Shown here piece after piece: positions 1 through 64,000 of a DNA stretch of 64,000 bases (its first letter is position 1; each line of letters begins with the position of its first letter). The notes below the pieces were generated by a model, which saw only the letters and a list, made by a program, of their open reading frames with translations, searched no databases and was not told where the DNA came from. The position numbers and the translations under genes were made by a program. The stretch comes from Novisyntrophococcus fermenticellae. GTDB taxonomy: Bacteria > Bacillota > Clostridia > Lachnospirales > Lachnospiraceae. The DNA lies in assembly GCF_018866245.1 (NCBI RefSeq), contig NZ_CP076458.1, forward strand, positions 2,356,001 to 2,420,000, given 5' to 3'.

Positions 1-384
1 CACGTTTCCCCATGGCATCAGATTTCCGGTTCTTACAATATACTTGGCCTTCGGCAGATATTCCGCGAAAAACTCTTCATGGGGCATAGATTCTACCTCC
101 ATCGTTTCATAACGTTTCTTTACCAGCTCCTCGACCTTTTTAAAATGTACCGGATTATATTTCTTTTGCTCATCGGCAACAACAACCTTTTCAAAAATCA
201 TCTCATCCATGATGAGATCTAATACTTCTGCAATCGTGGGAACATCTTCGGTCAGCGCCAGGTCCACCCGCTGTTCCGGCCGTTGAACCGGAACACCGGC
301 GTCTCCTATTACCATAATATCCGTATGCCCCATATCCATAATTGCTTCCATCAGCCTTTTGTTTAAAATTCCGTGCTTTTTCAT
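1..384 (-). CDS. rbsD: D-ribose pyranase (RbsD-like), 3' end cut by window edge
   Basis: RbsD-type mutarotases interconvert the pyranose and furanose forms of ribose, or a related sugar, in the cytoplasm. I translated the minus strand from the ATG at 384. It opens MKKHGILNKRLMEAI with the family His in GHTD (about residue 20) and runs open for 128 codons to the window edge, so only a few C-terminal residues should be missing. The ATG overlaps the stop of the upstream kinase gene (ATGA), which indicates translational coupling as the last visible gene of a LacI/UroD-like/kinase/RbsD operon. The substrate may not be ribose, because the kinase partner is atypical. Confidence 0.88.
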   Translation of the reverse strand, partial: MKKHGILNKRLMEAIMDMGHTDIMVIGDAGVPVQRPEQRVDLALTEDVPTIAEVLDLIMDEMIFEKVVVADEQKKYNPVHFKKVEELVKKRYETMEVESMPHEEFFAEYLPKAKYIVRTGNLMPWGNV

Positions 385-1310
385 CTCGCTTCCTCCAATC
401 GTTCTTCTACCTCTTTACGTCTCGGAATAGAATCAATGACTCCATATTTTGTCACCGAGATTCCTGCCGCCGCATTTCCGAATCTGACGGCCTCCCGAAT
501 GCTCCTCCCCTCTGCCAGCGCAACACAGAACGCACCTGTAAAAGTATCTCCGGCCCCCGTGGTATCTACAGCCTTTACGGGGATTCCCGCAACTTTTTTG
601 CAAATTTGGGCATTTCGAATATATGCGCCGCGGGATCCAAGTGTCATCACTACGTTCTCCACTCCCCTGGCATATAATTTCTCCGCCACCTCTTCATCAG
701 ATATCTCATCATCTGCCTCCAGACCCAGGATCTGACGCGCCTCTGATTCATTGGGAATCAAATATGTACAATTTCCCAGCAGCTCGTCACTCAGCAGAGA
801 ATAAGGTGCCGGATTTAAAACAAAAGGAACACCTTCCTCCCTGCAGCGTCTGGCGGCATATTCTACAATGTCCATACTACACTCAAGCTGCATAAGCAAC
901 AACCGGCAGCCCCGAATCGCCGGCATCATACATTCCACATCTTCTCTGGAATATTCCTTATTGGCCGCAAAGTCAATGACGATTTCATTTTCCCCTTCTT
1001 CATTCACGAAAATCAGCCCTACCCCTGTGGATAAACCTTTCCGGCTTTTTCGGACATGAGAAGCATCTATCTGTTCCTCTTCATACATCTTAAGGGCATC
1101 ATCGGCAAAAGAATCATTTCCCACACAGGTGCCATAATATACCTCAGCCCCCATTCGTGCAGCTGCGACTGCCTGATTGGAACCCTTTCCGCCTCCCATC
1201 ATCTGAAAATCACGTCCCGGTACCGTCTCTCCAACCTTTGGAAAATGTTTTCCTACAATTGTCATTCCCACTGCATAACTGCCAATAACAGCTATTTTCT
1301 CTTTCTTCAT
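381..1310 (-). CDS. rbsK: PfkB-family sugar kinase, ribokinase-like
   Basis: This PfkB/ribokinase-family kinase should phosphorylate a sugar with ATP. The glycine-rich GGGKGSNQ segment lies at about residues 39-46, and the C-terminal signature DTTGAGDTF (about 249-257) supplies the catalytic Asp. An ATG at 1316 is also open, but it sits one base from the AGGA ribosome-binding site; the ATG at 1310 has 7 bases of spacing and is preferred (309 aa). The N-terminal sugar-contact motif N-x-D of true ribokinases reads A-V-G here (after GSY), so substrate specificity is uncertain. It lies about 10 bases after the UroD-like gene and overlaps rbsD by 4 bases. Confidence 0.88.
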   Translation of the reverse strand: MKKEKIAVIGSYAVGMTIVGKHFPKVGETVPGRDFQMMGGGKGSNQAVAAARMGAEVYYGTCVGNDSFADDALKMYEEEQIDASHVRKSRKGLSTGVGLIFVNEEGENEIVIDFAANKEYSREDVECMMPAIRGCRLLLMQLECSMDIVEYAARRCREEGVPFVLNPAPYSLLSDELLGNCTYLIPNESEARQILGLEADDEISDEEVAEKLYARGVENVVMTLGSRGAYIRNAQICKKVAGIPVKAVDTTGAGDTFTGAFCVALAEGRSIREAVRFGNAAAGISVTKYGVIDSIPRRKEVEERLEEAR

Positions 1311-1319
1311 GCTCATATC

Positions 1320-2555
1320 CTACTTTCTATAGAATTCAGGAACCCCATATTTTAATGCCGTATCAAACACTGCCAAAATTTTTTCAGGAGAAATCCCAGC
1401 CTGAATATTATGAATCTGCGAATACACGAATCCGCCTCCGGGGGCATAACATTTTATCATCTCTTTACATTCTGCAATTATCTCTTCAATCGTTCCATGT
1501 GTCAGCGTTGTCTGTGTACTGCAGGCTCCGCCCCATATTGTCATCTTGCTGCCGAACTCCTTCTTAATCTGGTACGGATCCATGTTGGCACATTCCTTCT
1601 GTATCGGGTTTAAGATATCATAACCAGATTCGATAATATCTCCGATAATAGGTGCAATTCCTCCGCAGCAGTGAAGTGAAATATGGATATCTTTCTTCTT
1701 TTTTCTTATGGCCTCGTTGATTCTTGCATGGCGCGGCTTAAAAAATTTACGATAGGTTTCCGGAGACAAAAGCATGCCTCTTTGCTCCCCAAAATCATCA
1801 TTATTCTGAACCACAGTCACATAATCCCCTACTGCTTCCAGATATCGTTCCATCATCACTATATATGCGTCCGTCATCTTATCCAGATAGTACGCAATCA
1901 ATTCCGGTTCAACATACAGATTTTCCATAAATGTCTGCATTCCCCAGTCCTTCCATCCCTTTTCAAAGAGACTTGTACTGGTGGCTCCGGAAATGCAAAA
2001 ATCTGTATTTTCATAGATATCTTTTGCCCTGTTATGCAGCCACTCCATCTCATAATCCGAGATAGTGGGTAATTTCAGGTTCTTATCAATGTCTTCCGGA
2101 GTTTCTGCTTCTTTCAGCGGATTGTAGCATTCATCAAAATAGAGTCCATCTTTGGGACGTTTTGCAAGAAGATGTCCTTCGTCGTCAAAAACCCCCCATG
2201 TTCCCCCACCAATATCCTTCGGTCTGAACGCCTCCGACAGCAGACAGCTTCCACCATTTTGAGGCAGTTCTCCCGGAACCAGCTTATCAATCGGAATTCC
2301 GATAGAAGGTACCAGGCGGGGCAGGATTACAACATCGACTCCCAAACGCCTCAATATGTCGAAATCCGCATATGCCAGATCTTGTTTTACGTCAAAACAG
2401 ATCGTCTCTTTGTCATTTCCCAGATATCTTTTCAGATCCTGATACGCATTTGCATTAATACCCGTGGATCTTGATGATCCCAAATCAATGGGCACCCGAT
2501 CCGTTTCCTCGTGATTCAACGCCATCAATACTCTTTCACGTGATGTTAATCCCAT
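1320..2555 (-). CDS. Uroporphyrinogen decarboxylase-like protein (UroD/MtaA superfamily)
   Basis: This 411-aa protein begins MGLTSRERVLMALNHEETDR, the typical opening of catabolic UroD-superfamily proteins (UROD/MtaA/CmuA type). These often act as corrinoid-dependent methyltransferases or have unassigned roles rather than serving haem synthesis. A central SLHCCGG segment and a following WGG segment fit the barrel. It is first in an operon with a ribokinase-like kinase and RbsD, preceded by two LacI-type operators. No haem gene and no corrinoid protein gene is visible nearby, so a haem role is unlikely. The actual substrate is unknown; a role in processing a sugar-linked compound is inference from context. 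Confidence 0.75.
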   Translation of the reverse strand: MGLTSRERVLMALNHEETDRVPIDLGSSRSTGINANAYQDLKRYLGNDKETICFDVKQDLAYADFDILRRLGVDVVILPRLVPSIGIPIDKLVPGELPQNGGSCLLSEAFRPKDIGGGTWGVFDDEGHLLAKRPKDGLYFDECYNPLKEAETPEDIDKNLKLPTISDYEMEWLHNRAKDIYENTDFCISGATSTSLFEKGWKDWGMQTFMENLYVEPELIAYYLDKMTDAYIVMMERYLEAVGDYVTVVQNNDDFGEQRGMLLSPETYRKFFKPRHARINEAIRKKKKDIHISLHCCGGIAPIIGDIIESGYDILNPIQKECANMDPYQIKKEFGSKMTIWGGACSTQTTLTHGTIEEIIAECKEMIKCYAPGGGFVYSQIHNIQAGISPEKILAVFDTALKYGVPEFYRK

Positions 2556-2578
2556 ATAATTCTCCTCTTCCTTTATTT

Positions 2579-2614
2579 GGTAAACGTTTAACCTTATATA
2601 GGTAAACGTTTACC
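2579..2614 (-). promoter_or_regulatory. Twin LacI-type operators before the UroD-like operon
   Basis: Two near-identical palindromes, GGTAAACGTTTAACC (2579-2593) and GGTAAACGTTTACC (2601-2614), are separated by 7 bases (TTATATA). A TATATA element between them could be a -10. They have the form expected for a LacI-family dimer (central CG), and the same core occurs in front of the lacI-type gene itself at 3699-3711. They probably control the UroD-like/kinase/RbsD genes. Confidence 0.8.
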
Positions 2615-2630
2615 TTTCTGGCCAAAGGAT

Positions 2631-3680
2631 TTAGCTTCCTTTAACGGCCGGTTGAACACTCTCGCCTGTTTTCAATGTCGGTGCGATTATGTATTCTGAC
2701 TGCTTCAGACTTTTGCCATCAATCAGTCTTTTCAGACACTTTCCCGCACGAATACCCATCTTAATCCCCGGGAAACTGATTGATGTCAGAATTGGATGGT
2801 AAACCTCCATGTATGCCGTATTATCAAGTCCAATAACAGATACATCCCCTGGTATTGCTTTTTTCATAGCCTTAATCGCATTGCACGCTCCGACACACAT
2901 CAGGTCATTCGCTGCAATTAATGCTGTAAACTCCTTTTTCCTTAACAATCTTGCTGTTGCAGTTACACTCTTCTCGAATTGATAATCAGCTCCAATCACA
3001 AGTTCTGCGTCAAGGCCCAGACCATACTTTTCCAAACCTTTCACGTAACCACTATAGCGAAGTGAACTGTTCTTTGCATCGTCCGGCCCGCAGATAAAAG
3101 CAATTCTCCGATGTCCGTTTTCATAAAGATAATCGACTGCCATCTCTCCGGCCATAACATTGTCACCTCTGACATTACAGCAGTTATCCAGATCACCTCC
3201 ATAACGTTCCAGTGTAACAATCGGGAACCCTTTCTCCACCAGCTTCAGAATCTCTTCGTTATTCTCAGGACCATTCAATGTGGCAATAATCATCCCATCC
3301 ACGAGACCATTTGACATACTTTGTATATACTGCCTCTCTCTTTCCATGTTCTGCAAAGTCGTGCACAAAATAGGCCGAATATCATACTGTTTGAAATAAT
3401 CCTCCAAACCGGCATAGAGTTCCTGGTAATAGTAATAGTGTATATCAGGTATTAAAACTGCTACCAGACCGGATTTCTGGGTCACCAGTGATCTGGCCAT
3501 TACATTCGGAACATATCCCATCTTTTCCGCGATTTGGCGTATCTTCACCTCTGTCTCAGCACTGCATCGCCCCGGAATATTATTCATCACTCTGGATACT
3601 GTTGCAATCGACACACCACTTGCGCAGGCTATGTCTTTTATGGTTACATTGCCTCTCTGTTTTCCTTTTTCCATTATCAC
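2631..3680 (-). CDS. LacI-family transcriptional regulator
   Basis: This LacI/GalR-type regulator has an N-terminal helix-turn-helix (VTIKDIACASGVSIATVSRVMNN, about residues 11-33) followed by a periplasmic-binding-protein-like ligand domain to the C-terminus; its 349 aa is normal for the family. It is transcribed in the same direction as the UroD-like/kinase/RbsD genes just downstream. It has its own promoter, with an operator near the transcription start, so it is probably autoregulated. The effector is presumably a sugar or sugar derivative handled by the downstream enzymes (inference). The M at the ORF start and the M two codons later are both possible starts. Confidence 0.92.
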   Translation of the reverse strand: MIMEKGKQRGNVTIKDIACASGVSIATVSRVMNNIPGRCSAETEVKIRQIAEKMGYVPNVMARSLVTQKSGLVAVLIPDIHYYYYQELYAGLEDYFKQYDIRPILCTTLQNMERERQYIQSMSNGLVDGMIIATLNGPENNEEILKLVEKGFPIVTLERYGGDLDNCCNVRGDNVMAGEMAVDYLYENGHRRIAFICGPDDAKNSSLRYSGYVKGLEKYGLGLDAELVIGADYQFEKSVTATARLLRKKEFTALIAANDLMCVGACNAIKAMKKAIPGDVSVIGLDNTAYMEVYHPILTSISFPGIKMGIRAGKCLKRLIDGKSLKQSEYIIAPTLKTGESVQPAVKGS

Positions 3681-3698
3681 CCACTACAAACTTTCTAT

Positions 3699-3748
3699 GT
3701 AAACGTTTACCTAATGATTAATTTACGTCATTTTATACAACTTGTCAA
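3699..3748 (-). promoter_or_regulatory. Promoter and operator of the LacI-type regulator
   Basis: On the minus strand a -35 TTGACA (3743-3748) is followed by a 17-base spacer and a -10 TAAATT (3720-3725). A palindrome GTAAACGTTTACC (3699-3711) lies just past the expected start of transcription. It shares its core with the two operators at 2579-2614, which supports autorepression. Confidence 0.75.
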
Positions 3749-3793
3749 GTATTTTCTTTATTTTTTTAAGCATTATACTGAACCATTTTAGTA

Positions 3794-3825
3794 AAGAGTC
3801 CCTGCCGGATCCGGCAGGGACTCTT
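3794..3825 (-). terminator. Terminator-like perfect palindrome after thiN
   Basis: A 32-base perfect palindrome (arms AAGAGTCCCTGCCGGA and its complement) lies 15 bases after the thiN stop. The T tract is short on both sides. It most likely ends the long priA-to-thiN transcript and insulates the LacI-type gene. Confidence 0.7.
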
Positions 3826-3840
3826 ACAAAATTACAACTT

Positions 3841-4494
3841 CTATTTATCTTTTGACTGCACCATAAGAAGGATTCCGCTTGCAAAGCTTACCTCCGCTTC
3901 TTCTTCCAGTATCTCATTGCTCAAAGAAAGGCCACAGGAAGCATTGGTCAAGAAATAATTTGTAAGCGGATATTTAAATCCTTTTAAAGTCAGTCCGGGG
4001 ACCTCATCCCCCATGGAGAAAAAGGATACATAGTTTCCATACTGCTCTTCTCTCTTCAGAATTGTGGAAGCAGTCAGAACAGTCACCAGATTATACGCAT
4101 CTACAAGATACATCTGTATCCCCCGAAGGGCTGCGTAGGCCAAAAGCTGCAGGTTGGCCATCATATGATCCACACGGGTGCCTGTGGCACCCAAAAGGCA
4201 GATAGTATCCGAATGAAGCTCTAGCGCAACATGCAGTGCTGATTCCGTATCTGAATCATCTTTTTCAGGCCTTAATCGTTTGATATGAATCTCGGGATTG
4301 TTTTCATAAGTTTCCAGTATGCCGGGAGGAAGGCTGTCAAAATCACCTACAATATGTGTGGGTCGAATACCGTATATATGGCAGAACATCAGCCCCTTAT
4401 CTATGGCAATTATATAGTCTGTCTCATTCTTCTCTAAAAAATTGAGGGCAAAATCAGAATTGATATCGCCCCCGCTGATTAAAATCGTTTTCAA
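3841..4494 (-). CDS. thiN: Thiamine pyrophosphokinase
   Basis: The enzyme converts thiamine to thiamine diphosphate with ATP. At 217 aa it matches the family length. The N-terminal motif IVGDFDS and the central RPEKDDSDTE and GATGTRVDH segments are the nucleotide and thiamine site signatures. The start codon is TTG at 4494, chosen because a GGAGG ribosome-binding site lies 8 bases upstream within the end of rpe; rpe stops 3 bases before it. It is the last gene of the priA-to-thiN run, an order shared with Bacillus and many Clostridia. Confidence 0.93.
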   Translation of the reverse strand: MKTILISGGDINSDFALNFLEKNETDYIIAIDKGLMFCHIYGIRPTHIVGDFDSLPPGILETYENNPEIHIKRLRPEKDDSDTESALHVALELHSDTICLLGATGTRVDHMMANLQLLAYAALRGIQMYLVDAYNLVTVLTASTILKREEQYGNYVSFFSMGDEVPGLTLKGFKYPLTNYFLTNASCGLSLSNEILEEEAEVSFASGILLMVQSKDK

Positions 4495-4497
4495 TTT

Positions 4498-5172
4498 CTA
4501 TTCCTCCGTCAGCACGCTGCATTCGCTGAACTTTTTCTGAAACATATGGATATTTTCTGCAATATTCCCCTGAAACACCCCTGAGCCCGCTACGATAATA
4601 TTGGCACCGGCTTTTAGAACTGTTTCAACTGTAGCCTCGTTGATTCCTCCATCCACCTCTATATCAATCTCTTTTCCCAGCGCATCAATGATTCCTTTAA
4701 GCTTTCGAATTTTTGATGTACAGCATTCGATGTAACTTTGCCCGCCGAATCCCGGATTGACTGTCATCAGCAGAACCATATCTATCTTATCCATGACAAA
4801 GTCCAAAGCTGTGAGAGATGTTGCAGGGTTCAATGCAATTCCGGCCCTGGATCCACATTCATGAATCAGATTCAATGTCCGGTCAAGGTGTATACAGGCT
4901 TCTGCATGAATGGTTATCATATCGGCCCCGCATCTGATAAATTCTTCCACATAGCGTTCCGGCTGCTCCACCATAAGATGCACATCAAAAAAGAGGTCTG
5001 TTTTTTTTCTGAGAGAACTGATCACGGGCATCCCCATGGATATGCTTGGTACAAACATCCCATCCATCACATCAATATGAAGCCATTCGCAGCCTGCTTT
5101 TTCCACCTCTGCTATCTGTTCGCCCAACCTGAAAAAATCCGCTCCGAGAATTGACGGTGATAACTGATACAT
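4498..5172 (-). CDS. rpe: Ribulose-phosphate 3-epimerase
   Basis: The enzyme interconverts ribulose 5-phosphate and xylulose 5-phosphate in the pentose phosphate pathway. It is a TIM barrel of 224 aa opening SPSILGADF, with the metal-binding HIDVMDG motif near residues 33-39, HLMV near 67, MTVNPGFGGQ near 136-145 and DGGI near 174. A GGAGG ribosome-binding site precedes the ATG by 9 bases. It sits between rsgA and thiN with gaps of only 3 bases each side. Confidence 0.96.
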   Translation of the reverse strand: MYQLSPSILGADFFRLGEQIAEVEKAGCEWLHIDVMDGMFVPSISMGMPVISSLRKKTDLFFDVHLMVEQPERYVEEFIRCGADMITIHAEACIHLDRTLNLIHECGSRAGIALNPATSLTALDFVMDKIDMVLLMTVNPGFGGQSYIECCTSKIRKLKGIIDALGKEIDIEVDGGINEATVETVLKAGANIIVAGSGVFQGNIAENIHMFQKKFSECSVLTEE

Positions 5173-5175
5173 CTC

Positions 5176-6057
5176 CTAATACCTCCTTTTTTCTTTCTCT
5201 TTCAATTCTTTATAAAACATCTTATAGTTTTCATATCTGGATGCACGAATCGTACCGGACTTCACACATTGCTTTACCGCGCAGTCGGGCTCATCCACAT
5301 GAAGGCAGCCATTAAAGCGGCATTTCCCCTCATATTCCTTGAATTCGGGAAAATAGAAACGTAGTTCCTCCTTCGGCACATCGATGGTAGCAAGCGAACT
5401 GAATCCAGGTGTGTCCATCAGAAATGTATCTGCATTAACCGGGATTACCTGGGAATGCCTGGTTGTGTGTTTCCCCCGTTTCAGTTTCTGACTGATTTCT
5501 CCGGTCTCCATCTGAACATGTTCCTGCAGAAGATTGGTCAAAGAGGACTTTCCCACACCGGAAGGCCCTGCCACAACTGTGGTTTTTCCCTCCAGCTTCG
5601 CTTTCAGCTCTTCAACACCCTCTTCTGTGGCAACGCTGCTTACAAGTACCTCATAACCACAGCTTTTGTAAATATCTTCCAGAGAAGACACTTCAGCCTG
5701 ACTGACCAGATCTTCTTTATTTAAACAGATAATTGTCTGCACCCTCTGCCATTCCATCATCAGAAGAAAACGATCCAACAGGGCAATATTCGGCTTTGGC
5801 TTTTCCAAAGCAAAAATAACCATTGCCTGATCCACATTAGCAACAGCCGGGCGTATCAGTTCATTCGTCCTTGGTAAAATGGAGACGAGATTACCGGTCA
5901 TCTCTTTCATGTCCAGAATCTCAATCTCCACCCAATCTCCCACCAAAGGCTTCTTCTTATCCTTTCGAAAGATTCCTTTGGCCTTACATTCATACACGGA
6001 GGAATCTGCCAGTACATAATAGAACCCGGCAATCCCTTTTATAATTTTTCCTGTCAT
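5176..6057 (-). CDS. rsgA: Ribosome small-subunit-dependent GTPase A
   Basis: RsgA is a circularly permuted GTPase that checks late 30S ribosome assembly. The protein has an N-terminal OB fold and the motif order G4-G1-G3: NKED (about residue 116), GPSGVGKSS (about 163-171), DTPGF (about 214). A C-terminal zinc site C-x5-C-x7-C (CRFNGC...DCAVKQC) follows. The length, 293 aa, is normal. The start overlaps the end of the kinase gene region (prkC stop 3 bases before) with only a weak ribosome-binding site, so translation is probably coupled. Confidence 0.95.
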   Translation of the reverse strand: MTGKIIKGIAGFYYVLADSSVYECKAKGIFRKDKKKPLVGDWVEIEILDMKEMTGNLVSILPRTNELIRPAVANVDQAMVIFALEKPKPNIALLDRFLLMMEWQRVQTIICLNKEDLVSQAEVSSLEDIYKSCGYEVLVSSVATEEGVEELKAKLEGKTTVVAGPSGVGKSSLTNLLQEHVQMETGEISQKLKRGKHTTRHSQVIPVNADTFLMDTPGFSSLATIDVPKEELRFYFPEFKEYEGKCRFNGCLHVDEPDCAVKQCVKSGTIRASRYENYKMFYKELKEKEKRRY

Positions 6058-6060
6058 AAA

Positions 6061-8196
6061 TTAACTTTCTGCAAATGGAACGGATGAATATACGTAGGTT
6101 GGGCTGTCACTGCCATCTGCATAAACATATATTTTGCCTGTTGAGACGCCGTCGGCCCCCTCAATGGGAGTGGTAAAATCACCATTCTCCCAGGGCATAC
6201 CCGTATAAACTTCCTTTTGGCTTTCTTCGCCGTTAACTTCTTGTACCAAAACCAGTTTCACAATACCGCCATTATACTTTGGCGGTTTTTGAAGAGGACT
6301 TGTGGAATACCATTTCCCCGTCGCTGTGGCCGGATTATTGCCGGCTGCCTTACTCGGATCATTTACCGTCAATACTATGGTTGACCCTTTGGGCACCGAT
6401 GAATTTCCGGCTACACTCTGCTTGATAACATCTCCCTTATCATATGCTGAACTGGAGCCATATTCTACCTCCACTTCGATGCCTTTCGCTTCCAGGCTGG
6501 CCTGTGCGTCTTCCAGAGTAAGTCCTATATAGCTTGGAATTTTTACCTGTTCCTCGTCCCCTGTATTCTGCTTCTGTTCCGGTCCGGTACTGATTGTTAA
6601 GGTAACCTCCGAGCCTGCAGACACACTTGTTCCAGGTGCCGGATTCGTGGTGATGACATTGCCAATTGCAACGGAATCACTGCTCTGCTTTTCCACATTG
6701 CCAGCCACGCTCAAGCCCAGCTCAGACAGCTTCACTGTTGCATTTTGCTGGCTGATGTTCACAATATCCTCAGGTATTGTCACAGAACCTTTGCCGCTGC
6801 TGACCTTAAAATTAATTTGGGTATTCTTATCTACCTTCTCATTCGCCGCAATCTCCTGCCAGCAGATTTTTCCTTCTTCTATTGTATCAGAATTTTCTTC
6901 ACCGCTGTAATGACCGCCCAGCCCCAGAGTATTTAACAGTTTGACTGCTTCATCCTGTGTCTTGTTTGTAAGGTCCGGAACTGTAACTTTTGTCTCCTCC
7001 TCTGCATTGCTGGAAATACTGGTTGAATTGGCGTCATCCTTTGTTTTTTCTTTACCGCCAAACAATCCCGCTGCCCTGGCTATAAAAACAATCAATATGA
7101 TGATGACAATGGCACCAATCACAAAACTGGCGATGGTAATGGCCTTTTCAAGCTTTGAGCTCTCTTCGTCATCATCCTCTTCCTCATCCTCTTCATAGTC
7201 GTAGTCATCATCTTCGTCTTCGTCATCATCCTCTTCCTCATCCATGCCGGCATATCCCTGCTGTGAGGTGTTCTCATCTCTCATCTGTGTGTTCCGGATA
7301 TTCTCCATCTCGTCCGGAGACATCATAACCGTCTGTGCATGAGCAGCTAATGGTGCAAGAGCTACAAAATTCCCCTGTGGATCCATCAGGGAATGTTTCA
7401 GATCCGCAATCAGTTCCGCCATGTCATTATAACGGCGGTCCGGACTCTTCTGAGTACACTTCAAGATAATCTGTTCCAGAGAATACGGAAGATTTGGCGT
7501 ATATTTTGTCGGAGGCTCTATCTCCTCCTGAAGGTGTTTGATTGCAATGGAAACTGTTGTTTCGCCGTCAAACGGAACCCTTCCGGTGACCATCTCATAC
7601 AATGTCACACCCAGAGAATAGATATCGCTTTTTGCATTACTGAAGCCTCCGCGCACCTGCTCCGGTGAACTATAGTGAACCGATCCCATTACATTGGAAG
7701 TTATCGTGTTAGAATTGGTCGCCTTCGCAATTCCGAAATCGGACAGCTTTACCTTTCCATCTACGGAGATAATGATATTCTGCGGCTTTACATCCCGATG
7801 AATAATTCCACGATTATGTGCCGCCTGCAGACCTAAGGAAACCTGAATTGCAATACTGGTGGCTTCCTTTACGCTTAACTTGCCCTTTCTTACGATGTAG
7901 TCTTTCAGCGTAATGCCTTCCACAAGTTCCATAACAATGTAATACAGGCCGTTATCATCCCCTACGTCGTAGACATTGACGATATTCGGATGAGACAGCC
8001 CCGCCGCTGCCTGCGCCTCTTTCCGGAATTTTGTTATAAATGTGGGGTCCTCTTTGAACTCCGCTTTCATGACCTTCACAGCTACCATACGGTTCAGCTT
8101 ATGGTCCTTTGCCTTATAGACATCGGCCATTCCGCCTCCGCCTACACGGCTTATGATCTCATATCTTTGTCCTACAACTGTTCCCTCTTTTAACAT
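6061..8196 (-). CDS. prkC: PASTA-domain serine/threonine kinase (PrkC/Stk1 type)
   Basis: This membrane-anchored Hanks-type kinase responds to cell-wall fragments and phosphorylates many proteins. The kinase domain (about 1-270) has the glycine loop GGGGMADVY, the lysine in AVKVMK, HRDVKPQN and DFG. A very acidic, low-complexity linker (about 315-346) is followed by one transmembrane helix (about 355-377). At least three PASTA repeats follow (about 405-615), then a unique C-terminal domain of about 75 residues. It overlaps the stop of the PP2C phosphatase gene upstream, the usual kinase/phosphatase pair. The acidic linker is longer than I would expect from Bacillus PrkC. Confidence 0.94.
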   Translation of the reverse strand: MLKEGTVVGQRYEIISRVGGGGMADVYKAKDHKLNRMVAVKVMKAEFKEDPTFITKFRKEAQAAAGLSHPNIVNVYDVGDDNGLYYIVMELVEGITLKDYIVRKGKLSVKEATSIAIQVSLGLQAAHNRGIIHRDVKPQNIIISVDGKVKLSDFGIAKATNSNTITSNVMGSVHYSSPEQVRGGFSNAKSDIYSLGVTLYEMVTGRVPFDGETTVSIAIKHLQEEIEPPTKYTPNLPYSLEQIILKCTQKSPDRRYNDMAELIADLKHSLMDPQGNFVALAPLAAHAQTVMMSPDEMENIRNTQMRDENTSQQGYAGMDEEEDDDEDEDDDYDYEEDEEEDDDEESSKLEKAITIASFVIGAIVIIILIVFIARAAGLFGGKEKTKDDANSTSISSNAEEETKVTVPDLTNKTQDEAVKLLNTLGLGGHYSGEENSDTIEEGKICWQEIAANEKVDKNTQINFKVSSGKGSVTIPEDIVNISQQNATVKLSELGLSVAGNVEKQSSDSVAIGNVITTNPAPGTSVSAGSEVTLTISTGPEQKQNTGDEEQVKIPSYIGLTLEDAQASLEAKGIEVEVEYGSSSAYDKGDVIKQSVAGNSSVPKGSTIVLTVNDPSKAAGNNPATATGKWYSTSPLQKPPKYNGGIVKLVLVQEVNGEESQKEVYTGMPWENGDFTTPIEGADGVSTGKIYVYADGSDSPTYVYSSVPFAES

Positions 8197-8927
8197 TCTC
8201 TCACCTCGTTTGTAAATGGTTCGACGATGATAACTGTAATGTTATCTTTTCCGCCATTTGCATTTGCCATATCAATCAGTCTTTGTGCTTTATTCCCCTC
8301 CTGAATCTGGATGGCCTCATAGATTTCTTCATCCGTGACCATATTAGTCAGTCCATCCGAGCACATCAGAAGCTGATTTCCCGGCTCCAGTTTAACATCA
8401 AAAAAGTCAATCTCGACTTCTTCTCCTGTCCCTATTGCTCTCGTAATAATATTCTTATCCGGATGATTTCTTGCCTCTTCCGGCGTAAGCTCCCCAATTC
8501 TTACCATCTCTGCAATCAGGGAATGGTCTCTTGTGATCTGTTCCAGTCTGTCAGTTGCGATGTACAGCCTGCTGTCACCCACATTTGCTATGTAAGCATA
8601 ATGCCCTACGATTGTAACAGCAACCATGGTCGTACCCATCCCTGCCATTGCAGCATCCTTTTTTGCCTGATGCAATACCAGTTCATTGGCCGCTTCCAGC
8701 CCGTGACGTAAAATCTTAACAGGATTAAAGTTCGTGTCTTTTCGCACCGTCTCCACCAGTACCGATACGCCAAATCGTGAGGCAAAGTCACCTGCATTAT
8801 GTCCTCCCATGCCGTCAGCTACAACAAACAGGTTCGGAAGATTTCCCACCGGCTGTTCGGAAGCATACACAAAGTCCTGGTTCATCTGACGTTTCCGGCC
8901 GATGTCTGTTTCAGCAAATACCTTCAT
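8190..8927 (-). CDS. prpC: PP2C-type protein phosphatase (Stp/PrpC)
   Basis: This metal-dependent Ser/Thr phosphatase reverses PrkC phosphorylation. The 245-aa protein carries the PP2C motifs: ETDIGRKRQMNQD near the N-terminus, VADGMGGH (about 37-44), GTTMV (about 103), NVGDSRLY (about 116) and a C-terminal GGKDNITVI. These supply the aspartates that bind two metal ions. It overlaps prkC by 7 bases and rlmN by 4 bases, so the three are co-translated in one operon. Confidence 0.94.
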   Translation of the reverse strand: MKVFAETDIGRKRQMNQDFVYASEQPVGNLPNLFVVADGMGGHNAGDFASRFGVSVLVETVRKDTNFNPVKILRHGLEAANELVLHQAKKDAAMAGMGTTMVAVTIVGHYAYIANVGDSRLYIATDRLEQITRDHSLIAEMVRIGELTPEEARNHPDKNIITRAIGTGEEVEIDFFDVKLEPGNQLLMCSDGLTNMVTDEEIYEAIQIQEGNKAQRLIDMANANGGKDNITVIIVEPFTNEVREC

Positions 8928-9994
8928 GTCTTCCTCTCCTCTTCGGGTTTATCGATATATTTTCGACGTAATTGTCCACAGGCACCATCAATATCGCTGC
9001 CCATTTCTCTTCTAATAGTAACATTAATTCGATATTTTTCAAGTTTATTTTTAAAATTTACTACTACATTTTTATCAGATTTTACGTAATCCCTTTCCCT
9101 GACGGGGTTAACAGGTATCAGGTTGACGTGACAATTGATGTCTCTAATCTGCGCGGAAAGCAGCCTGGCATCCCTTTCACTGTCGTTTTTTCCCGCCACA
9201 AGTGCATATTCAAAAGTGATTCTCCGTCCAGTCTTTTTAAAATAATATCTGCAGGCGTCCAGTACCTCTTTAAATGCATATTTATTTGCAACGGGCATCA
9301 GCTCCTTCCGCTTCTCATCATCCGGCGCATGTAAGGACAGAGCCAATGTAATCTGAAACTTTTCATCTGCCAGTTCATACATCTTTGGCACAATACCACA
9401 AGTTGATACGGTTATATTTCTCTGGCTCAGATTCATTCCCCGAGCATCACTGATCAGCCTGATGAAGCGAAGCAGATTCTCATAGTTGTCCAGAGGCTCT
9501 CCCGTACCCATCACCACTATATTCGATACTTTTTCTCCGGTAACTTCAGAAATCTTATAAATCTGTTCCAGCATCTCCGATGCATGCAGAGATCTTACCA
9601 GACCGCCTATCGCAGATGCACAGAATTTGCACCCCATACGGCATCCGGCCTGAGATGAAATGCAGATGGAATTGCCGTGATGATATTTCATCCAGACACT
9701 TTCAATCACATTCCCATCTCCTAAGCGGAACAAAAACTTTCTGGTTCCGTCCAACCTGGATTCCTGAACCTCCACCACCTTGATGTCCACCAGCGGATAC
9801 TTGCAGGACAGTTTTTCACGCAGAGGCCTGGACAGATTTGTCATCTCATCATAGGAATCCACTCTTTTATTATGAAGCCAGTCAAATAACTGTCTGGCTT
9901 TGAATGGCTTTTCTCCCATCTGTATCATAATCTGCTCAAGTTCCTCTATGTACATGGAACGCAGATCCAAATTATTTTCTATTCTTTCTGTCAT
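8924..9994 (-). CDS. rlmN: 23S rRNA/tRNA adenine C2-methyltransferase
   Basis: RlmN is a radical-SAM enzyme that methylates A2503 of 23S rRNA and A37 of some tRNAs. The cluster motif C-x3-C-x2-C is seen as CRMGCKFC (about 118-125). The conserved methyl-accepting Cys lies in the C-terminal GACGQL, and the GTGEP motif is near residue 163. Its 356 aa is standard. It follows rsmB after 3 bases and overlaps the phosphatase gene by 4 bases. Confidence 0.96.
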   Translation of the reverse strand: MTERIENNLDLRSMYIEELEQIMIQMGEKPFKARQLFDWLHNKRVDSYDEMTNLSRPLREKLSCKYPLVDIKVVEVQESRLDGTRKFLFRLGDGNVIESVWMKYHHGNSICISSQAGCRMGCKFCASAIGGLVRSLHASEMLEQIYKISEVTGEKVSNIVVMGTGEPLDNYENLLRFIRLISDARGMNLSQRNITVSTCGIVPKMYELADEKFQITLALSLHAPDDEKRKELMPVANKYAFKEVLDACRYYFKKTGRRITFEYALVAGKNDSERDARLLSAQIRDINCHVNLIPVNPVRERDYVKSDKNVVVNFKNKLEKYRINVTIRREMGSDIDGACGQLRRKYIDKPEEERKT

Positions 9995-9997
9995 ATA

Positions 9998-11344
9998 CTA
10001 CTTCTTTCTTAACCTTGCTAAAAAGAATCCATCACACGCATGGATACCCGGCAGTAATTGCAGATATCCCTGTGCTGTGGTTTCCGTGTGAAGCTCAGGA
10101 CTAAGATATGGATTCAGGGATTCCATCTGAAAGGGAAGGTGCTCTGTAAACCACAGAACCTGGTCTAAATTTTCGGCTTTTCCAATCGTACAGGTACTAT
10201 AAATCAGGACTCCTCCTTTTTTCACATAGGAAGCGGCGGCTTTCAGGATTTCCCTTTGAAGTTCCAGTAAGGACTCCTGCTGTTCCTGATTCGAGCGATA
10301 TTTGATATCCGGTTTTTTCCCGATCACACCATATCCTGAACAGGGTACATCAGCCAGAACCAGATCCGCACTTTCCATATCTTCCTCATATATCAAAGAA
10401 GCGTCACGGACTCTGGCCCGTATATTGACAAGTCCCAGCCTTTCGATATTATCACGGATCAGATTTACCTTATACTCCGTCAAATCCCTTGCTTCAACCA
10501 TTCCCTGACCATTCATCAGATCAGCTACGTGGAGGCTCTTGCCTCCGGGCGCCGCACACACATCCAACACCTGCATTCCGGGAACAGGGGCAGCCACCTG
10601 TGCCACCAACATAGAACTCACATCCTGTACCTGTATCTTTCCTTCTCTAAACGCTGCTAATCCGCCCAGGTAATCATACCTTGAAATTTCATAAGCATCC
10701 ACAGCATATGGAGCCTTTTTCACCTCCACACCTTGACCTTTAAGCTCCTGCAGAGTCTGCTCCGGGTCGTGACCTGTTCTGCACAATCTGACCGTGGCAG
10801 GCCGTTGATTCAGAAAAGAGCTTATTATCTGTTCACAGATACTTTCTCCAAATTCTTCACACCAGCTCTTTACCAGAGCTTCGGGTATGGAGTAACGGAT
10901 GGAAAGATATCCGGATGGATTGCCCTCCCGGTCGGGGTAGGTAATTTCATTCATCCTCCGCGCTACATTGCGCAGCACCCCGTTAACAAAATTTTTCAAA
11001 TTACGAAATCCTTTTCTCTGTGCCAGCTTTACCGCCTCATTGACGGCTGCACTGTCTGGCACATTGTCCATATATTTCAGCTGATATACGGACAGCCTTA
11101 GGATTTCACGGATAACCGGTTTCATCTTCTTCACTTTTACGCTGGATACCCAATCAATGATGTAGTCCAACTGCATACGGTACTCTACCGTGCCTTCACA
11201 GAGCCGGGTGATGAATGCTCTGTCACTCTTAGGCAGGAACTGATATTTGGCAAGGGTATTTCCGACAGCAATATGGCTATGTTCCCCATCGCGGTTGATT
11301 TCCAGCAATATATTGAGCGCCAGCTCTCTTATGTTTACATCCAT
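9998..11344 (-). CDS. rsmB: 16S rRNA cytosine-967 C5-methyltransferase
   Basis: RsmB methylates C967 of 16S rRNA. It has an N-terminal NusB-like RNA-binding domain (about 1-140) and a C-terminal SAM methyltransferase domain with VCAAPGGKS (about 261-269), the catalytic ADVPCSGYG and YSTCT. The 448-aa length fits. Its ATG overlaps the stop of the zinc peptidase by one base. The order fmt-peptidase-rsmB-rlmN is common in Firmicutes. Confidence 0.95.
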   Translation of the reverse strand: MDVNIRELALNILLEINRDGEHSHIAVGNTLAKYQFLPKSDRAFITRLCEGTVEYRMQLDYIIDWVSSVKVKKMKPVIREILRLSVYQLKYMDNVPDSAAVNEAVKLAQRKGFRNLKNFVNGVLRNVARRMNEITYPDREGNPSGYLSIRYSIPEALVKSWCEEFGESICEQIISSFLNQRPATVRLCRTGHDPEQTLQELKGQGVEVKKAPYAVDAYEISRYDYLGGLAAFREGKIQVQDVSSMLVAQVAAPVPGMQVLDVCAAPGGKSLHVADLMNGQGMVEARDLTEYKVNLIRDNIERLGLVNIRARVRDASLIYEEDMESADLVLADVPCSGYGVIGKKPDIKYRSNQEQQESLLELQREILKAAASYVKKGGVLIYSTCTIGKAENLDQVLWFTEHLPFQMESLNPYLSPELHTETTAQGYLQLLPGIHACDGFFLARLRKK

Positions 11345-12093
11345 CAGTCATCTCTCCTCCGAAATGCGCCCGAAAGAACTAAAAGCCGGAGCAGCTGCAA
11401 CAGCGAGCCTATGACGGCAGCCACATAAGTCATAGCCGCTGCACGCAGTACCTTACGTGTGCTTTTTACCTCTGTTTCTCCAAGAATTCCAGTATCGCCC
11501 AGCATCACCAGCGCCCTTTTAGAGGCGTTAATTTCCACTGGGAGGGTAACAATCTGGAACAGCAAAGCTCCGCAGAATAATAGGATACCAGCCATCAGCA
11601 ATGGCTTCATGGAAGCGATCAGTCCGATGAAGAACAACGGCCAGGACAGCTGAGATCCGAAATTTGCCAAAGGAACGATAGCAGACCGTATGTTCAGTGG
11701 TACATAATTCCTGGCATGCTGTACCGCATGACCACATTCGTGAGCAGCCACTCCTATAGCCGCTATCGAATTGCTTCCATAGACAGACTGTGAAAGTCTT
11801 AATACCTTATTAGAAGGATCGTAGTGATCCGTTAATTTTCCCTGCACCTGTTCAATCCTTACATCATAAATACCTGCCGACTGCAAAATACGCTGCGCCG
11901 CCTGGGCACCTGTCAGGCCACTTGCCGCCCTCACATTACTATATTTGGAAAATGTGGTGTTCATCTGGGCCGAAAATATTCCGGATATCACCAACGCCAG
12001 CAAAATCAGCATATAGGTAGGATCAAATCCCCAGAAATAACCGCTATTTCCGTAATAAAGCCCACTCTGAGCCAAAGCTATTATCATAAACAT
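11344..12093 (-). CDS. Membrane zinc metallopeptidase, YugP family
   Basis: This is a predicted neutral zinc metallopeptidase of the YugP/DUF family, of poorly known role. The 249-aa protein has an N-terminal hydrophobic segment (MFMIIALAQSG onward), the zinc-binding motif HECGHAVQH (about 127-135) and further hydrophobic helices (about 160-190 and near the C-terminus). It sits between fmt and rsmB, where this family is commonly found in Clostridia. Its substrate cannot be read from the sequence. Confidence 0.88.
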   Translation of the reverse strand: MFMIIALAQSGLYYGNSGYFWGFDPTYMLILLALVISGIFSAQMNTTFSKYSNVRAASGLTGAQAAQRILQSAGIYDVRIEQVQGKLTDHYDPSNKVLRLSQSVYGSNSIAAIGVAAHECGHAVQHARNYVPLNIRSAIVPLANFGSQLSWPLFFIGLIASMKPLLMAGILLFCGALLFQIVTLPVEINASKRALVMLGDTGILGETEVKSTRKVLRAAAMTYVAAVIGSLLQLLRLLVLSGAFRRRDD

Positions 12094-12103
12094 ACACTCC
12101 TTA

Positions 12104-13036
12104 TCACTGCAATCTTGTGTCTACAGGTAACTGAAATCCTCGTAAAAAGGCATCACAGGACATCCTTTTCTTCCCCTCAAGCTGTACCTCCTCTAATCGG
12201 AGCACCCCTTTTCCTGTCTGAACAAAGATTCCGCTCTTACCGGCATCAGTCACCATGCCGGGCTCTTTCCCTGTTTCTACATCCAGGACAGAAGCTTTCC
12301 AGATCTTTAATGTCTTTTGGTTCAGGATAGTATAGGCACTTGGCCAGGGATTTAAGCCCCGGATCAGGCGTTCAATGTTCTTTGCCTCCATGTGCCAGTC
12401 AATCCGGCCATCCGTTTTTCGGATCATCCTGGCATAGGCATTGGGACTGTCCGCCGGCTGCTTCTCGGGTGTTATCTCCCCTTGCTCCAGTCTGTCCAGC
12501 GTATCCACCAGTAAGCCCGCTCCTGCTTTACTCAATTTATCAAACAGACTTCCGCCTGTTTCGTTTTCCTGAAGTGGTATCACTGTTTTGGCCAGCATAT
12601 CTCCGGTATCCAGTCCCGCATCCATGCGCATGATCGTTACTCCGCTTTCCTTCTCTCCGTCTATTACTGCCCACTGGATGGGCGCGGCCCCGCGATACTT
12701 CGGAAGCAGGGATGCGTGTACATTCAGGCAGCCAAACGCGGGTATTTCCAGTATACTTGCCGGAATAATCTGACCAAATGCAACCACAACGATGACATCC
12801 GGTTTCAGTTGTCTTAAAAGCTCTACAAATTCAGGCTCACGCACCTTTATAGGCTGGTATACCGGAATATCGGCAGCAATTGCCGCTGTCTTTACCGGGG
12901 TGTACTGCATGGCCTTTCCTCTTCCCTTCGGACGGTCCGGCTGCGTTACAACCCCTGCTACTTCATGGCCCGCCGCAATAATTGCTTCCAGTGTCCCTAC
13001 AGAAAAATCCGGGGTTCCCATAAATACAACCTTCAT
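12104..13036 (-). CDS. fmt: Methionyl-tRNA formyltransferase
   Basis: Fmt formylates initiator Met-tRNA using 10-formyl-tetrahydrofolate. Motifs include FMGTPDFSV at the N-terminus, the catalytic NVHASLLPKYRGAAP block (about 106-120, with Asn/His) and MDAGLDTGDM (about 143-152). A C-terminal OB-like domain completes the usual 310 aa. It lies directly downstream of def, which later removes the formyl group, so opposing steps are co-transcribed. Confidence 0.96.
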   Translation of the reverse strand: MKVVFMGTPDFSVGTLEAIIAAGHEVAGVVTQPDRPKGRGKAMQYTPVKTAAIAADIPVYQPIKVREPEFVELLRQLKPDVIVVVAFGQIIPASILEIPAFGCLNVHASLLPKYRGAAPIQWAVIDGEKESGVTIMRMDAGLDTGDMLAKTVIPLQENETGGSLFDKLSKAGAGLLVDTLDRLEQGEITPEKQPADSPNAYARMIRKTDGRIDWHMEAKNIERLIRGLNPWPSAYTILNQKTLKIWKASVLDVETGKEPGMVTDAGKSGIFVQTGKGVLRLEEVQLEGKKRMSCDAFLRGFQLPVDTRLQ

Positions 13037-13065
13037 CTGCTTCCTCCTTTACTTTCCCAGGTGTT

Positions 13066-13542
13066 TTATTCCTCTTCTTCAATCACCGTATTGTCACGCA
13101 ATTCTCCCTGAACATGCGTCGTATACATGATTCCGTCCAGATGCTCACATTCATGACAGATTGCACGGGCTAAAAGCTCCGTACCTTCCAGTTCAAAAGG
13201 CTTCATATTCTCATCATAGGCCTTTACCCTCACATAGCCTGGCCGTGTAACGGTGCCACATTTGCCCGGAATGCTTAAGCACCCTTCATCACCGGTCTGT
13301 TCTCCCGATGTTTCTATAATTTCCGGATTAATCAGTACATGGGGCGTTCCATCTGTATCAATGACCACGATACGCTTCAGGATTCCGACCTGGGGTGCGG
13401 CAAGACCGACTCCCATCGCATCATACATGGTGTCAAACATATCCCCTATTAATTGCTTGATCTTTGGTGTGGATTCCGCCACCGGGCGGCACACCTTTGT
13501 CAATGCTTTATCTCCTTCTAATCTGATTGTCCTGATTGCCAT
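13066..13542 (-). CDS. def: Peptide deformylase
   Basis: Def removes the N-formyl group from nascent proteins. All three family motifs are present in 158 aa: GLAAPQVG (about 46-53), EGCLSIPG (about 91-98, metal-ligand Cys) and CHECEHLDG (about 132-140, two metal-ligand His and the catalytic Glu). It is 29 bases upstream of fmt in the priA-def-fmt order. Confidence 0.96.
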   Translation of the reverse strand: MAIRTIRLEGDKALTKVCRPVAESTPKIKQLIGDMFDTMYDAMGVGLAAPQVGILKRIVVIDTDGTPHVLINPEIIETSGEQTGDEGCLSIPGKCGTVTRPGYVRVKAYDENMKPFELEGTELLARAICHECEHLDGIMYTTHVQGELRDNTVIEEEE

Positions 13543-13568
13543 ATTGCATTCACTCCTTCTTGATTACT

Positions 13569-15791
13569 TTATCTGTTCAAATCGTATTGCAAGTACACGG
13601 GATCAAATCCATGGTTGATTTCCACATATTTCTCCAACATCTCCCGCATCCTTATAAGCTGTTCTATTGATTGGTTTCTGATATAGAGTACGCTTCGGTA
13701 CATATCGTTAATTTTCGCAACACTCTCTGCAGTAGGCCCGATAATCTGCAGATCTTTGCCACACCGGATTCTTAATAAATACCTGTTTATATATTCCATG
13801 GCCTGTTCCAGAATCTCTGCATCCCCGCACGCGCCATGTACAGCCAGCAGATTAGAGGCCGGAGGATATCCCATCAGCTTTCGATAAGAAATCTCCTCCT
13901 GGAAAAATGCATCATAATCCTGCTGTATAGCAGTCTGAATACTGTAATGTTCCGGATGATAGGTCTGGATGACAGCTTCTCCCGGCACTTCACCCCGCCC
14001 GGCCCGGCCAACCGCCTGTACCAGCAGCTGGTAAGTTCTCTCTGCCGCACGGTAATCACTGGCATATAGTGATAAATCGGCTGACAACACGCCCATCAAT
14101 GTAACATGCGGAAAGTCATGGCCTTTTACAATCATCTGTGTTCCGATCAGTATATCCGCTTTCCTGTCTGCAAAGGTGCGGAGGATTTTCTGATACCCAT
14201 CTTTTCCTCTGGTGGTATCCAGATCCATCCGGACGATACGCGCCTTTGGAAATCGCTTCCTGACTACCTGCTCAATTTGCTGCGTTCCGGCACGAAAGCC
14301 ACCAATGTAGGACGAACCGCATGCGGGACAACGGTTTACCACCGGTGTTTGATATCCGCAATAGTGACAGACCAGCTTTCCATTGTCATGTATGGTAAGA
14401 GAAACATCACAATGTGGGCACTTCATCACATGTCCGCAGGAACGGCAGGAAACAAATCCGGCATATCCCCTTCTGTTGAGAAACAACATAATCTGCTCTC
14501 CCTTTGCAAGGCGTTCCTCCATCGCTGACTGAAGTTTCATGCTCAATATAGAACGATTTCCTTTTTTTAATTCTTCCCTCATATCCACTGAATATACCCG
14601 GGGAAGACTGGCTTCCTGGTACCTGCTGTTCAGCAGAAACAAAGCGTACTCCCCGGTTTTGCATCTTTGGTATGCTTCCAGAGACGGGGTAGCCGACCCC
14701 AGCACCACATGTGCTCCTTCCAGTCTGGCACGCTCTATCGCTGTTTCTCTTGCATGATACCGTGGAGTCCCTTCGCTTTTATAAGAGGTTTCATGTTCCT
14801 CATCCAGTATCACAAGTCCCAAATCAGGGAATGGAGTGAATAAAGCAGAGCGGGGGCCTATAACGATCTGCACCTGCCCTTTTCTCGCCCGTTCCATCTG
14901 ATCAAAACGTTCTCCTTGCGATAACCTGGAATTAAGCACCGTTACCCGCTCCCCAAAGCGTCCGTAAAAGCGCTGCACATTCTGATAAGTCAAAGCAATC
15001 TCGGGAATCAGTAATATCGTCTGCCTGCCGTCTCGCAGCATCTTCTCCATCAATTCCATATACAAAAGGGTTTTCCCGCTTCCGGTAACCCCTTTTACGA
15101 GACAGGGTCTGTCACTTTTCTCCCATTCCCCAAAAATTTCTTCCAGTACCCGGTGCTGTTCTGCTGACAGCTTCATGGGTTCATCCTCCTGCTGCTTTTG
15201 CTGTATGGGATTCCGGTATACTGTTCTGCTTACGACCTTCAAAATTCCCTGTGTCTCCAAAGACCTTAAGGCCTCTGCCGAAGTCTTCCAGGATCTCAGC
15301 CCTTCTCCATAAGGGATTTCAGGATTTTCAATCAAGCCCTTCAAAATTCTGACACGGGCTTTCTGGTTTTTTTCTTCGAAATACCTCAACCGGTCCCTGG
15401 CTTCTTCTTCATTCAAAACCAGCCGGATAAGACGCTCTTCCTTTTCTCTTGTTTTCCGCCGAATGGGCATCACTGTCTTTAGTGCCTGAATCATCGTGGA
15501 ACCGTAGTTTTTTTTCATCCACCCTGCCAAAATAATCATGTTTGATTCCACATTAAATTCACCGTTATCTGAAGAGAGTATTTCCTTCATCTTCCCCTCC
15601 GGAAAACGCGGTTCCTGACTGATGGATATCACATAGCCCCGGATTCGGCGGTTTCCGCTGCCAAAAGGAATCTCTACCTGACTGCCCGCTTTTACCTGGC
15701 TTTGCAGGTCTGGCGGAATCCGGTACTGAAACGTACGATCCAGCTTTTCATGTGTAATATCTATGATGATATCGGCATAATAACTGCCCAT
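13569..15791 (-). CDS. priA: Primosomal protein N', replication restart helicase
   Basis: PriA is the 3'-5' superfamily-2 helicase that reloads replication at collapsed forks. The 740-aa protein has an N-terminal DNA-binding domain, Walker A GVTGSGKT (about 239-246) and a DEEH box (about 328). Paired zinc-binding cysteines (CRSCGH, CPHC, CHYCG, CPACGS; about 450-490) and helicase motifs to the C-terminus (QAVGRAGR near 610) follow. It lies 19 bases after murE and starts the priA-def-fmt series. Confidence 0.96.
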   Translation of the reverse strand: MGSYYADIIIDITHEKLDRTFQYRIPPDLQSQVKAGSQVEIPFGSGNRRIRGYVISISQEPRFPEGKMKEILSSDNGEFNVESNMIILAGWMKKNYGSTMIQALKTVMPIRRKTREKEERLIRLVLNEEEARDRLRYFEEKNQKARVRILKGLIENPEIPYGEGLRSWKTSAEALRSLETQGILKVVSRTVYRNPIQQKQQEDEPMKLSAEQHRVLEEIFGEWEKSDRPCLVKGVTGSGKTLLYMELMEKMLRDGRQTILLIPEIALTYQNVQRFYGRFGERVTVLNSRLSQGERFDQMERARKGQVQIVIGPRSALFTPFPDLGLVILDEEHETSYKSEGTPRYHARETAIERARLEGAHVVLGSATPSLEAYQRCKTGEYALFLLNSRYQEASLPRVYSVDMREELKKGNRSILSMKLQSAMEERLAKGEQIMLFLNRRGYAGFVSCRSCGHVMKCPHCDVSLTIHDNGKLVCHYCGYQTPVVNRCPACGSSYIGGFRAGTQQIEQVVRKRFPKARIVRMDLDTTRGKDGYQKILRTFADRKADILIGTQMIVKGHDFPHVTLMGVLSADLSLYASDYRAAERTYQLLVQAVGRAGRGEVPGEAVIQTYHPEHYSIQTAIQQDYDAFFQEEISYRKLMGYPPASNLLAVHGACGDAEILEQAMEYINRYLLRIRCGKDLQIIGPTAESVAKINDMYRSVLYIRNQSIEQLIRMREMLEKYVEINHGFDPVYLQYDLNR

Positions 15792-15810
15792 ATTGCCTCC
15801 TGTCCGCTGA

Positions 15811-17283
15811 TCATCTGTCTTTTTTTCTATCCTCTTTCAGTACTTCCTGAATCAATTCCCTTTCATCCATATGATATTTCGTAGTACCTATAATTTGATA
15901 ATCTTCGTGCCCTTTACCGGCCAGTACGATGATATCACCTGCTTCTCCATGATGAATCGCATAAGCAATTGCCTGCTTTCTGTCAGAGATTTCCACATAC
16001 TTCCCTTCTGTCCTGCCAATACCGGTTTTAATATCTTCTATAATTGCCTGTGGCTCTTCTTTCCTCGGGTTATCAGATGTAATGATTGTGAGATCCGCCA
16101 TATGTCCGGAAATCTCCCCCATTTCAAATCTTCTGGCCCGGTCTCTGTTCCCTCCGCATCCAAACAGGCACACAATTCTATGGGGATTGTATTCTCGCAA
16201 TGCCATAAGGAGACTTTTCAGACTCATAGCATTATGCGCATAATCAATCATCAGTGTAAAATCATCGGAAACCTTTATCATCTCCATACGGCCCTTCACT
16301 TTCGCAGCTTTCAAAGCCTTCACGATACTTTCTTCAGATACCTTGAAATGGCGGCAGATTGCAATTGCTGTCAAAGAGTTATAAACGCTGAATTTTCCAG
16401 GAACATCTATTTCTACCTGAAAATTCAGAAGGCCCTCCACCGTATAGTCTATCCCAAGATATCCCGGTTTTGAAACCAGGCGGCAGTCTGCTGCCCTCAA
16501 ATCAGCGTTCTTGTGAAACCCATAAGTTTCAAGTTTGCATGTATGACCTTCAATCATTGTTTCATAATGTTCATCATCCCGGTTTACAATGCCCACCCGG
16601 CACTGTTTTAAAAGTCTTTTCTTACATTCCAGATAGTTTTCAAAGCTTGGATGTTCATTTGGTCCTATATGATCTGGCTCAATATTGGTAAATATTCCAT
16701 AATCAAAGGTAAATCCTGCTACGCGATTCAGCATCAGCGCCTGTGATGATACCTCCATCACGACACAGTCACATCCGGCATGCACCATCTCTGCAAAATA
16801 CTTCTGTACCAGAAAGGATTCAGGGGTTGTATTCTCCGACGGAATCACCTGATCATCTATAATTGTTTCTATCGTTCCTATCAGACCCACTTTATACCCT
16901 GCATTTTCCAATATAGAGCGTACCATATAAGTAGTTGTCGTCTTGCCCTTGGTTCCGGTAACTCCAATCGTCTTCAGCTTATCAGCCGGGTATCCGAACC
17001 AGGCGCAGGAGATAAGCGCCAGCGCATATCTGCTGTCAGCCACTTTAATTACTGTAATGTCTTTAGATACCTCCACGGCCTCCTCAGTCACAAGTACCGA
17101 AGCTCCATCCGCAGCCGCGCTTCCGGCAAATGTATGACCATCCGTCACAGCACCGCGTATACAAACAAAAAGAGAGTCCCTGACAACTTTTCTGGAATCA
17201 AAGACTACTCCTCTCACTTCCTTATCTAAACTGCCTTGTAAACACCCATAGTCCAGCCTTGATAATAAATCTGTTAATTTCAT
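15811..17283 (-). CDS. murE: UDP-MurNAc-L-Ala-D-Glu diaminopimelate ligase
   Basis: MurE adds the third stem-peptide residue in peptidoglycan synthesis. It carries the ATP site GTKGKTTT (about 110-117), a central Mur-ligase domain and DNPRKEEP near residue 405; the DNPR form is typical of enzymes adding meso-diaminopimelate. The frame is open upstream to 17373, but the ATG at 17283 has GGAGG 7 bases upstream and begins MKLTDLLSRLDYG, the family-like N-terminus (490 aa). It is divergent from the GH18 gene. Confidence 0.95.
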   Translation of the reverse strand: MKLTDLLSRLDYGCLQGSLDKEVRGVVFDSRKVVRDSLFVCIRGAVTDGHTFAGSAAADGASVLVTEEAVEVSKDITVIKVADSRYALALISCAWFGYPADKLKTIGVTGTKGKTTTTYMVRSILENAGYKVGLIGTIETIIDDQVIPSENTTPESFLVQKYFAEMVHAGCDCVVMEVSSQALMLNRVAGFTFDYGIFTNIEPDHIGPNEHPSFENYLECKKRLLKQCRVGIVNRDDEHYETMIEGHTCKLETYGFHKNADLRAADCRLVSKPGYLGIDYTVEGLLNFQVEIDVPGKFSVYNSLTAIAICRHFKVSEESIVKALKAAKVKGRMEMIKVSDDFTLMIDYAHNAMSLKSLLMALREYNPHRIVCLFGCGGNRDRARRFEMGEISGHMADLTIITSDNPRKEEPQAIIEDIKTGIGRTEGKYVEISDRKQAIAYAIHHGEAGDIIVLAGKGHEDYQIIGTTKYHMDERELIQEVLKEDRKKDR

Positions 17284-17485
17284 CGAAGTCCTCCCGATAG
17301 CATATGTTCCGCCTTGTATGTTCAACTTTTGATTATCCACTGTTTTCATCTCACTAGCATAACATAAAAACATGGATTTTTCAACGGTTACATCACTTCT
17401 GAACCGGACCGTTGTAACAGTTTCTTACGAAAGTCGTGGACCCCCCGGGCAGACTGTGCATAGCTTAAATAAAAAGGCTTATTAT

Positions 17486-18754
17486 ATGGAAATCTATGTA
17501 GTACAACCAAATGATACATTGGTTTCAATAGCCAGCCGGTTTGGTGTTTCCATGGAACGGTTAATCTATGATAATCAGTTGGATGTGGCCGGAAAACTGA
17601 TCCCCGGTCAGGCGATTTTGATACTGACCCCAGCGATCATTCACAGAGTAAAGCAGGGTGAAACCATATATTCCATAGCTCAGTCATATGGAATACCAGT
17701 AAAACAGCTTCTTCAAAACAATCCCTATCTGCTGAACGAGTCTTATCTGACCATAGGAGAAAAACTGGTTATCAGCTATACAAAACAACCCAAAGTGCAG
17801 ATGGAGGTTATGGGCTATGCCTACCCCTATATTCGAGAGGAGGTCCTCCAGAACGCCTTGCTTTATTTAGATGAATTACGTGTATTTTCCTATGGCTTTA
17901 CGGAAGAGGGAATACTGCTGCCTCCGGAAAATGAAGATTATCTCCTGAAAACCACTCTGAGGGCAGGCGTCAGTCCCATACTTGTGCTTACTCCTTTTTC
18001 GATTACCGGGACTTTCAATAATCAGCTTATAAACGTTTTAGTAGAGAATATAGATGTGCAGTCACAATTGATTGAAGAATTGATGAAAACGGTCAGAGAA
18101 AAGGGTTATGATGGTGTAGATGTGGATTTTGAATATATCCTGCCGGAAGACAGGGTGGAATATGCTGCATTCGTCACCCGGCTTCGTCAGGAGATGAACC
18201 GGGAAGGTTTTCGTGTATCCGTAGCTTTAGCCCCGAAAACTTCACCGGATCAGAAGGGGCTTTTATATGAAGGAATGGACTATGCACTTCTGGGAGAAGC
18301 AGCTGACAGCGTTTTTCTTATGACTTATGAATGGGGATATACGTATGGCCCCCCCATGGCAGTAGCACCCTTAAATAAAGTCAGGGATGTTCTTGATTAC
18401 GCCGTATCCGTAATCCCCAGATACAAGATTTATATGGGGATCCCTAATTACGGTTACGACTGGACCCTTCCTTTTGTGCGGGGAACATCAAGAGCAAGAA
18501 TCATCGGTAATGCTGAAGCCGTACAGCTTGCGGTAGATAACAGAGCCGAAATCGAATATGATGAAACTGCACAGTCACCACATTTTCGATATACCCTGAA
18601 CTATGTACAACACGAAGTATGGTTTGAAGATGTCCGAAGTATCAGGGCAAAGCTTCTGACAGCTTCGGAGTATGATCTCCATGGATTCGGCTTCTGGAAC
18701 CTGATGCGTCCATTCCGTGCCGCCTGGTTTTTAATACAAAGCATGATTCTGTAG
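17486..18754 (+). CDS. LysM/GH18 glycosidase, spore-cortex or coat type (YaaH/SleL-like)
   Basis: Two N-terminal LysM peptidoglycan-binding repeats (about 2-45 and 50-95) precede a GH18 domain, the architecture of Bacillus YaaH/SleL-type N-acetylglucosaminidases that act on spore cortex. The catalytic motif is DGVDVDFE (about 210-217), ending in the acid/base Glu. There is no signal peptide, as in spore proteins assembled from the mother cell. The frame is open from 17372, but I chose the ATG at 17486 because the LysM repeat starts at once (MEIYVVQPNDTL) and an AAAGG ribosome-binding site is 8 bases upstream. The exact cortical or coat role is inferred. Confidence 0.85.
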   Translation: MEIYVVQPNDTLVSIASRFGVSMERLIYDNQLDVAGKLIPGQAILILTPAIIHRVKQGETIYSIAQSYGIPVKQLLQNNPYLLNESYLTIGEKLVISYTKQPKVQMEVMGYAYPYIREEVLQNALLYLDELRVFSYGFTEEGILLPPENEDYLLKTTLRAGVSPILVLTPFSITGTFNNQLINVLVENIDVQSQLIEELMKTVREKGYDGVDVDFEYILPEDRVEYAAFVTRLRQEMNREGFRVSVALAPKTSPDQKGLLYEGMDYALLGEAADSVFLMTYEWGYTYGPPMAVAPLNKVRDVLDYAVSVIPRYKIYMGIPNYGYDWTLPFVRGTSRARIIGNAEAVQLAVDNRAEIEYDETAQSPHFRYTLNYVQHEVWFEDVRSIRAKLLTASEYDLHGFGFWNLMRPFRAAWFLIQSMIL

Positions 18755-18784
18755 GCTGCCTAAAGAATCCGAAAACCAGAAAGA

Positions 18785-18808
18785 CGGCCGGGAACCAATG
18801 TCCCGGCC
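18785..18808. terminator. Bidirectional terminator between GH18 and DAHP synthase genes
   Basis: A GC-rich hairpin (CGGCCGGGA, 7-base loop, TCCCGGCCG) lies between two convergent genes. On the minus strand it is followed by a T-rich stretch (TCTTTCTGGTTTT); on the plus strand the T tract is weak. Confidence 0.7.
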
Positions 18809-18829
18809 GGGTTTGATAAGCGTTGCGTT

Positions 18830-19864
18830 TCAGCAGCTTTCTGCAATTTCGTAGATTAACCGCTCTGACTCCTCCCATCCAAGGCAGGGATCTGTTATGG
18901 ACTTTCCATAGATATGATTTCCATTGCCTATCTTCTGGCATCCGCTCTCTAAATAACTTTCAATCATCAACCCTTTTACCAGGTCATGGATATCCTTGGA
19001 ATGCCTGCGGCTGTGAAGTACTTCTTTGGCAATTCTTACCTGCTCCTGATACCTTTTATCAGAGTTTGCATGGTTGGCATCCACAATAGCGGCCGGATTC
19101 ACCAGATTTGTCTCCTGATATTTCTCCAGAAGAAGCTGCAGCTCTTCATAGTGATAGTTGGGAATAGCATTTCCATGCTTGTTCACTGCCCCACGCAAGA
19201 TTGCATGGGCCAGAGGATTCCCATCCGTCTTCACCTCCCAGTGCCGATAAATAAAGGTATGATGTCCCTGGGCTGCAATAATGGAATTCAACATCACCGA
19301 TAAGTCACCACTTGTAGGATTTTTCATGCCTACCGGAACATCACATCCCGATACGGTCAGACGATGTTCCTGATTCTCTACAGACCTTGCACCGACTGCC
19401 ACATAAGATAAGATATCCGACAGATAACTCCAGTTGGATGGATACAGCATCTCATCTGCCGGAGTCAGCCCGCTCTCTTCGATCGCCCTTATATGCATCT
19501 TACGCATAGCAATCAGTCCCTGCAGCAAATCCGGTTTCTTCTCCGGATCCGGCTGATGGACAATTCCCTTATAGCCTTCACCCGTGGTACGCGGCTTATT
19601 GGTATAGATGCGCGGAATGAGTATAACCTTGTCCTTCACCTTTTCCTGCACCGGCACCAGACGACTGATATAATCACATACAGAATCTTCATTATCCGCA
19701 GAACAGGGCCCTACAATCACCAGAAATTTATCTGACTCACCGGTAAACACTCTGGCAATCTCCGCATCTCTTTCTTTTTTTATCCGTACCGAGTTTGGGC
19801 TTAAGGGATATTCTCTGCAAATTTGTTCCGGCGATGGTATTTCTTTTACAAATGTAAAGCTCAT
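18830..19864 (-). CDS. 3-deoxy-7-phosphoheptulonate (DAHP) synthase, AroG type
   Basis: This enzyme catalyses the first committed step of aromatic amino acid synthesis, joining phosphoenolpyruvate and erythrose 4-phosphate. It is of the class I AroF/G/H type, with VGPCSADNEDS (about 49-59), KPRTTGEGYKG (about 88-98) and VDANHANSDKRYQEQ near residue 245. The frame is open to 19924, but the ATG at 19864 follows AGGAG by 8 bases and starts MSFTFVKEIP (344 aa). It appears monocistronic, after xerD. I see no leader peptide or T-box. Confidence 0.92.
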   Translation of the reverse strand: MSFTFVKEIPSPEQICREYPLSPNSVRIKKERDAEIARVFTGESDKFLVIVGPCSADNEDSVCDYISRLVPVQEKVKDKVILIPRIYTNKPRTTGEGYKGIVHQPDPEKKPDLLQGLIAMRKMHIRAIEESGLTPADEMLYPSNWSYLSDILSYVAVGARSVENQEHRLTVSGCDVPVGMKNPTSGDLSVMLNSIIAAQGHHTFIYRHWEVKTDGNPLAHAILRGAVNKHGNAIPNYHYEELQLLLEKYQETNLVNPAAIVDANHANSDKRYQEQVRIAKEVLHSRRHSKDIHDLVKGLMIESYLESGCQKIGNGNHIYGKSITDPCLGWEESERLIYEIAESC

Positions 19865-19892
19865 GATCTTCTCTCCTCTTCCGTCAGTTCTT

Positions 19893-20780
19893 TTACTTAC
19901 GTGGATGTGCTCTGTTATAGACATCGCGCATCTTGTAAATCCCCATATTCAGATACATCTGTGTGGTGGATATATCGGAATGTCCCAACATCTCCTGCAC
20001 GCTTTTCAAATCGGCTCCATTCTGCAGCAGATGGGTGGCAAATGAGTGCCGAAGCGTATGGGGAGTGATATCCGCCATAATCCCGGCCTGACTTGCATAT
20101 CCCTTTAATACCTTCCAAAAACCTTGACGGCTCATAGACTTTCCCGAACAATTCACAAATAACCATCCTGCGTCCTGAGCACCCAGAAGACCTCCCCGTG
20201 CCTCTTTGATATACCGCTCCAGCGCCCGCCTGGCGGTGCTGCCAAATGGGACAATCCTGTCCTTTTCGTGATCTTTACAGGTGATATAACCAAGCTGCAT
20301 ATTAACATCGGACAGTTTCAGATGGATCAATTCGCTTACACGAATCCCTGTTGCATATAAAAGCTCCAGCATAGCCTTGTCCCGAATTCCCTTTGGTGTC
20401 CGGTCATCTGGCTGTGCCAGCAATAAATCAACCTCCTGCACAGTCAGAATTTCCGGTAATTTTTTTTCTACCTTCGGTGGTTTTAAGCCTTCTGACGGAT
20501 CTTCAGAAAGCTTATGCTCCTTAACTTGAAATTGAAAGAATGCACGTATTGACGCAACGCTTCTGGAAACTGTAGCCGGGGACAGATGTTCTCTTTCCAG
20601 GTAAAGCATATAAGAATTCAGATTTGTTCTGGTTACCTGATCGGCTGAATCAATCCCCTGTTCATTCAGCCAGATCCGCATTTTCTTTAAATCCCGTTCA
20701 TAGGAGACTTCTGTATTTTGAGACATCTTTTTTACATTATGTAAATATTGTATAAAATCTTGAATTGCATTTATCATCAT
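19893..20780 (-). CDS. xerD: Tyrosine recombinase XerD
   Basis: XerD/XerC-type recombinases resolve chromosome dimers at dif sites. The protein has an N-terminal SAM-like core-binding domain and a catalytic domain with Arg in TGIRVSELIHL, the HTLRHSFATH box and the nucleophile Tyr in GHSDISTTQMYLN. The frame is open to 20822; the ATG at 20780 (or 20777) follows GAGG at 5 or 8 bases. Its position beside spoIIM is conserved in Firmicutes and argues for the housekeeping recombinase rather than an integrase; no phage genes or attachment repeats are visible. Confidence 0.9.
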   Translation of the reverse strand: MMINAIQDFIQYLHNVKKMSQNTEVSYERDLKKMRIWLNEQGIDSADQVTRTNLNSYMLYLEREHLSPATVSRSVASIRAFFQFQVKEHKLSEDPSEGLKPPKVEKKLPEILTVQEVDLLLAQPDDRTPKGIRDKAMLELLYATGIRVSELIHLKLSDVNMQLGYITCKDHEKDRIVPFGSTARRALERYIKEARGGLLGAQDAGWLFVNCSGKSMSRQGFWKVLKGYASQAGIMADITPHTLRHSFATHLLQNGADLKSVQEMLGHSDISTTQMYLNMGIYKMRDVYNRAHPRK

Positions 20781-20966
20781 ACTTACCTCGAATAGAATTT
20801 TTTTTAGATAAAAGCAATTCACCCTTCAAATCATTTAAAGACATTATATACGCATTTATTTTAAATTGCAAATGCCATTTTATCTTCATTACCGGGATTC
20901 TAAGGACATACCCGGGAAAACAACAACATATCGAAATTGCATATTTTATGTCTACCAGATATTGTT

Positions 20967-21578
20967 CTAAAAAAATTTTCTGCACATCTCTATCAACAGG
21001 GGATTTACATAACATTCTACCAGGATTCCCAGCCCGAAAATTGCCAGAATCAGGATGCAGAGCATCAGGTACCTTCCGTATTCTCCCATATTCTCAACCT
21101 CTTTTCTGGAACTTTTTTCAGACATCATAAAAGCCTGATTTAAAAGGAGTGCAATGGCCGGAACATAAAAAATCATAGGCAGAAGCAGACAGCCGAACAG
21201 TTTCAGCATACCTCTTAATCCCAATTGAAGCAGTGCTGCCGAACATAGCAGACCTCCCAGAAAGCCGTACCAGAGCAGCCCCAGATAGACTGCAGCCATT
21301 CCAAAAGAGGTAAGTCCCAGAATCATCAGCATTACAGGCGCCTTCATTCGTACACCTGCAAGATACTTTAAATAGTCTTTTACACTTCCATCAACAGTTA
21401 TCCAGGTGCCGGCACTTAAAAGGTTTAATCCTGTTATGGCGCTTGGACGGATGTTCCATGCCACATTCGCAAAGAGAATCCCTCCCAGAAAACCCGCCAG
21501 GAACAGAAATAAGAAAATGCTGCCGTAGGGCATCCTTGTAAACTTATAAAAATATTGCCTGTAGAATCCTTTTTTCAT
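20967..21578 (-). CDS. spoIIM: Stage II sporulation protein M
   Basis: SpoIIM is a mother-cell membrane protein of the engulfment complex with SpoIID and SpoIIP. The 203-aa protein has a short basic N-terminus and several hydrophobic helices (about 16-36, 78-100, 103-130, 134-150 and 175-195), the multi-helix layout of this family. A GAGGGGG ribosome-binding site is 7 bases before the ATG. The spoIIM-xerD neighbourhood supports the call. A SigE-like -10 is visible upstream. Confidence 0.85.
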   Translation of the reverse strand: MKKGFYRQYFYKFTRMPYGSIFLFLFLAGFLGGILFANVAWNIRPSAITGLNLLSAGTWITVDGSVKDYLKYLAGVRMKAPVMLMILGLTSFGMAAVYLGLLWYGFLGGLLCSAALLQLGLRGMLKLFGCLLLPMIFYVPAIALLLNQAFMMSEKSSRKEVENMGEYGRYLMLCILILAIFGLGILVECYVNPLLIEMCRKFF

Positions 21579-21598
21579 AAAAATGCCCCCTCTTTTTC

Positions 21599-21626
21599 AG
21601 TGTATGCTTACGCATGATGAAAAAGA
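21599..21626 (-). promoter_or_regulatory. Candidate SigE promoter of spoIIM
   Basis: On the minus strand CATACACT (21599-21606) matches the SigE -10 consensus CATACAMT. A T-rich -35-like TCTTTTT (21620-21626) lies 13 bases upstream. Bacillus spoIIM is SigE-dependent. The -35 is imperfect, so the call rests mainly on the -10. Confidence 0.45.
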
Positions 21627-21677
21627 CAGGGCTTTTTTCAAAGTAATAAAGTCTTAAAAGTTCGCATGACCGAACGG

Positions 21678-23147
21678 TTATATAATTTCATCAAAGACTC
21701 CCTTGAGCGTTGGATATATCTTAGCAAACTGCTTGTATCTCTTATTATATTTCTCCACAAGCTCAGCCTCCGGCTCAATCGTATCCACTACTTTTACCAA
21801 TTTATCTGCGGCCTCTTCCACAGAAGCATATTCACCACAGGCTACAGCAGCCAGCATGGCACCACCATAACCGGGGCCTTCCTCGGATTCAATAACATCC
21901 ACCTTGATTCCCAGAACATTGGCAATGATTTTCTTCCACAACGGGCTTTTTGCACCTCCGCCGCAGATTTTCGTACGTTCCATGTGAATTCCCAGTGATT
22001 TGGCTATTTCGAAAGAATCACGGATGGCAAACGCCACTCCTTCCAGAACAGCCTGGGTCATATCAGCTCTGGTTGTATCCATGGTCATACCGATAAATGT
22101 TCCTCTTGCATTTGGATTGTTATGTGGGGAACGCTCTCCCATCAGATACGGCAGGAAAAACACCCGATTTTCTCCCAACGCATTGATTTGTTTTTGCTCG
22201 CCCGCATAGTCACCGGTCCCTATAATTTCATCCATCCACCATTTATTGCAGGACGCCGCACTGAGCATACATCCCATCAGGTGATAATATCCATCTGCGT
22301 GGTCGAAAGAATGCAGGCCATTGAACGCATCTACACCAAATTTTCTGCTGGAAATAAATATCGTTCCACTTGTTCCAAGGGAAATGTTACATTTCCCATC
22401 ACCTACGGTTCCTGTTCCGACTGCCGCAGCGGCGTTATCACCTGCTCCTGCCACAATCCTGACTGTCTCAGGGAACCCAAGTTCCTCCGCAATCTCTCTT
22501 TTAATATTTCCCACTGACATATAACTTTCGAACAGTTCAGGCAGCATCTCTTCTCTGATATGGCAGATTTCAATCATTTCTCTGGACCAGCATTTATGTT
22601 GTACATCCAGAAGCAGCATTCCGGATGCATCTGAATAATCCGTGCAGTGCACCCCGGAAAGCTTGTAAGCGATATAGTCCTTTGGAAGCATGATTTTTTC
22701 AATTCGAGCGAAGTTTTCCGGTTCTTCTTCCTTCATCCACAGAAGCTTGGGAGCGGTAAATCCGGCAAAAGCGATGTTTGCCGTATATTGCGATAATTTG
22801 TCCTTCCCAATCACCTGATTCAGGTAATCGGTCTGCTTTTGCGTCCTTCCGTCATTCCAGAGGATTGCAGGACGAATTACGTGGTCCTCCTGATCCAGCG
22901 TCACCAGACCGTGCATCTGTCCACCAAAGCTGATGCCTCCAATCAAGGATTTATCAAAATCTTCAGTCAGTTCCTTCAAACCCTCCATAACTGCCTTCCA
23001 CCAATCCTCCGGCTTTTGCTCAGACCATCCCGGATGAGGGAAAAACAACGGATATTCCTTTGATACGATCTTTTTAATCTCACCGCCGGCTTCCATCAAA
23101 AGCAGCTTTGCAGACGACGTGCCCAGATCTATACCTATATAATACAT
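21678..23147 (-). CDS. xylB: Xylulokinase
   Basis: This FGGY-family kinase phosphorylates D-xylulose to xylulose 5-phosphate. Its 489 aa starts YYIGIDLGTSSAKLLLM (the phosphate 1 site). A central GGISFGGQMHG segment contains the QMHG typical of xylulokinases, and GAGDNAAAAVG and GGGAKSPLW lie further on. GGAGG precedes the ATG closely. It is the last gene of a unit with a DUF4867-like protein and a FucI/AraA-like isomerase; its ketose substrate would be the isomerase product. Confidence 0.92.
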   Translation of the reverse strand: MYYIGIDLGTSSAKLLLMEAGGEIKKIVSKEYPLFFPHPGWSEQKPEDWWKAVMEGLKELTEDFDKSLIGGISFGGQMHGLVTLDQEDHVIRPAILWNDGRTQKQTDYLNQVIGKDKLSQYTANIAFAGFTAPKLLWMKEEEPENFARIEKIMLPKDYIAYKLSGVHCTDYSDASGMLLLDVQHKCWSREMIEICHIREEMLPELFESYMSVGNIKREIAEELGFPETVRIVAGAGDNAAAAVGTGTVGDGKCNISLGTSGTIFISSRKFGVDAFNGLHSFDHADGYYHLMGCMLSAASCNKWWMDEIIGTGDYAGEQKQINALGENRVFFLPYLMGERSPHNNPNARGTFIGMTMDTTRADMTQAVLEGVAFAIRDSFEIAKSLGIHMERTKICGGGAKSPLWKKIIANVLGIKVDVIESEEGPGYGGAMLAAVACGEYASVEEAADKLVKVVDTIEPEAELVEKYNKRYKQFAKIYPTLKGVFDEII

Positions 23148-23184
23148 AATTCCTCCTTATACGGAAAGCATTTCATCTCCACGC

Positions 23185-24669
23185 TTATGCAAACGGATTT
23201 TCGGTAGGATAACGAACGCCCGCCGGCTGGTTATAACCGATTTCATCCACCTCAACACCGATGAATTTAAATACTTCAAACAATGCTTTTCCAAAATTAC
23301 CAAATGCAACAGCACCATGATGTGGGTAGTTGCCTTCAATTAATACATGACGGTAAAATCTGCCCATCTCCGGAATTGCAAAAATTCCAATTCCTCCAAA
23401 AGATTTTGTGGCCACCGGAAGTACTTCTCCTTGTGCAATATAGGCACGAAGTTTGCTGTCGGCAGTACTTTGCAGACGATAGAACGTGATATCTCCTGGA
23501 ATAATATCCCCCTCCAGCGTACCTTGTGTTACCTCTTCCGGAAGGCTCCTTGCCATAATCAGCTGGTATTTCATATTACAGGAAGTCAGTTTACTGGAGC
23601 AGGTATTTCCGCAATGGAATCCCATGAAGGTATCTTTCTGTGTGTACGGGAACTTGCCCTCAATGCTTTCTTTAAACATATCCGCTGGAACCGTATTGTT
23701 AATATCCAGCAAGGTTACCACATCGTCGGATACGCAGGTTCCGATGAATTCACTTAGTGCGCCATAGATATCAACTTCACAGGATACGGGAATTCCCCTG
23801 CCGGTCAGACGACTGTTCACATAGCAGGGTACGAAACCGAACTGAGTCTGGAATGCCGGCCAGCATTTTCCGGCAATTGCTATATATTCTCTATACCCCT
23901 TATGCTGCTCAACCCAATCCAGCAGTGTGATTTCATATTGTGCCAGCTTGGCGAGAATCTCTGGTTTCTTGTTGCCTTTACCAAGCTCAGCTTCCATATC
24001 TTTTACGACTTCCGGAATTCTCGGATCGCCTGCATGTTTATTAAATGCTTCAAATAAATCCAGTTCTGAATTCTCTTCAATCTCCACACCCAGATTGTAA
24101 AGCTGCTTAATCGGTGCATTGCATGCCAGGAAATTCAAAGGACGGGGACCAAAGCTGATGATTTTCAGGCTTTTCAATCCAACGACTGCGCGGGCAATTG
24201 GTACGAACTCATGAATCATCGCAGCACATTCCTCTGCCGTTCCAACCGGATACTCCGGAATATATGCCTTAATATTACGCAGCTTCAGGTTGTAGCTTGC
24301 ATTTAACATACCACAGTATGCATCGCCGCGTCCTTGCATCAGATTATCCCCGGTTTCTTCTGCTGCCGCGACAAACATAGACGGTCCATCAAAATGTTTC
24401 GCAAGTAATGTTTCCGAAATTTCCGGTCCGAAGTTTCCGAGATAAACGACCAGTGCATTACATCCATTCGCCTTCACATCCTCCAGCGCCTGTACCATAT
24501 GTATCTCGCTCTCAACGATACATACCGGACATTCGTAAATATCCGCCGCATCATATTTCGCTTTATAAGCCTCCACGAGGGCCCTTCTTCTGTTTACAGA
24601 CAAGCTTTCCGGAAAGCAATCCCTGCTTACTGCTACAATACCAATTTTAACTTTGGGCATATTGGTCAT
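23185..24669 (-). CDS. L-fucose/L-arabinose isomerase-family protein
   Basis: This aldose-ketose isomerase has the FucI/AraA fold. The 494-aa protein has a CEVDIYGAL segment and LLDINN, which contribute the metal-binding Glu and Asp, and a C-terminal NYPHHGAVAFG with His residues likely at the active site. The ATG at 24669 follows GGAGG by 9 bases. Because it is co-transcribed with xylulokinase and faces a ROK/XylR-like repressor, its product is probably D-xylulose or a related ketose, rather than fuculose. No aldolase or fuculokinase is present. Substrate is inference. Confidence 0.8.
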   Translation of the reverse strand: MTNMPKVKIGIVAVSRDCFPESLSVNRRRALVEAYKAKYDAADIYECPVCIVESEIHMVQALEDVKANGCNALVVYLGNFGPEISETLLAKHFDGPSMFVAAAEETGDNLMQGRGDAYCGMLNASYNLKLRNIKAYIPEYPVGTAEECAAMIHEFVPIARAVVGLKSLKIISFGPRPLNFLACNAPIKQLYNLGVEIEENSELDLFEAFNKHAGDPRIPEVVKDMEAELGKGNKKPEILAKLAQYEITLLDWVEQHKGYREYIAIAGKCWPAFQTQFGFVPCYVNSRLTGRGIPVSCEVDIYGALSEFIGTCVSDDVVTLLDINNTVPADMFKESIEGKFPYTQKDTFMGFHCGNTCSSKLTSCNMKYQLIMARSLPEEVTQGTLEGDIIPGDITFYRLQSTADSKLRAYIAQGEVLPVATKSFGGIGIFAIPEMGRFYRHVLIEGNYPHHGAVAFGNFGKALFEVFKFIGVEVDEIGYNQPAGVRYPTENPFA

Positions 24670-24713
24670 ACTATAAATCCTCCTTAATATTGAGTTTTTT
24701 TAAGTCAATGCAA

Positions 24714-25331
24714 TCAGACGGTCAGATTATCACCCTTTAATCCTACAAAAGCTCCCGCATCTCCAAGCCCGCTTTCTTCATGGGCAATCAGCCACTTATT
24801 TCTGGCTGTCATCAGACGGTCTTCCGGAAAGCTTCCCGAAAGCGTGGGTTTATCCGTATTCGTTCCCCGCGGCAGAATTACAGCTACCTGAAATCCTTCT
24901 TCCGACAGGTTACAGGGTGCATAATGCAGGGTTGTGCCATATATTTCGACTACAGTTTTGGCCGGAATCTCAAAAGATTCCATTCTGGAAGTATCATAGG
25001 AATAATCTTCCTCAATATCCTGTTCTGAGCCTAAAATCAGAATACATCCCTGTACCGGAATATTTACTTCACTGTCTCTGTGATACTCCACTGCATTCAA
25101 CTTATGATTATTTCCGTTGCAATAACCAATCTGAACAGGCATGCCTCCATAAATGCTGTCCTGTATCATCCGTGCTTCCGCACTATCCTCCAGGCTCTTA
25201 TCTCCTGGTACATACACTACGTCCTGCGGCAAAGGTGTTTTGCTCAGACGCTCTAACAGGTCCGGCACTTCCATCGAAAGAATTCTCCCATACTTCCGAA
25301 ATGCCGGATCTGTCACCTTTTTAATCTGCAT
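24714..25331 (-). CDS. DUF4867-like cupin protein of the pentose operon
   Basis: This 205-aa protein of unknown function resembles DUF4867 proteins from memory; I could not run a search. The middle region (NHKLNAVEYHRDSEVNIPV, about residues 81-99, then GCILILGSEQDIEEDY) looks like a cupin metal site with His, Glu and His, followed by YGTTLHYAP. A lyxose-isomerase or mutarotase-like activity is conceivable but unproven. The ATG at 25331 has AGGAG at 9 bases; the frame extends further up without support. It is the first gene of the operon. Confidence 0.65.
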   Translation of the reverse strand: MQIKKVTDPAFRKYGRILSMEVPDLLERLSKTPLPQDVVYVPGDKSLEDSAEARMIQDSIYGGMPVQIGYCNGNNHKLNAVEYHRDSEVNIPVQGCILILGSEQDIEEDYSYDTSRMESFEIPAKTVVEIYGTTLHYAPCNLSEEGFQVAVILPRGTNTDKPTLSGSFPEDRLMTARNKWLIAHEESGLGDAGAFVGLKGDNLTV

Positions 25332-25378
25332 GTCATACAACTCCTTTCTCAATGGCTGAACTATAACCTGTGTTTAAC

Positions 25379-25403
25379 AATTAGTTTACTTACTAAACTA
25401 ATT
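25379..25403. promoter_or_regulatory. XylR-like operator between the ROK repressor and pentose operon
   Basis: An inverted repeat with 10-base arms (AATTAGTTTA / TAAACTAATT) and a 5-base spacer lies in the divergent intergenic region. It resembles the Bacillus XylR operator (TTAGTTT...AAACTAA). It overlaps the -35 and spacer of the plus-strand promoter, so it could repress both directions. Confidence 0.8.
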
Positions 25404-25413
25404 ATGTTATACT
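25385..25413 (+). promoter_or_regulatory. Promoter of the ROK repressor gene
   Basis: TTTACT (25385-25390), a 17-base spacer and TATACT (25408-25413) match the SigA pattern. The operator at 25379-25403 covers the -35, consistent with autorepression. Confidence 0.65.
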
Positions 25414-25500
25414 TATGATAACGCATGTAAATAAAAAAATCAACATATTTTTACTACAGTTTATCTACAAGAAATAAACTATGGCTACAGGAGGAGTTTT

Positions 25501-26625
25501 ATGATTACAGGCAGCAAAGAATTGATTCGGGATATGAATACACAACTTGTTCTGCGGAGCATTATGGCGGACGGACCTGTATCCCGCGCCTCCATTGCCC
25601 AGAAACTCGGCCTTACCAAAGCCACAGTCTCTACAATTGTACAATTATTGCTGGACAGAAAGCTTGTGTTAGAAATTGGAAGCGATGATACAAAACGCGG
25701 CCGTAAACCGATACTTCTTGCGTTGAATAAAAGCTGCGCTTTTAGTATCTCCGTTGATCTTTCCGCAGATTATATAACTTTATTTTCAGCCAACCTCATG
25801 GGGGAAAACTGTGTGGTAAAACAGGTGGAAAATCACTACGATCAAAGTTCCATTATACGATTCTTGATGCACATGATTGAAGAGATGCGGGATGCCCTCC
25901 CCTCCTCTGTCTATGGGCTGGTCGGAATATGCATCGGCATTCATGGCGTCGTACATAAAAATCATCCGGTATTTGTTCCGTATTCACCTTACCAGGATCT
26001 GGATTTTTCAGGTATTCTGGAAAAGCACTTCCGGATTCCTGTCCTTGTGGAAAATGAGGCAAACCTCTCAGTGTTGGGGGAATGGGCCTATTCATTTCAT
26101 GCAAAAAATATGCTGTCCATCAGCGTACATGACGGTATCGGTGTCGGAATCATTATGAATAATCAGCTGATCACCGGGCAAGATGGCTACGCCGGTGAAT
26201 TCGGACATACCATCATTTCCATAGATGGCCGTCCATGTCCCTGTGGTAATCTGGGATGTCTGGAGCAATATGGCTCTGAACGAGCTCTTCTGAAGGAATT
26301 ATCTACTGCAAAGGGCTATAAAGTCAGCCCCGAACACTTCACGCATCTCTATCAAAAAAAAGATGCCGATGCTCTGCGGACGATGGACTTATTCATTAAA
26401 TACATGTCTGTAGCAATCAGCAACCTGCTGACCACCTTTAATCCTGAAATTATCGTGATAAACAGTTCCTTTACTATGAATTTTCCGGATAAGGCGCAAG
26501 ATATTCATACGCATATTCACAATAAAATGGGAGAATACTGCAAACTTACACCTTCCGGGTTACAAGATACTGCCATACTTCTTGGTGGCATCTACCTTTG
26601 CAGCCATAAATTTCTGGGACTTTAG
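25501..26625 (+). CDS. ROK-family transcriptional repressor (XylR-like)
   Basis: A sugar-responsive repressor: an N-terminal winged helix-turn-helix (SRASIAQKLGLTKATVSTIV, about residues 28-47) is joined to a ROK sugar-kinase-like domain. The ROK zinc motif C-x-C-G-x2-G-C-x-E is seen as CPCGNLGCLE (about 246-255). The length, 374 aa, is usual for XylR/NagC. It is divergent from the DUF4867-like/isomerase/xylB genes and shares a XylR-like palindrome with them, so it very likely controls them and itself. GGAGG precedes the ATG. It ends in a 4-base overlap with the convergent response regulator. Confidence 0.92.
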   Translation: MITGSKELIRDMNTQLVLRSIMADGPVSRASIAQKLGLTKATVSTIVQLLLDRKLVLEIGSDDTKRGRKPILLALNKSCAFSISVDLSADYITLFSANLMGENCVVKQVENHYDQSSIIRFLMHMIEEMRDALPSSVYGLVGICIGIHGVVHKNHPVFVPYSPYQDLDFSGILEKHFRIPVLVENEANLSVLGEWAYSFHAKNMLSISVHDGIGVGIIMNNQLITGQDGYAGEFGHTIISIDGRPCPCGNLGCLEQYGSERALLKELSTAKGYKVSPEHFTHLYQKKDADALRTMDLFIKYMSVAISNLLTTFNPEIIVINSSFTMNFPDKAQDIHTHIHNKMGEYCKLTPSGLQDTAILLGGIYLCSHKFLGL

Positions 26626-27305
26626 AATATATTTCCGGCCGGTTCTATCCTGTAGCCGATTCCACGTATGCTTTTTATCTGCAGCGGTGCTTTCAGATGT
26701 AGCAGTCTTTTTCTTAAGCTTGAAATATTGACCCATACGACATTCGTTTCAGACTCTGTATCATAGCCCCAGATCCGGTCTATCAGCCTGTCGGCAGAAA
26801 TATATTGTTTTGGATTGCGCATTAGCAATTCCATAATCTGATATTCCTTATTTCTAAGTCCCATAGTTTTATTTTGATAGGTCAGTTCAAAGCTTTTCCG
26901 ATCAAGGGTGACCCCTTCAAGCTCTAAAAGGTCACTTAAGAATTCTTTCTTTCTTCTGGTCATCGCCCGTATGCGGGCCAATAGTTCCTCCGTTGCAAAT
27001 GGCTTTGAAAGATAGTCATCCGCTCCGGCATTCAACCCCAGCACCCGGTCACGAGTCTCCCCCTTTCCCGTCAAAAATAACATAGGTACATTACTGTTTT
27101 TCTTTCGCAAAAGACGAACAACCTCTAAGCCACTCATACCAGGCATTACAACATCCAATATGATTCCATCGTACTCTGTACAGATGGCCCAGTCCATAGC
27201 ATCAATACCATTGTATACCACATCAACAGAATAGTAATTTTCTTCCAAAATTTCTTTCAGATTCAGAGCAAGTTCTTTATTGTCCTCTGCAAGTAGTAAA
27301 CGCAT
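26622..27305 (-). CDS. OmpR-family response regulator, orphan
   Basis: A receiver domain (about 1-118, with the phospho-acceptor Asp in GIILDVVMPGMSG and Lys in DDYLSKPF) is followed by an OmpR/PhoB winged-helix DNA-binding domain (about 130-225). No histidine kinase gene lies beside it. The frame is open from a TTG at 27323, but the ATG at 27305 gives MRLLLAEDN, the normal receiver start, with AGAAGG just upstream. It is convergent with the ROK gene, sharing TTAG at the stops. Target genes and signal are not visible here. Confidence 0.92.
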   Translation of the reverse strand: MRLLLAEDNKELALNLKEILEENYYSVDVVYNGIDAMDWAICTEYDGIILDVVMPGMSGLEVVRLLRKKNSNVPMLFLTGKGETRDRVLGLNAGADDYLSKPFATEELLARIRAMTRRKKEFLSDLLELEGVTLDRKSFELTYQNKTMGLRNKEYQIMELLMRNPKQYISADRLIDRIWGYDTESETNVVWVNISSLRKRLLHLKAPLQIKSIRGIGYRIEPAGNIF

Positions 27306-27486
27306 AATCCTTCTGCTGCTCAAAACACAGACAAAACCTTGTCCTGCAGCTTTTCCTTTCTAAATGCATTCTCGCTACCATCCAGCCATGTGAAAAGAAT
27401 AGTAACTCTTTTTATACTATACCATATCACTCCAAATCCATGTAATTAAATTTTCTCTTGCTTAGAATCAATTCTCTGGTTATAAT

Positions 27487-27588
27487 ATGATACTAGGGTG
27501 CTGAACATCCAGTGGATGTTCGTTTAGCACCGACCGAAGCGGAGCGTAGATGTGGGAGCACAAAGTGCGAAGCAATCCGTAGTATCAT
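27487..27588. repeat. Structured repeat-like element with 9-base terminal inverted repeats
   Basis: The 326 bases between the response regulator and the DUF6483-like gene hold this element. Perfect ends ATGATACTA (27487-27495) and TAGTATCAT (27580-27588) enclose a hairpin: GGTGCT, GAACATCC, loop AGT, GGATGTTC, bulge GTTT, AGCACC (27497-27531). Just past it GTCAAAA-TACC-TTTTGAC forms another hairpin. There is no open reading frame of note. It looks like a small non-coding interspersed element. Confidence 0.6.
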
Positions 27589-27649
27589 AGGGTCAAAATA
27601 CCTTTTGACACTTACATAATATTATAGTCAATTCAGGAGGATACCCATT

Positions 27650-28030
27650 ATGGATTATGAGCAAGACTATGTCATGCGCCTGATTAAACAGATGATGCAG
27701 GCGCTTGCCAAAATTATATTCAAGAAGACTAATGAGGAGGAAATTAGCGAGACAATTCTCACCACAGGATCAGAAGGGGAGAAAGAGATTGATCTGTTTC
27801 ATATGGCTGACAACGGACAGATCAATGAAGCAGAAAATCTATTGTATGAGCATCTGGATACTTCCGATATGTCACAGCTGAGAAACGCATTTGCTTTTTA
27901 TGAACACATCAACGAATATCAAAATGATTTTCTGGAAGAGCATAATTACTCCAGAGAAGAGGTTTTAGAAGGTATTAAAAATATTTCTGAAGAATTCGGT
28001 GTTCTGGGGCTGGTGGATGCTTTATTGTAA
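27650..28030 (+). CDS. DUF6483-like small protein
   Basis: This 126-aa acidic, helical protein of unknown function resembles DUF6483 proteins of Lachnospiraceae from memory. It opens MDYEQDYVMRLIKQMMQAL; the rest is predicted helical with a TPR-like feel (NGQINEAENLLYEHL). There is no signal peptide or membrane segment. A clear AGGAGG ribosome-binding site precedes the ATG and a terminator follows 8 bases after the stop, so it is a monocistronic, genuine gene. Confidence 0.7.
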   Translation: MDYEQDYVMRLIKQMMQALAKIIFKKTNEEEISETILTTGSEGEKEIDLFHMADNGQINEAENLLYEHLDTSDMSQLRNAFAFYEHINEYQNDFLEEHNYSREEVLEGIKNISEEFGVLGLVDALL

Positions 28031-28037
28031 TACGAAA

Positions 28038-28066
28038 GGGTTGTCCGGTGGACAACCCAGTTTTCT
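28038..28066 (+). terminator. Terminator of the DUF6483-like gene
   Basis: GGGTTGTCC, loop GGT, GGACAACCC (28038-28058) is followed by AGTTTTCT. It lies between convergent genes and could also stop trpS transcription. Confidence 0.75.
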
Positions 28067-29153
28067 ATTCACAGTATTTTTCCTGCTGCCCGGCAATCAG
28101 GCTTTCATCTTCAAAGTAATTAATCCTCATAGCACTTTTGACATCTGCCAGGGTCTGAGCAGCTACCTTTTCTGCTGCTTCGCTGCCCTTTTTCAATATC
28201 TCATACACATACGAAATATTCTTCTGGTATTCTTTTCTCCGGTTTCTGATTGGCTCCAGTTCTTCCTGCATGATTTTGTTCAGGAATTTCTTTACCTTCA
28301 CATCCCCAAGACCGCCTCTTTTGTAATGTTCTTTTAATTCCTCCAGGCTGGAATAATCCGGTAAAAAACGTTCAAAATGATCCGTCCTTCCAAATGCATC
28401 CAGATATGTGAATACGGTATTCCCTTCGATGGTTCCGGGATCCTGCACCCTGATATGATTAGGATCTGTATACATGCTCATGATTTTCTTTTGGATTTCT
28501 TCCGGTTCCTCAGCCAGATAGATACAGTTATCCAAGGATTTGCTCATCTTTGCATTTCCATCAATACCCGGAAGACGCAGACAGGCCTTGTTCTCCGGGA
28601 GCAGGATCTTCGGCTCCACAAGTGCTTCCCCATATATGGAATTAAATTTTCGGACAATTTCCTTTGCCTGTTCCAACATTGGCTCCTGATCTTCACCAAC
28701 CGGTACCGTAGTGGCTTTAAAAGCCGTAATATCCGCAGCCTGGCTGATCGGATAGGTAAAAAAGCCCACCGGAATGCTGGCTTCAAAGTTTCTGGCCTGA
28801 ATTTCCGATTTGACGGTAGGATTTCTCTGAAGCCGGGCTACTGTGACCAGGTTCATATAGTAAAAGGACAATTCACAAAGTTCAGGAATCTGGGACTGAA
28901 TAAATATTGTGGATTTTTCCGGGTCCAGTCCAACCGCAAGGTAGTCTAAAGCCACCTCAATGATGTTCTGACGCACCTTTTCAGGATTATCCGCGTTATC
29001 CGTCAAGGCCTGGGCATCTGCTATCATAATAAAAATTTTATCGAATTCACCTGCGTTCTGCAATTCAACTCTACGCTTTAAAGACCCAACATAGTGTCCA
29101 ATATGAAGTCTTCCTGTTGGTCTGTCACCTGTTAATATAATTTTTTCGCTCAT
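28065..29153 (-). CDS. trpS: Tryptophanyl-tRNA synthetase
   Basis: A class I aminoacyl-tRNA synthetase charging tRNA-Trp. HIGH is exact at residues 17-20 and KMSKS appears as AKMSKS near 199-204. The 362 aa is slightly longer than the common 330. It lies 108 bases after the SNF2 helicase gene. That gap is too short for a full T-box leader and I see none, in contrast to proS. GGAGG is upstream of the ATG. Confidence 0.95.
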   Translation of the reverse strand: MSEKIILTGDRPTGRLHIGHYVGSLKRRVELQNAGEFDKIFIMIADAQALTDNADNPEKVRQNIIEVALDYLAVGLDPEKSTIFIQSQIPELCELSFYYMNLVTVARLQRNPTVKSEIQARNFEASIPVGFFTYPISQAADITAFKATTVPVGEDQEPMLEQAKEIVRKFNSIYGEALVEPKILLPENKACLRLPGIDGNAKMSKSLDNCIYLAEEPEEIQKKIMSMYTDPNHIRVQDPGTIEGNTVFTYLDAFGRTDHFERFLPDYSSLEELKEHYKRGGLGDVKVKKFLNKIMQEELEPIRNRRKEYQKNISYVYEILKKGSEAAEKVAAQTLADVKSAMRINYFEDESLIAGQQEKYCE

Positions 29154-29261
29154 GATTCAATTTCCTCCATCCGGTCCAGAGATGCTTTAAACACTCTAAT
29201 CAAGTATACCTATTCTAACACAAATTTTAACAAATGAAAAGGTTGACATGGCTGAATGATA

Positions 29262-32200
29262 TCAAAACTCCAGAATGTCCAAAAGTTCTTCTTTTGTAAA
29301 AGCAGTACCCTGCAACCCTTCTCCTCCCAGCACCTGGTCTGCCAGCTGCTGCTTCTTCTCCTGAAGCTGCACAATCTTTTCCTCTATGGTATCCTTGGCA
29401 ATTAACCGGTAAACCATCACTTTATTCTTCTGCCCGATTCTGTGTGCCCGGTCTGTTGCCTGGTTCTGTACCGCTGTATTCCACCATGGATCATAATGTA
29501 TGACGATATCCGCCGCAGTCAGATTTAATCCCGTTCCTCCTGCCTTCAGGGATATACAGAACACACTGGTTTCATCCTCATGAAAAGCCTGTACCATACG
29601 CATACGTTCCTCTTTTGACGTTGAACCTGTCAATAGATAATGGCTGATTTTCTTCTCAATAAGTCCCTGGCAGATGCGATCCAACATCGTAGTAAATTGA
29701 GAAAATAAGAGAATTTTATGGCCGCCCTCCACAGCATTTTCCACCAGTTCCAGGCAGAGATCCAATTTAGCAGATCCCTGGTCATATCCCTCCAAAAGCA
29801 GGGCAGGATCGCAGCAGATTTGTCTTAATTTGGTCAATTCCGCCAGAATTAACATCCTGGATTTTTCGAATTCCTCCCCGCTTTGCATGGACAGGGTCAT
29901 CTGCAGACGGCGCACATGCGCCTGATATATGTTTCGCTGCTCACCTTCCATTCCGGCGTAGAGATTCTTTTCCAGTTTTTCCGGCAGATCATGCAGCACG
30001 TCCTTTTTCAACCTTCGAAGAACAAAGGGGCGAATCATCCTATGCAGACGTAAAAGAGCGTCTTCACCCTTGCTCTGTACCACAGGAGTCTCAATCTCTC
30101 TTCGGAATCTTTGATAACTGTACAGATATCCCGGCATCAGATAATCAAAGATGCTCCAGAGTTCGCTAAGCCTGTTTTCCACAGGAGTGCCTGTCAGTGC
30201 TATGTGAAATCCTGCATTGATCTTTTTGACTGCCTTCGCTGCCTGTGTCGCATGATTTTTTATATACTGAGCCTCATCAATAATTTCATTGGAAAACAGA
30301 ATCTTCCGATAGCTCTCCATATCTCTCTTTAAAAGATCATAGGATGTGATAAGAATATCTCTTTTACCCGCTGATTCTATCAGACTTTTTCGTTCCTCTG
30401 CATTCCCCACGACCATAGTGACCGGCAGTTCAGGCGCAAACTGCGTGCATTCACTTTTCCAGTTGAAAACTAAAGATGCAGGGCAGATAATCAGCGTCCT
30501 GCTAAGATCAGCTTCCTGGTCCTGATATTCAGACAGTAAGAATGCAATGACCTGAAGCGTCTTGCCAAGCCCCATATCATCCGCCAGAATACCCCCAAAC
30601 TCATTTTCTTTCAGTGTTTTCAGCCATAAAAATCCCTTTTTCTGGTATTCTCTCAAAACTGTTTCAAGTCCGCGGGGAAGTTTATGATTTTCTATTTCGG
30701 CAGGCTGCATGTTCCGGATCAAGGTTCGAAAATCTTTATTTCTATGCGCAGGAATACCCTCCAACTTCTTCAACTCTTCCTCGAGATATAAGGCTCTGTA
30801 TCTGGGAATAGATACCGCCCCCTGCTTCATCAGGTGGTCCGGTATCTGAAACTCTTTTTTCAAGTTCGCAAGCCGCTCCAGATTTTTATTTTGAAGATTG
30901 ATAAATTCTCCGCTTTTAAGACGGTAAAATCGCTTTTTTAAATCATATTTTGAAAGCAGGGATACCATCTGTTCCATGGACAAGTCTATGGAATCCAGGG
31001 TGAATTCCAGGAGCCCCCCTGACAGGGAAATTCCTACTGCTGCCTTTGGCTCACTAATTACACGCAGGTGTTTCAGTCTGTCGGATATAAAAACATCTAG
31101 ATCTTTCTGAAACCCGGGAACCCCTTCTGTTATAAATTCGTACATCTTTTCATCGTCATCCACAATGGTGTGCAGACTGTTTTTTTCATCATAAGCATTA
31201 CAGTATCTGCTCACCAGCATTCCAGTCTCATATTCCTTTAAGTAGTCTCTTTTATAATTATTTTCCGCCGCTGTAAACACATGATATCTCTCCTCACCGT
31301 ATACAGCAACAAGGTCACAGGTAATCCTGTTTTTTTCGGGTGCATCCAGATACAGTTCAAACACGGGACTTAGGGGTTCATAAAGTGCCGGATTGAAATT
31401 TTTTGTCTCTATCCGGTAATTTTTTTTCATTAGAGGCAGCAGATTTCTCACAAATATCGGGACTTCTTCGGTGCCCACATAGTTTGAGAGACCCCGCCAA
31501 GAGTCCATATAGTTTTCAAACTCCCGGAGTTCCTCTTCTTTTTCAATAGCAAGCCGGTAGATACGTCCGCCTTTAAAATAATAGACATAATTCACTCCGG
31601 TATACTTGCATACGGAATGCATTTCAATATGGATTCCCTGTTCTTCTCCGATTATAATCACCTGCCGTGAGGGTTCCTCTTCCACGAATCTCCAGTTCTG
31701 TTCCTTTTCTCCTTTTACATGCCCCGCAAATTCCATCTTTCCGATAATCTCATGAAACCGTTCAAAGCTCCCATGTGTAAGCTGCATCGACCGTTCAGAC
31801 CCGGGGGCTGTTCTTTCAGACTGCTGCAAGATAAACCTCAGGATCTTCTGGCTATCAGCCGTAAAAGCGTGCATCGTATGGATGAATTCAAGTTCCTTCC
31901 CATAGCTTACGTTCTCCATGTTTTGAACAGCCCGCACCAGATCTTTTATATTTCTCAGCACATACATCTTCTTATTTCCTATACGGAATTCCAGGCTTAC
32001 ATTCTCTGTATCCACATGCAAGACAGGCTCAAGCTTAACTTTTCCCAATTCCCGGGGCTGCAGAAAGGGAATCTCTTTTTTCCGTCTGTAATACTCGAGA
32101 ACCCGCCCCATAGCAGGTTCGGTAAGCTTAATTCCCCCCAGGTTCCCTGTCTGTAAGACAGGTTTTGAGAAAAGTCCTGCATGTCCGGCATCCCGTATTT

Positions 32201-32501
32201 GTATATACTGGAGGGCAAGTGCAACGCAGTGCTTGCAGGGACCAGGATAGCTATAAAAGGCCTTACATTCACAGTGTGTTTCAGCAATCTCAGAATACTC
32301 CTCATCCACTGATAAGCGAACCTCATAGTAGTTTCTCGTACTTCCCCTGACACGTCCCGCAATCTGAGTGATCCTATATCCTTCCTCATCTGTTTTGGTA
32401 TGAAGCACTACATCCTTGACACCCTGACACTGAAAAATCAACTGTCCACGCTGAAAAGTCTGTCCCCGCACCTCGAATCTAATGTCCTCTTTATCTATCA
32501 T
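29262..32501 (-). CDS. SWIM zinc-finger SNF2-family helicase
   Basis: This is a large superfamily-2 ATPase of the bacterial SNF2 type. An N-terminal SWIM zinc finger (CECKAFYSYPGPCKHC, about 60-76) precedes a bacterial SNF2-associated region (about 100-600). The ATPase follows, with Walker A DDMGLGKT (about 640-647), a DEAQ box (about 744) and a C-terminal helicase lobe ending QATDRAHRIGQ. It probably remodels protein-DNA or RNA polymerase complexes, as RapA does, but the bacterial role is poorly defined. The ATG follows AGGAG. It is a single gene upstream of trpS. Confidence 0.92.
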   Translation of the reverse strand: MIDKEDIRFEVRGQTFQRGQLIFQCQGVKDVVLHTKTDEEGYRITQIAGRVRGSTRNYYEVRLSVDEEYSEIAETHCECKAFYSYPGPCKHCVALALQYIQIRDAGHAGLFSKPVLQTGNLGGIKLTEPAMGRVLEYYRRKKEIPFLQPRELGKVKLEPVLHVDTENVSLEFRIGNKKMYVLRNIKDLVRAVQNMENVSYGKELEFIHTMHAFTADSQKILRFILQQSERTAPGSERSMQLTHGSFERFHEIIGKMEFAGHVKGEKEQNWRFVEEEPSRQVIIIGEEQGIHIEMHSVCKYTGVNYVYYFKGGRIYRLAIEKEEELREFENYMDSWRGLSNYVGTEEVPIFVRNLLPLMKKNYRIETKNFNPALYEPLSPVFELYLDAPEKNRITCDLVAVYGEERYHVFTAAENNYKRDYLKEYETGMLVSRYCNAYDEKNSLHTIVDDDEKMYEFITEGVPGFQKDLDVFISDRLKHLRVISEPKAAVGISLSGGLLEFTLDSIDLSMEQMVSLLSKYDLKKRFYRLKSGEFINLQNKNLERLANLKKEFQIPDHLMKQGAVSIPRYRALYLEEELKKLEGIPAHRNKDFRTLIRNMQPAEIENHKLPRGLETVLREYQKKGFLWLKTLKENEFGGILADDMGLGKTLQVIAFLLSEYQDQEADLSRTLIICPASLVFNWKSECTQFAPELPVTMVVGNAEERKSLIESAGKRDILITSYDLLKRDMESYRKILFSNEIIDEAQYIKNHATQAAKAVKKINAGFHIALTGTPVENRLSELWSIFDYLMPGYLYSYQRFRREIETPVVQSKGEDALLRLHRMIRPFVLRRLKKDVLHDLPEKLEKNLYAGMEGEQRNIYQAHVRRLQMTLSMQSGEEFEKSRMLILAELTKLRQICCDPALLLEGYDQGSAKLDLCLELVENAVEGGHKILLFSQFTTMLDRICQGLIEKKISHYLLTGSTSKEERMRMVQAFHEDETSVFCISLKAGGTGLNLTAADIVIHYDPWWNTAVQNQATDRAHRIGQKNKVMVYRLIAKDTIEEKIVQLQEKKQQLADQVLGGEGLQGTAFTKEELLDILEF

Positions 32502-32559
32502 GCTTTCATCTCCTGATATATTGCCTGAAATCCACCGTTAAAAAATCAGTATAACATAA

Positions 32560-32599
32560 AAAGTGCCGCCGTACAATTTTCATCGTACGGCAACACTTT
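32560..32599 (-). terminator. Terminator after tRNA-Tyr
   Basis: A hairpin with outer AAAGTG/CACTTT and inner GCCGTAC/GTACGGC pairs is followed on the minus strand by TTTTTATG. It lies about 45 bases after the tRNA 3' end. Confidence 0.75.
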
Positions 32600-32642
32600 A
32601 TTCCGGCACATTGTTTTTTTGCTTATATCCAATGTGCAAAAC

Positions 32643-32724
32643 TGGACGGAGGTGGATTCGAACCACCGAAGCAATTTGCAGCAGATTTACAGTCTGTCCC
32701 CTTTGGCCACTCGGGAATCCGTCC
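32643..32724 (-). tRNA. tRNA-Tyr (anticodon GTA)
   Basis: The minus strand folds as a class II tRNA: 7-base acceptor GGACGGA/TCCGTCC, discriminator A, anticodon loop CTGTAAA with GTA at 32688-32690, a long variable arm and a GGTTCGAATCC T-arm. CCA is not encoded, so the CCA-adding enzyme at 45887 is needed. One A-C mismatch closes the outer anticodon stem. Confidence 0.93.
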
Positions 32725-32753
32725 ATATGTCAGGATGAACCTGACAAGAATAG

Positions 32754-32782
32754 ATTATAAAACATATTTGCAAAAAATGCAA
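32754..32782 (-). promoter_or_regulatory. Promoter of tRNA-Tyr
   Basis: TTGCAT (32777-32782), a 17-base spacer and a perfect TATAAT (32754-32759) lie just upstream on the minus strand. A 7-base hairpin (TGTCAGG/CCTGACA, about 32729-32747) sits in the short leader before the mature tRNA. Confidence 0.8.
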
Positions 32783-32790
32783 GGTATTTT

Positions 32791-34881
32791 TTAATCCTCT
32801 TCACGATAAAACACAACTGCAGACAGAGGGAACAAATCCAGAGTTAAAACCCCCGCCTTTACCTCTCTTTTCCGCACCATTGTAGAAAAACCTATGGCAT
32901 TGGTACTGAAGACCTCTTCTATGGACGTATCCTCTGTTCTGGGAATTCCTGCCTCCCATACCGGAATTTCCACATACACCTGTTCCGCCCGGTTATTTAC
33001 AACCACTACAATCTGTTCTGATTTATCAAAGCGGGCATAAGAAAGAACATTATAGTCCTGATATAAAAACTTCAGACTGCCTCCGGTCAGGACCGGATAC
33101 CTCTTATGAATATAGATGATATTCTTATAAAAGCGCAAAAGTTCCCGGTCTTCGTGACCCCAGGGATAGGTTCTTCTGCTGTCCGGATCCGTAAATCCGC
33201 AAACACCCGCTTCATCTCCGTAGTAGATGGTAGGTGCACCCGGCCAGGTCATCTGAACAACGACTGCTTCTCTTAGAACAGCCTTATTTACATTCTCAAC
33301 CGCAGCATGGGAGCCCTCGTCAGCCAGCCTTCCGACCATATGGTTGGTCCTTGTCAGAAATCTGGAATGATCATGATTGTCAAGTTCGTTCATGGCAGTC
33401 TCCAGGGACTGCCGGCAGAACTGAGCCGAATGATACAGCATTGAATTGGCAAATACCTCTGCATTTCCAAGCAGATCTTGGCGAAACTGGTCACTGTGCT
33501 TTTCCATCCCGGTGAAAAACCAGGAAACCGGCTCCATAAATGCGTCATAATTCATGACTGTATCCCATTGATCCCCCAGAAGCCACGCCCTGGCATCTCC
33601 ATAATGTTCAGCCAATACAATTGCCTCAGGATTTGCACTTTTAACTACTTTCCGGAATTCCTGCCAGAACTTATGATTATATTCCGGTGAATGCCCCAAA
33701 TCGGCGGCTACATCCAGCCGCCACCCGTCAGCGTTAAAAGGCGGGGAGACCCACTTACGCGCCACACGCATAATATCCTCCACAAGCTTTGGAGAATCCT
33801 CATAATTTAGCTTGGGAAGTGTATCATGCCCCCACCAGCCGTCATAGAACTCATTATACGGCCATGCATGTTCATTATGGAACTTGAAAAAACTGTGGTA
33901 AGGACTTCCCTTCGAGATAAAAGCGCCATCCTCATATCCTTCCTGATGTTCATAGATTCTCTCTCTGTCCAGCCATTTATTAAAAGAACCACAGTGATTG
34001 AATACACCGTCCAGGATGATTTTCATTCCTCTTCTGTGTACTTCCTCAACCAATTTGATAAACAGCTGATTGCCCGCTTCGAGATTTTCCAGATTCGTTA
34101 CCCGGTTGATATACTTGCCGGCATGGGAATTATCTATATCCCCTTCTTTTAACAGCTCCCCTGTATCACTGACAATTCTCCCAAAATGTGGATCTACATA
34201 ATCATAGTCCTGAATATCATACTTGTGATTGGAGGGAGAAACAAAAATCGGATTTAAATATAAAACCTGAACACCCAGATCCTCCAGATAATCCAGTTTA
34301 TCGATAACTCCCTGAATATCTCCTCCATAGAAGTTATTTACATCCAGAGTATCCGGAGTCCTGGACCAGTCCTCTACCTGTACCACTTTTTTATCAATAT
34401 AATAGTATTCGGCACTCTGCACATCATTTGTCTTATCGCCGTTACAAAAACGGTCTACATAAATCTGATAGGTTACAGCTCCTTTTGCCCAATCAGGGGT
34501 TTTATATCCTGGCACAATGGTGAAGGAGTAAGATTCCTGCAGTTCCCTGGACACACCTAATTTATTATAATAGCAACAGATTTTTCCACAGCGAATTTCG
34601 AAATAATAATGAAGAATTTCCTCTTCCACAGGTATCTGGATCTCATAATAATCGAAACCGTTCCGGCTTACACCTACGTACATGGGTTCGCGGACTGCGC
34701 CGCTGATAAAATATACTGCATCCACATTATTCTTCATAGTGCGAAAACGAATCGTCACCAGATCACCCGGTTCCGGTTCAAAGGGCGTTTTGTACTGCCT
34801 GGTCTCGTCACTGTACAACGCACGTTTATTAAACACACCCCTCATCTGAGTAACATACTGTTGTTTTTTTTCAAACTCCAT
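32791..34881 (-). CDS. GH13 alpha-amylase-family glycosidase (neopullulanase-like)
   Basis: This glycoside hydrolase of family 13 has an N-terminal CBM34-like domain (about 1-125), as in neopullulanase and maltogenic amylase. In the catalytic barrel DGVFNHCG, DGWRLDVA (nucleophile Asp about 386), VLAEHYGD (acid/base Glu about 422) and LDNHDHSRF (about 500) are all intact. There is no signal peptide, so it acts inside the cell, probably on maltodextrins or pullulan fragments. It is a single gene with the ftsH terminator upstream and tRNA-Tyr downstream. The 696-aa length is slightly above the family norm. Confidence 0.92.
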   Translation of the reverse strand: MEFEKKQQYVTQMRGVFNKRALYSDETRQYKTPFEPEPGDLVTIRFRTMKNNVDAVYFISGAVREPMYVGVSRNGFDYYEIQIPVEEEILHYYFEIRCGKICCYYNKLGVSRELQESYSFTIVPGYKTPDWAKGAVTYQIYVDRFCNGDKTNDVQSAEYYYIDKKVVQVEDWSRTPDTLDVNNFYGGDIQGVIDKLDYLEDLGVQVLYLNPIFVSPSNHKYDIQDYDYVDPHFGRIVSDTGELLKEGDIDNSHAGKYINRVTNLENLEAGNQLFIKLVEEVHRRGMKIILDGVFNHCGSFNKWLDRERIYEHQEGYEDGAFISKGSPYHSFFKFHNEHAWPYNEFYDGWWGHDTLPKLNYEDSPKLVEDIMRVARKWVSPPFNADGWRLDVAADLGHSPEYNHKFWQEFRKVVKSANPEAIVLAEHYGDARAWLLGDQWDTVMNYDAFMEPVSWFFTGMEKHSDQFRQDLLGNAEVFANSMLYHSAQFCRQSLETAMNELDNHDHSRFLTRTNHMVGRLADEGSHAAVENVNKAVLREAVVVQMTWPGAPTIYYGDEAGVCGFTDPDSRRTYPWGHEDRELLRFYKNIIYIHKRYPVLTGGSLKFLYQDYNVLSYARFDKSEQIVVVVNNRAEQVYVEIPVWEAGIPRTEDTSIEEVFSTNAIGFSTMVRKREVKAGVLTLDLFPLSAVVFYREED

Positions 34882-34941
34882 ACTCTGACCTCATTTCTCT
34901 CTATCTTTATATATTACCTCAAATCCTTTTGTATAACAAGT

Positions 34942-34972
34942 AAAAAGGACAGCACCAAGTGCTGTCCTTTTT
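34942..34972 (-). terminator. Terminator after ftsH
   Basis: A 14-base-pair hairpin (AAAAAGGACAGCAC, loop CAA, GTGCTGTCCTTTTT) is U-rich on both sides. It lies about 145 bases beyond the ftsH stop and ends the tilS-hpt-ftsH transcript. The remainder of the 234-base gap holds no clear feature. Confidence 0.85.
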
Positions 34973-35115
34973 GGAGAAGGTATTTCTTCTTATGGGGTGT
35001 AGCAAAAACTATATAATGTATTGGGGGTTTTACAGTTATTATAATACCATGTTCCCCACCAAAAGTGTGCACAAATCTCACAAATTTCGACATCTGTTTT
35101 TGTCTATTTTTTAAT

Positions 35116-36960
35116 TCATCCCTCAACTCCGACCTTTTCCTGCATAAAAATGGCTTCAAATTCCTGCCGATTCAATTTTTCTTTTGTCATCAGCTGTTTT
35201 GCGCATTCATGCAATACATAAGAATGCTCCTGGATGAGTTGTTTTGCTCTGGTATGGCATTCTTCTATAATCGAACGGACTTCCTCATCGATTATTGCTG
35301 CCACATTTTCACTGAAGTTCTTTGTATGTCCCCAGTCCCGTCCGATAAAAACCTCCTCAGAATCATCGCCATAATTCACCAGTCCTAATTTTCCTGACAT
35401 TCCATACTTCGTAACCATCGCTCTTGCCGTAGCCGTGGCCTGTTTGATATCCTGAGATGCTCCTGTGGTAATATCATCAAAAATCAATTCTTCGGCTACA
35501 CGCCCACCCAGGCAGACAGTAATGTCCTGCAGCATCTTACCTCTGGTATTAAACATATCATCATTCTCCGGCTGAGGCATCGTGTATCCGGCAGCCCCCT
35601 GCCCCGTAGGAATAACGGAAATTGTATAAACAGGTTCCATATCCGGTAAAACATGGAACAATATGGCATGACCTGTTTCATGATATGCAGTAATTCTCTT
35701 CTCTTTTTCAGAAATCACACGGCTCTTTTTCTCGGTGCCAATGCCAACCTTAATAAATGATGACTTGATATCCTCCTGATTCAAATAGACCCTATCCTGC
35801 TTTGCAGCCAGAATTGCAGCCTCATTCAAGAGATTTTCAAGTTCCGCACCGGTAAAGCCTGCCGTCGTCTGGGCAATCTGTTTTAAATCCACGTCCTCGG
35901 CCAACGGCTTCCCTTTTGCATGAACCTTCAGTATTTCTTCTCTTCCCCTTACATCCGGTGCTCCCACAGCCACCCTGCGGTCAAATCGCCCCGGCCGGAG
36001 AATTGCCGGATCCAGAATATCCACTCTGTTGGTTGCAGCCATAACTATGATTCCTTCGTTAACACCGAATCCATCCATCTCTACGAGCAGCTGGTTTAAG
36101 GTTTGCTCCCGCTCATCATGTCCGCCGCCCATTCCGGTTCCGCGCCTTCTGGCAACAGCATCAATCTCATCAATAAATATGATACAGGGTGCATGCTTTT
36201 TTGCATCTTCAAATAAATCTCTGACACGAGAAGCACCCACGCCCACAAACATTTCCACAAAGTCAGAACCCGAGATACTGAAAAAAGGTACACCAGCCTC
36301 TCCGGCCACGGCTTTGGCCAGCAAAGTTTTACCTGTTCCGGGAGGACCCACAAGCAGAACTCCCTTGGGAATTCTTGCGCCCACCTTTGTATACTTCTGG
36401 GGACGTTTCAGAAAATCCACAATTTCTTCCAGATCCTCTTTTTCTTCCTTAAGTCCGGCCACGTCATTAAAGGTCACTTTCTTCTCATGATCCGTGGTCA
36501 GCTTTGCTCTGCTCTTTCCAAAATCCATCATCTTGCCGTTGCCGCCTCCGGAAGCACCGGCCATCATGCGATTCATCATAAAAAACACGAGCAGCACCAT
36601 ACCCACACTCACAACCAACGGAAGTATGAATCCTGCCATGCCGCTGTCCTGCAGCACATTCTTTGTAAGGAAATTTGTAAAATCCGCATCCTTCATCTGC
36701 TGTTTTACTTCCTTGATGTCACTGAAAATATAGGTTGCGGTCTTATTATCCTTTGTTGTATAAACCAGGCTTCCCGTCGGTACCTCTTTATTCTGTGTGA
36801 TTTCAATTTCTGTAATCTCTCCGGCTTCAAGTGCCTTTACAAATGTAGCTTCCGTCACAGTCTGACCTCTTCTTATCAGCCCCGGAAGGTAAATCAAAAT
36901 TAATATAAGGAATACAGCTAATATAATGTATCCCCCGAATCCTCTGTTCTGCTTCTTCAA
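35116..36960 (-). CDS. ftsH: ATP-dependent zinc metalloprotease FtsH
   Basis: This membrane AAA protease degrades misfolded membrane and regulatory proteins. There are two N-terminal membrane segments (about 8-26 and 113-135), an AAA domain with Walker A GPPGTGKT (about 203-210) and DEIDA, an SRH region, and the zinc protease motif HETGH (about 427-431). The start is TTG at 36960, placed by AAAGGAG 6 bases before it. It follows hpt closely in the Firmicute order tilS-hpt-ftsH. Confidence 0.97.
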
Positions 36961-36971
36961 CGTTTACTCCT

Positions 36972-37502
36972 TTATTCTTCAAAATCTAACGCGCCAATAT
37001 AGGGGAGATTTCTGTATTTTTGTGCATAATCAAGTCCATAACCCACCACAAACTCATCCGGAATTTCAAAACAGCAATAATCTGTCTCAACACTGTTTAC
37101 AACTCGGCGGTCTGGTTTATCCAACAGCGTACATAATTTCAGACTGGCCGGATTTCTCTTTTTAAGAATTTCCATAAGATAACCCAGCGTCCGTCCTGAA
37201 TCTATGATATCCTCCACAATCATAACATGCTTTCCTTCCAGCGGCTGATCCAGATCCTTTACAATCTTCACTACTCCGCTGGACTTCGTATCATCTCCGT
37301 AGCTGGAAATTGACATAAAATCCAGACTCACCGGAACCGAAATCCGCTTGGAAAGTTCACACATAAAATATACTCCGCCTTTCAGCACACAAATCAGGTG
37401 TAATGTCTTCCCTGCATAATCGCGGCTTATCTGTTGTCCGATTTCACGAATCCGGGCATCTACTTTCTCTTCGCTGATCAGTTCCCGAATTTTTTCACTC
37501 AT
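36972..37502 (-). CDS. hpt: Hypoxanthine phosphoribosyltransferase
   Basis: A purine salvage enzyme making IMP or GMP from hypoxanthine or guanine and PRPP. The 176-aa protein has VLKGGVYF (about 40-47) and the PRPP-binding loop VMIVEDIIDSGRTL (about 93-106). It overlaps tilS by 8 bases; AGGAGG lies 8 bases before the ATG. The tilS-hpt-ftsH arrangement is strongly conserved in Firmicutes. Confidence 0.96.
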   Translation of the reverse strand: MSEKIRELISEEKVDARIREIGQQISRDYAGKTLHLICVLKGGVYFMCELSKRISVPVSLDFMSISSYGDDTKSSGVVKIVKDLDQPLEGKHVMIVEDIIDSGRTLGYLMEILKKRNPASLKLCTLLDKPDRRVVNSVETDYCCFEIPDEFVVGYGLDYAQKYRNLPYIGALDFEE

Positions 37503-38916
37503 TCGTATTTCCTCCTGTTACATGGATTTCTATCATTTGCTTTGTGTTTTCGCTTACTTTGGCAGATTCGCCTATCCGGTATCCCACAACCCAAAGCACC
37601 TCATCTCCTGATGTCAAAAGAAGCAAACGGTCCCGTTCATTCCGGGGAACCTTACAGTCTATCAGATAGTCTTTCAGTTTTTTATGTCCGCCGGAGGCAT
37701 TAATAATCAGATAATCACCGCTTCTTCTGGTACGAAACACAGCATTCTGCTTTATTCTATCATAATCAAACCATTTCGTATACGTTTTTTCAGGAATTCG
37801 TTCTCCTTTATATGTTGAAATTCTCGTCTTTATCGTAAAATCTCCCCATTGAATGCTGCCATTAACCGGAATTTCGATAATCTCACTTAGCCGGATATCA
37901 TTTCTCCCTGTATGCATTGACAGTTCAACATTCTCATAATTTCTCACAGCAATCACACCATGGGGCAGTGATACCTGCTTTCCTACAGATGCATTCTTCA
38001 GCCGGAGCACGAGTTCTACATGTTCTCTGGTAATGTTGTTCCTCTTTCCACACAGCCTTTCGATGGCTGAAATGAGTATCATCCCCTGTAGGATATGTGT
38101 TTCCTGAAAAAATTCCATATTCAACAGGATTCTTTCAGGTTCCCCGGGACGGCCCCACGCATCTTTTTTTCTGAATGTGACAGTTTCTGTATCCTCCACT
38201 CTCTTTGCCTGTGCTTCCATATAGTTCAGCACTTCTAAGATATCCTCTGATACCTCCGAAATATGGGTCACTGTGTCTTTATTCACCTCTTCTGTCAGAT
38301 AAGAAACCACATGATGCCGAATCTGATTCCTGGTGTAAGCATCCCCTGCATTCGTACTGTCCTCACAGTATAAGATTTTAGACTCTTTTAAATATTGCTC
38401 AATTTCCTTCCGGTTCATACACAAAAGCGGCCGTATAACATCCCCCCGCACCGCCCGAATCGCCGCCAGACCACCAAGCGATGTACCTCTCGCCAGATGA
38501 AACAGGAAGGTCTCAGCCAAATCATTCTGATGATGGGCGAGCGCAAGTTTCGTAGCGCCGTGTTTTTTCATACAATCTGCATAAGCCTCCTGCCGGACTT
38601 TTCTGCCCATTTCTTCCGTTCCCATATGATATTCTTCAGACAGTTCTTTTACCTGATAAGAATATTCATAATATGGAATATTTCTTGAGGCACATAATTC
38701 TCTTGCATAGCCGGCATCTCTTTTAGCCTCTTCACCTCTTAGATTGTGATTGACATGAATTGCCTGGAGCTTATATCCGATCTTCGTCTGCAGATTATAC
38801 AAAAGACTCAGCAGGCATACAGAATCTGCTCCCCCGGACAGGGCCACAAGGCAGATATCCTGAGGAAGCAGCATATGATATTTGTTGATGTAGTTTAAAA
38901 CACGTAATTCAATCAT
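37495..38916 (-). CDS. tilS: tRNA(Ile)-lysidine synthetase
   Basis: TilS attaches lysine to C34 of the tRNA-Ile that reads AUA. It has an N-terminal PP-loop ATPase motif SGGADSVCL (about 28-36), HHQNDLAETFLFHLARG (about 131-147) and C-terminal domains ending in the typical KKLKDYLIDCKVPR segment. The length is 473 aa. It sits 15 bases downstream of spoIIE, as in the Bacillus spoIIE-tilS region. Confidence 0.95.
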   Translation of the reverse strand: MIELRVLNYINKYHMLLPQDICLVALSGGADSVCLLSLLYNLQTKIGYKLQAIHVNHNLRGEEAKRDAGYARELCASRNIPYYEYSYQVKELSEEYHMGTEEMGRKVRQEAYADCMKKHGATKLALAHHQNDLAETFLFHLARGTSLGGLAAIRAVRGDVIRPLLCMNRKEIEQYLKESKILYCEDSTNAGDAYTRNQIRHHVVSYLTEEVNKDTVTHISEVSEDILEVLNYMEAQAKRVEDTETVTFRKKDAWGRPGEPERILLNMEFFQETHILQGMILISAIERLCGKRNNITREHVELVLRLKNASVGKQVSLPHGVIAVRNYENVELSMHTGRNDIRLSEIIEIPVNGSIQWGDFTIKTRISTYKGERIPEKTYTKWFDYDRIKQNAVFRTRRSGDYLIINASGGHKKLKDYLIDCKVPRNERDRLLLLTSGDEVLWVVGYRIGESAKVSENTKQMIEIHVTGGNTNE

Positions 38917-38931
38917 GTTTTTATTTCCTTA

Positions 38932-40416
38932 TTATTTTTCCCAGACTCCGGCCACCAATACGGTCATATCGTCCTTCGCTTCATAGCCACAATATGCCAT
39001 AACACGTTCCAGAATACTGCGTCCAAACTCTTTCGGCGTTGTACTGTGAATTTGCATAATGATTTCTTTCATGGTTTCCTCCTCCCTGGAGAGGGGAAGA
39101 GCATCCAAAACTCCGTCTGTCACCATAATCAGATAGTCACCATTATACAGCTTTTTAGTCGTTGTATCAAAATCCAGCTGCTGTACCAGCCCCGCAGCAA
39201 TACTCGTGGACGTGATTGTCTCCACCCACTGGTCTCTCTTAATGAATGAGGTGGCAGCTCCGGCTTTAAGAAAATCGCAGACCCCACTGTAAAGATCCAA
39301 AGAACAAAGATCTACTGTTGAAAACATCCCGTCATTCCTCTGAAGAACGAGAGCAGAATTAATCATCTTGGCTGCGGTCTCTTTTGAAAATCCTGAAGTT
39401 ATAAATTGCTCAAGCAAATCCACCACAGCCTCACTTTCTTTATTGGCATCCAGTCCGGACCCCATCCCATCCGACAGACACATGACGAACTTTCCTTCAC
39501 CGTCTGTGCAGGCATAACTGTCTCCGGAAATATTTTCATTTTCCTTGGTTACCTTAGCAACTCCATACAATACCCTGTAATTTACATCTTCCATAAAAAG
39601 CACAGTATTATATTCTCCATTCAGTATTGTATGCCCTTCCTTCACAGCAGCCATACTTGTCCCACAAATTTTTGAAAGCACACGGGATATCTCATGTAAA
39701 GTTATACATTGTCCGGCACGGGCACGCATCGTAATATAAATCTGTATCTTCTCTGCCGGCTTTTCCAGCATCCACATCTTTTTAACGATTACATGCTGCT
39801 TTCTCAATGCTTTTTTTACCTGTTCTTCCAGATTCTCGGGCACAGTACTGATGCTGTAGATGCTCTCAGCGGTTTTCTGCATGATATGTGCAACTTCCCC
39901 CAGCTGCTCTGCCACTGCAAGACGGTTTTCAATCAGCTTATTATTCCAGACCAGTGCCTGTCTGGATTGAAAAAACAACTGTTTTAACCGATCCAGGTAA
40001 CGCGCTCCATTAATACAATGCACCATCCAGTCGCCCTGTGCCCGGTTAATCTGATCTGCATCCCCTTCCTCCAAGATTCCTATAAGATCACAGGCCTGCT
40101 GATAATTCAGATGATAACATAGTCTCCAACAGGAATCAAATTTACTGCAGCCGGTACACATCTCCTCCTGCACCCGGTTCAGTATCTCCTCCATCTCCCC
40201 ATTAGACAGGTGCTCCTTACGATAAGGCATGCTGTAGAATGAGTTTGCCAGCCTTTGAAAGGAGTTGGCATAACGCTCCATCTGTTCTTTCTGCGGATGC
40301 TTCTCATAGATTTCAGCTTCCACTTTATTTTTTCTGGTTCTAAAAACAGTGATTGCCATGTCCCGTACAATCAGCAGACCGCCGAATGAGAGCATGGCAA
40401 GTATCCATCCCGGCAT
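38932..40416 (-). CDS. spoIIE: SpoIIE-type sporulation phosphatase, short form
   Basis: SpoIIE dephosphorylates SpoIIAA to activate SigF in the forespore. The C-terminal PP2C domain (about 285-494) is complete (GDSYA, SDGMGSG, TDGVLD, KDDMTVL). A central region has the cysteine cluster CTGCSKFDSCWRLC seen in SpoIIE. The frame is open to 40506, but the ATG at 40416 follows GGAGG by 8 bases, giving 494 aa with only one membrane helix. Bacillus SpoIIE is about 830 aa with ten helices, so the membrane domain is largely missing. The promoter directly upstream shows that this is not an assembly truncation. Confidence 0.88.
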   Translation of the reverse strand: MPGWILAMLSFGGLLIVRDMAITVFRTRKNKVEAEIYEKHPQKEQMERYANSFQRLANSFYSMPYRKEHLSNGEMEEILNRVQEEMCTGCSKFDSCWRLCYHLNYQQACDLIGILEEGDADQINRAQGDWMVHCINGARYLDRLKQLFFQSRQALVWNNKLIENRLAVAEQLGEVAHIMQKTAESIYSISTVPENLEEQVKKALRKQHVIVKKMWMLEKPAEKIQIYITMRARAGQCITLHEISRVLSKICGTSMAAVKEGHTILNGEYNTVLFMEDVNYRVLYGVAKVTKENENISGDSYACTDGEGKFVMCLSDGMGSGLDANKESEAVVDLLEQFITSGFSKETAAKMINSALVLQRNDGMFSTVDLCSLDLYSGVCDFLKAGAATSFIKRDQWVETITSTSIAAGLVQQLDFDTTTKKLYNGDYLIMVTDGVLDALPLSREEETMKEIIMQIHSTTPKEFGRSILERVMAYCGYEAKDDMTVLVAGVWEK

Positions 40417-40452
40417 ATAATACTCCTCCTCTATACCCTGTACTAAAGGAAT

Positions 40453-40522
40453 ATTATAACCGCCTGTATGTAAAAAAAATGTCAAAAAATCATGAAATTC
40501 CAGCAAAACTTTTCGGCAAAAA
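40453..40522 (-). promoter_or_regulatory. Spo0A-type promoter of spoIIE (21-bp spacer)
   Basis: On the minus strand TTGACA (40480-40485) and TATAAT (40453-40458) are perfect but 21 bases apart. This is the unusual spacing known for Spo0A-activated SigA promoters of spoIIE in Bacillus. A 0A-box-like TTTTTGCCGAAAAG (40509-40522; TGCCGAA versus consensus TGTCGAA) lies upstream, and TGTCAAA on the other strand (40480-40486) overlaps the -35. Confidence 0.75.
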
Positions 40523-40529
40523 TCGTAGT

Positions 40530-40856
40530 CTACTGTGATTCCTTAAAAAGGATTTCATTATCCTTAATCAATCCCAGCTTTTCCTTTGCTGCTTTTTCCA
40601 GATATTCATCACTTTGCATATAACTCTGCAAATCATTGATATCCTTGGTTCTTTGATTTTCTTCCGCTATTTTCTGTTCCAGTTGTGCAGTTTTTCTATC
40701 ATTCGCATCAATTTTCAATTTCAGTGAATGACCTTCAAACAATAAAACTACCAATAATACGCTAACGACAAAAGTAATGCAGAGCATCGCAGCCTTATTC
40801 TGACGGCTGTGTGCCTTTGTGCGTTTTTTTTTGCCGGCGTTTCTTCTTTTTTTCAT
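40530..40856 (-). CDS. divIC: Cell-division protein DivIC/FtsB family
   Basis: This small bitopic division protein of the FtsL-DivIB-DivIC complex has a basic N-terminus (about 1-22), one transmembrane helix (about 24-42) and a coiled coil (about 45-80) followed by a conserved EKLGLIKDNEI tail. The ATG at 40856 follows AAGG by 9 bases; a GTG at 40865 is the alternative. It overlaps the end of yabQ by about 62 bases, which indicates co-translation. The yabP-yabQ-divIC order is as in Bacillus. Confidence 0.9.
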   Translation of the reverse strand: MKKRRNAGKKKRTKAHSRQNKAAMLCITFVVSVLLVVLLFEGHSLKLKIDANDRKTAQLEQKIAEENQRTKDINDLQSYMQSDEYLEKAAKEKLGLIKDNEILFKESQ

Positions 40857-41319
40857 CTGATTCACCCTTATTATGACTCTGGAGACGCTCCCCTTTCTTA
40901 CGTCCCCCCAACTTGGTTCTCAGCAATAGTTTAACTCTAAACAGACCGGATTTCAACCTTTTTATCACTTTTTTTACAATATTCAGCGGTATTCGTAATA
41001 TTTTTAAAATCTTTTTAAACAAAAAAGTAAAGAACCTGACAAAATATGGGCTGATGCTGACATAGCAGGCCAGACTTCCAAATAATACTCCAGCTCCCAG
41101 ATAGCCTCTTAAGATGCCGCTGTTTTCCTGAAAATATCGGGCAAACAGGAAAAGCGCACAGAAGATCCAAAATAGAAGATCCTCCAGGGCCACAAATGCT
41201 GAACTGTGCCGAATCACATTCCGACTGATTTTCAGCACATCATAAGTAAGCACTAATAATGCTCCATACCAGATTGATTTTACAAACAGCAGGAGTTCTC
41301 TGCTCATATAAGCACTCAT
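40795..41319 (-). CDS. yabQ: Spore cortex biosynthesis protein YabQ
   Basis: A mother-cell membrane protein needed for cortex formation. The N-terminal half has four hydrophobic helices (about 8-30, 45-62, 68-87 and 88-105), followed by a long very basic C-terminal tail rich in Lys and Arg (about 105-174). It starts 5 bases after the yabP stop. An internal ATG four codons later is also possible. Identification rests on size, topology and the yabP-yabQ-divIC context. Confidence 0.85.
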   Translation of the reverse strand: MSAYMSRELLLFVKSIWYGALLVLTYDVLKISRNVIRHSSAFVALEDLLFWIFCALFLFARYFQENSGILRGYLGAGVLFGSLACYVSISPYFVRFFTFLFKKILKILRIPLNIVKKVIKRLKSGLFRVKLLLRTKLGGRKKGERLQSHNKGESDEKKKKRRQKKTHKGTQPSE

Positions 41320-41324
41320 ACGAA

Positions 41325-41603
41325 TTACCCGAACAGATGCTTGAGAAGGGAACCGCTATTATTTTTTTGGCCTTTGGAACTATAGACCAGACTTTCTACC
41401 TCCCCATCCAGATCCACTTCCCCTTCTGTCAGCTGAAGACGCCCTACGTGAAGCTCCTTTCCTTTAATTATCAACCTCCCCTCCGTGGTATCCAGCAGGA
41501 TTTCATGTTCGTCAAAAGACAGCACGTCCACCACACCGCTTATGGTTCCGCTTTTCCTGTTTAACAGCTTTATCTGATGCAGTTTCCCGGAATGTTCTTC
41601 CAT
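41325..41603 (-). CDS. yabP: Sporulation protein YabP
   Basis: YabP/YqfC-family protein (92 aa) needed for late sporulation, cortex assembly. The body is a beta-rich domain (GVVDVLSFDEHEILLDT, then GRLIIKGKELHVGRL). The start is ATG at 41603. Its only visible ribosome-binding site, GGAGG at 41614-41618, lies inside the 3' arm of the terminator hairpin of rqcP, 10 bases before the ATG. Confidence 0.88.
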   Translation of the reverse strand: MEEHSGKLHQIKLLNRKSGTISGVVDVLSFDEHEILLDTTEGRLIIKGKELHVGRLQLTEGEVDLDGEVESLVYSSKGQKNNSGSLLKHLFG

Positions 41604-41605
41604 AC

Positions 41606-41650
41606 AAAAAAAGCCTCCATATAACTTCTTTCTTATTATATGGGGGCTTT
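41606..41650 (-). terminator. Terminator after rqcP, overlapping the yabP ribosome-binding site
   Basis: Arms at 41636-41650 and 41610-41624 pair over 15 bases (one G-U), with an 11-base loop. A seven-T tract follows on the minus strand (41606-41612). It lies between the rqcP stop (41669) and the yabP ATG (41603) and contains the GGAGG used by yabP. Confidence 0.88.
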
Positions 41651-41663
41651 CACTATACTATTC
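41635..41663 (-). promoter_or_regulatory. Candidate SigE promoter of yabP inside the terminator
   Basis: GAATAGT (41657-41663), a 14-base spacer and CATATAAT (41635-41642) fit the SigE pattern (GMATATT, 14, CATACAMT) with two mismatches. The expected start, near 41628, falls in the hairpin loop. Bacillus yabP is SigE-dependent. Confidence 0.6.
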
Positions 41664-41668
41664 CTTAT

Positions 41669-41908
41669 TTACATATATCGGTACAGTTCCGATGCTTCCT
41701 CTTTACGGACAGTATCCTGCACATTCAGGATTTCAACCTTTACAGCATTACTGCCAAACTGAATCTCCAGAACATCTCCTGGCTTAACCTGGACGGATGC
41801 TTTGGCCGGCCTTCCGTTCACCAGCACACGACCTGCATCACAGGCCTCATTGGCAACTGTTCTGCGCTTTATCAGTCTGGATACTTTCAAAAACTTGTCC
41901 AGTCTCAT
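41669..41908 (-). CDS. rqcP: S4-domain protein RqcP
   Basis: A small S4 RNA-binding protein (79 aa), the homologue of Bacillus YabO/RqcP, which helps RqcH add alanine tails to stalled nascent chains on 50S subunits. The S4 motif covers about residues 1-60 (MRLDKFLKVSRLIKRRTVANEACDAG). It follows hup after 4 bases and is the last gene of a hup-rqcP unit ended by the hairpin at 41606-41650. Confidence 0.93.
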   Translation of the reverse strand: MRLDKFLKVSRLIKRRTVANEACDAGRVLVNGRPAKASVQVKPGDVLEIQFGSNAVKVEILNVQDTVRKEEASELYRYM

Positions 41909-41912
41909 AGAA

Positions 41913-42185
41913 TTAGTTCATCATATCCTTTAAAGCCTTGCCGGCTTTGAATTTTGGTGATTTAGAGGCTTTGATAATCATAGTCTCGCCGGTCTGAGGA
42001 TTTCTTCCTTCTCTTTCTCCTCTTTCAGATACTTCGAAAGTACCAAATCCAACAAGCTGAACCTTCCCACCCTTTTTAAGTTCATCGGCTACCACATCCG
42101 TAAAAGCCTTCAGTGCTGCTTCTGCATCCTTTCTGGATAACTGTGTCTGCTCAGCGATAGCTGCAACTAATTCAGTTTTGTTCAT
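41913..42185 (-). CDS. hup: HU-family DNA-binding protein
   Basis: A histone-like protein that bends and compacts DNA. The 90-aa protein has the HU signature [21 protein letters not shown] with the DNA-intercalating Pro in RNPQTG. GGAGG precedes the ATG. A strong promoter is at 42285-42313; it forms a transcript with rqcP. Confidence 0.97.
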
Positions 42186-42284
42186 GAGTAATTCCTCCTG
42201 TGTTTTCTTCTCAAAAATTATAAAAAGCTAGTTAACATCACAATCTCATAAGAAATTTTCTCTGTTATTTTAACTCTACAATTA

Positions 42285-42313
42285 TTTATATACTCTACGT
42301 TCTCATTTGTCAA
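42285..42313 (-). promoter_or_regulatory. SigA promoter of hup-rqcP
   Basis: TTGACA (42308-42313), a 17-base spacer and TATAAA (42285-42290) on the minus strand lie just after the mazG stop, with a leader of about 95 bases. Confidence 0.8.
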
Positions 42314-42318
42314 GGAAT

Positions 42319-43002
42319 TTACTGCATTTCTTGACTTTTTAAGAGGTTTTTTACTGTTTTTTCAAGCAAAACTTCACTGCTCATATCGTTCAGCCTTGCA
42401 TAATTACATAAGTACAGGAAAGCCTCTCCTGTCAGCTCTTCTTTTTTTATATCGTCAGTCTCTGTTTTAAGCGTCTCCAATCGGGTTATGGCTTCCTGCA
42501 GGCTTTTTTGCGGTTCCTTATTCAACCCATAATAATAATCCAGTTTTTTCAGAACTTTTGAGGTCTTGATCAGAGATGGAAGAGCCCTGGGAATTGCAGC
42601 AATTTCTTCTTCCGGGGTTTGAGAGCCCTTCTCTTCTTTCTTCAGCTTCTCCCAGTCCGGCTGCCCCTCCATGGAATCTCCAAAAACATGGGGATGTCTA
42701 TGTATCATCTTTTTGCTGATACCATCTATCACATCCTCCAAGGTAAAGTTTCCTTCTTCTTCAGCAAGCTGGCTATGGAATACCACCTGCATCAGTACGT
42801 CTCCTAACTCTTCGCAAAGATTGTCAGGACTTCCGCCTTCGACAAGGGTTTCTATTCCGTCCACAGCCTCATAAGCCTCCTCCAGCATGCATGGAATCAA
42901 GCTTTCATGGGTCTGGATCTTGTCCCATGCACATCCGTCTTTTCCTCTTAAGGTCCTTATAATTTCCTGAAAGTCCTGAAATGTATACTTATTCTTCATC
43001 AT
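42319..43002 (-). CDS. mazG: Nucleoside triphosphate pyrophosphohydrolase MazG
   Basis: MazG hydrolyses NTPs and dNTPs to monophosphates and helps clear aberrant nucleotides. The 227-aa protein has LRGKDGCAWDKIQTHESL near the N-terminus and the metal-binding E-x-x-E-x-x-D type motif EELGDVLMQVVFHS (about 64-77). A second, degenerate MazG half follows. The Bacillus homologue YabN carries an extra N-terminal methylase domain, which is absent here. It overlaps pgcA by 4 bases. Confidence 0.93.
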   Translation of the reverse strand: MMKNKYTFQDFQEIIRTLRGKDGCAWDKIQTHESLIPCMLEEAYEAVDGIETLVEGGSPDNLCEELGDVLMQVVFHSQLAEEEGNFTLEDVIDGISKKMIHRHPHVFGDSMEGQPDWEKLKKEEKGSQTPEEEIAAIPRALPSLIKTSKVLKKLDYYYGLNKEPQKSLQEAITRLETLKTETDDIKKEELTGEAFLYLCNYARLNDMSSEVLLEKTVKNLLKSQEMQ

Positions 43003-44729
43003 AACATCTTATGAATCATATCTACGACTTCTTTTCCCAAAGCAGCCGATTTTGCATCCGCATCTGCCATAGAACTGCCTTTGATTCCATAGTAGAACTT
43101 CACCTTCGGTTCCGTTCCTGATGGTCTTACGCATATCCAGGCATCATCCTCCAGATCATAATACAGAACGTTGGATTTGGGCAGCCCGGTCGGCTTAACA
43201 GCACCGGTTTCCGTTTCAATTATCTTGTCCTCTTTATAGTCACGGGATAAAACCACTCTGTAATCACCGATTTTCTTAACAGGTTCCCGGCGAAGCGTAT
43301 CCATAATTTCCTGGATTTTTGCCAGTCCTTCAATACCTGTAAGCGTAATAGACTGAATGTCGTCTTTGTAATAGCCGTACTTCTCATAAAGCATGATCAT
43401 GGCATCCCATAGGGTCATCCCCTGGGACTTATAGTACGCTGCCGCTTCACAGAGCGCCATGGTTGCAACAATTGCGTCTTTGTCACGGGCATAAGTTCCA
43501 ATCAGGCAGCCGTAAGACTCTTCAAATCCAAACAGATAGCTTCCTTTTTTGCTCTGCTCAAAGCCCAGGATCTGCTGTCCGATATACTTGAAGCCTGTCA
43601 AAACCTCAATCAGCTCCACTCCATAATACTTTGCAATTGCGTCGGCCATATTACTTGTCACAATCGTCTTAATCAGGGCTCCATCATCGGGGAGTCCATA
43701 AAGTTCTTTTCGCTGTCCAATCTCATAGTCCGCCAGAAGACAGCCGGACATATTCCCGGTCAGGGTATGGTAGTTTCCATCCTTATCACGTACCCTGACA
43801 CCCAGGCGATCGGCGTCAGGATCTGTGGCCAGAACCAGATCGGCTTCAATTTCCTTTGCCAGTTTCAGCCCCAAATCAAAGGCCTCATCTGCTTCAGGAT
43901 TTGGGTAACTTACTGTCGGGAACTCTCCGTCTGGAAGCTCCTGCTCCTTCACAACATAGACCTGGCAGAATCCCAGTTCCTTCAGCACACGGCGAGCTGG
44001 GATATTGCCTGTTCCATGCAGGGGAGAATATACGATTTTCAAATCTTTTGCCACCTTTTCAATGGCATCCATATGTAATACCCGGCTCTTCAGCTCCCCG
44101 ATATAAGAATCATCAATATCCGAACCAATTACCTGATACAGGTTTTCTGCAACAGCTTCCTCCCGGCTCATCGTCTTTACGTCCTTATAATCTGTCACCA
44201 GCTTTACCTGATCCATAATCCCTATGTCATGAGGCGGCGTTATCTGGGCACCATCTTCCCAGTACACTTTATAGCCATTGTACTCCGGCGGATTATGGCT
44301 GGCAGTGATATTAATTCCGGCTATACATCCCAGTTTTCGGACTGCAAAAGAAAGCTCCGGCGTAGGGCGCAGAGATTCAAAGATGTATGCCTTTATCCCA
44401 TTTGCGGCCAGACAAAGTGCGGCCTCCCGGGCAAATTCCGGTGACATGCGGCGAGAGTCATAAGCAATGGCTGCTCCCTGCGCCTGCCCGTGTACAGAGA
44501 TAATATAATTCGCCAGACCCTGTGTTGTCTTACGAATCACATAAATATTCATCCTGTTTGTTCCGGCACCGATAATCCCTCTTAAGCCTGCCGTACCAAA
44601 TTCCAAATCCCTGTAAAAACGTTCTTTTATCTCATTCTCGTCCTCTGCGATAGCACGTAACTCTTCTTTTGTTCTGTCATCAAAATATGGGTTCTCCAGC
44701 CATGACTGATAAACTGCCTTATAATCCAT
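42999..44729 (-). CDS. pgcA: Phospho-sugar mutase (phosphoglucomutase PgcA type)
   Basis: Alpha-D-phosphohexomutase interconverting glucose 1- and 6-phosphate (or mannose phosphates). The phospho-serine loop TASHNPPEYNGYK (about 142-154), the metal site DPDADRLG (about 303-310) and the C-terminal phosphate-binding RPSGTEPK are intact. The frame is open to 44777, but the ATG at 44729 follows GGAGG by 7 bases (576 aa). It could link glycogen or envelope-sugar synthesis with glycolysis. It is followed by mazG with a 4-base overlap. Confidence 0.93.
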   Translation of the reverse strand: MDYKAVYQSWLENPYFDDRTKEELRAIAEDENEIKERFYRDLEFGTAGLRGIIGAGTNRMNIYVIRKTTQGLANYIISVHGQAQGAAIAYDSRRMSPEFAREAALCLAANGIKAYIFESLRPTPELSFAVRKLGCIAGINITASHNPPEYNGYKVYWEDGAQITPPHDIGIMDQVKLVTDYKDVKTMSREEAVAENLYQVIGSDIDDSYIGELKSRVLHMDAIEKVAKDLKIVYSPLHGTGNIPARRVLKELGFCQVYVVKEQELPDGEFPTVSYPNPEADEAFDLGLKLAKEIEADLVLATDPDADRLGVRVRDKDGNYHTLTGNMSGCLLADYEIGQRKELYGLPDDGALIKTIVTSNMADAIAKYYGVELIEVLTGFKYIGQQILGFEQSKKGSYLFGFEESYGCLIGTYARDKDAIVATMALCEAAAYYKSQGMTLWDAMIMLYEKYGYYKDDIQSITLTGIEGLAKIQEIMDTLRREPVKKIGDYRVVLSRDYKEDKIIETETGAVKPTGLPKSNVLYYDLEDDAWICVRPSGTEPKVKFYYGIKGSSMADADAKSAALGKEVVDMIHKML

Positions 44730-44797
44730 CCTGATACCTCCATTTGTTATTCTTTCGTTGAGAAAATTATATACCAAAATGGAGGAAAAAGAAATGA

Positions 44798-45877
44798 CTA
44801 AAAGATGTTTTTCAGAAAGTTTTGCCAGTTTCCAAATTGCAGCTGCAATTGTTCCAGCTTCTCAACATTCTTCCCGGAAATCCAAACCTTGTTATTGTTG
44901 GAATAGTGATTGACAAGCTTCCAGAATTTCCAGGGATAGGAAAGCCGGAGTCTCAAGTCCATTAATTCGCGTTCTGAAAGAGGTCTCACCTTCTGATATG
45001 TTTCAATCATTCCCTCACCCAGGGCAATGTCCCAGTTATGCTTTTCCAATATTTTCCTCATGAAGTGATACAAATCTGCGGTCTGTATATCATAGTTCCA
45101 TCTGTCAAAATTGGTTACGGCTGTCCTGCTGCCTGAAAAGATTACATTGTGCTGATTGTAATCCCCATGGCAAATGCTTCCATTTTCCAGATTCAAATTT
45201 CTAAGTTCTTCATATCCAGAACTTTTCAGATTTTCTACCATCTCCTCCCCTTTTTCCAGAAAAGGTTCCACGCAGGAAAGCAGTTTCATCTCGAAAGCAC
45301 TTTTCTTCTGACGCTTATGTATGAATTTTCTTGTTTTCCGGATTTCGGCGTTGTGACGCATGCACTCATGAATCAGAGATTCCCGGACATATTCTTCTTT
45401 TACTTCAAGATGCATTACCTTATGAAGGGCTGCCAGCATTTCCACCGCCCGTTCGATGTCAGAAATAGAACGGGTATCGCACTCCTTTCCGGAATACCAG
45501 TCACGAACCACATATGTGTTATCTTCTCTGTCACAGGACAGAAGCTCTCCCTCCAGGTTTCGCCGGAGACAATCCAGATACGGAAATTCCGAATTCTTGA
45601 CCTTTTCCATCAGCGTATACTGTTGTTCCAGCTTCTGCTTTGTGCCGCCGCATTCCTTAATGCTGACCCACCCTTCTTGTGTCTCATAGAGCAGGACTCC
45701 TCTTCCCTTGCAGGACGATTTTGCTGTCAGTCCATACTGTTCCAATATCCATAACCCACGATCGTACACGCATGCTCCCCCTTTTCTACTTAAGTGCCGG
45801 TACACTGGAAGATTTCTCGTCCTTCTATAGTATGCAAGGGTCGGAGCATTCATGCACGCGCAGATAAGACGGTGCAA
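44798..45877 (-). CDS. CotS-family spore coat protein, kinase-like
   Basis: This protein has the aminoglycoside-phosphotransferase-like fold, resembling the CotS/YsxE spore-coat family. The catalytic-loop motif HGDYNQHNVIF (about 238-248) and a following NFDRWNYD metal-site segment are present, so it may keep kinase activity. Many Cys and basic residues occur, as in coat proteins. It starts with TTG at 45877 or ATG at 45853; neither has a clear ribosome-binding site. It is 9 bases after the CCA-adding enzyme. The coat role is from family knowledge. Confidence 0.75.
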   Translation of the reverse strand: MHRLICACMNAPTLAYYRRTRNLPVYRHLSRKGGACVYDRGLWILEQYGLTAKSSCKGRGVLLYETQEGWVSIKECGGTKQKLEQQYTLMEKVKNSEFPYLDCLRRNLEGELLSCDREDNTYVVRDWYSGKECDTRSISDIERAVEMLAALHKVMHLEVKEEYVRESLIHECMRHNAEIRKTRKFIHKRQKKSAFEMKLLSCVEPFLEKGEEMVENLKSSGYEELRNLNLENGSICHGDYNQHNVIFSGSRTAVTNFDRWNYDIQTADLYHFMRKILEKHNWDIALGEGMIETYQKVRPLSERELMDLRLRLSYPWKFWKLVNHYSNNNKVWISGKNVEKLEQLQLQFGNWQNFLKNIF

Positions 45878-45886
45878 AAAGCGAAT

Positions 45887-47236
45887 TTATTTATTTTCTC
45901 TTTCTTCTTTTATAAGTGTCTTAATATAAAAAAGCAGATAATCCCGCTGATTCTTTTCGGGATATTCCAATACCTGGTCCAAAGCCCGGTTGAGCAGTTC
46001 CCCAATCTGAGGGCCGGGTTTCATGCCCATCGTAATAAGATCCTGACCCGTCAGCTTTAAGTCTTTCAAGGAAATACACTGCTTCGAATCCATAATCTCC
46101 TGAAAACACCTTTCCACCTCGGAAATGTTCTGCAGTTTTTCTTTTCGGCAAAAACCACTTTGTGCCATGGTATCCGCATATTGTACTTTTAAAAGCTTGC
46201 CAAATAAATCAGGTCCTAATTTGTTCAGCACTTTACGAACCATCTTCATGGATGGCTCCATCCTGCAGTCATGCCACTTTATCAGATTTGTAACCTGATA
46301 GATCGTGTCATTATCAAATTTTAATCGCTGAAGTATTTCTCTGGACAGTTCCATGCCCTCCATGGCGTGCCCCTTGAAATGGTCGATTCCATCCTCATCC
46401 GTAACCCTGCAGCCCGGTTTTCCCACGTCATGAAGCAGCATGGTGATGCGGAGGACTTTATCTGCAGATATATATTTTAAACTTTCAATTGTATGATGCC
46501 CCACGTCATAACAATGATGGGGATTATTCTGCGCCGTATTCATCATAGCATCAAATTCCGGCAGAATCACACTGGTAATTCCGGTATCAAAAGCATACTG
46601 AATATATTCCGGATGCCCGGACAGCAAAAGCTTGGTCATCTCCGCAGCAATCCGCTCGGCACTGATTTTAGACAATGTCCCGGATAATTTGCAAATCGCA
46701 TCGTAAGTTGCCTGCTCAATCCCAAAATCCAGCTGAGCGGCAAAACGCAGTGCCCGAAGGATTCGGAGTGCATCTTCACCGAATCGTGCTTCGGCATTTC
46801 CAACACACTGAATACATTTATGCTGAAGATCCTCTACGCCTCCATAGAGATCAATCAACCCACTGTCATCGTTGTAAGCCATAGCATTTATCGTAAAGTC
46901 TCTTCGTCTTAAATCTTCTTCCAGCGATGCTGTAAATGTAACTTCACTGGGATGTCTCCCGTCCTCATAGTCACCATCAATACGGTAAGTTGTCACTTCA
47001 TGAGCATTATTTCCGATCAATACGGTTACAGTTCCATGCGAAATTCCTGTATCCACGGTACGGTTGAATATATCTTTGACCTGCCACGGCGTTGCCGATG
47101 TGGTAATATCCCAATCCTCCGGCTCCCGATTCAGAATAGAATCCCGAACACAGCCGCCTACCGCATAAGCTTCATACCCCTTTGCCTGAAGGCTGTTAAT
47201 AATTGCATTCACACTTGCCGGTAATTTTAATTTCAA
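45887..47236 (-). CDS. cca: CCA tRNA nucleotidyltransferase with HD domain
   Basis: It adds or repairs the 3' CCA of tRNAs, needed here for example by tRNA-Tyr, which lacks encoded CCA. The nucleotidyltransferase signature GGCVRDSILNREPEDWDI (about 28-45) has the catalytic aspartates in DWD. A central tRNA-binding part is followed by an HD domain (HDVGKPG, about 249-255). The open frame begins with TTG at 47251, but that codon lies inside the ribosome-binding site; the TTG at 47236 follows GGAGG by 8 bases and is preferred (449 aa). Confidence 0.93.
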   Translation of the reverse strand: MKLKLPASVNAIINSLQAKGYEAYAVGGCVRDSILNREPEDWDITTSATPWQVKDIFNRTVDTGISHGTVTVLIGNNAHEVTTYRIDGDYEDGRHPSEVTFTASLEEDLRRRDFTINAMAYNDDSGLIDLYGGVEDLQHKCIQCVGNAEARFGEDALRILRALRFAAQLDFGIEQATYDAICKLSGTLSKISAERIAAEMTKLLLSGHPEYIQYAFDTGITSVILPEFDAMMNTAQNNPHHCYDVGHHTIESLKYISADKVLRITMLLHDVGKPGCRVTDEDGIDHFKGHAMEGMELSREILQRLKFDNDTIYQVTNLIKWHDCRMEPSMKMVRKVLNKLGPDLFGKLLKVQYADTMAQSGFCRKEKLQNISEVERCFQEIMDSKQCISLKDLKLTGQDLITMGMKPGPQIGELLNRALDQVLEYPEKNQRDYLLFYIKTLIKEERENK

Positions 47237-47356
47237 TCCCTTCTCCTCCAATGACGAATTTAAGTTGTCAGCGGTTCTTTGTTATTTTACCCTATTTGAA
47301 ATAGTATTTCAATGCTTTGGGAGAAAAGCTTGCTTTCATACAAAGCTTTTCCCTCC

Positions 47357-47385
47357 TTGACAAACTGCCCCGTTTAGCATAGAAT
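47357..47385 (+). promoter_or_regulatory. SigA promoter of the proS T-box transcript
   Basis: TTGACA (47357-47362), a 17-base spacer and TAGAAT (47380-47385) lie just upstream of the T-box leader; the start would be near 47392. It is in the 435-base gap between cca and proS. Confidence 0.85.
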
Positions 47386-47429
47386 GATACCATGGTCAAA
47401 AAAGGGGATGAACAATTTCTCCTCATAAA

Positions 47430-47665
47430 TAATATTATTGGTGTTGAAGAGGATTAGTACATGCATGACGATCCGCAGAGAGGGAATCATCTGCTGAAAG
47501 ATTCCTGTGAGAAGTGCGTGGAACCCGCCTTGGAGCTTTCTGTGAAAGCAGAACGTATGGCTGCGTTAAGGCCTGTTGAGAGAGTCGGTATTTCCGGCTA
47601 ATCAGGGTGGTACCACCGAAAATCAAGCTATCGGTCCCTATTGGGGATACGGTGGTTTTTTTATT
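47430..47665 (+). promoter_or_regulatory. T-box riboswitch of proS
   Basis: This leader senses uncharged tRNA-Pro. Stem I features are clear: CAGAGAGGG (47476-47484) and GCTGAAAG (47493-47500). A likely proline specifier CCC lies in GGAACCCGCC (47524-47526). The conserved T-box AGGGTGGTACCACC is at 47604-47617. A terminator (ACCACCG with CGGTGGT, then seven T, ending about 47662) competes with the antiterminator. Confidence 0.93.
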
Positions 47666-47686
47666 TATTAAAAAAGGAGAATTCAC

Positions 47687-49126
47687 ATGGCTAAGGAAAA
47701 GAAACTTGTGGAAGCCATCACTTCCATGGAAGATGATTTCGCACAATGGTATACGGATGTGGTATTAAAATCAGATCTGACGGACTATACGAGCGTAAAA
47801 GGCTGTATGGTCATCAAACCCGCAGGATACGCAATATGGGAAAACATTCAGCAGGAGCTGAACCGCCGTTTCAAAGAAACCGGGGTGGAAAATGTTTATC
47901 TTCCCATGTTCATTCCCGAAAGTCTTCTTCAAAAAGAAAAAGACCACGTTGAAGGATTTGCACCAGAGGTGGCCTGGGTTACTCACGGAGGACTGGAACC
48001 TCTTCAGGAACGTTTCTGCGTAAGACCTACTTCAGAAACTCTTTTCTGCGATTTATACTCCAGAGAAATCCATTCCCACAGAGATCTGCCCAAAGTCTAT
48101 AATCAGTGGTGTTCTGTGGTTCGCTGGGAGAAGACCACCAGACCTTTCCTGCGTTCCAGAGAATTCTTATGGCAGGAAGGCCATACGGCTCATGCTACTG
48201 CAGAAGAAGCTGAAGCCAGAACAATACAGATGTTAAATATCTACGCTGATTTTTGTGAACAGGAACTTGCTATTCCGGTAATCAAAGGCCGCAAGACCGA
48301 TAAGGAAAAATTTGCAGGCGCTGAAGCAACCTATACCATAGAATCTCTTATGCACGATGGCAAGGCACTGCAGTCAGGCACCAGTCACAACTTCGGTGAC
48401 GGGTTTGCCCGGGCATTTAACATTCAATATACAGATAAGGATAATACGCTGAAATATGTTCACCAGACTTCCTGGGGCATGACGACACGTATGATTGGTG
48501 CTATCATCATGGTTCATGGCGATAACAGCGGTTTGAAGCTTCCACCCAGAATCGCTCCGGTTCAGGTAATGATTGTTCCCATTCGTCAGGATGCAGAAGG
48601 TGTCATGGATAAGGCGCAGGATATTTTTTCAGAATTAAGGAGTTCCGGTATCCGCGTTAAAATCGACGACTCTGAAAAAAGCCCCGGATGGAAATTCTCC
48701 GAGCAGGAAATGCGCGGAATTCCGGTCAGAATTGAACTTGGCCCAAAAGATATTGAAAAAAATCAGGCAGTTCTGGTTCGCCGAGATACCCGCGAAAAGA
48801 TTGTGGTTCCTATTCCTGAAATTCCGGACAGATTGAAGGAATTACTGGATGCAATTCAAAAAGACATGTTTGTCCGTGCGCTGGAACATCGCAATACACA
48901 CACATATGACGTAAAAAACTATGAGGATTTCAAAACTACGATTAATGAAAAGCCCGGATTTATACGAGCCATGTGGTGTGGATGTCAAGAATGTGAAGAT
49001 AAGATTAAGGAAGATACTTCCGCAACCAGCCGCTGTATCCCATTTGATCAGGAACAGCTCAGCGAAACCTGTGTCTGCTGCGGAAAATCTGCCAAAAAGA
49101 TGGTTTATTGGGGACGCGCTTATTAA
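47687..49126 (+). CDS. proS: Prolyl-tRNA synthetase, archaeal/eukaryote-like short type
   Basis: A class II synthetase charging tRNA-Pro. It is 479 aa and goes from the motif 2 region (RPTSETLF, about 112-119) directly through FLWQEGH to motif 3 without the large editing insertion of classic bacterial ProRS. It ends in a Cys-rich C-terminal domain (CGCQECEDK... [18 protein letters not shown]). This is the eukaryote/archaeal-like form found in some Clostridia. AAAGGAG precedes the ATG, and expression is controlled by the T-box just upstream. Confidence 0.95.
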
Positions 49127-49144
49127 TAATCGCTACGGATTTTA

Positions 49145-49190
49145 AAAATCCTCTGAAAAGCAGTACTCTGCTTTTCGGAGGATTTTTTTA
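49145..49190 (+). terminator. Strong terminator after proS
   Basis: A 17-base-pair hairpin (AATCCTCTGAAAAGCAG, loop TACT, CTGCTTTTCGGAGGATT) is followed by a seven-T run. It lies between convergent proS and the dCMP deaminase gene. Confidence 0.92.
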
Positions 49191-49241
49191 TACCAAAGTA
49201 GGCAAGGAAAGCTGCCAGTGGCAGGTTTTCTGTATACAATC

Positions 49242-49730
49242 TCAAACGGTAATTTGGATTGTCCTGTCCGTGGCTTCATATTTCTGAAAGGCAACCCCTG
49301 CGGCCTGAAACATCATTTTAGATGCAAGAACAGCAGGTGTTTTGTCATACTTGTCACAGGCATAGATTACGGTCTTAATACCAGACTGAATAATCGCCTT
49401 TGCACACTCATTGCAGGGAAACAAAGATACATACAGCTTTGCCCCCTCCAGACTTCCGCCGCGGTAATTCAATATAGCATTCAGCTCACTGTGTGTTACA
49501 TAAAAATACTTGCTCTTTAATGGATCTTCTTCATCCCTGCTCCAGGGAAACTCATCATCGGAACAGCCTGTCGGAAAGCCGTTATACCCCATAGATAAAA
49601 TCTTATTATCAGGGCTGACAATACATGCCCCGACCTGCGAACTAGGATCTTTAGAACGCATACCCGCAAGTTTTGCAACGGCCATAAAGTATTCGTCCCA
49701 GGAAATGTAATCTTCTCTTTTATTGCTCAT
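49242..49730 (-). CDS. dCMP deaminase (ComEB type)
   Basis: It converts dCMP to dUMP, feeding thymidylate synthesis. The zinc motifs are HSELNAIL (about 79-86; His and catalytic Glu) and PCNECAKAI (about 104-112; two Cys). The length is 162 aa. It ends the tsaC-YwlE-like-rpiB-upp run on the minus strand, 24 bases after upp. Confidence 0.93.
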   Translation of the reverse strand: MSNKREDYISWDEYFMAVAKLAGMRSKDPSSQVGACIVSPDNKILSMGYNGFPTGCSDDEFPWSRDEEDPLKSKYFYVTHSELNAILNYRGGSLEGAKLYVSLFPCNECAKAIIQSGIKTVIYACDKYDKTPAVLASKMMFQAAGVAFQKYEATDRTIQITV

Positions 49731-49754
49731 ACAAGTACCTCTCCATACAGGGCA

Positions 49755-50384
49755 TCATTTGGTGCCAAAAATCCTGTCTCCTGCATCTCCGAGCCCCGGC
49801 ACGATGTAACCGTGATCATTGAGATGTTCATCCAGTGCACCAATGTAGATATCCACATCCGGATGAATGGTCTGCATCTTTTTTACGCCCTCAGGCGCTG
49901 CTATGATACACATGAAGTGAATCTTTTTAGCACCTTTGTCTTTCAGCATAGTGATTGCTGCCGAAGCAGATCCTCCGGTAGCCAGCATAGGATCTGTAAC
50001 AAAAACTTCACGGCTTGCAATATCAGAAGGCAGCTTACAGTAATATTCTACCGGTTCGAGCGTTTCCGGATCACGATACAGACCGATATGACCTACTTTT
50101 GCAGCCGGAATCATCGCCAGCATACCTTCTACCATACCCAGACCGGCCCGCAGAATCGGAACCACAGCCATTTTCTTTCCTGCCAGTTCTTTTGCTGTCG
50201 TTTTGCAGATTGGTGTATCAATTTCAATGTCAACAAGCGGCAGTTCTCTGGTTGCCTCAAATGACATCAGCATTGCAACTTCGCTGATCATCTCCCTGAA
50301 TTCCTTAGAGCTTGTTTCGGATCTGCGGATAATTCCGATTTTATGCTGTATTAACGGGTGATCCATAACTACTATTTTTGACAT
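49755..50384 (-). CDS. upp: Uracil phosphoribosyltransferase
   Basis: A salvage enzyme making UMP from uracil and PRPP. The 209-aa protein has the family motifs [11 protein letters not shown] (about 79-89), the PRPP site [10 protein letters not shown] (about 131-140) and C-terminal [16 protein letters not shown]. It lies downstream of rpiB, as in the Bacillus ywlF-upp region. Confidence 0.97.
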
Positions 50385-50428
50385 TTTAGATATTCTCCTT
50401 TTAACTTTTGTATTCCAGTATTTGCACT

Positions 50429-50860
50429 TTATTCGGCCTCTATCAGATGAATTCTTTTTGCATGGCGCTCTTCTTCCGAAAATGGTGTATTCAGAAAGGT
50501 TTCGACAATTTTAACTGCAAGCCCGGAACCCACCACACGACCTCCCAGAGCCACTATATTGGCATTATTGTGAAGTCTTGCCATCTCAGCAGAAAAACAA
50601 TCCGTGCAAAGTGCCGCACGGATTCCCCGGATACGGTTGGCCGCAATAGAAATTCCGATTCCGGTTCCACATATCAATATACCCTTATCGCATTCGCCGC
50701 TCAATACTGCATGTGATACCTTTCTGGCATAAACCGGATAATCCACTGACTGAGTATCCCGGCATCCAAAGTCCTTATATTCCAGCCCCTTCCCATCCAG
50801 ATACTCCTTAATTGACTGCATCAAATCGAAGCCTCCGTGGTCACAACCTATTGCTATCAT
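50429..50860 (-). CDS. rpiB: Ribose-5-phosphate isomerase B
   Basis: It interconverts ribose 5-phosphate and ribulose 5-phosphate. The 143-aa protein has GCDHGGFDL at residues 5-13 and [21 protein letters not shown] (about 66-86, with the catalytic Cys region). Its start overlaps the stop of the YwlE-like gene by 4 bases. Together with rpe, the window has two core pentose phosphate enzymes. Confidence 0.96.
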
Positions 50861-51318
50861 TTTCGCAATTCCTCCTCATTTAATTGTATCACAACCCCTG
50901 AAATTAAAGCTTCCAGGTTTTCATAACACTTCCCATAAGTAGTTAAAGGTTCCCCGTAAAGCGGCGGCACATCACCGCTTTGCTTAATAAATTCAGCAAT
51001 TGTATAAACATTTGCGGCATTCTCATAATTTCCCCAGATTTTAGCCTTTTGGGCATCTTCCATCGTCAGAATCAGCACCCGCTCACCAATATCCTCCTGC
51101 ATGAGCTGAGCAGCCGTATGATCTTTTGTATGATAGCCATTGCTGATAAGCACAGCTTCTGTCTTTTGATTCATGGGCTCTGGAAAAAGTACCACTAATC
51201 CTCTTGACTGAATGTCCAGATTTCCCATCAGGAACTTGCTTTTCATAATCACTTTTGCCATAGGCGCACGCGTGGTATCATCCGAATCCACAAATATTAA
51301 TCTGTCATATTGCTTCAC
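50857..51318 (-). CDS. Degenerate low-molecular-weight phosphatase (YwlE position)
   Basis: This 153-aa protein has the size, fold pattern and genomic position of YwlE, the protein-arginine phosphatase (between tsaC and rpiB). The P-loop, normally V-C-x-G-N-x-C-R-S-P, reads VDSDDTTRAP (residues 10-19): Asp replaces the nucleophile Cys11-equivalent while Arg17 is kept. The later DPFG general-acid motif reads PLYG. It should not be an active Cys-based phosphatase. The start is GTG at 51318 with GAGGTG upstream. It overlaps rpiB by 4 bases. Confidence 0.8.
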   Translation of the reverse strand: MKQYDRLIFVDSDDTTRAPMAKVIMKSKFLMGNLDIQSRGLVVLFPEPMNQKTEAVLISNGYHTKDHTAAQLMQEDIGERVLILTMEDAQKAKIWGNYENAANVYTIAEFIKQSGDVPPLYGEPLTTYGKCYENLEALISGVVIQLNEEELRK

Positions 51319-51333
51319 TAGGTGTCACCTCAA

Positions 51334-52383
51334 CTATGTTTCAATAATTTCATGTCCCGCCGCTTTCAGCAGACGGTTCATGATGGCCTGTCCCATCCGG
51401 GGTGTATGAAAAGATTCCGAATAGATGTAGTCTACTTCTTCTTCATCAAACTCTCTCAATACCTGATACAGGTGCAATGCGATACTTTCTTCATTGGTAC
51501 GGGTACCAATGCTTTTCACTTTTCCCACAGGATAGCTTCCCAGAGTTTCATCTGTGCAGATAATTCCCACACCGGCACCTTCCTTAAGACGTCTCCGGGT
51601 CAGTTCATTGATCCTATCCACAACCTTTTCCACGCTGCCTTCCACAATCGCAAGCTCTCCGCGCGGAGCATAGTGCCTGTACCTCATCCCGGGAGCCTTG
51701 GGTCTGACCTTGCTGTCAACAGACGAAAGACCCGGATCAATCCGCACGGCACCAATCACTTTTTCCAGCATCTGCTGATTCAGATAACCCGGGCGCAAAA
51801 TCACAGGGGAGTTCTCGGTAAAATCCACAATTGTGGATTCCAGACCAATATCTGTCATCCCCCCATCAATAATCATATCGATACGCTCGGACAAGTCTTC
51901 CGCCACATGGCTTGCCAACGTTGGGCTGGGTCTCCCTGACGTATTGGCACTGGGGGCAGCTACATAGCCACCCGCCTGTCGGATTAATTCCAGGGCAATC
52001 CGGTTACTTGGCATCCTGACCGCAACACTGTCTAATCCACCTGTTGTTTCATATGGTACACAAGCGGCTTTATCAAAAATCATGGTAAGAGGTCCCGGCC
52101 AATATCTGTCCGCCAGATTTTCAGCCTTTGGGGGTACTCGTAAAACAATCTTACGCAAATTTTCCATATCTGCAATATGTATAATCAGCGGATTATCCGA
52201 TGGTCTCCCCTTTGCTGCATAAATCTTCTCAGAGGCAGCAGGATCCAGGGCATTCCCACCCAGACCATAAACTGTCTCCGTAGGAAATGCTACCAAACCG
52301 CCCTGCCTCAAAATTCTGCCTGCTTTTTCAAGCGCATGCATATCCAGTTGTTTCTCGCTCATCAAAGCAATCTCAGTCTTCAT
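51334..52383 (-). CDS. tsaC: Threonylcarbamoyl-AMP synthase (Sua5/YwlC type)
   Basis: It makes threonylcarbamoyl-AMP for t6A37 of tRNAs. The N-terminal YrdC domain (about 10-205) has AFPTETVYGLGG (about 32-43), KGRPSDNPL (about 59-67) and PSANTSGRPSPT; the C-terminal Sua5 domain (about 230-349) completes the long form. The frame is open to 52410, but the ATG at 52383 with AAGG 6 bases upstream is preferred. Its 5' leader includes a repeat remnant (52391-52434). Confidence 0.94.
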   Translation of the reverse strand: MKTEIALMSEKQLDMHALEKAGRILRQGGLVAFPTETVYGLGGNALDPAASEKIYAAKGRPSDNPLIIHIADMENLRKIVLRVPPKAENLADRYWPGPLTMIFDKAACVPYETTGGLDSVAVRMPSNRIALELIRQAGGYVAAPSANTSGRPSPTLASHVAEDLSERIDMIIDGGMTDIGLESTIVDFTENSPVILRPGYLNQQMLEKVIGAVRIDPGLSSVDSKVRPKAPGMRYRHYAPRGELAIVEGSVEKVVDRINELTRRRLKEGAGVGIICTDETLGSYPVGKVKSIGTRTNEESIALHLYQVLREFDEEEVDYIYSESFHTPRMGQAIMNRLLKAAGHEIIET

Positions 52384-52390
52384 TATTATC

Positions 52391-52434
52391 CTTCCGTGTA
52401 ACAAGCTCAAAACCTTCGGTTTTCGTTAACCTAT
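52391..52434. repeat. Diverged single copy of the 100-bp repeat module
   Basis: About 42 bases match the tandem unit at 57830-58206 with two substitutions and two small indels. The shared parts include CTCAAAACCTTCGGTTTT and CGTTAACCTAT. It lies just upstream of the tsaC start. Confidence 0.75.
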
Positions 52435-52491
52435 TATATCATGTTCGTTCCGGATTGAAAACCCTTTATCTTTTTCCAGAAATATCTTCAG

Positions 52492-53198
52492 TCATCTGCT
52501 GGATTTATCTGATTTTTTACTTTTTCCGAGATATTTTAAAACACCATCACATATAGCCTTAGATAGTTTTTTCTGATATTCTTCCGATGTTAACAGTTGT
52601 GCTTCTTCCGGATTGCTTAAGAAGCCGCATTCTACAATTGCAGCAGGAACATCTGTCTTTTTCAGCAGATAGTAGCTGGTATTTCCTTTTGCCAGTCTGT
52701 TATTATCAGGATCTACCTTCTCTACCAGCGCAGATTGTAAATCCTCTGCCAGTTTTTTCCCTTCTGCAGAATGCGTATAATAGAATACCTGTGCCCCCTC
52801 ACTTCAGGGGTAGTATAGCTGTTCTGGTGAATGCTGACCATGCAGTCAGGTGCAGTCTTATGTATCAGTTCACAACGCTGCTGCAAATCCTGAACCTTTT
52901 TATTTTTGCTGTTACTATCATAAAGGCCTTCATCCGAGCTTCTGGTCAGCACAACATGGATATCATGTGCCTCTAACTCCTTTTTTAATAATAATGCAAT
53001 TTCCAGATTCAATTTTTTTTCTTTTTCACCATTTACGCCTATTTTACCAGGATCTGTGCCACCATGCCCTGCATCCAGAACAACTGTCGCCTTATCCGCT
53101 TTTTGTTGACTGACCAATTTTGCACCTTCCCGGGAAAGCCCGAAAATTCCCGCAATAAGCAGAAGTGCCATTATCAGCTCCATCCATCTTTTTCCCAC
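52492..53198 (-). pseudogene. cwlD: N-acetylmuramoyl-L-alanine amidase CwlD, frameshifted
   Basis: CwlD makes muramic-lactam in spore cortex. The 5' part encodes a membrane anchor (about 7-22), the Amidase_3 start VVLDAGHGGTDPG, and SIHQNSY. The frame then breaks at a C5 run (52794-52798 on the plus strand). Adding one G in the coding strand restores the rest: EVRGAQVFYYTHSAEGK, then AIVECGFLSNPEE and a stop at 52492, 235 aa in all, close to the usual length. The total of 707 bases (3n+2) agrees with one lost base. The start is GTG at 53198 or ATG at 53183. It may be a base-calling error. Confidence 0.85.
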
Positions 53199-53201
53199 GG
53201 C

Positions 53202-53244
53202 AAAAAAAATCCCCCGACATCTTTCTAATAATATATGCCGGGGG
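53202..53244 (-). terminator. Terminator after the DivIVA-like gene
   Basis: CCCCCGGCAT (53244-53235), a 14-base loop and ATGTCGGGGG (53220-53211) pair with one G-U; eight T follow on the minus strand. The cwlD start is only 4 bases beyond. A CATATATT (53230-53237), SigE -10-like, lies in the 5' arm and loop. Confidence 0.82.
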
Positions 53245-53273
53245 TCTTTCTTTCAGTCTTGACTTCAGTATTT

Positions 53274-53959
53274 CTATTCTTGATTTTCTGCTTCATCTGA
53301 TTTATTCGAATCTATATCCTCATCATGACCGCCATCTGCTTCATCTGCCGTTAAGAAAGCGGCTTCCTCAAATAGCTGATCTTCGGAATAAGAATCTTCT
53401 TCCATCTCACTTTCTAACTCCTGCATGGATTCAGGTACACTGCTGACAATATTATTTACTGCTTTGCAAGCCTCCATAAAACGACGTTGCACCTGATTCA
53501 TCAGCTCTACGGTCGCACCGAGTTCCTCCTGCACAGCAATATACTTTTTCTTACCCTCTGAAAGCCTGTCATCTACCTCCTTTTGAACCGATTCCAGGCA
53601 TTCGCGGGCGGCCGTCTGTGCCTGCGCAATCATACGGGTGCTTGTCTCTTCGGCATCCTTAATAATACCATCCGCCCGGACCTGGGCATCAAAAACAAGC
53701 CTTCCTATACTGTCATAATTGTCAATATATGGCTGATATTTTTCCTTAATATCGCATTTGATAGATTCGATGTTCTGCTCAGATTGTCTTAATTTATCTG
53801 TTAATCTTTCAATTTGGTCATCTTTTTCCTTGATAATTCCCAAAAACCTGGTTTTTTCCGCATAGGCGGTATCCTTCATCTGCGTAATTACTTCAGCCAC
53901 CTCTTCCTTATCATAGCCCCCATTAACGTTGTCTTGAATAAATCTCCGTTTCCTGTCAT
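53274..53959 (-). pseudogene. DivIVA-like coiled-coil protein, frameshifted near its start
   Basis: The ATG at 53959 has GGAGG upstream and begins MTGNGDLFKTTLMG; one base is missing in a C5 run (plus-strand 53917-53921). With one G added the frame reads LMGGYDKEEVAEVITQMKD and continues through a long coiled coil (about 30-160) to an acidic C-terminal tail (228 aa). GGYDxxEV near the N-terminus is the DivIVA/GpsB membrane-binding hallmark. A GTG at 53900 could start a shortened protein lacking it. The role is probably in septum, cell-pole or envelope organisation (inference). Confidence 0.75.
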
Positions 53960-53997
53960 ATATACTCCTCCTTTTGGATCTCTCTGCCTGTTATAAG

Positions 53998-55671
53998 TTA
54001 ACTGTTATATCGGTTTATGATATCCCATACCGTACTCCGTTCCAGACCGATTCTCCACTCGGCTACTCCTGCCAATCCATAGTTTTGAATTACCTTCATC
54101 TTCTCTTCTATAGATTGTTCATCTTCTACCCAAATGGTATATCTTGCCGTATCATCTTCTGAAATAGCTACATTCTGCCCCAGCTTGGGATCCCATTCCC
54201 TGGTCATCTGATGCTCTTCTATATAACGGTCTGTACCATCCATGCCAAGCACTTCACTCGAAGGCATATCCTGACCAAACGTCTCAGTCCAGACTCTCGT
54301 ATAGAAAGGAATCGCATTGATCACCTTGGCTGCAGGAACTTCTTCCAATGTCCGCTTAACTCCTTTTTCCACAAAAGGAAGGGATGCTACAGACCCAGCC
54401 TGCTCACTTCCGGAATAATGTTCATCATACCCCATGATAATCACGTAGTCCACAATCTTACCCTGTGTCCCACGTTTATAATACATATTATAGTCTTGCG
54501 GCACCGGATTATCAACCGAAACCACCAGATTTTTTTCATGGGCTCTTATCGTGAGTTCTCTTAAGAACTGCAGAAAGTGCGGTATACTCCCTTCCGAAAG
54601 CTGTTCAAAATCTACATTGATTCCGTCCAGTCCACACTCTGCGGCAATACTCAAAAGCTGATCTATGATCCTGCCCCTTTTGGCACTGTCCGCAAGCACC
54701 TCTTCTGTTGATACTTCCTTATTAAAATTATCAATAAGCCCCCAGACTTCAATTCCTCTTCCATGGGCCTGATCCACATACTCCTTACCGGCAATAGAGG
54801 AAACCGTGCCTTCATTGTCCGCCAGCTTAAACCATGTAGGGGATATGGTCGTCAGACCGGATGCATTCGCAATAATGTCGGGAAATGATGCATTCGCATC
54901 CGCTGTAGTTACCTGCTGCCAGGCCAGATTAATCTTGTAATCCTTTAAGATTGACGGGTAATACAGGCTTCTGTTCTCCGCCCGGAGAGGTGCACTTTCC
55001 TCCCCCGATATTGATTTCTTCTCCACATATCCTATAAAGCCTTCCGCAGTACTTACCTTAGTCCAGTTATCCAGAGCTTCCAGAAAGGTAAGAGAATCTC
55101 CCTTTTTCACCTGCTTCAGGACTTTACTCTTAATCCCACCTTTTAATCTTACTGCAGTTTCTTTCGTTACCGTCACTTGTTTTAAATTCGTCCATCTTGT
55201 GCGAATAACTGTCCTGACAGGGTCGGTGTATGTATCGCAATCCATGTCTGTGAATTTTTGAATATAATTCACCGCCAGATAGTAAATCCCGTTTTCTCCA
55301 ATCAGCGCAGGGGCTCCTGTGTCCGTTGCATAAGCCGTATCGCCGGGTGCAATGGTCCGGATACCGTCAGCCAGGGTCAGCAGCATCTGCTGATTGCGGT
55401 CATCCCAGTAAAAATTTGTATCCAACAATTTCTGTACGGAGGCATAGGGCATATACACCTCACCATCACGATATATTCCGGGAGCGTCGGATACTACATC
55501 ATTTATAACAAAAGCCGCCTGTCCTTTCTCTTTAAGCCCATAATAACTGTCCAGATCTGCCATCTTTCTGGTGGGGGCGCGATAGGTGATAAAGATGCTT
55601 ATTCCACCAGCAATCATCACCGCCAGAATTAAGCAAATCACAATCAAAACCGGCGCTACTTTTTTCTTCAT
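53998..55671 (-). CDS. Membrane-anchored SH3/GH18 cell-wall protein
   Basis: An N-terminal membrane anchor (about 5-30) is followed by a copper-amine-oxidase-like domain (about 55-150), a bacterial SH3 domain (about 165-225) and a GH18 domain (about 235-555) with DGINVDFE (about 346-353) holding the acid/base Glu. This YdhD/YvbX-like layout suggests an enzyme or binder acting on peptidoglycan outside the membrane. It is upstream of the DivIVA-like and cwlD genes. The precise substrate is unknown. Confidence 0.85.
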   Translation of the reverse strand: MKKKVAPVLIVICLILAVMIAGGISIFITYRAPTRKMADLDSYYGLKEKGQAAFVINDVVSDAPGIYRDGEVYMPYASVQKLLDTNFYWDDRNQQMLLTLADGIRTIAPGDTAYATDTGAPALIGENGIYYLAVNYIQKFTDMDCDTYTDPVRTVIRTRWTNLKQVTVTKETAVRLKGGIKSKVLKQVKKGDSLTFLEALDNWTKVSTAEGFIGYVEKKSISGEESAPLRAENRSLYYPSILKDYKINLAWQQVTTADANASFPDIIANASGLTTISPTWFKLADNEGTVSSIAGKEYVDQAHGRGIEVWGLIDNFNKEVSTEEVLADSAKRGRIIDQLLSIAAECGLDGINVDFEQLSEGSIPHFLQFLRELTIRAHEKNLVVSVDNPVPQDYNMYYKRGTQGKIVDYVIIMGYDEHYSGSEQAGSVASLPFVEKGVKRTLEEVPAAKVINAIPFYTRVWTETFGQDMPSSEVLGMDGTDRYIEEHQMTREWDPKLGQNVAISEDDTARYTIWVEDEQSIEEKMKVIQNYGLAGVAEWRIGLERSTVWDIINRYNS

Positions 55672-55821
55672 CTAAAAGTTCTTCCTCTCTGTCTCTTTTC
55701 ATTTGTATTCTGCATAGATAAGTATCATATATGTCCAGTATACAAGAACCCCCTCTTCGGGGCAAGTATATTTTTCATGCTTTCTACTGCGTAACTTATT
55801 AAAGGCTCATTACTATTCAAA

Positions 55822-55874
55822 AATCCGACAGCAGTGTTATGCGCAAGGGACCCCATACTCTCTGCTGTCGGATT
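55822..55874 (-). terminator. Terminator of the unknown small gene
   Basis: A 13-base stem (AATCCGACAGCAG with its complement) closes a 27-base loop, and TTTTTG follows on the minus strand. It begins 5 bases after the stop codon at 55880. Confidence 0.85.
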
Positions 55875-55879
55875 CAGTA

Positions 55880-56107
55880 TTATCTTTCCTTTACGTAAGT
55901 AAAATCAATCTGGCGGATGATACCCTTAGCTCCTATGTAATCACGCATATAAGTACCCTGTTCGGCTATAGCACAGGCACATACGATTTCTTCAGGGCTG
56001 CTTTCACTTCCGTTAAGTCTCAGCGAAATCTTATCACGCTGAAGCTCAATCAACTCCGATTGAAGCGCACTCATCCTTAAAACATAACTATTTTCTTTGT
56101 CTTTCAT
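55880..56107 (-). CDS. Unknown small protein (75-81 aa)
   Basis: I do not recognise this protein. From the ATG at 56107 it has 75 aa: an N-terminal amphipathic helix (SALQSELIELQRDKISLRL), then SPEEIVCACAIAEQGTYMRDYIGAKG and a basic C-terminus. There is no signal or membrane segment. An ATG at 56125 would add six residues; neither start has an ideal ribosome-binding site, and AAGGAG abuts the ATG at 56107. A strong terminator directly after the stop shows it is an expressed single gene. Confidence 0.6.
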   Translation of the reverse strand: MKDKENSYVLRMSALQSELIELQRDKISLRLNGSESSPEEIVCACAIAEQGTYMRDYIGAKGIIRQIDFTYVKER

Positions 56108-56125
56108 TCTCCTTACCGGACGCAT

Positions 56126-56672
56126 TCATATTCATCCTTCCGTGATATACATAAACAATTCATACGCCCTTCCTTTCAAAGAATCGGCTTACCTATTGTG
56201 TTAAGAATGGAACAACAGACCCATGATTTACTCTTCATCTTTTTCAGTAAAATTGGAAATTATATTTGCGATTATAATCAGACATCCTGTCAGAAAATTT
56301 GAAACGGCGAACTGCCGAATTTCTGTGATATGTGATATGTTTTAAATACTATGAATCAATGGCTCAAGGGTATCACTTCCTCTCTTACCATGCATCCATC
56401 ATTGCCACTTCTTATCAAGTATTATACTTATATACAGATTTTTTTCAAGGGGATTTCCTGAAATTTATATTTTTTTAATTCTATACAGTTCAGCCAGGAT
56501 TTACGGCTGACTAATATCCCCGAAAGCAGAAAGGAATGTTTTAGAAAACCTGATGTGTTTATATTTATATATTATGCTGGCAAATCTGTCAGCGGCACCT
56601 GAATTCATATACGAGCAATTTTAGTATATATTATAGGAGATTTAAACAAAATATAAAAAAACAGTGAAGTGC
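56126..56672. other. AT-rich non-coding gap
   Basis: This part of the 664-base gap before the MecA-like gene holds no convincing gene. On the minus strand a 16-codon frame (56113-56163, three Cys) ends just before the small unknown gene and might be a leader peptide. I see no RNA gene. Confidence 0.4.
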
Positions 56673-56734
56673 TTTACATATTTGAGCTTCATGGTATATA
56701 CTATATGTAACGATAGAATATTTTTATCGTTACA
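56673..56734 (+). promoter_or_regulatory. Promoter and operator-like dyad of the MecA-like gene
   Basis: TTTACA (56673-56678), an 18-base spacer and TATACT (56697-56702) fit SigA. A 10-base inverted repeat TGTAACGATA/TATCGTTACA (56706-56715 and 56725-56734) spans the expected start of transcription and could be an operator or a 5' hairpin. Confidence 0.65.
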
Positions 56735-56789
56735 GCAAAAGCAGCCATTGACTATATTTCGCTGTTGCGACTGAAAAGGATGTGATTTT

Positions 56790-57524
56790 ATGAAAATTGA
56801 AAAAATTAATGACAATCAGATTCGTTGCACGCTTACCAGCGATGATTTGGCAAACCGAGAGATTAAACTTAGTGAATTGGCCTATGGTACAGAAAAGGCC
56901 AAGAATCTGTTTCAGGATATGATGCAGCAAGCACAAAGTGAATTCGGCTTTGACTCCGATAATTCCCCCTTGATGGTGGAAGCAATACCGGTTTCGCCGG
57001 ATAGTATTGTGTTGATAATTACAAAAGTTGATGATCCGGAAGAATTGGATACCCGTTTTTCCAAATTTGCGCCGGATGGTAACGACAGTACTGCCGCGGA
57101 CCTTCCTCAGATTACCGGAGCCGATGATATCATCGATGTATTTCACAAACTTACTGAGGCCAAGAACAAACTTCAGGAACTGAAAAAGGACGGAAAAAGC
57201 AGTCAGCCTAAAAAACTTGAAGCACCCGTTGATTTAATGCATGCATTTGCTTTCAAAAGCCTGGATGAGGCAATACTTGCAGCACATGGAATTAACGGTT
57301 ACTTCACCGGAGAAAACTCATTATATAAAAATGCAAGACAAGGCACATACCAGCTGGTTCTCCATCAGGCTGGCTCTACTCCGGAAGACTTTAACAAAGT
57401 CTGCAACATCTTGTCAGAATACGGAACAGGTACTACTTTCTCTGCTGTTTCAGAGGCATATCTCAGAGAACATGATAATCTGATCATTGGTGATCAGGCA
57501 CTGCAGCAACTGATAAACTTATAA
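56790..57524 (+). CDS. mecA: MecA-like adaptor protein
   Basis: An adaptor that delivers proteins to the ClpC-ClpP protease. The 244-aa protein starts MKIEKINDNQIRCTLTSDDL, the substrate-binding N-terminal domain of MecA. A charged linker (about 95-155) leads to a C-terminal Clp-binding domain (AFKSLDEAILAAHGI onward). It is monocistronic, with its own promoter and a strong terminator. In Clostridia its substrates are poorly known. Confidence 0.92.
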   Translation: MKIEKINDNQIRCTLTSDDLANREIKLSELAYGTEKAKNLFQDMMQQAQSEFGFDSDNSPLMVEAIPVSPDSIVLIITKVDDPEELDTRFSKFAPDGNDSTAADLPQITGADDIIDVFHKLTEAKNKLQELKKDGKSSQPKKLEAPVDLMHAFAFKSLDEAILAAHGINGYFTGENSLYKNARQGTYQLVLHQAGSTPEDFNKVCNILSEYGTGTTFSAVSEAYLREHDNLIIGDQALQQLINL

Positions 57525-57537
57525 TGGCGCTTAAGAT

Positions 57538-57574
57538 GAGGGGCTGCAGTATTCGCTGCAGCCCCTCTCTTTTA
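57538..57574 (+). terminator. Terminator after the MecA-like gene
   Basis: GAGGGGCTGCAG, loop TATTCG, CTGCAGCCCCTC (57538-57567) and then TCTTTT. It stands between convergent genes. Confidence 0.9.
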
Positions 57575-57598
57575 TAGCTATATTAAAAAACAAAGCCT

Positions 57599-57802
57599 TT
57601 AGTTCTGAGCAAGAAAATCATTAATCTGCTGTTCCAGCACATCAGCATCCATTCCATGAACCATAGCAGCTTCTTCCAGTGTTTCTCCCTGAGAGGATGG
57701 GCAGCCTATGCAATGCATACCCGATCTCATTAAAATAGAAGCTATATTCTGATCTAATCTGATTAACTCACCAATCGTCATATCTTTTGAAATCTGAGCC
57801 AT
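57599..57802 (-). CDS. DUF1858 protein
   Basis: A 67-aa protein with the DUF1858 pattern: [29 protein letters not shown], followed by [16 protein letters not shown]. The C-x2-C in HCIGC may bind metal or take part in redox chemistry; related proteins occur beside hybrid-cluster and iron-sulphur proteins. AAGGAGG is upstream. It diverges from the ferredoxin gene across the tandem repeat array. Confidence 0.88.
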
Positions 57803-57829
57803 GATATTAATTCCTCCTTATCTTATTAG

Positions 57830-58206
57830 TTCGGTTTTTCGTTAACCTATCGGGTAAAATCAAATGTCTCCTTCGGATCCGCTTGATTTTCTTCCGATAG
57901 GTTACACTTCGTGTAATAAACTCAAAACCTTCGGTTTTTCGTTAACCTATCGGGTAAAATCAAATGTCTCCTTCGGATCCGCTTGATTTTCTTCCGATAG
58001 GTTACACTTCGTGTAATAAACTCAAAACCTTCGGTTTTTCGTTAACCTATCGGGTAAAATCAAATGTCTCCTTCGGATCCGCTTGATTTTCTTCCGATAG
58101 GTTACACTTCGTGTAATAAACTCAAAACCTTCGGTTTTTCGTTAACCTATCGGGTAAAATCAAATGTCTCCTTCGGATCCGCTTGATTTTCTTCCGATAG
58201 GTTACA
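57830..58206. repeat. Perfect 100-bp tandem repeat array (3.77 copies)
   Basis: Units begin at 57841, 57941, 58041 and 58141 (last partial) and are identical. Each contains a large hairpin (AACCTATCGG...AAAATCAA with TTGATTTT...CCGATAGGTT), a TTACAC-TTCG-GTGTAA hairpin and AAAACC-TTC-GGTTTT. The array fills most of the 537-base gap between the divergent DUF1858 and ferredoxin genes. There are no unique spacers. Confidence 0.97.
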
Positions 58207-58249
58207 TTATAATACCTTTTGGGGCGTTGCGCAAGTAATGTACATAATT

Positions 58250-58279
58250 TTGTACTTGTATTCTAAAGCCGAATATATT
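58250..58279 (+). promoter_or_regulatory. Promoter of the ferredoxin gene
   Basis: TTGTAC (58250-58255), an 18-base spacer and TATATT (58274-58279) lie between the repeat array and the gene. Confidence 0.6.
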
Positions 58280-58339
58280 AAAATAAGTTAAGAACTCGAA
58301 GTGAGTTACTGAACATAATTATAAAGGAGGATACTACTT

Positions 58340-58510
58340 ATGGCACGTGTAATTAGTGATGAATGTGTTGCCTGCGGAACTTGTGAGGGTGAATGTCCAG
58401 TAGAAGCTATCTCTGCCGGAGACGACAAGTATGTGATCGACGCTGATACCTGCGTAGATTGCGGTGCTTGTGAAGAAGTCTGCCCAACAGGCGCTATCTC
58501 TGCTGAATAA
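58340..58510 (+). CDS. 2[4Fe-4S] ferredoxin
   Basis: A 56-aa clostridial ferredoxin that carries electrons for fermentative metabolism. Translated directly: MARVISDECVACGTCEGECP, then a second C-x2-C-x2-C-x3-CP cluster (CVDCGACEEVCPTGAIS). Eight cysteines bind two clusters. AAAGGAGG lies 9 bases before the ATG. It has its own promoter and a terminator, so it is monocistronic. Confidence 0.97.
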   Translation: MARVISDECVACGTCEGECPVEAISAGDDKYVIDADTCVDCGACEEVCPTGAISAE

Positions 58511-58526
58511 TGCATAAAAAATCAAT

Positions 58527-58565
58527 AAGGACTGTGATATGCTTCTTTTATCACAGTCCTTTTTT
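58527..58565 (+). terminator. Terminator after ferredoxin
   Basis: AAGGACTGTGATA, a 9-base loop, TATCACAGTCCTT and a run of T. Confidence 0.92.
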
Positions 58566-58584
58566 GTCTCCTATTACTTCAGGC

Positions 58585-59016
58585 CTAAACCTTTTGTTTC
58601 TTTTTCTTCGTATTTTCCTGTGTTGCAGCAACCTGTCTTCTTGCTAACTGATGCTGGCGTATGGCCTCATCCACACGTTTATAGCGTTCCTCCTGCTGAT
58701 TCTTTTTCTGCAATTCCTGCATCAGCTTGTCCAGAATCCGGTAAAATTCTTCTTTTCGTTCCTCCTCCTCTTTCGAAAAGGCATCTCCATACATCATAGG
58801 AATGACTTCTTTAATTTCTTTTAGTTGGTGTCCCTTTTTCTTAAGTTCTTTAATACAAAATAAAACCTCAATATCCTTTTCAGTATAGTAGCGATGTCCC
58901 CTCTGATTCCTCGCAATATGTAAGCAAAGCTCGTCTTCCCAATACCTGAGCACTGATGACCGCTCTTCTACAATCCCTGAGGCCTCTGTCATCGTATAGA
59001 TGTCCCTCGACAGCAT
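58585..59016 (-). CDS. MerR-like helix-turn-helix regulator
   Basis: A 143-aa protein with an N-terminal MerR-type winged helix (TMTEASGIVEERSSVLRYWED, then RNQRGHRYYTEKDIEVL, about 8-52) and a helical, strongly charged C-terminal half (about 60-143) likely to form a coiled-coil dimer. There is no Cys-based effector site. The target is unknown. It lies between convergent ferredoxin and dnaB. Confidence 0.85.
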   Translation of the reverse strand: MLSRDIYTMTEASGIVEERSSVLRYWEDELCLHIARNQRGHRYYTEKDIEVLFCIKELKKKGHQLKEIKEVIPMMYGDAFSKEEEERKEEFYRILDKLMQELQKKNQQEERYKRVDEAIRQHQLARRQVAATQENTKKKKQKV

Positions 59017-59188
59017 AAATCCTACCCCTTTTCTGAAATCTTAAAGCTCTAACAATATTATACCATTTCAAAATTGAAACACAACAAAAAGTCTTCGACA
59101 TCTTCCCTCGTCCTTCACTCTTTATCCCTTCAAAATTACATGTCTTAAGAAAATACGACAAAAATAGAGCATTCACTTTGTGAATGCT

Positions 59189-60517
59189 CTATTTTTGCAG
59201 ATTTGCAAACTTAGTATAATCCGGAAGCCATACCAGATTTACCGTGCCAATCGGGCCATTTCTTTGTTTCGCTATAATTACTTCTGCTATTCCTTTATTT
59301 TCAGAATCTTTATTATAATAATCATCACGATAAATAAACATTACTACGTCCGCATCCTGTTCGATGGCCCCTGATTCTCGCAGATCCGAAAGCATCGGCC
59401 GATGGTCGGGACGTGATTCCACCGCACGCGACAACTGAGACAATGCAACTACCGGAACCCCCAGTTCACGAGCCAGTGACTTCAGTGAACGGGAAATATC
59501 TGATATCTCCTGCTGCCTGGAATCCCCTTTCCCGTTACCACTCATTAACTGTAAGTAGTCGATCATGATGATATCCAGTCCATGTTCCAGCTTATATTTT
59601 CTACACTTTGACCGCAATTCACGAATGGAAATGCCAGGCGTATCATCAATAATCAAATTCGATTCACCGATAATTCCAGCACTTTCTATCAGTTTGGCCC
59701 AATCATCGTCTTTCAGACTGCCATTACGCATACTCTGGGAATCCACCTTGGATTCCATGGAAAGAAGCCGGTTCATCAACTGCTCCTTTGACATCTCAAG
59801 GGAGAAAATAGCGACATGTTTATCCTGCTTAAAAGCCATATATTGAGCAATATTTAAAACCAGCGCCGTCTTTCCCATAGACGGACGCGCGGCAACCAGT
59901 ATCAAATCAGAAGGCTGGAATCCCGAAGTTTTATAATCTAAATCTGTGAAGCCTGTAGCAATTCCGGTAACAGTACCCTTTGCCTTGGAAGCTCTTTCGA
60001 TATTTTCCAAACTGTTCATGACCACTTGACGAATGGGCACAAAATCTCCCGAATTTCTCTGCTGGAGCAGCTCAAACATCTTTTTTTCGGTATCCTCCAG
60101 GATTAATTCTACCGGTTCTTTATTTAGATAACATTCATTTGATATCTCATCCGTCAATCTGATGAGACGCCGGAGAACTGCTTTCTCACTTACAATTGTA
60201 GCATAATATTTTACATTAGCAGAGGTTGGAACAGAAGCCAGCAAATCTCTGACAAATTCCATACTGCTTATTTCAGGAGGAACATCTTTTTCTTTCAGGC
60301 GGTTCTGTAATGTTATGAGATCTACCGGTTTTCCTTCATTAAACAACTCTACCATGGCATCAAATATAACACCATATTGATGCTGATAAAAATCATCACT
60401 ATTCAGCATCTCGGAAGCCATACTGATGGCCTCACGCCCCATTAGCATAGAGCCGACTACAGACTGTTCTGCCTCTACACTGTGGGGCAGTATTCTCTTA
60501 ATGAGTGCTTCCTCCAT
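59189..60517 (-). CDS. dnaB: Replicative DNA helicase DnaB
   Basis: The hexameric replication-fork helicase. An N-terminal domain (about 1-110) and a RecA-like domain with Walker A ARPSMGKTA (about 206-214), MIDYLQLM (Walker B region) and SDLRESGAIEQDAD are present; no intein interrupts the 442 aa. It follows rplI by 23 bases in the gdpP-rplI-dnaB order common in Firmicutes. Confidence 0.97.
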   Translation of the reverse strand: MEEALIKRILPHSVEAEQSVVGSMLMGREAISMASEMLNSDDFYQHQYGVIFDAMVELFNEGKPVDLITLQNRLKEKDVPPEISSMEFVRDLLASVPTSANVKYYATIVSEKAVLRRLIRLTDEISNECYLNKEPVELILEDTEKKMFELLQQRNSGDFVPIRQVVMNSLENIERASKAKGTVTGIATGFTDLDYKTSGFQPSDLILVAARPSMGKTALVLNIAQYMAFKQDKHVAIFSLEMSKEQLMNRLLSMESKVDSQSMRNGSLKDDDWAKLIESAGIIGESNLIIDDTPGISIRELRSKCRKYKLEHGLDIIMIDYLQLMSGNGKGDSRQQEISDISRSLKSLARELGVPVVALSQLSRAVESRPDHRPMLSDLRESGAIEQDADVVMFIYRDDYYNKDSENKGIAEVIIAKQRNGPIGTVNLVWLPDYTKFANLQK

Positions 60518-60540
60518 TCCTGATTGCTTCCTCCTCTAAC

Positions 60541-60987
60541 TTAAGCCTCCCTGACGAGAACCTTCAGCTCTGCAGTCACTTTTGGGTGCAGGCGGATTGG
60601 TACCATGGTCGTGCCCAGACTTTTAATCGGACTGGTAAGCTGCATCTTTTTCTTATCGATATCAAATCCCAGCTGCTCCTTGACAGCCTCAGCTATCTCC
60701 TTTGCAGATACACTACCGAAAACACGTCCGCCTTCTCCAACTTTTATGGACAAACTCACCGATTTTGCTTCTATTTCTTTTCCAAATGCCTGAGCCGCTT
60801 CCAGATTTTCCTTCGCTATCTTCTCTTCATTCGCTTTCTTCAGTTTTAAATCATTCTTATTCCTGGCATTCGCCTCTACTCCCAAACCTTTTGGCAAAAT
60901 CATATTTCTTGCATATCCATCACTGACATTTACCTCATCGCCTTTCTTTCCAAGGCTTTTAACATCCTGCAATAAAATAACTTTCAT
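60541..60987 (-). CDS. rplI: 50S ribosomal protein L9
   Basis: L9 binds 23S rRNA near the L1 stalk. Its 148 aa begins MKVILLQDVKSLGKKGDEVNVSDGYARN, the signature N-terminal domain, with the long connecting helix (about 40-75) and C-terminal domain. The ATG directly abuts the gdpP stop, so the genes are translationally coupled. Confidence 0.97.
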   Translation of the reverse strand: MKVILLQDVKSLGKKGDEVNVSDGYARNMILPKGLGVEANARNKNDLKLKKANEEKIAKENLEAAQAFGKEIEAKSVSLSIKVGEGGRVFGSVSAKEIAEAVKEQLGFDIDKKKMQLTSPIKSLGTTMVPIRLHPKVTAELKVLVREA

Positions 60988-63036
60988 TCAAATCTCTCCT
61001 CCATCCAACATTTCTGCCAATGTTTCTTTCAAAATATCAATTGCTTCCGGCAGGTCAATTTCCTCAAATTGACAGCCCGCTATATTCAAATGGCCTCCGC
61101 CGCCCAGACGTTCCATGATAATCTGCACATTTATCTCATCAATAGCCCGGGCACTGACGTATACCGTATTCTTAAATTTCGTCAAAACAAAAGAGGCTTT
61201 CACACCAATAATATTCAATAATTCATTAGCGGCCTGAGCACCTACAATTGTAGGGCTCTCCACATAATCCGAAGGGCAGACGGAAATTGCAAAGGAATCC
61301 CGAAACAGCTCCGCATTCATAATCGTCTCACCCTTTGCCCTATAATCAGACATGTTCTCCCGGAAAAGTTTGCGAACCCTCGATACATCGGCGCCACAGC
61401 GTCTTAAAAACGCAGCTGCTTCAAAGGTCCGAACACCTGTCTTCTGCATGAAGTTATCGGTATCCACCATAATTCCCGCATAGATGGTATCCGCTTCTAT
61501 GTTCCGGATGCGCACTCCATCTGCAAAATACTGCAATATCTCTGCAACCATCTCACATGCGGAGGACGCATACGGCTCTATATATGACAATACAGAGTTT
61601 TTAACAACTTCGCTTCCCTGGCGGTGATGATCCAGAACTACAATAGTCTTTGTCAGATACAGCAGGTCCTCACACTCGGTATAACTTGGCTTATTAACAT
61701 CTACCACCACTACCATGGTGTTATCATCCACAATCTCTTTTGCCTCATGGCAGGAGACAAACATATCCTGCCCATATTCCTGATCATTCAAAAAACCCGC
61801 CATCAACGGCTTAATTGAAGTAGTAGGATTGTCAATTACAATATGGGTCTTCTTGTCCAATGCCTTAGCGGCACAGTAAACACCTACAGCCGCACCAAAA
61901 GAATCCACATCTGTAATTTTATGTCCCATAACTACAATCTTTTCTTTCGTCAGCATCAGTTCCTTGAGTGCATGCGCTTTTACTCTGGCCTTTACTCTGG
62001 TATTCTTCTCGACTGCCTGAGTCTTTCCGCCATAATAGGAAATCTGCCGGCCTTCTTTGACAACTACCTGGTCTCCGCCCCTTCCCAATGCCAGATCAAT
62101 GGCAATTCTTGCAAATTCTGCATTCTTGGCATAGGTCCCCGTATTCGCCCCGATTCCGATACTAATAGTCACCGCCATCTCATTGCCGATATTAACTGTC
62201 TTTACCTCTTCCAGAATACTAAATCTGCCGGCCTTCAGCTCATCCAGGGAACTTTGACGCATTACCAGAAAATACTTGTCCTTCTCTATCTTCTTGACCA
62301 GTCCATCCGTGTCATTAAAATACTTATTAATCTTTCTGTCCACAAGTGCAGTAAGCAATGAACGTCTCACCTCTTCCACACTTTCCAGTGCTTCGTCATA
62401 ATTATCCAGATATAAAAATCCGGCCACCATATTCTCTGCTTTATATTTTTTGATATACGTATTTAATTCCGTTTCATCAAAAAGAAACATGGCCGTCAGA
62501 TGGTTATTCTGGTTTTCTGCAGTTATAATCTCAGAATCACCCAGGAGTTCATCCATCATAATACGCTTCATATGAATTCTGAAATCACGGTTTTCATAGG
62601 TGAGCGTAACCTCTGACTCCTCTTCATTCTCCGGCAGCTTATCCATCGTAATCTGCGAGAATATATTCGTAATCGATTTATGGTACTGCTTCTCTTTCCC
62701 AGTAAGCTCGGCGAATTTCTTATTCACCCACAACAGTTTTCCCTGTGAATCCAGAAGTGCATAAGGCACTGACAGATTACTCATCAGACTTTTCTGTACC
62801 TGCCCATACCTCGTGGCAAATGAAATAAGGTCATTAAATAAAATCGGACGGTTATGATAATACAAAAGCACCACAATTGCAATATAAAAAGCCACAAAAA
62901 CAGTCATCACTGCTCCTGCACGTCTATTGATAACATAAATAAATATATTCATGATAATCAGTAAGGCAGAAAGTATCATCGGCCATTTTAAGTAAGAGCG
63001 CAATTGCCCGCTTATTTTAATCTTATTATTTCCCAT
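60988..63036 (-). CDS. gdpP: Cyclic-di-AMP phosphodiesterase GdpP
   Basis: It hydrolyses c-di-AMP, affecting potassium and cell-wall homeostasis. Domains in order are two transmembrane helices (about 13-55), a PAS domain (about 75-185), a degenerate GGDEF domain (about 190-330) and DHH/DHHA1 domains with GHKITDVDSFGAA (about 372-384) and DHH (about 470). The length, 682 aa, is typical. AAGGAG precedes the ATG. It is first of the gdpP-rplI-dnaB unit. Confidence 0.95.
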   Translation of the reverse strand: MGNNKIKISGQLRSYLKWPMILSALLIIMNIFIYVINRRAGAVMTVFVAFYIAIVVLLYYHNRPILFNDLISFATRYGQVQKSLMSNLSVPYALLDSQGKLLWVNKKFAELTGKEKQYHKSITNIFSQITMDKLPENEEESEVTLTYENRDFRIHMKRIMMDELLGDSEIITAENQNNHLTAMFLFDETELNTYIKKYKAENMVAGFLYLDNYDEALESVEEVRRSLLTALVDRKINKYFNDTDGLVKKIEKDKYFLVMRQSSLDELKAGRFSILEEVKTVNIGNEMAVTISIGIGANTGTYAKNAEFARIAIDLALGRGGDQVVVKEGRQISYYGGKTQAVEKNTRVKARVKAHALKELMLTKEKIVVMGHKITDVDSFGAAVGVYCAAKALDKKTHIVIDNPTTSIKPLMAGFLNDQEYGQDMFVSCHEAKEIVDDNTMVVVVDVNKPSYTECEDLLYLTKTIVVLDHHRQGSEVVKNSVLSYIEPYASSACEMVAEILQYFADGVRIRNIEADTIYAGIMVDTDNFMQKTGVRTFEAAAFLRRCGADVSRVRKLFRENMSDYRAKGETIMNAELFRDSFAISVCPSDYVESPTIVGAQAANELLNIIGVKASFVLTKFKNTVYVSARAIDEINVQIIMERLGGGGHLNIAGCQFEEIDLPEAIDILKETLAEMLDGGEI

Positions 63037-63056
63037 AGTATCTCCTTGGATTTAAA

Positions 63057-63102
63057 GGTTACACTTCGCATACTATCGGGTCAAAAGGGATTTTGACCCT
63101 GG
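63057..63102. repeat. Repeat-module relative upstream of gdpP
   Basis: GGTTACACTTCG, identical to part of the 100-bp unit, is followed by a perfect hairpin GGGTCAAAA-GGGA-TTTTGACCC (63078-63099). A similar GGTCAAAA hairpin flanks the element at 27487. Confidence 0.6.
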
Positions 63103-63145
63103 TATCACTTAATTATAACACGATTCCGTGGATATGAAAAGAATT

Positions 63146-63196
63146 AGCTGTTCCGTCCTTCGTTAACCTCATAGATTATTTCCGGACGGAACAGCT
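63146..63196 (-). terminator. Terminator after ssb
   Basis: AGCTGTTCCGTCC (63146-63158) pairs perfectly with GGACGGAACAGCT (63184-63196) over a 25-base loop; on the minus strand AATTCTTTTC follows. The loop contains CTTCGTTAACCTCAT, similar to the repeat unit. Confidence 0.7.
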
Positions 63197-63245
63197 TTTA
63201 AGGATAGAAAAAATTAATAATCAGGCTTTTAAGCGCTCCGATCAT

Positions 63246-63713
63246 TTAATTAAAGGGCAATTCTTCATCTATACCATCCGGTATATTCATAAATCCGTCG
63301 GCAGAAGCAGGAGCACTGGCTGGTGCACCGGCAGAAGCTCCAGAACTTTCAAATCCGCCTGCCCCATAGGGCGCACTGTTTCCTGTACCTGCAGATTTGC
63401 TTTCTGCAAATTCCTGTTCTTCCACAACAACATCCGTGGTGTAAACTTTAGCACCTTCACGGTTTGTATAACTTCCTGTCTGAATTCTCCCTGTAATTAC
63501 AATCCGTATACCCTGGCGAAAATACTTTTCCGCAAATTCTGCGCTTCTTCCAAAGGCTACGCAGCTGATAAAGTCTGCAGTCTGCTCACCATCTCTCTTG
63601 AATCTTCTGTCAACGGCCAATGTATATCTTGCTACAGCGGTTGAATTCTCACCGGCAGAATAACGAATGTCCGGATCTCTTGTCAGTCTCCCCATTAATA
63701 TAACTTTGTTCAT
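63246..63713 (-). CDS. ssb: Single-stranded DNA-binding protein
   Basis: SSB coats single-stranded DNA in replication and repair. The OB fold begins MNKVILMGRLTRDPDIRYS, with FISCVAFGRSAEF in the middle; a Gly/Ser/Ala-rich linker leads to the acidic tip DEELPF plus one Asn. The frame is open to 63770, but the ATG at 63713 has GAGG 7 bases upstream (155 aa). Unusually, neither rpsF nor rpsR flanks it. Confidence 0.95.
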   Translation of the reverse strand: MNKVILMGRLTRDPDIRYSAGENSTAVARYTLAVDRRFKRDGEQTADFISCVAFGRSAEFAEKYFRQGIRIVITGRIQTGSYTNREGAKVYTTDVVVEEQEFAESKSAGTGNSAPYGAGGFESSGASAGAPASAPASADGFMNIPDGIDEELPFN

Positions 63714-63850
63714 ATGTTTACCTCTGTTCTCTCTTTTCGTGGTCTCATGTAAGTACATTGAATAACGCATATTTTATATATATCACGGAATATTATCATA
63801 GCATAAAACAGGGTAATCGTCAATCTTCGGAGCAAAAGCGCCTTTATAGC

Positions 63851-64000
63851 TTAAGGTTCATCCCGCTTTAAACCGCGCGTATTTTTCTCCACCAATTTTC
63901 TGGCAATCATAATCTGATGTCCGCAGCCTGTGCACTTCAGCCGGAAATCAGCTCCCACTCTTAAAATCTCCCATTCACTGCTCCCACAGGGATGAGGTTT
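63851..64000 (-). CDS. DUF951 protein, 5' end cut by window edge
   Basis: Forty-nine codons are visible to a TAA at 63851. The translation KPHPCGSSEWEILRVGADFR followed by LKCTGCGHQIMIARK matches the DUF951 zinc-ribbon-like pattern, with C-x2-C after an HPCGS motif. The role is unknown; the family often sits near rpsF-ssb in Clostridia. The start lies beyond the window. Confidence 0.85.
   Translation of the reverse strand, partial: KPHPCGSSEWEILRVGADFRLKCTGCGHQIMIARKLVEKNTRGLKRDEP

Follow-up and report, generated by a model that had tools for sequence, protein, structure and literature searches.

A promoter-nested, terminator-like hairpin upstream of the sporulation gene yabP probably acts as a translational insulator

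In phage T4, the early read-through RNA of genes e and soc hides the Shine-Dalgarno (SD) sequence in a hairpin, and the late promoter starts transcription inside this structure and frees the SD. This is the early/late switch of a phage. A closer parallel is sigG (spoIIIG) of Bacillus subtilis, for which a large hairpin has been proposed to keep read-through RNA from being translated, while RNA that starts at the sigG promoter is unable to fold it (PMC5942855); the sigG read-through is stated to be untranslated (PMC2530871). The principle, a read-through hairpin that blocks translation and is absent from RNA made from the gene's own promoter, is thus known. However, sigG is a single gene that encodes a forespore sigma factor and has a hairpin of 20+ bp, whereas the yabP device has a SigE-type promoter, holds the -10 in its 5' arm, uses a T-run as spacer and comes back in relatives across the order and before several other genes. 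In a limited literature search, the accessible text of these two sources did not describe a -10 nested in an arm or a T-run spacer for sigG, and no prior description was found of an order-wide spread or of recurrence at several mother-cell genes. We regard the promoter nested in a terminator-like hairpin as a new, recurrent variant of the sigG principle. The device also resembles an ordinary intrinsic terminator, with G-C pairs in its stem and a T tract behind it where a transcription unit ends, but its 3' arm contains the SD of the next gene and its 5' arm the -10 of that gene.

All coordinates are positions in the window, the whole 64,000-nt stretch of DNA that was analysed, and the elements of the yabP leader are read on its minus strand, where the genes follow in the order HU, rqcP, yabP, yabQ, divIC (Table 1). 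YabP, YabQ, HU, S4 and DivIC pass the Pfam cut-offs, and YabP and YabQ pass those of NCBIfam; the label RqcP is that of the preliminary description, and no profile model assigned the name. Between the rqcP stop at 41669 and the yabP ATG at 41603 lie 65 nt, which contain the hairpin, the promoter, the SD and the T-run. The nested layout in this gap is confirmed: read letter by letter, GGAGG is the sole yabP ribosome-binding site and sits in the 3' arm, and GAATAGT is followed after 14 nt by the -10 CATATAAT, which lies inside the 5' arm, all as previously proposed. Two details were overstated, as the hairpin described as having 15 bp has its arms in the reported places with 14 of the 15 positions paired (C41644 stands opposite A41616 within the SD, and an extra T-G pair adjoins the loop), and the seven T said to follow it are seven in total, three within the arm and four after it. 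An anti-SD CCCCC in the 5' arm stands directly upstream of the -10 and extends into it. The 101-nt region that holds these elements folds at -25.9 kcal/mol, a value that none of 200 shuffles equalled. Since the -10 would be expected 6-7 nt upstream of the start, transcription from this promoter is predicted to begin in the loop. The rqcP stop is 18 nt upstream of the 5' arm, and a ribosome ending rqcP should therefore not cover the arm. The nearest relative has a repeated ACCGATATATGTA unit in the last part of its rqcP (L002, upstream of 384).

Table 1. Features of the yabP leader and related elements (window coordinates)
Feature	Position	Strand	Basis and remarks
HU-family DNA-binding protein gene	41913..42185	-	PF00216 above cutoff; upstream of rqcP
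rqcP-like S4-domain gene	41669..41908	-	PF01479 above cutoff; upstream of yabP
yabP, sporulation protein YabP	41325..41603	-	TIGR02892 82.3 bits (cutoff 75.4); PF07873 73.1 bits (cutoff 27)
-35 core ATA, SigE-type promoter of yabP	41659..41661	-	sequence; inside GAATAGT 41663-41657
-10 CATATAAT	41635..41642	-	sequence; within 5' arm of hairpin; promoter score 18.0
5' arm AAAGCCCCCATATAA	41636..41650	-	fold, z = -4.61 for the 101-nt region
Loop, 9 nt	41626..41634	-	predicted SigE start ~41627-41628, from -10 position
3' arm TTATATGGAGGCTTT	41610..41624	-	fold and sequence
SD GGAGG of yabP, sole SD	41614..41618	-	sequence; in 3' arm, paired in hairpin
Run of seven T	41606..41612	-	terminator-like tract, doubles as SD-to-ATG spacer
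Second element, upstream of cwlD	53201..53253	-	covariance model 25.1 bits, E 0.011 in window, 0.6 genome-scale
Third element, upstream of spoIIM	21576..21641	-	covariance model 17.0 bits, E 0.47; weak alone

The arrangement ATA-N16-CATATAAT is that of a SigE-type promoter, and PMC517825 lists yabPQ, cwlD and spoIVA as SigE-controlled cortex genes in B. subtilis. Scored against a consensus drawn from the general SigE form and from the relatives, none of 60 shuffled upstream regions reached the value of the yabP promoter, and the best spacing was 16 in 250 of 292 yabP loci. We infer that SigE uses this promoter in the present genome as well. To compare the RNAs that would result, masking was expressed as the energy required to open 7 nt around the SD, either in a read-through RNA (130 nt upstream) or in a SigE RNA (start 6 nt past the -10); the pairing probability of the SD, which is saturated by first-codon pairing in this genus, was dropped in favour of this opening energy. 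At yabP in the window, opening is calculated to cost 13.6 kcal/mol in the read-through RNA, where the SD is predicted to be paired, vs 4.9 kcal/mol in the SigE transcript, with the 5' arm lying upstream of the predicted start. The higher value was reached by none of 40 shuffles of the upstream part and by none of 100 later shuffles (maximum 10.6). The residual 4.9 kcal/mol reflects weak pairing with the first yabP codons, so that of the earlier proposal, a masked read-through RNA and an exposed mother-cell RNA, the energies favour the contrast, although the SigE RNA is easier to open rather than free. The mean over 110 loci of the family is 8.6 kcal/mol for read-through RNA and 2.8 kcal/mol for SigE RNA. 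Masking of 5 kcal/mol or more was counted at 137 loci in all; in 135 of them the partner of the SD begins ahead of the predicted transcription start.

Masking by at least 5 kcal/mol was surveyed in 310 yabP loci, which became 293 after merging identical leaders and 292 after omitting one that had no ATA-type -10. It was found in 6/6 loci of the genus (the present one included; shuffled upstreams 2.9%), in 59/110 of the family (4.5%), in 31/71 of named relatives, drawn from the best 80 of 409 loci with close kin included (5.6%), in 25/46 of the order (6.7%) and in 16/59 of the class (5.4%). For the family, 190 of 299 genomes matched and the best-scoring 110 were taken; as these 299 genomes represent 298 genera, nearly every genome is another genus and the rows are fairly independent. 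Matches were found in 147/196 genomes of the order and 182/245 of the class, and part of each was fetched, so that overall the yabP samples lean toward closer relatives. About half of the yabP loci in the family are without the masking device, which some genera have and others do not.

Six neighbouring genes show little of this masking. By one measure common to all genes, yabP was masked in 51% of 180 loci, compared with 1% of 164 for HU, 4% of 171 for rqcP, 6% of 170 for yabQ, 3% of 150 for divIC, 6% of 68 for mazG and 4% of 55 for tilS, and when start sites were placed as in yabP, HU, rqcP and yabQ were masked in 1-3%. Raised values were found at cotS (53% of 34), spoIIE (28% of 36) and pgm (12% of 17). 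A clear SigE-type promoter is rare at spoIIE (6%) and cotS (9%), and SD masking is thus not confined to the promoter-nested form. In the window, a gene labelled by eye as cotS-like (45769-45877, minus strand) has a masking of 16.4 kcal/mol in the longer RNA, its start codon being uncertain. Behind it, at ~44729-44790 (minus strand), a gene labelled by eye as phosphoglucomutase-like offers a mirror case of the device, with TATAAT between CCTCCATTT and AAATGGAGG and an opening energy of 12.9 vs 0.4 kcal/mol. The SpoIIE gene of the window (38932-40506, minus strand) matches its profile below cut-off over 294-763 of 764 and, given where this match begins, seems to be missing the N-terminal membrane region.

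The arms are matched to each other within species. When the promoter side of one species was joined to the SD side of another, with loci unselected, the share masked by at least 5 kcal/mol fell from 51% to 13%, and 71 of 187 natural pairs lay above all 12 of their own swaps, where 14.4 were expected; SD partners are species-specific. For covariation, the 137 masked loci were reduced to 70 within position, energy and length limits, 41 aligned and 29 in the same register, a choice of strongly folding elements that inflates the paired percentage. These 29, among them loci of [Clostridium] asparagiforme DSM 15981 (L075) and Lachnoclostridium sp. An14 (L103), share a 19-bp helix that runs from the SD through the -10 and contains 27 double-change cells, where shuffles gave 8.8 and slid alignments 3-21; nine helix pairs have double changes and there are 25 pair types, and the alignment slid by -2 equals both figures. 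Substitutions such as U-A to C-G are seen in the SD core as well as inside the -10, and the aligned sequences indicate that the helix does covary. RNAalifold returned no pair for the mixed alignment of 41 elements, since different registers do not align, and the covariance model made from it had no base pairs. In a strand-asymmetry test, the HU, rqcP and yabQ controls showed an asymmetry like that of yabP, so that the test carries no information on the device. The hairpin/GGAGG overlap is kept in relatives, as the masking survey, the swaps and the covariation agree. Overall, comparative evidence and calculated energies support the interpretation of the yabP leader given in the preliminary description.

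The hairpin also tends to be terminator-like. At yabP in the window, the stem (41650-41610) and the following T (41612-41606) have the sequence form of an intrinsic terminator, which would be expected to end transcripts. The hairpin escaped a simple terminator scan, perhaps because the loop limit of the scan is 3-8 and the loop here is 9, and Rfam covariance models gave no match up to E 1 over 41000-42400. Among relatives, a T-run of at least four in the SD-ATG spacer was found in 53% of 96 masked vs 6% of 64 unmasked yabP loci and in 4-6% of the HU, rqcP and yabQ controls; the order and class loci gave 32% of 41 masked vs 9% of 47 unmasked. Both functions, terminator and mask, fit these data, and masking often comes without a T tract. 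There was no support for a separate terminator taking the place of the device at unmasked loci (9/64, vs 6/96 masked and 5/187 shuffled), and the rarity of such terminators suggests that insulation is not needed everywhere.

We next consider other sporulation genes. A covariance model built solely from yabP elements of other genera gave five matches in the window with E up to 5, namely cwlD, yabP itself (41601-41656), spoIIM, a plain terminator that has no following gene (49140-49192) and a weak match (61785-61837, E 2) before a 25-codon frame. In the cwlD element, a -10-like CATATATT begins in the 5' arm, GGGGG lies in the 3' arm and a T-run follows, while in the spoIIM element a -10-like CATACACT lies in the loop, the start is expected in the 3' arm and the SD is GGGGG. 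Neither has ATA at the -35 place and each has a promoter score of 15.0; their opening energies of 12.5 vs 3.0 kcal/mol (cwlD) and 14.9 vs 0.9 kcal/mol (spoIIM) were in both cases above 100/100 shuffles. SpoIIM was identified by PF01944 above cutoff and TIGR02831 below cutoff, and CwlD by TIGR02883 at 99 bits, below cutoff because of a broken reading frame. The cwlD gene (52722-53198, minus strand) is frameshifted in the assembly, with parts of the profile in different frames, a break that may be genuine or come from the assembly.

Six genomes of the genus were then scanned, the model being applied to 150 of the ~800-1900 first-look candidates per genome. The 18 matches with E up to 1 are weak singly (E 0.004-0.9), and it is their gene content, rather than single E-values, that carries the weight: four precede yabP, five DUF3792/TIGR04086 (two identified with the profile model and three on inspection), two CwlD (one on inspection), one SpoIIM and one a 344-aa gene, and five are others; yabP of the present genome was absent from the matches at this threshold. 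The DUF3792/TIGR04086 membrane protein gene is preceded by the device in five of the six genomes (L435, G000:C1:1442430-1442478, plus strand, and its relatives L431, L432, L437 and L446), which suggests a sporulation role for this protein. The 344-aa protein, behind a weak match (L440, G000:C1:560177-560222, minus strand) and with no Pfam match up to E 0.01, is a candidate sporulation protein. The pattern CTCC-(-10)-GGAG occurred 34 times in the six genomes vs 15 for the pattern read backwards, a modest excess; five of the six matches in the present genome were folded and were unconvincing, and the pattern misfits the yabP arm of the window.

Three genes first taken as SigE controls, spoIVA, spoIIIAA and spoIIID (30 loci each, with a usable start in 27, 29 and 16), turned out to include further cases. 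The model matched 11/30, 1/30 and 3/30 of these loci, respectively, with E up to 0.5, and among loci with a good promoter masking was found in 77% of 22 for spoIVA, 21% of 28 for spoIIIAA and 31% of 13 for spoIIID. Masking was found at 5/29 cwlD loci, and by eye no device was seen in the spoIVA leader of the present genome. A device at all SigE genes is rejected by the spoIIIAA and cwlD figures and by this leader. For the four genes pooled, the device was present at 31/76 loci behind a co-directional gene vs 0/12 behind an opposite one (Fisher p = 0.007), and without cwlD at 26/49 vs 0/11 (p = 0.0014); 13 loci that lacked a long upstream ORF within reach, of which two are masked, stand outside these counts. 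The test pools different genes: spoIIIAA supplies 10 of the 12 opposite cases, and all spoIVA neighbours found were co-directional; within spoIIIAA alone the counts are 4/13 vs 0/10 (p = 0.10). This distribution fits insulation from read-through.

The spoIIID gene is split in L450 (G060:C158:6400-11300) and L451 (G033:C12:135300-149000), with pieces that cover profile positions 1-42/43 and 34-79/80 and lie ~3.5 kb and ~12.4 kb apart, respectively. Each interval contains a large gene, identified by eye as serine-recombinase-like, that adjoins the 3' piece (L450 689-2218, minus strand; L451 11512-13101, plus strand). The sigK skin element has a split-gene arrangement like that of spoIIID here. 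Partial spoIIID fragments also occur in G029, G036, G041 and G008.

Based on these results, we propose that the yabP leader is probably a promoter-nested translational insulator that also resembles an intrinsic terminator. If HU-rqcP is expressed during growth, as we assume, polymerase leaving rqcP would make the whole hairpin and many transcripts would end at the T-run; in the RNA that reads through, the yabP SD would be paired, with very little translation of yabP. In the mother cell, SigE RNA polymerase would use the promoter whose -10 lies in the 5' arm and would start in the loop, giving an RNA that does not include this arm, in which neither terminator nor mask could fold and which would be translated.

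A simpler explanation is that the hairpin is the plain intrinsic terminator of HU-rqcP and that promoter, terminator and SD overlap to save space, with masking of no consequence. We consider this unlikely. T-runs do accompany the hairpin, the gap here is short, and masking is rarer above 140 nt (5/19). Gap length and masking are only weakly correlated (rho -0.13, p 0.08), and masking is no rarer at gaps of 80-100 nt (62% of 45) than at those of 60-70 nt (53% of 34). Moreover, a run of four T is missing from 45 of the 96 masked loci, and masking thus persists where there is no terminator tract. The anti-SD partner tends to sit at one position next to the -10, with a mode of 21 nt ahead of the predicted start (37/137 masked loci).

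Two further readings seem to us very improbable. The inverted repeat could act as DNA, as the operator of a dimeric regulator or within SpoIIID control, rather than as an RNA structure, and according to PMC517825 the B. subtilis genes yabPQ, cwlD and spoIVA are indeed SigE genes repressed by SpoIIID. Yet loop length varies widely, so that the spacing of the arms is not fixed, G-U cells outnumber A-C cells in the helix (87 vs 21, in a set chosen by folding), and T-runs are commoner behind the repeat than in controls; the presence of the SD within the repeat is partly a matter of selection, as loci were ranked on SD masking. Equally hard to credit is a vegetative -10 with a hairpin that sets a constitutively low translation and no switch. 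The -10 CATATAAT does contain TATAAT, but a scan for sigma-70-type promoters scored none at the yabP site, relatives carry forms that include CATATACT, AATATACT and CATACATT, mostly with ATA at 16 nt, and the B. subtilis yabPQ genes are under SigE control, as cited above.

The promoter-nested insulator thus remains our preferred reading of the yabP leader. For Lachnospiraceae and relatives, we lean, with some reserve, toward the view that mother-cell genes behind co-directional transcribed genes have repeatedly evolved self-releasing insulators with turnover between genera (yabP, spoIVA, cwlD, spoIIM, spoIIID and the DUF3792 gene), in which one sequence would serve as -10, terminator arm, anti-SD and SD and a SigE start in the loop would free the RNA. 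Such a device would explain how sporulation genes can lie directly behind growth genes such as HU yet be silent in growing cells. It would tie translation to promoter choice with no regulator involved, because the masking arm would be omitted solely when the sporulation polymerase starts transcription, and it would allow selection that acts jointly on a promoter element and an RNA helix to be tested. If it is general, paired anti-SD/-10/SD layouts may allow SigE starts to be predicted in gut bacteria that resist manipulation.
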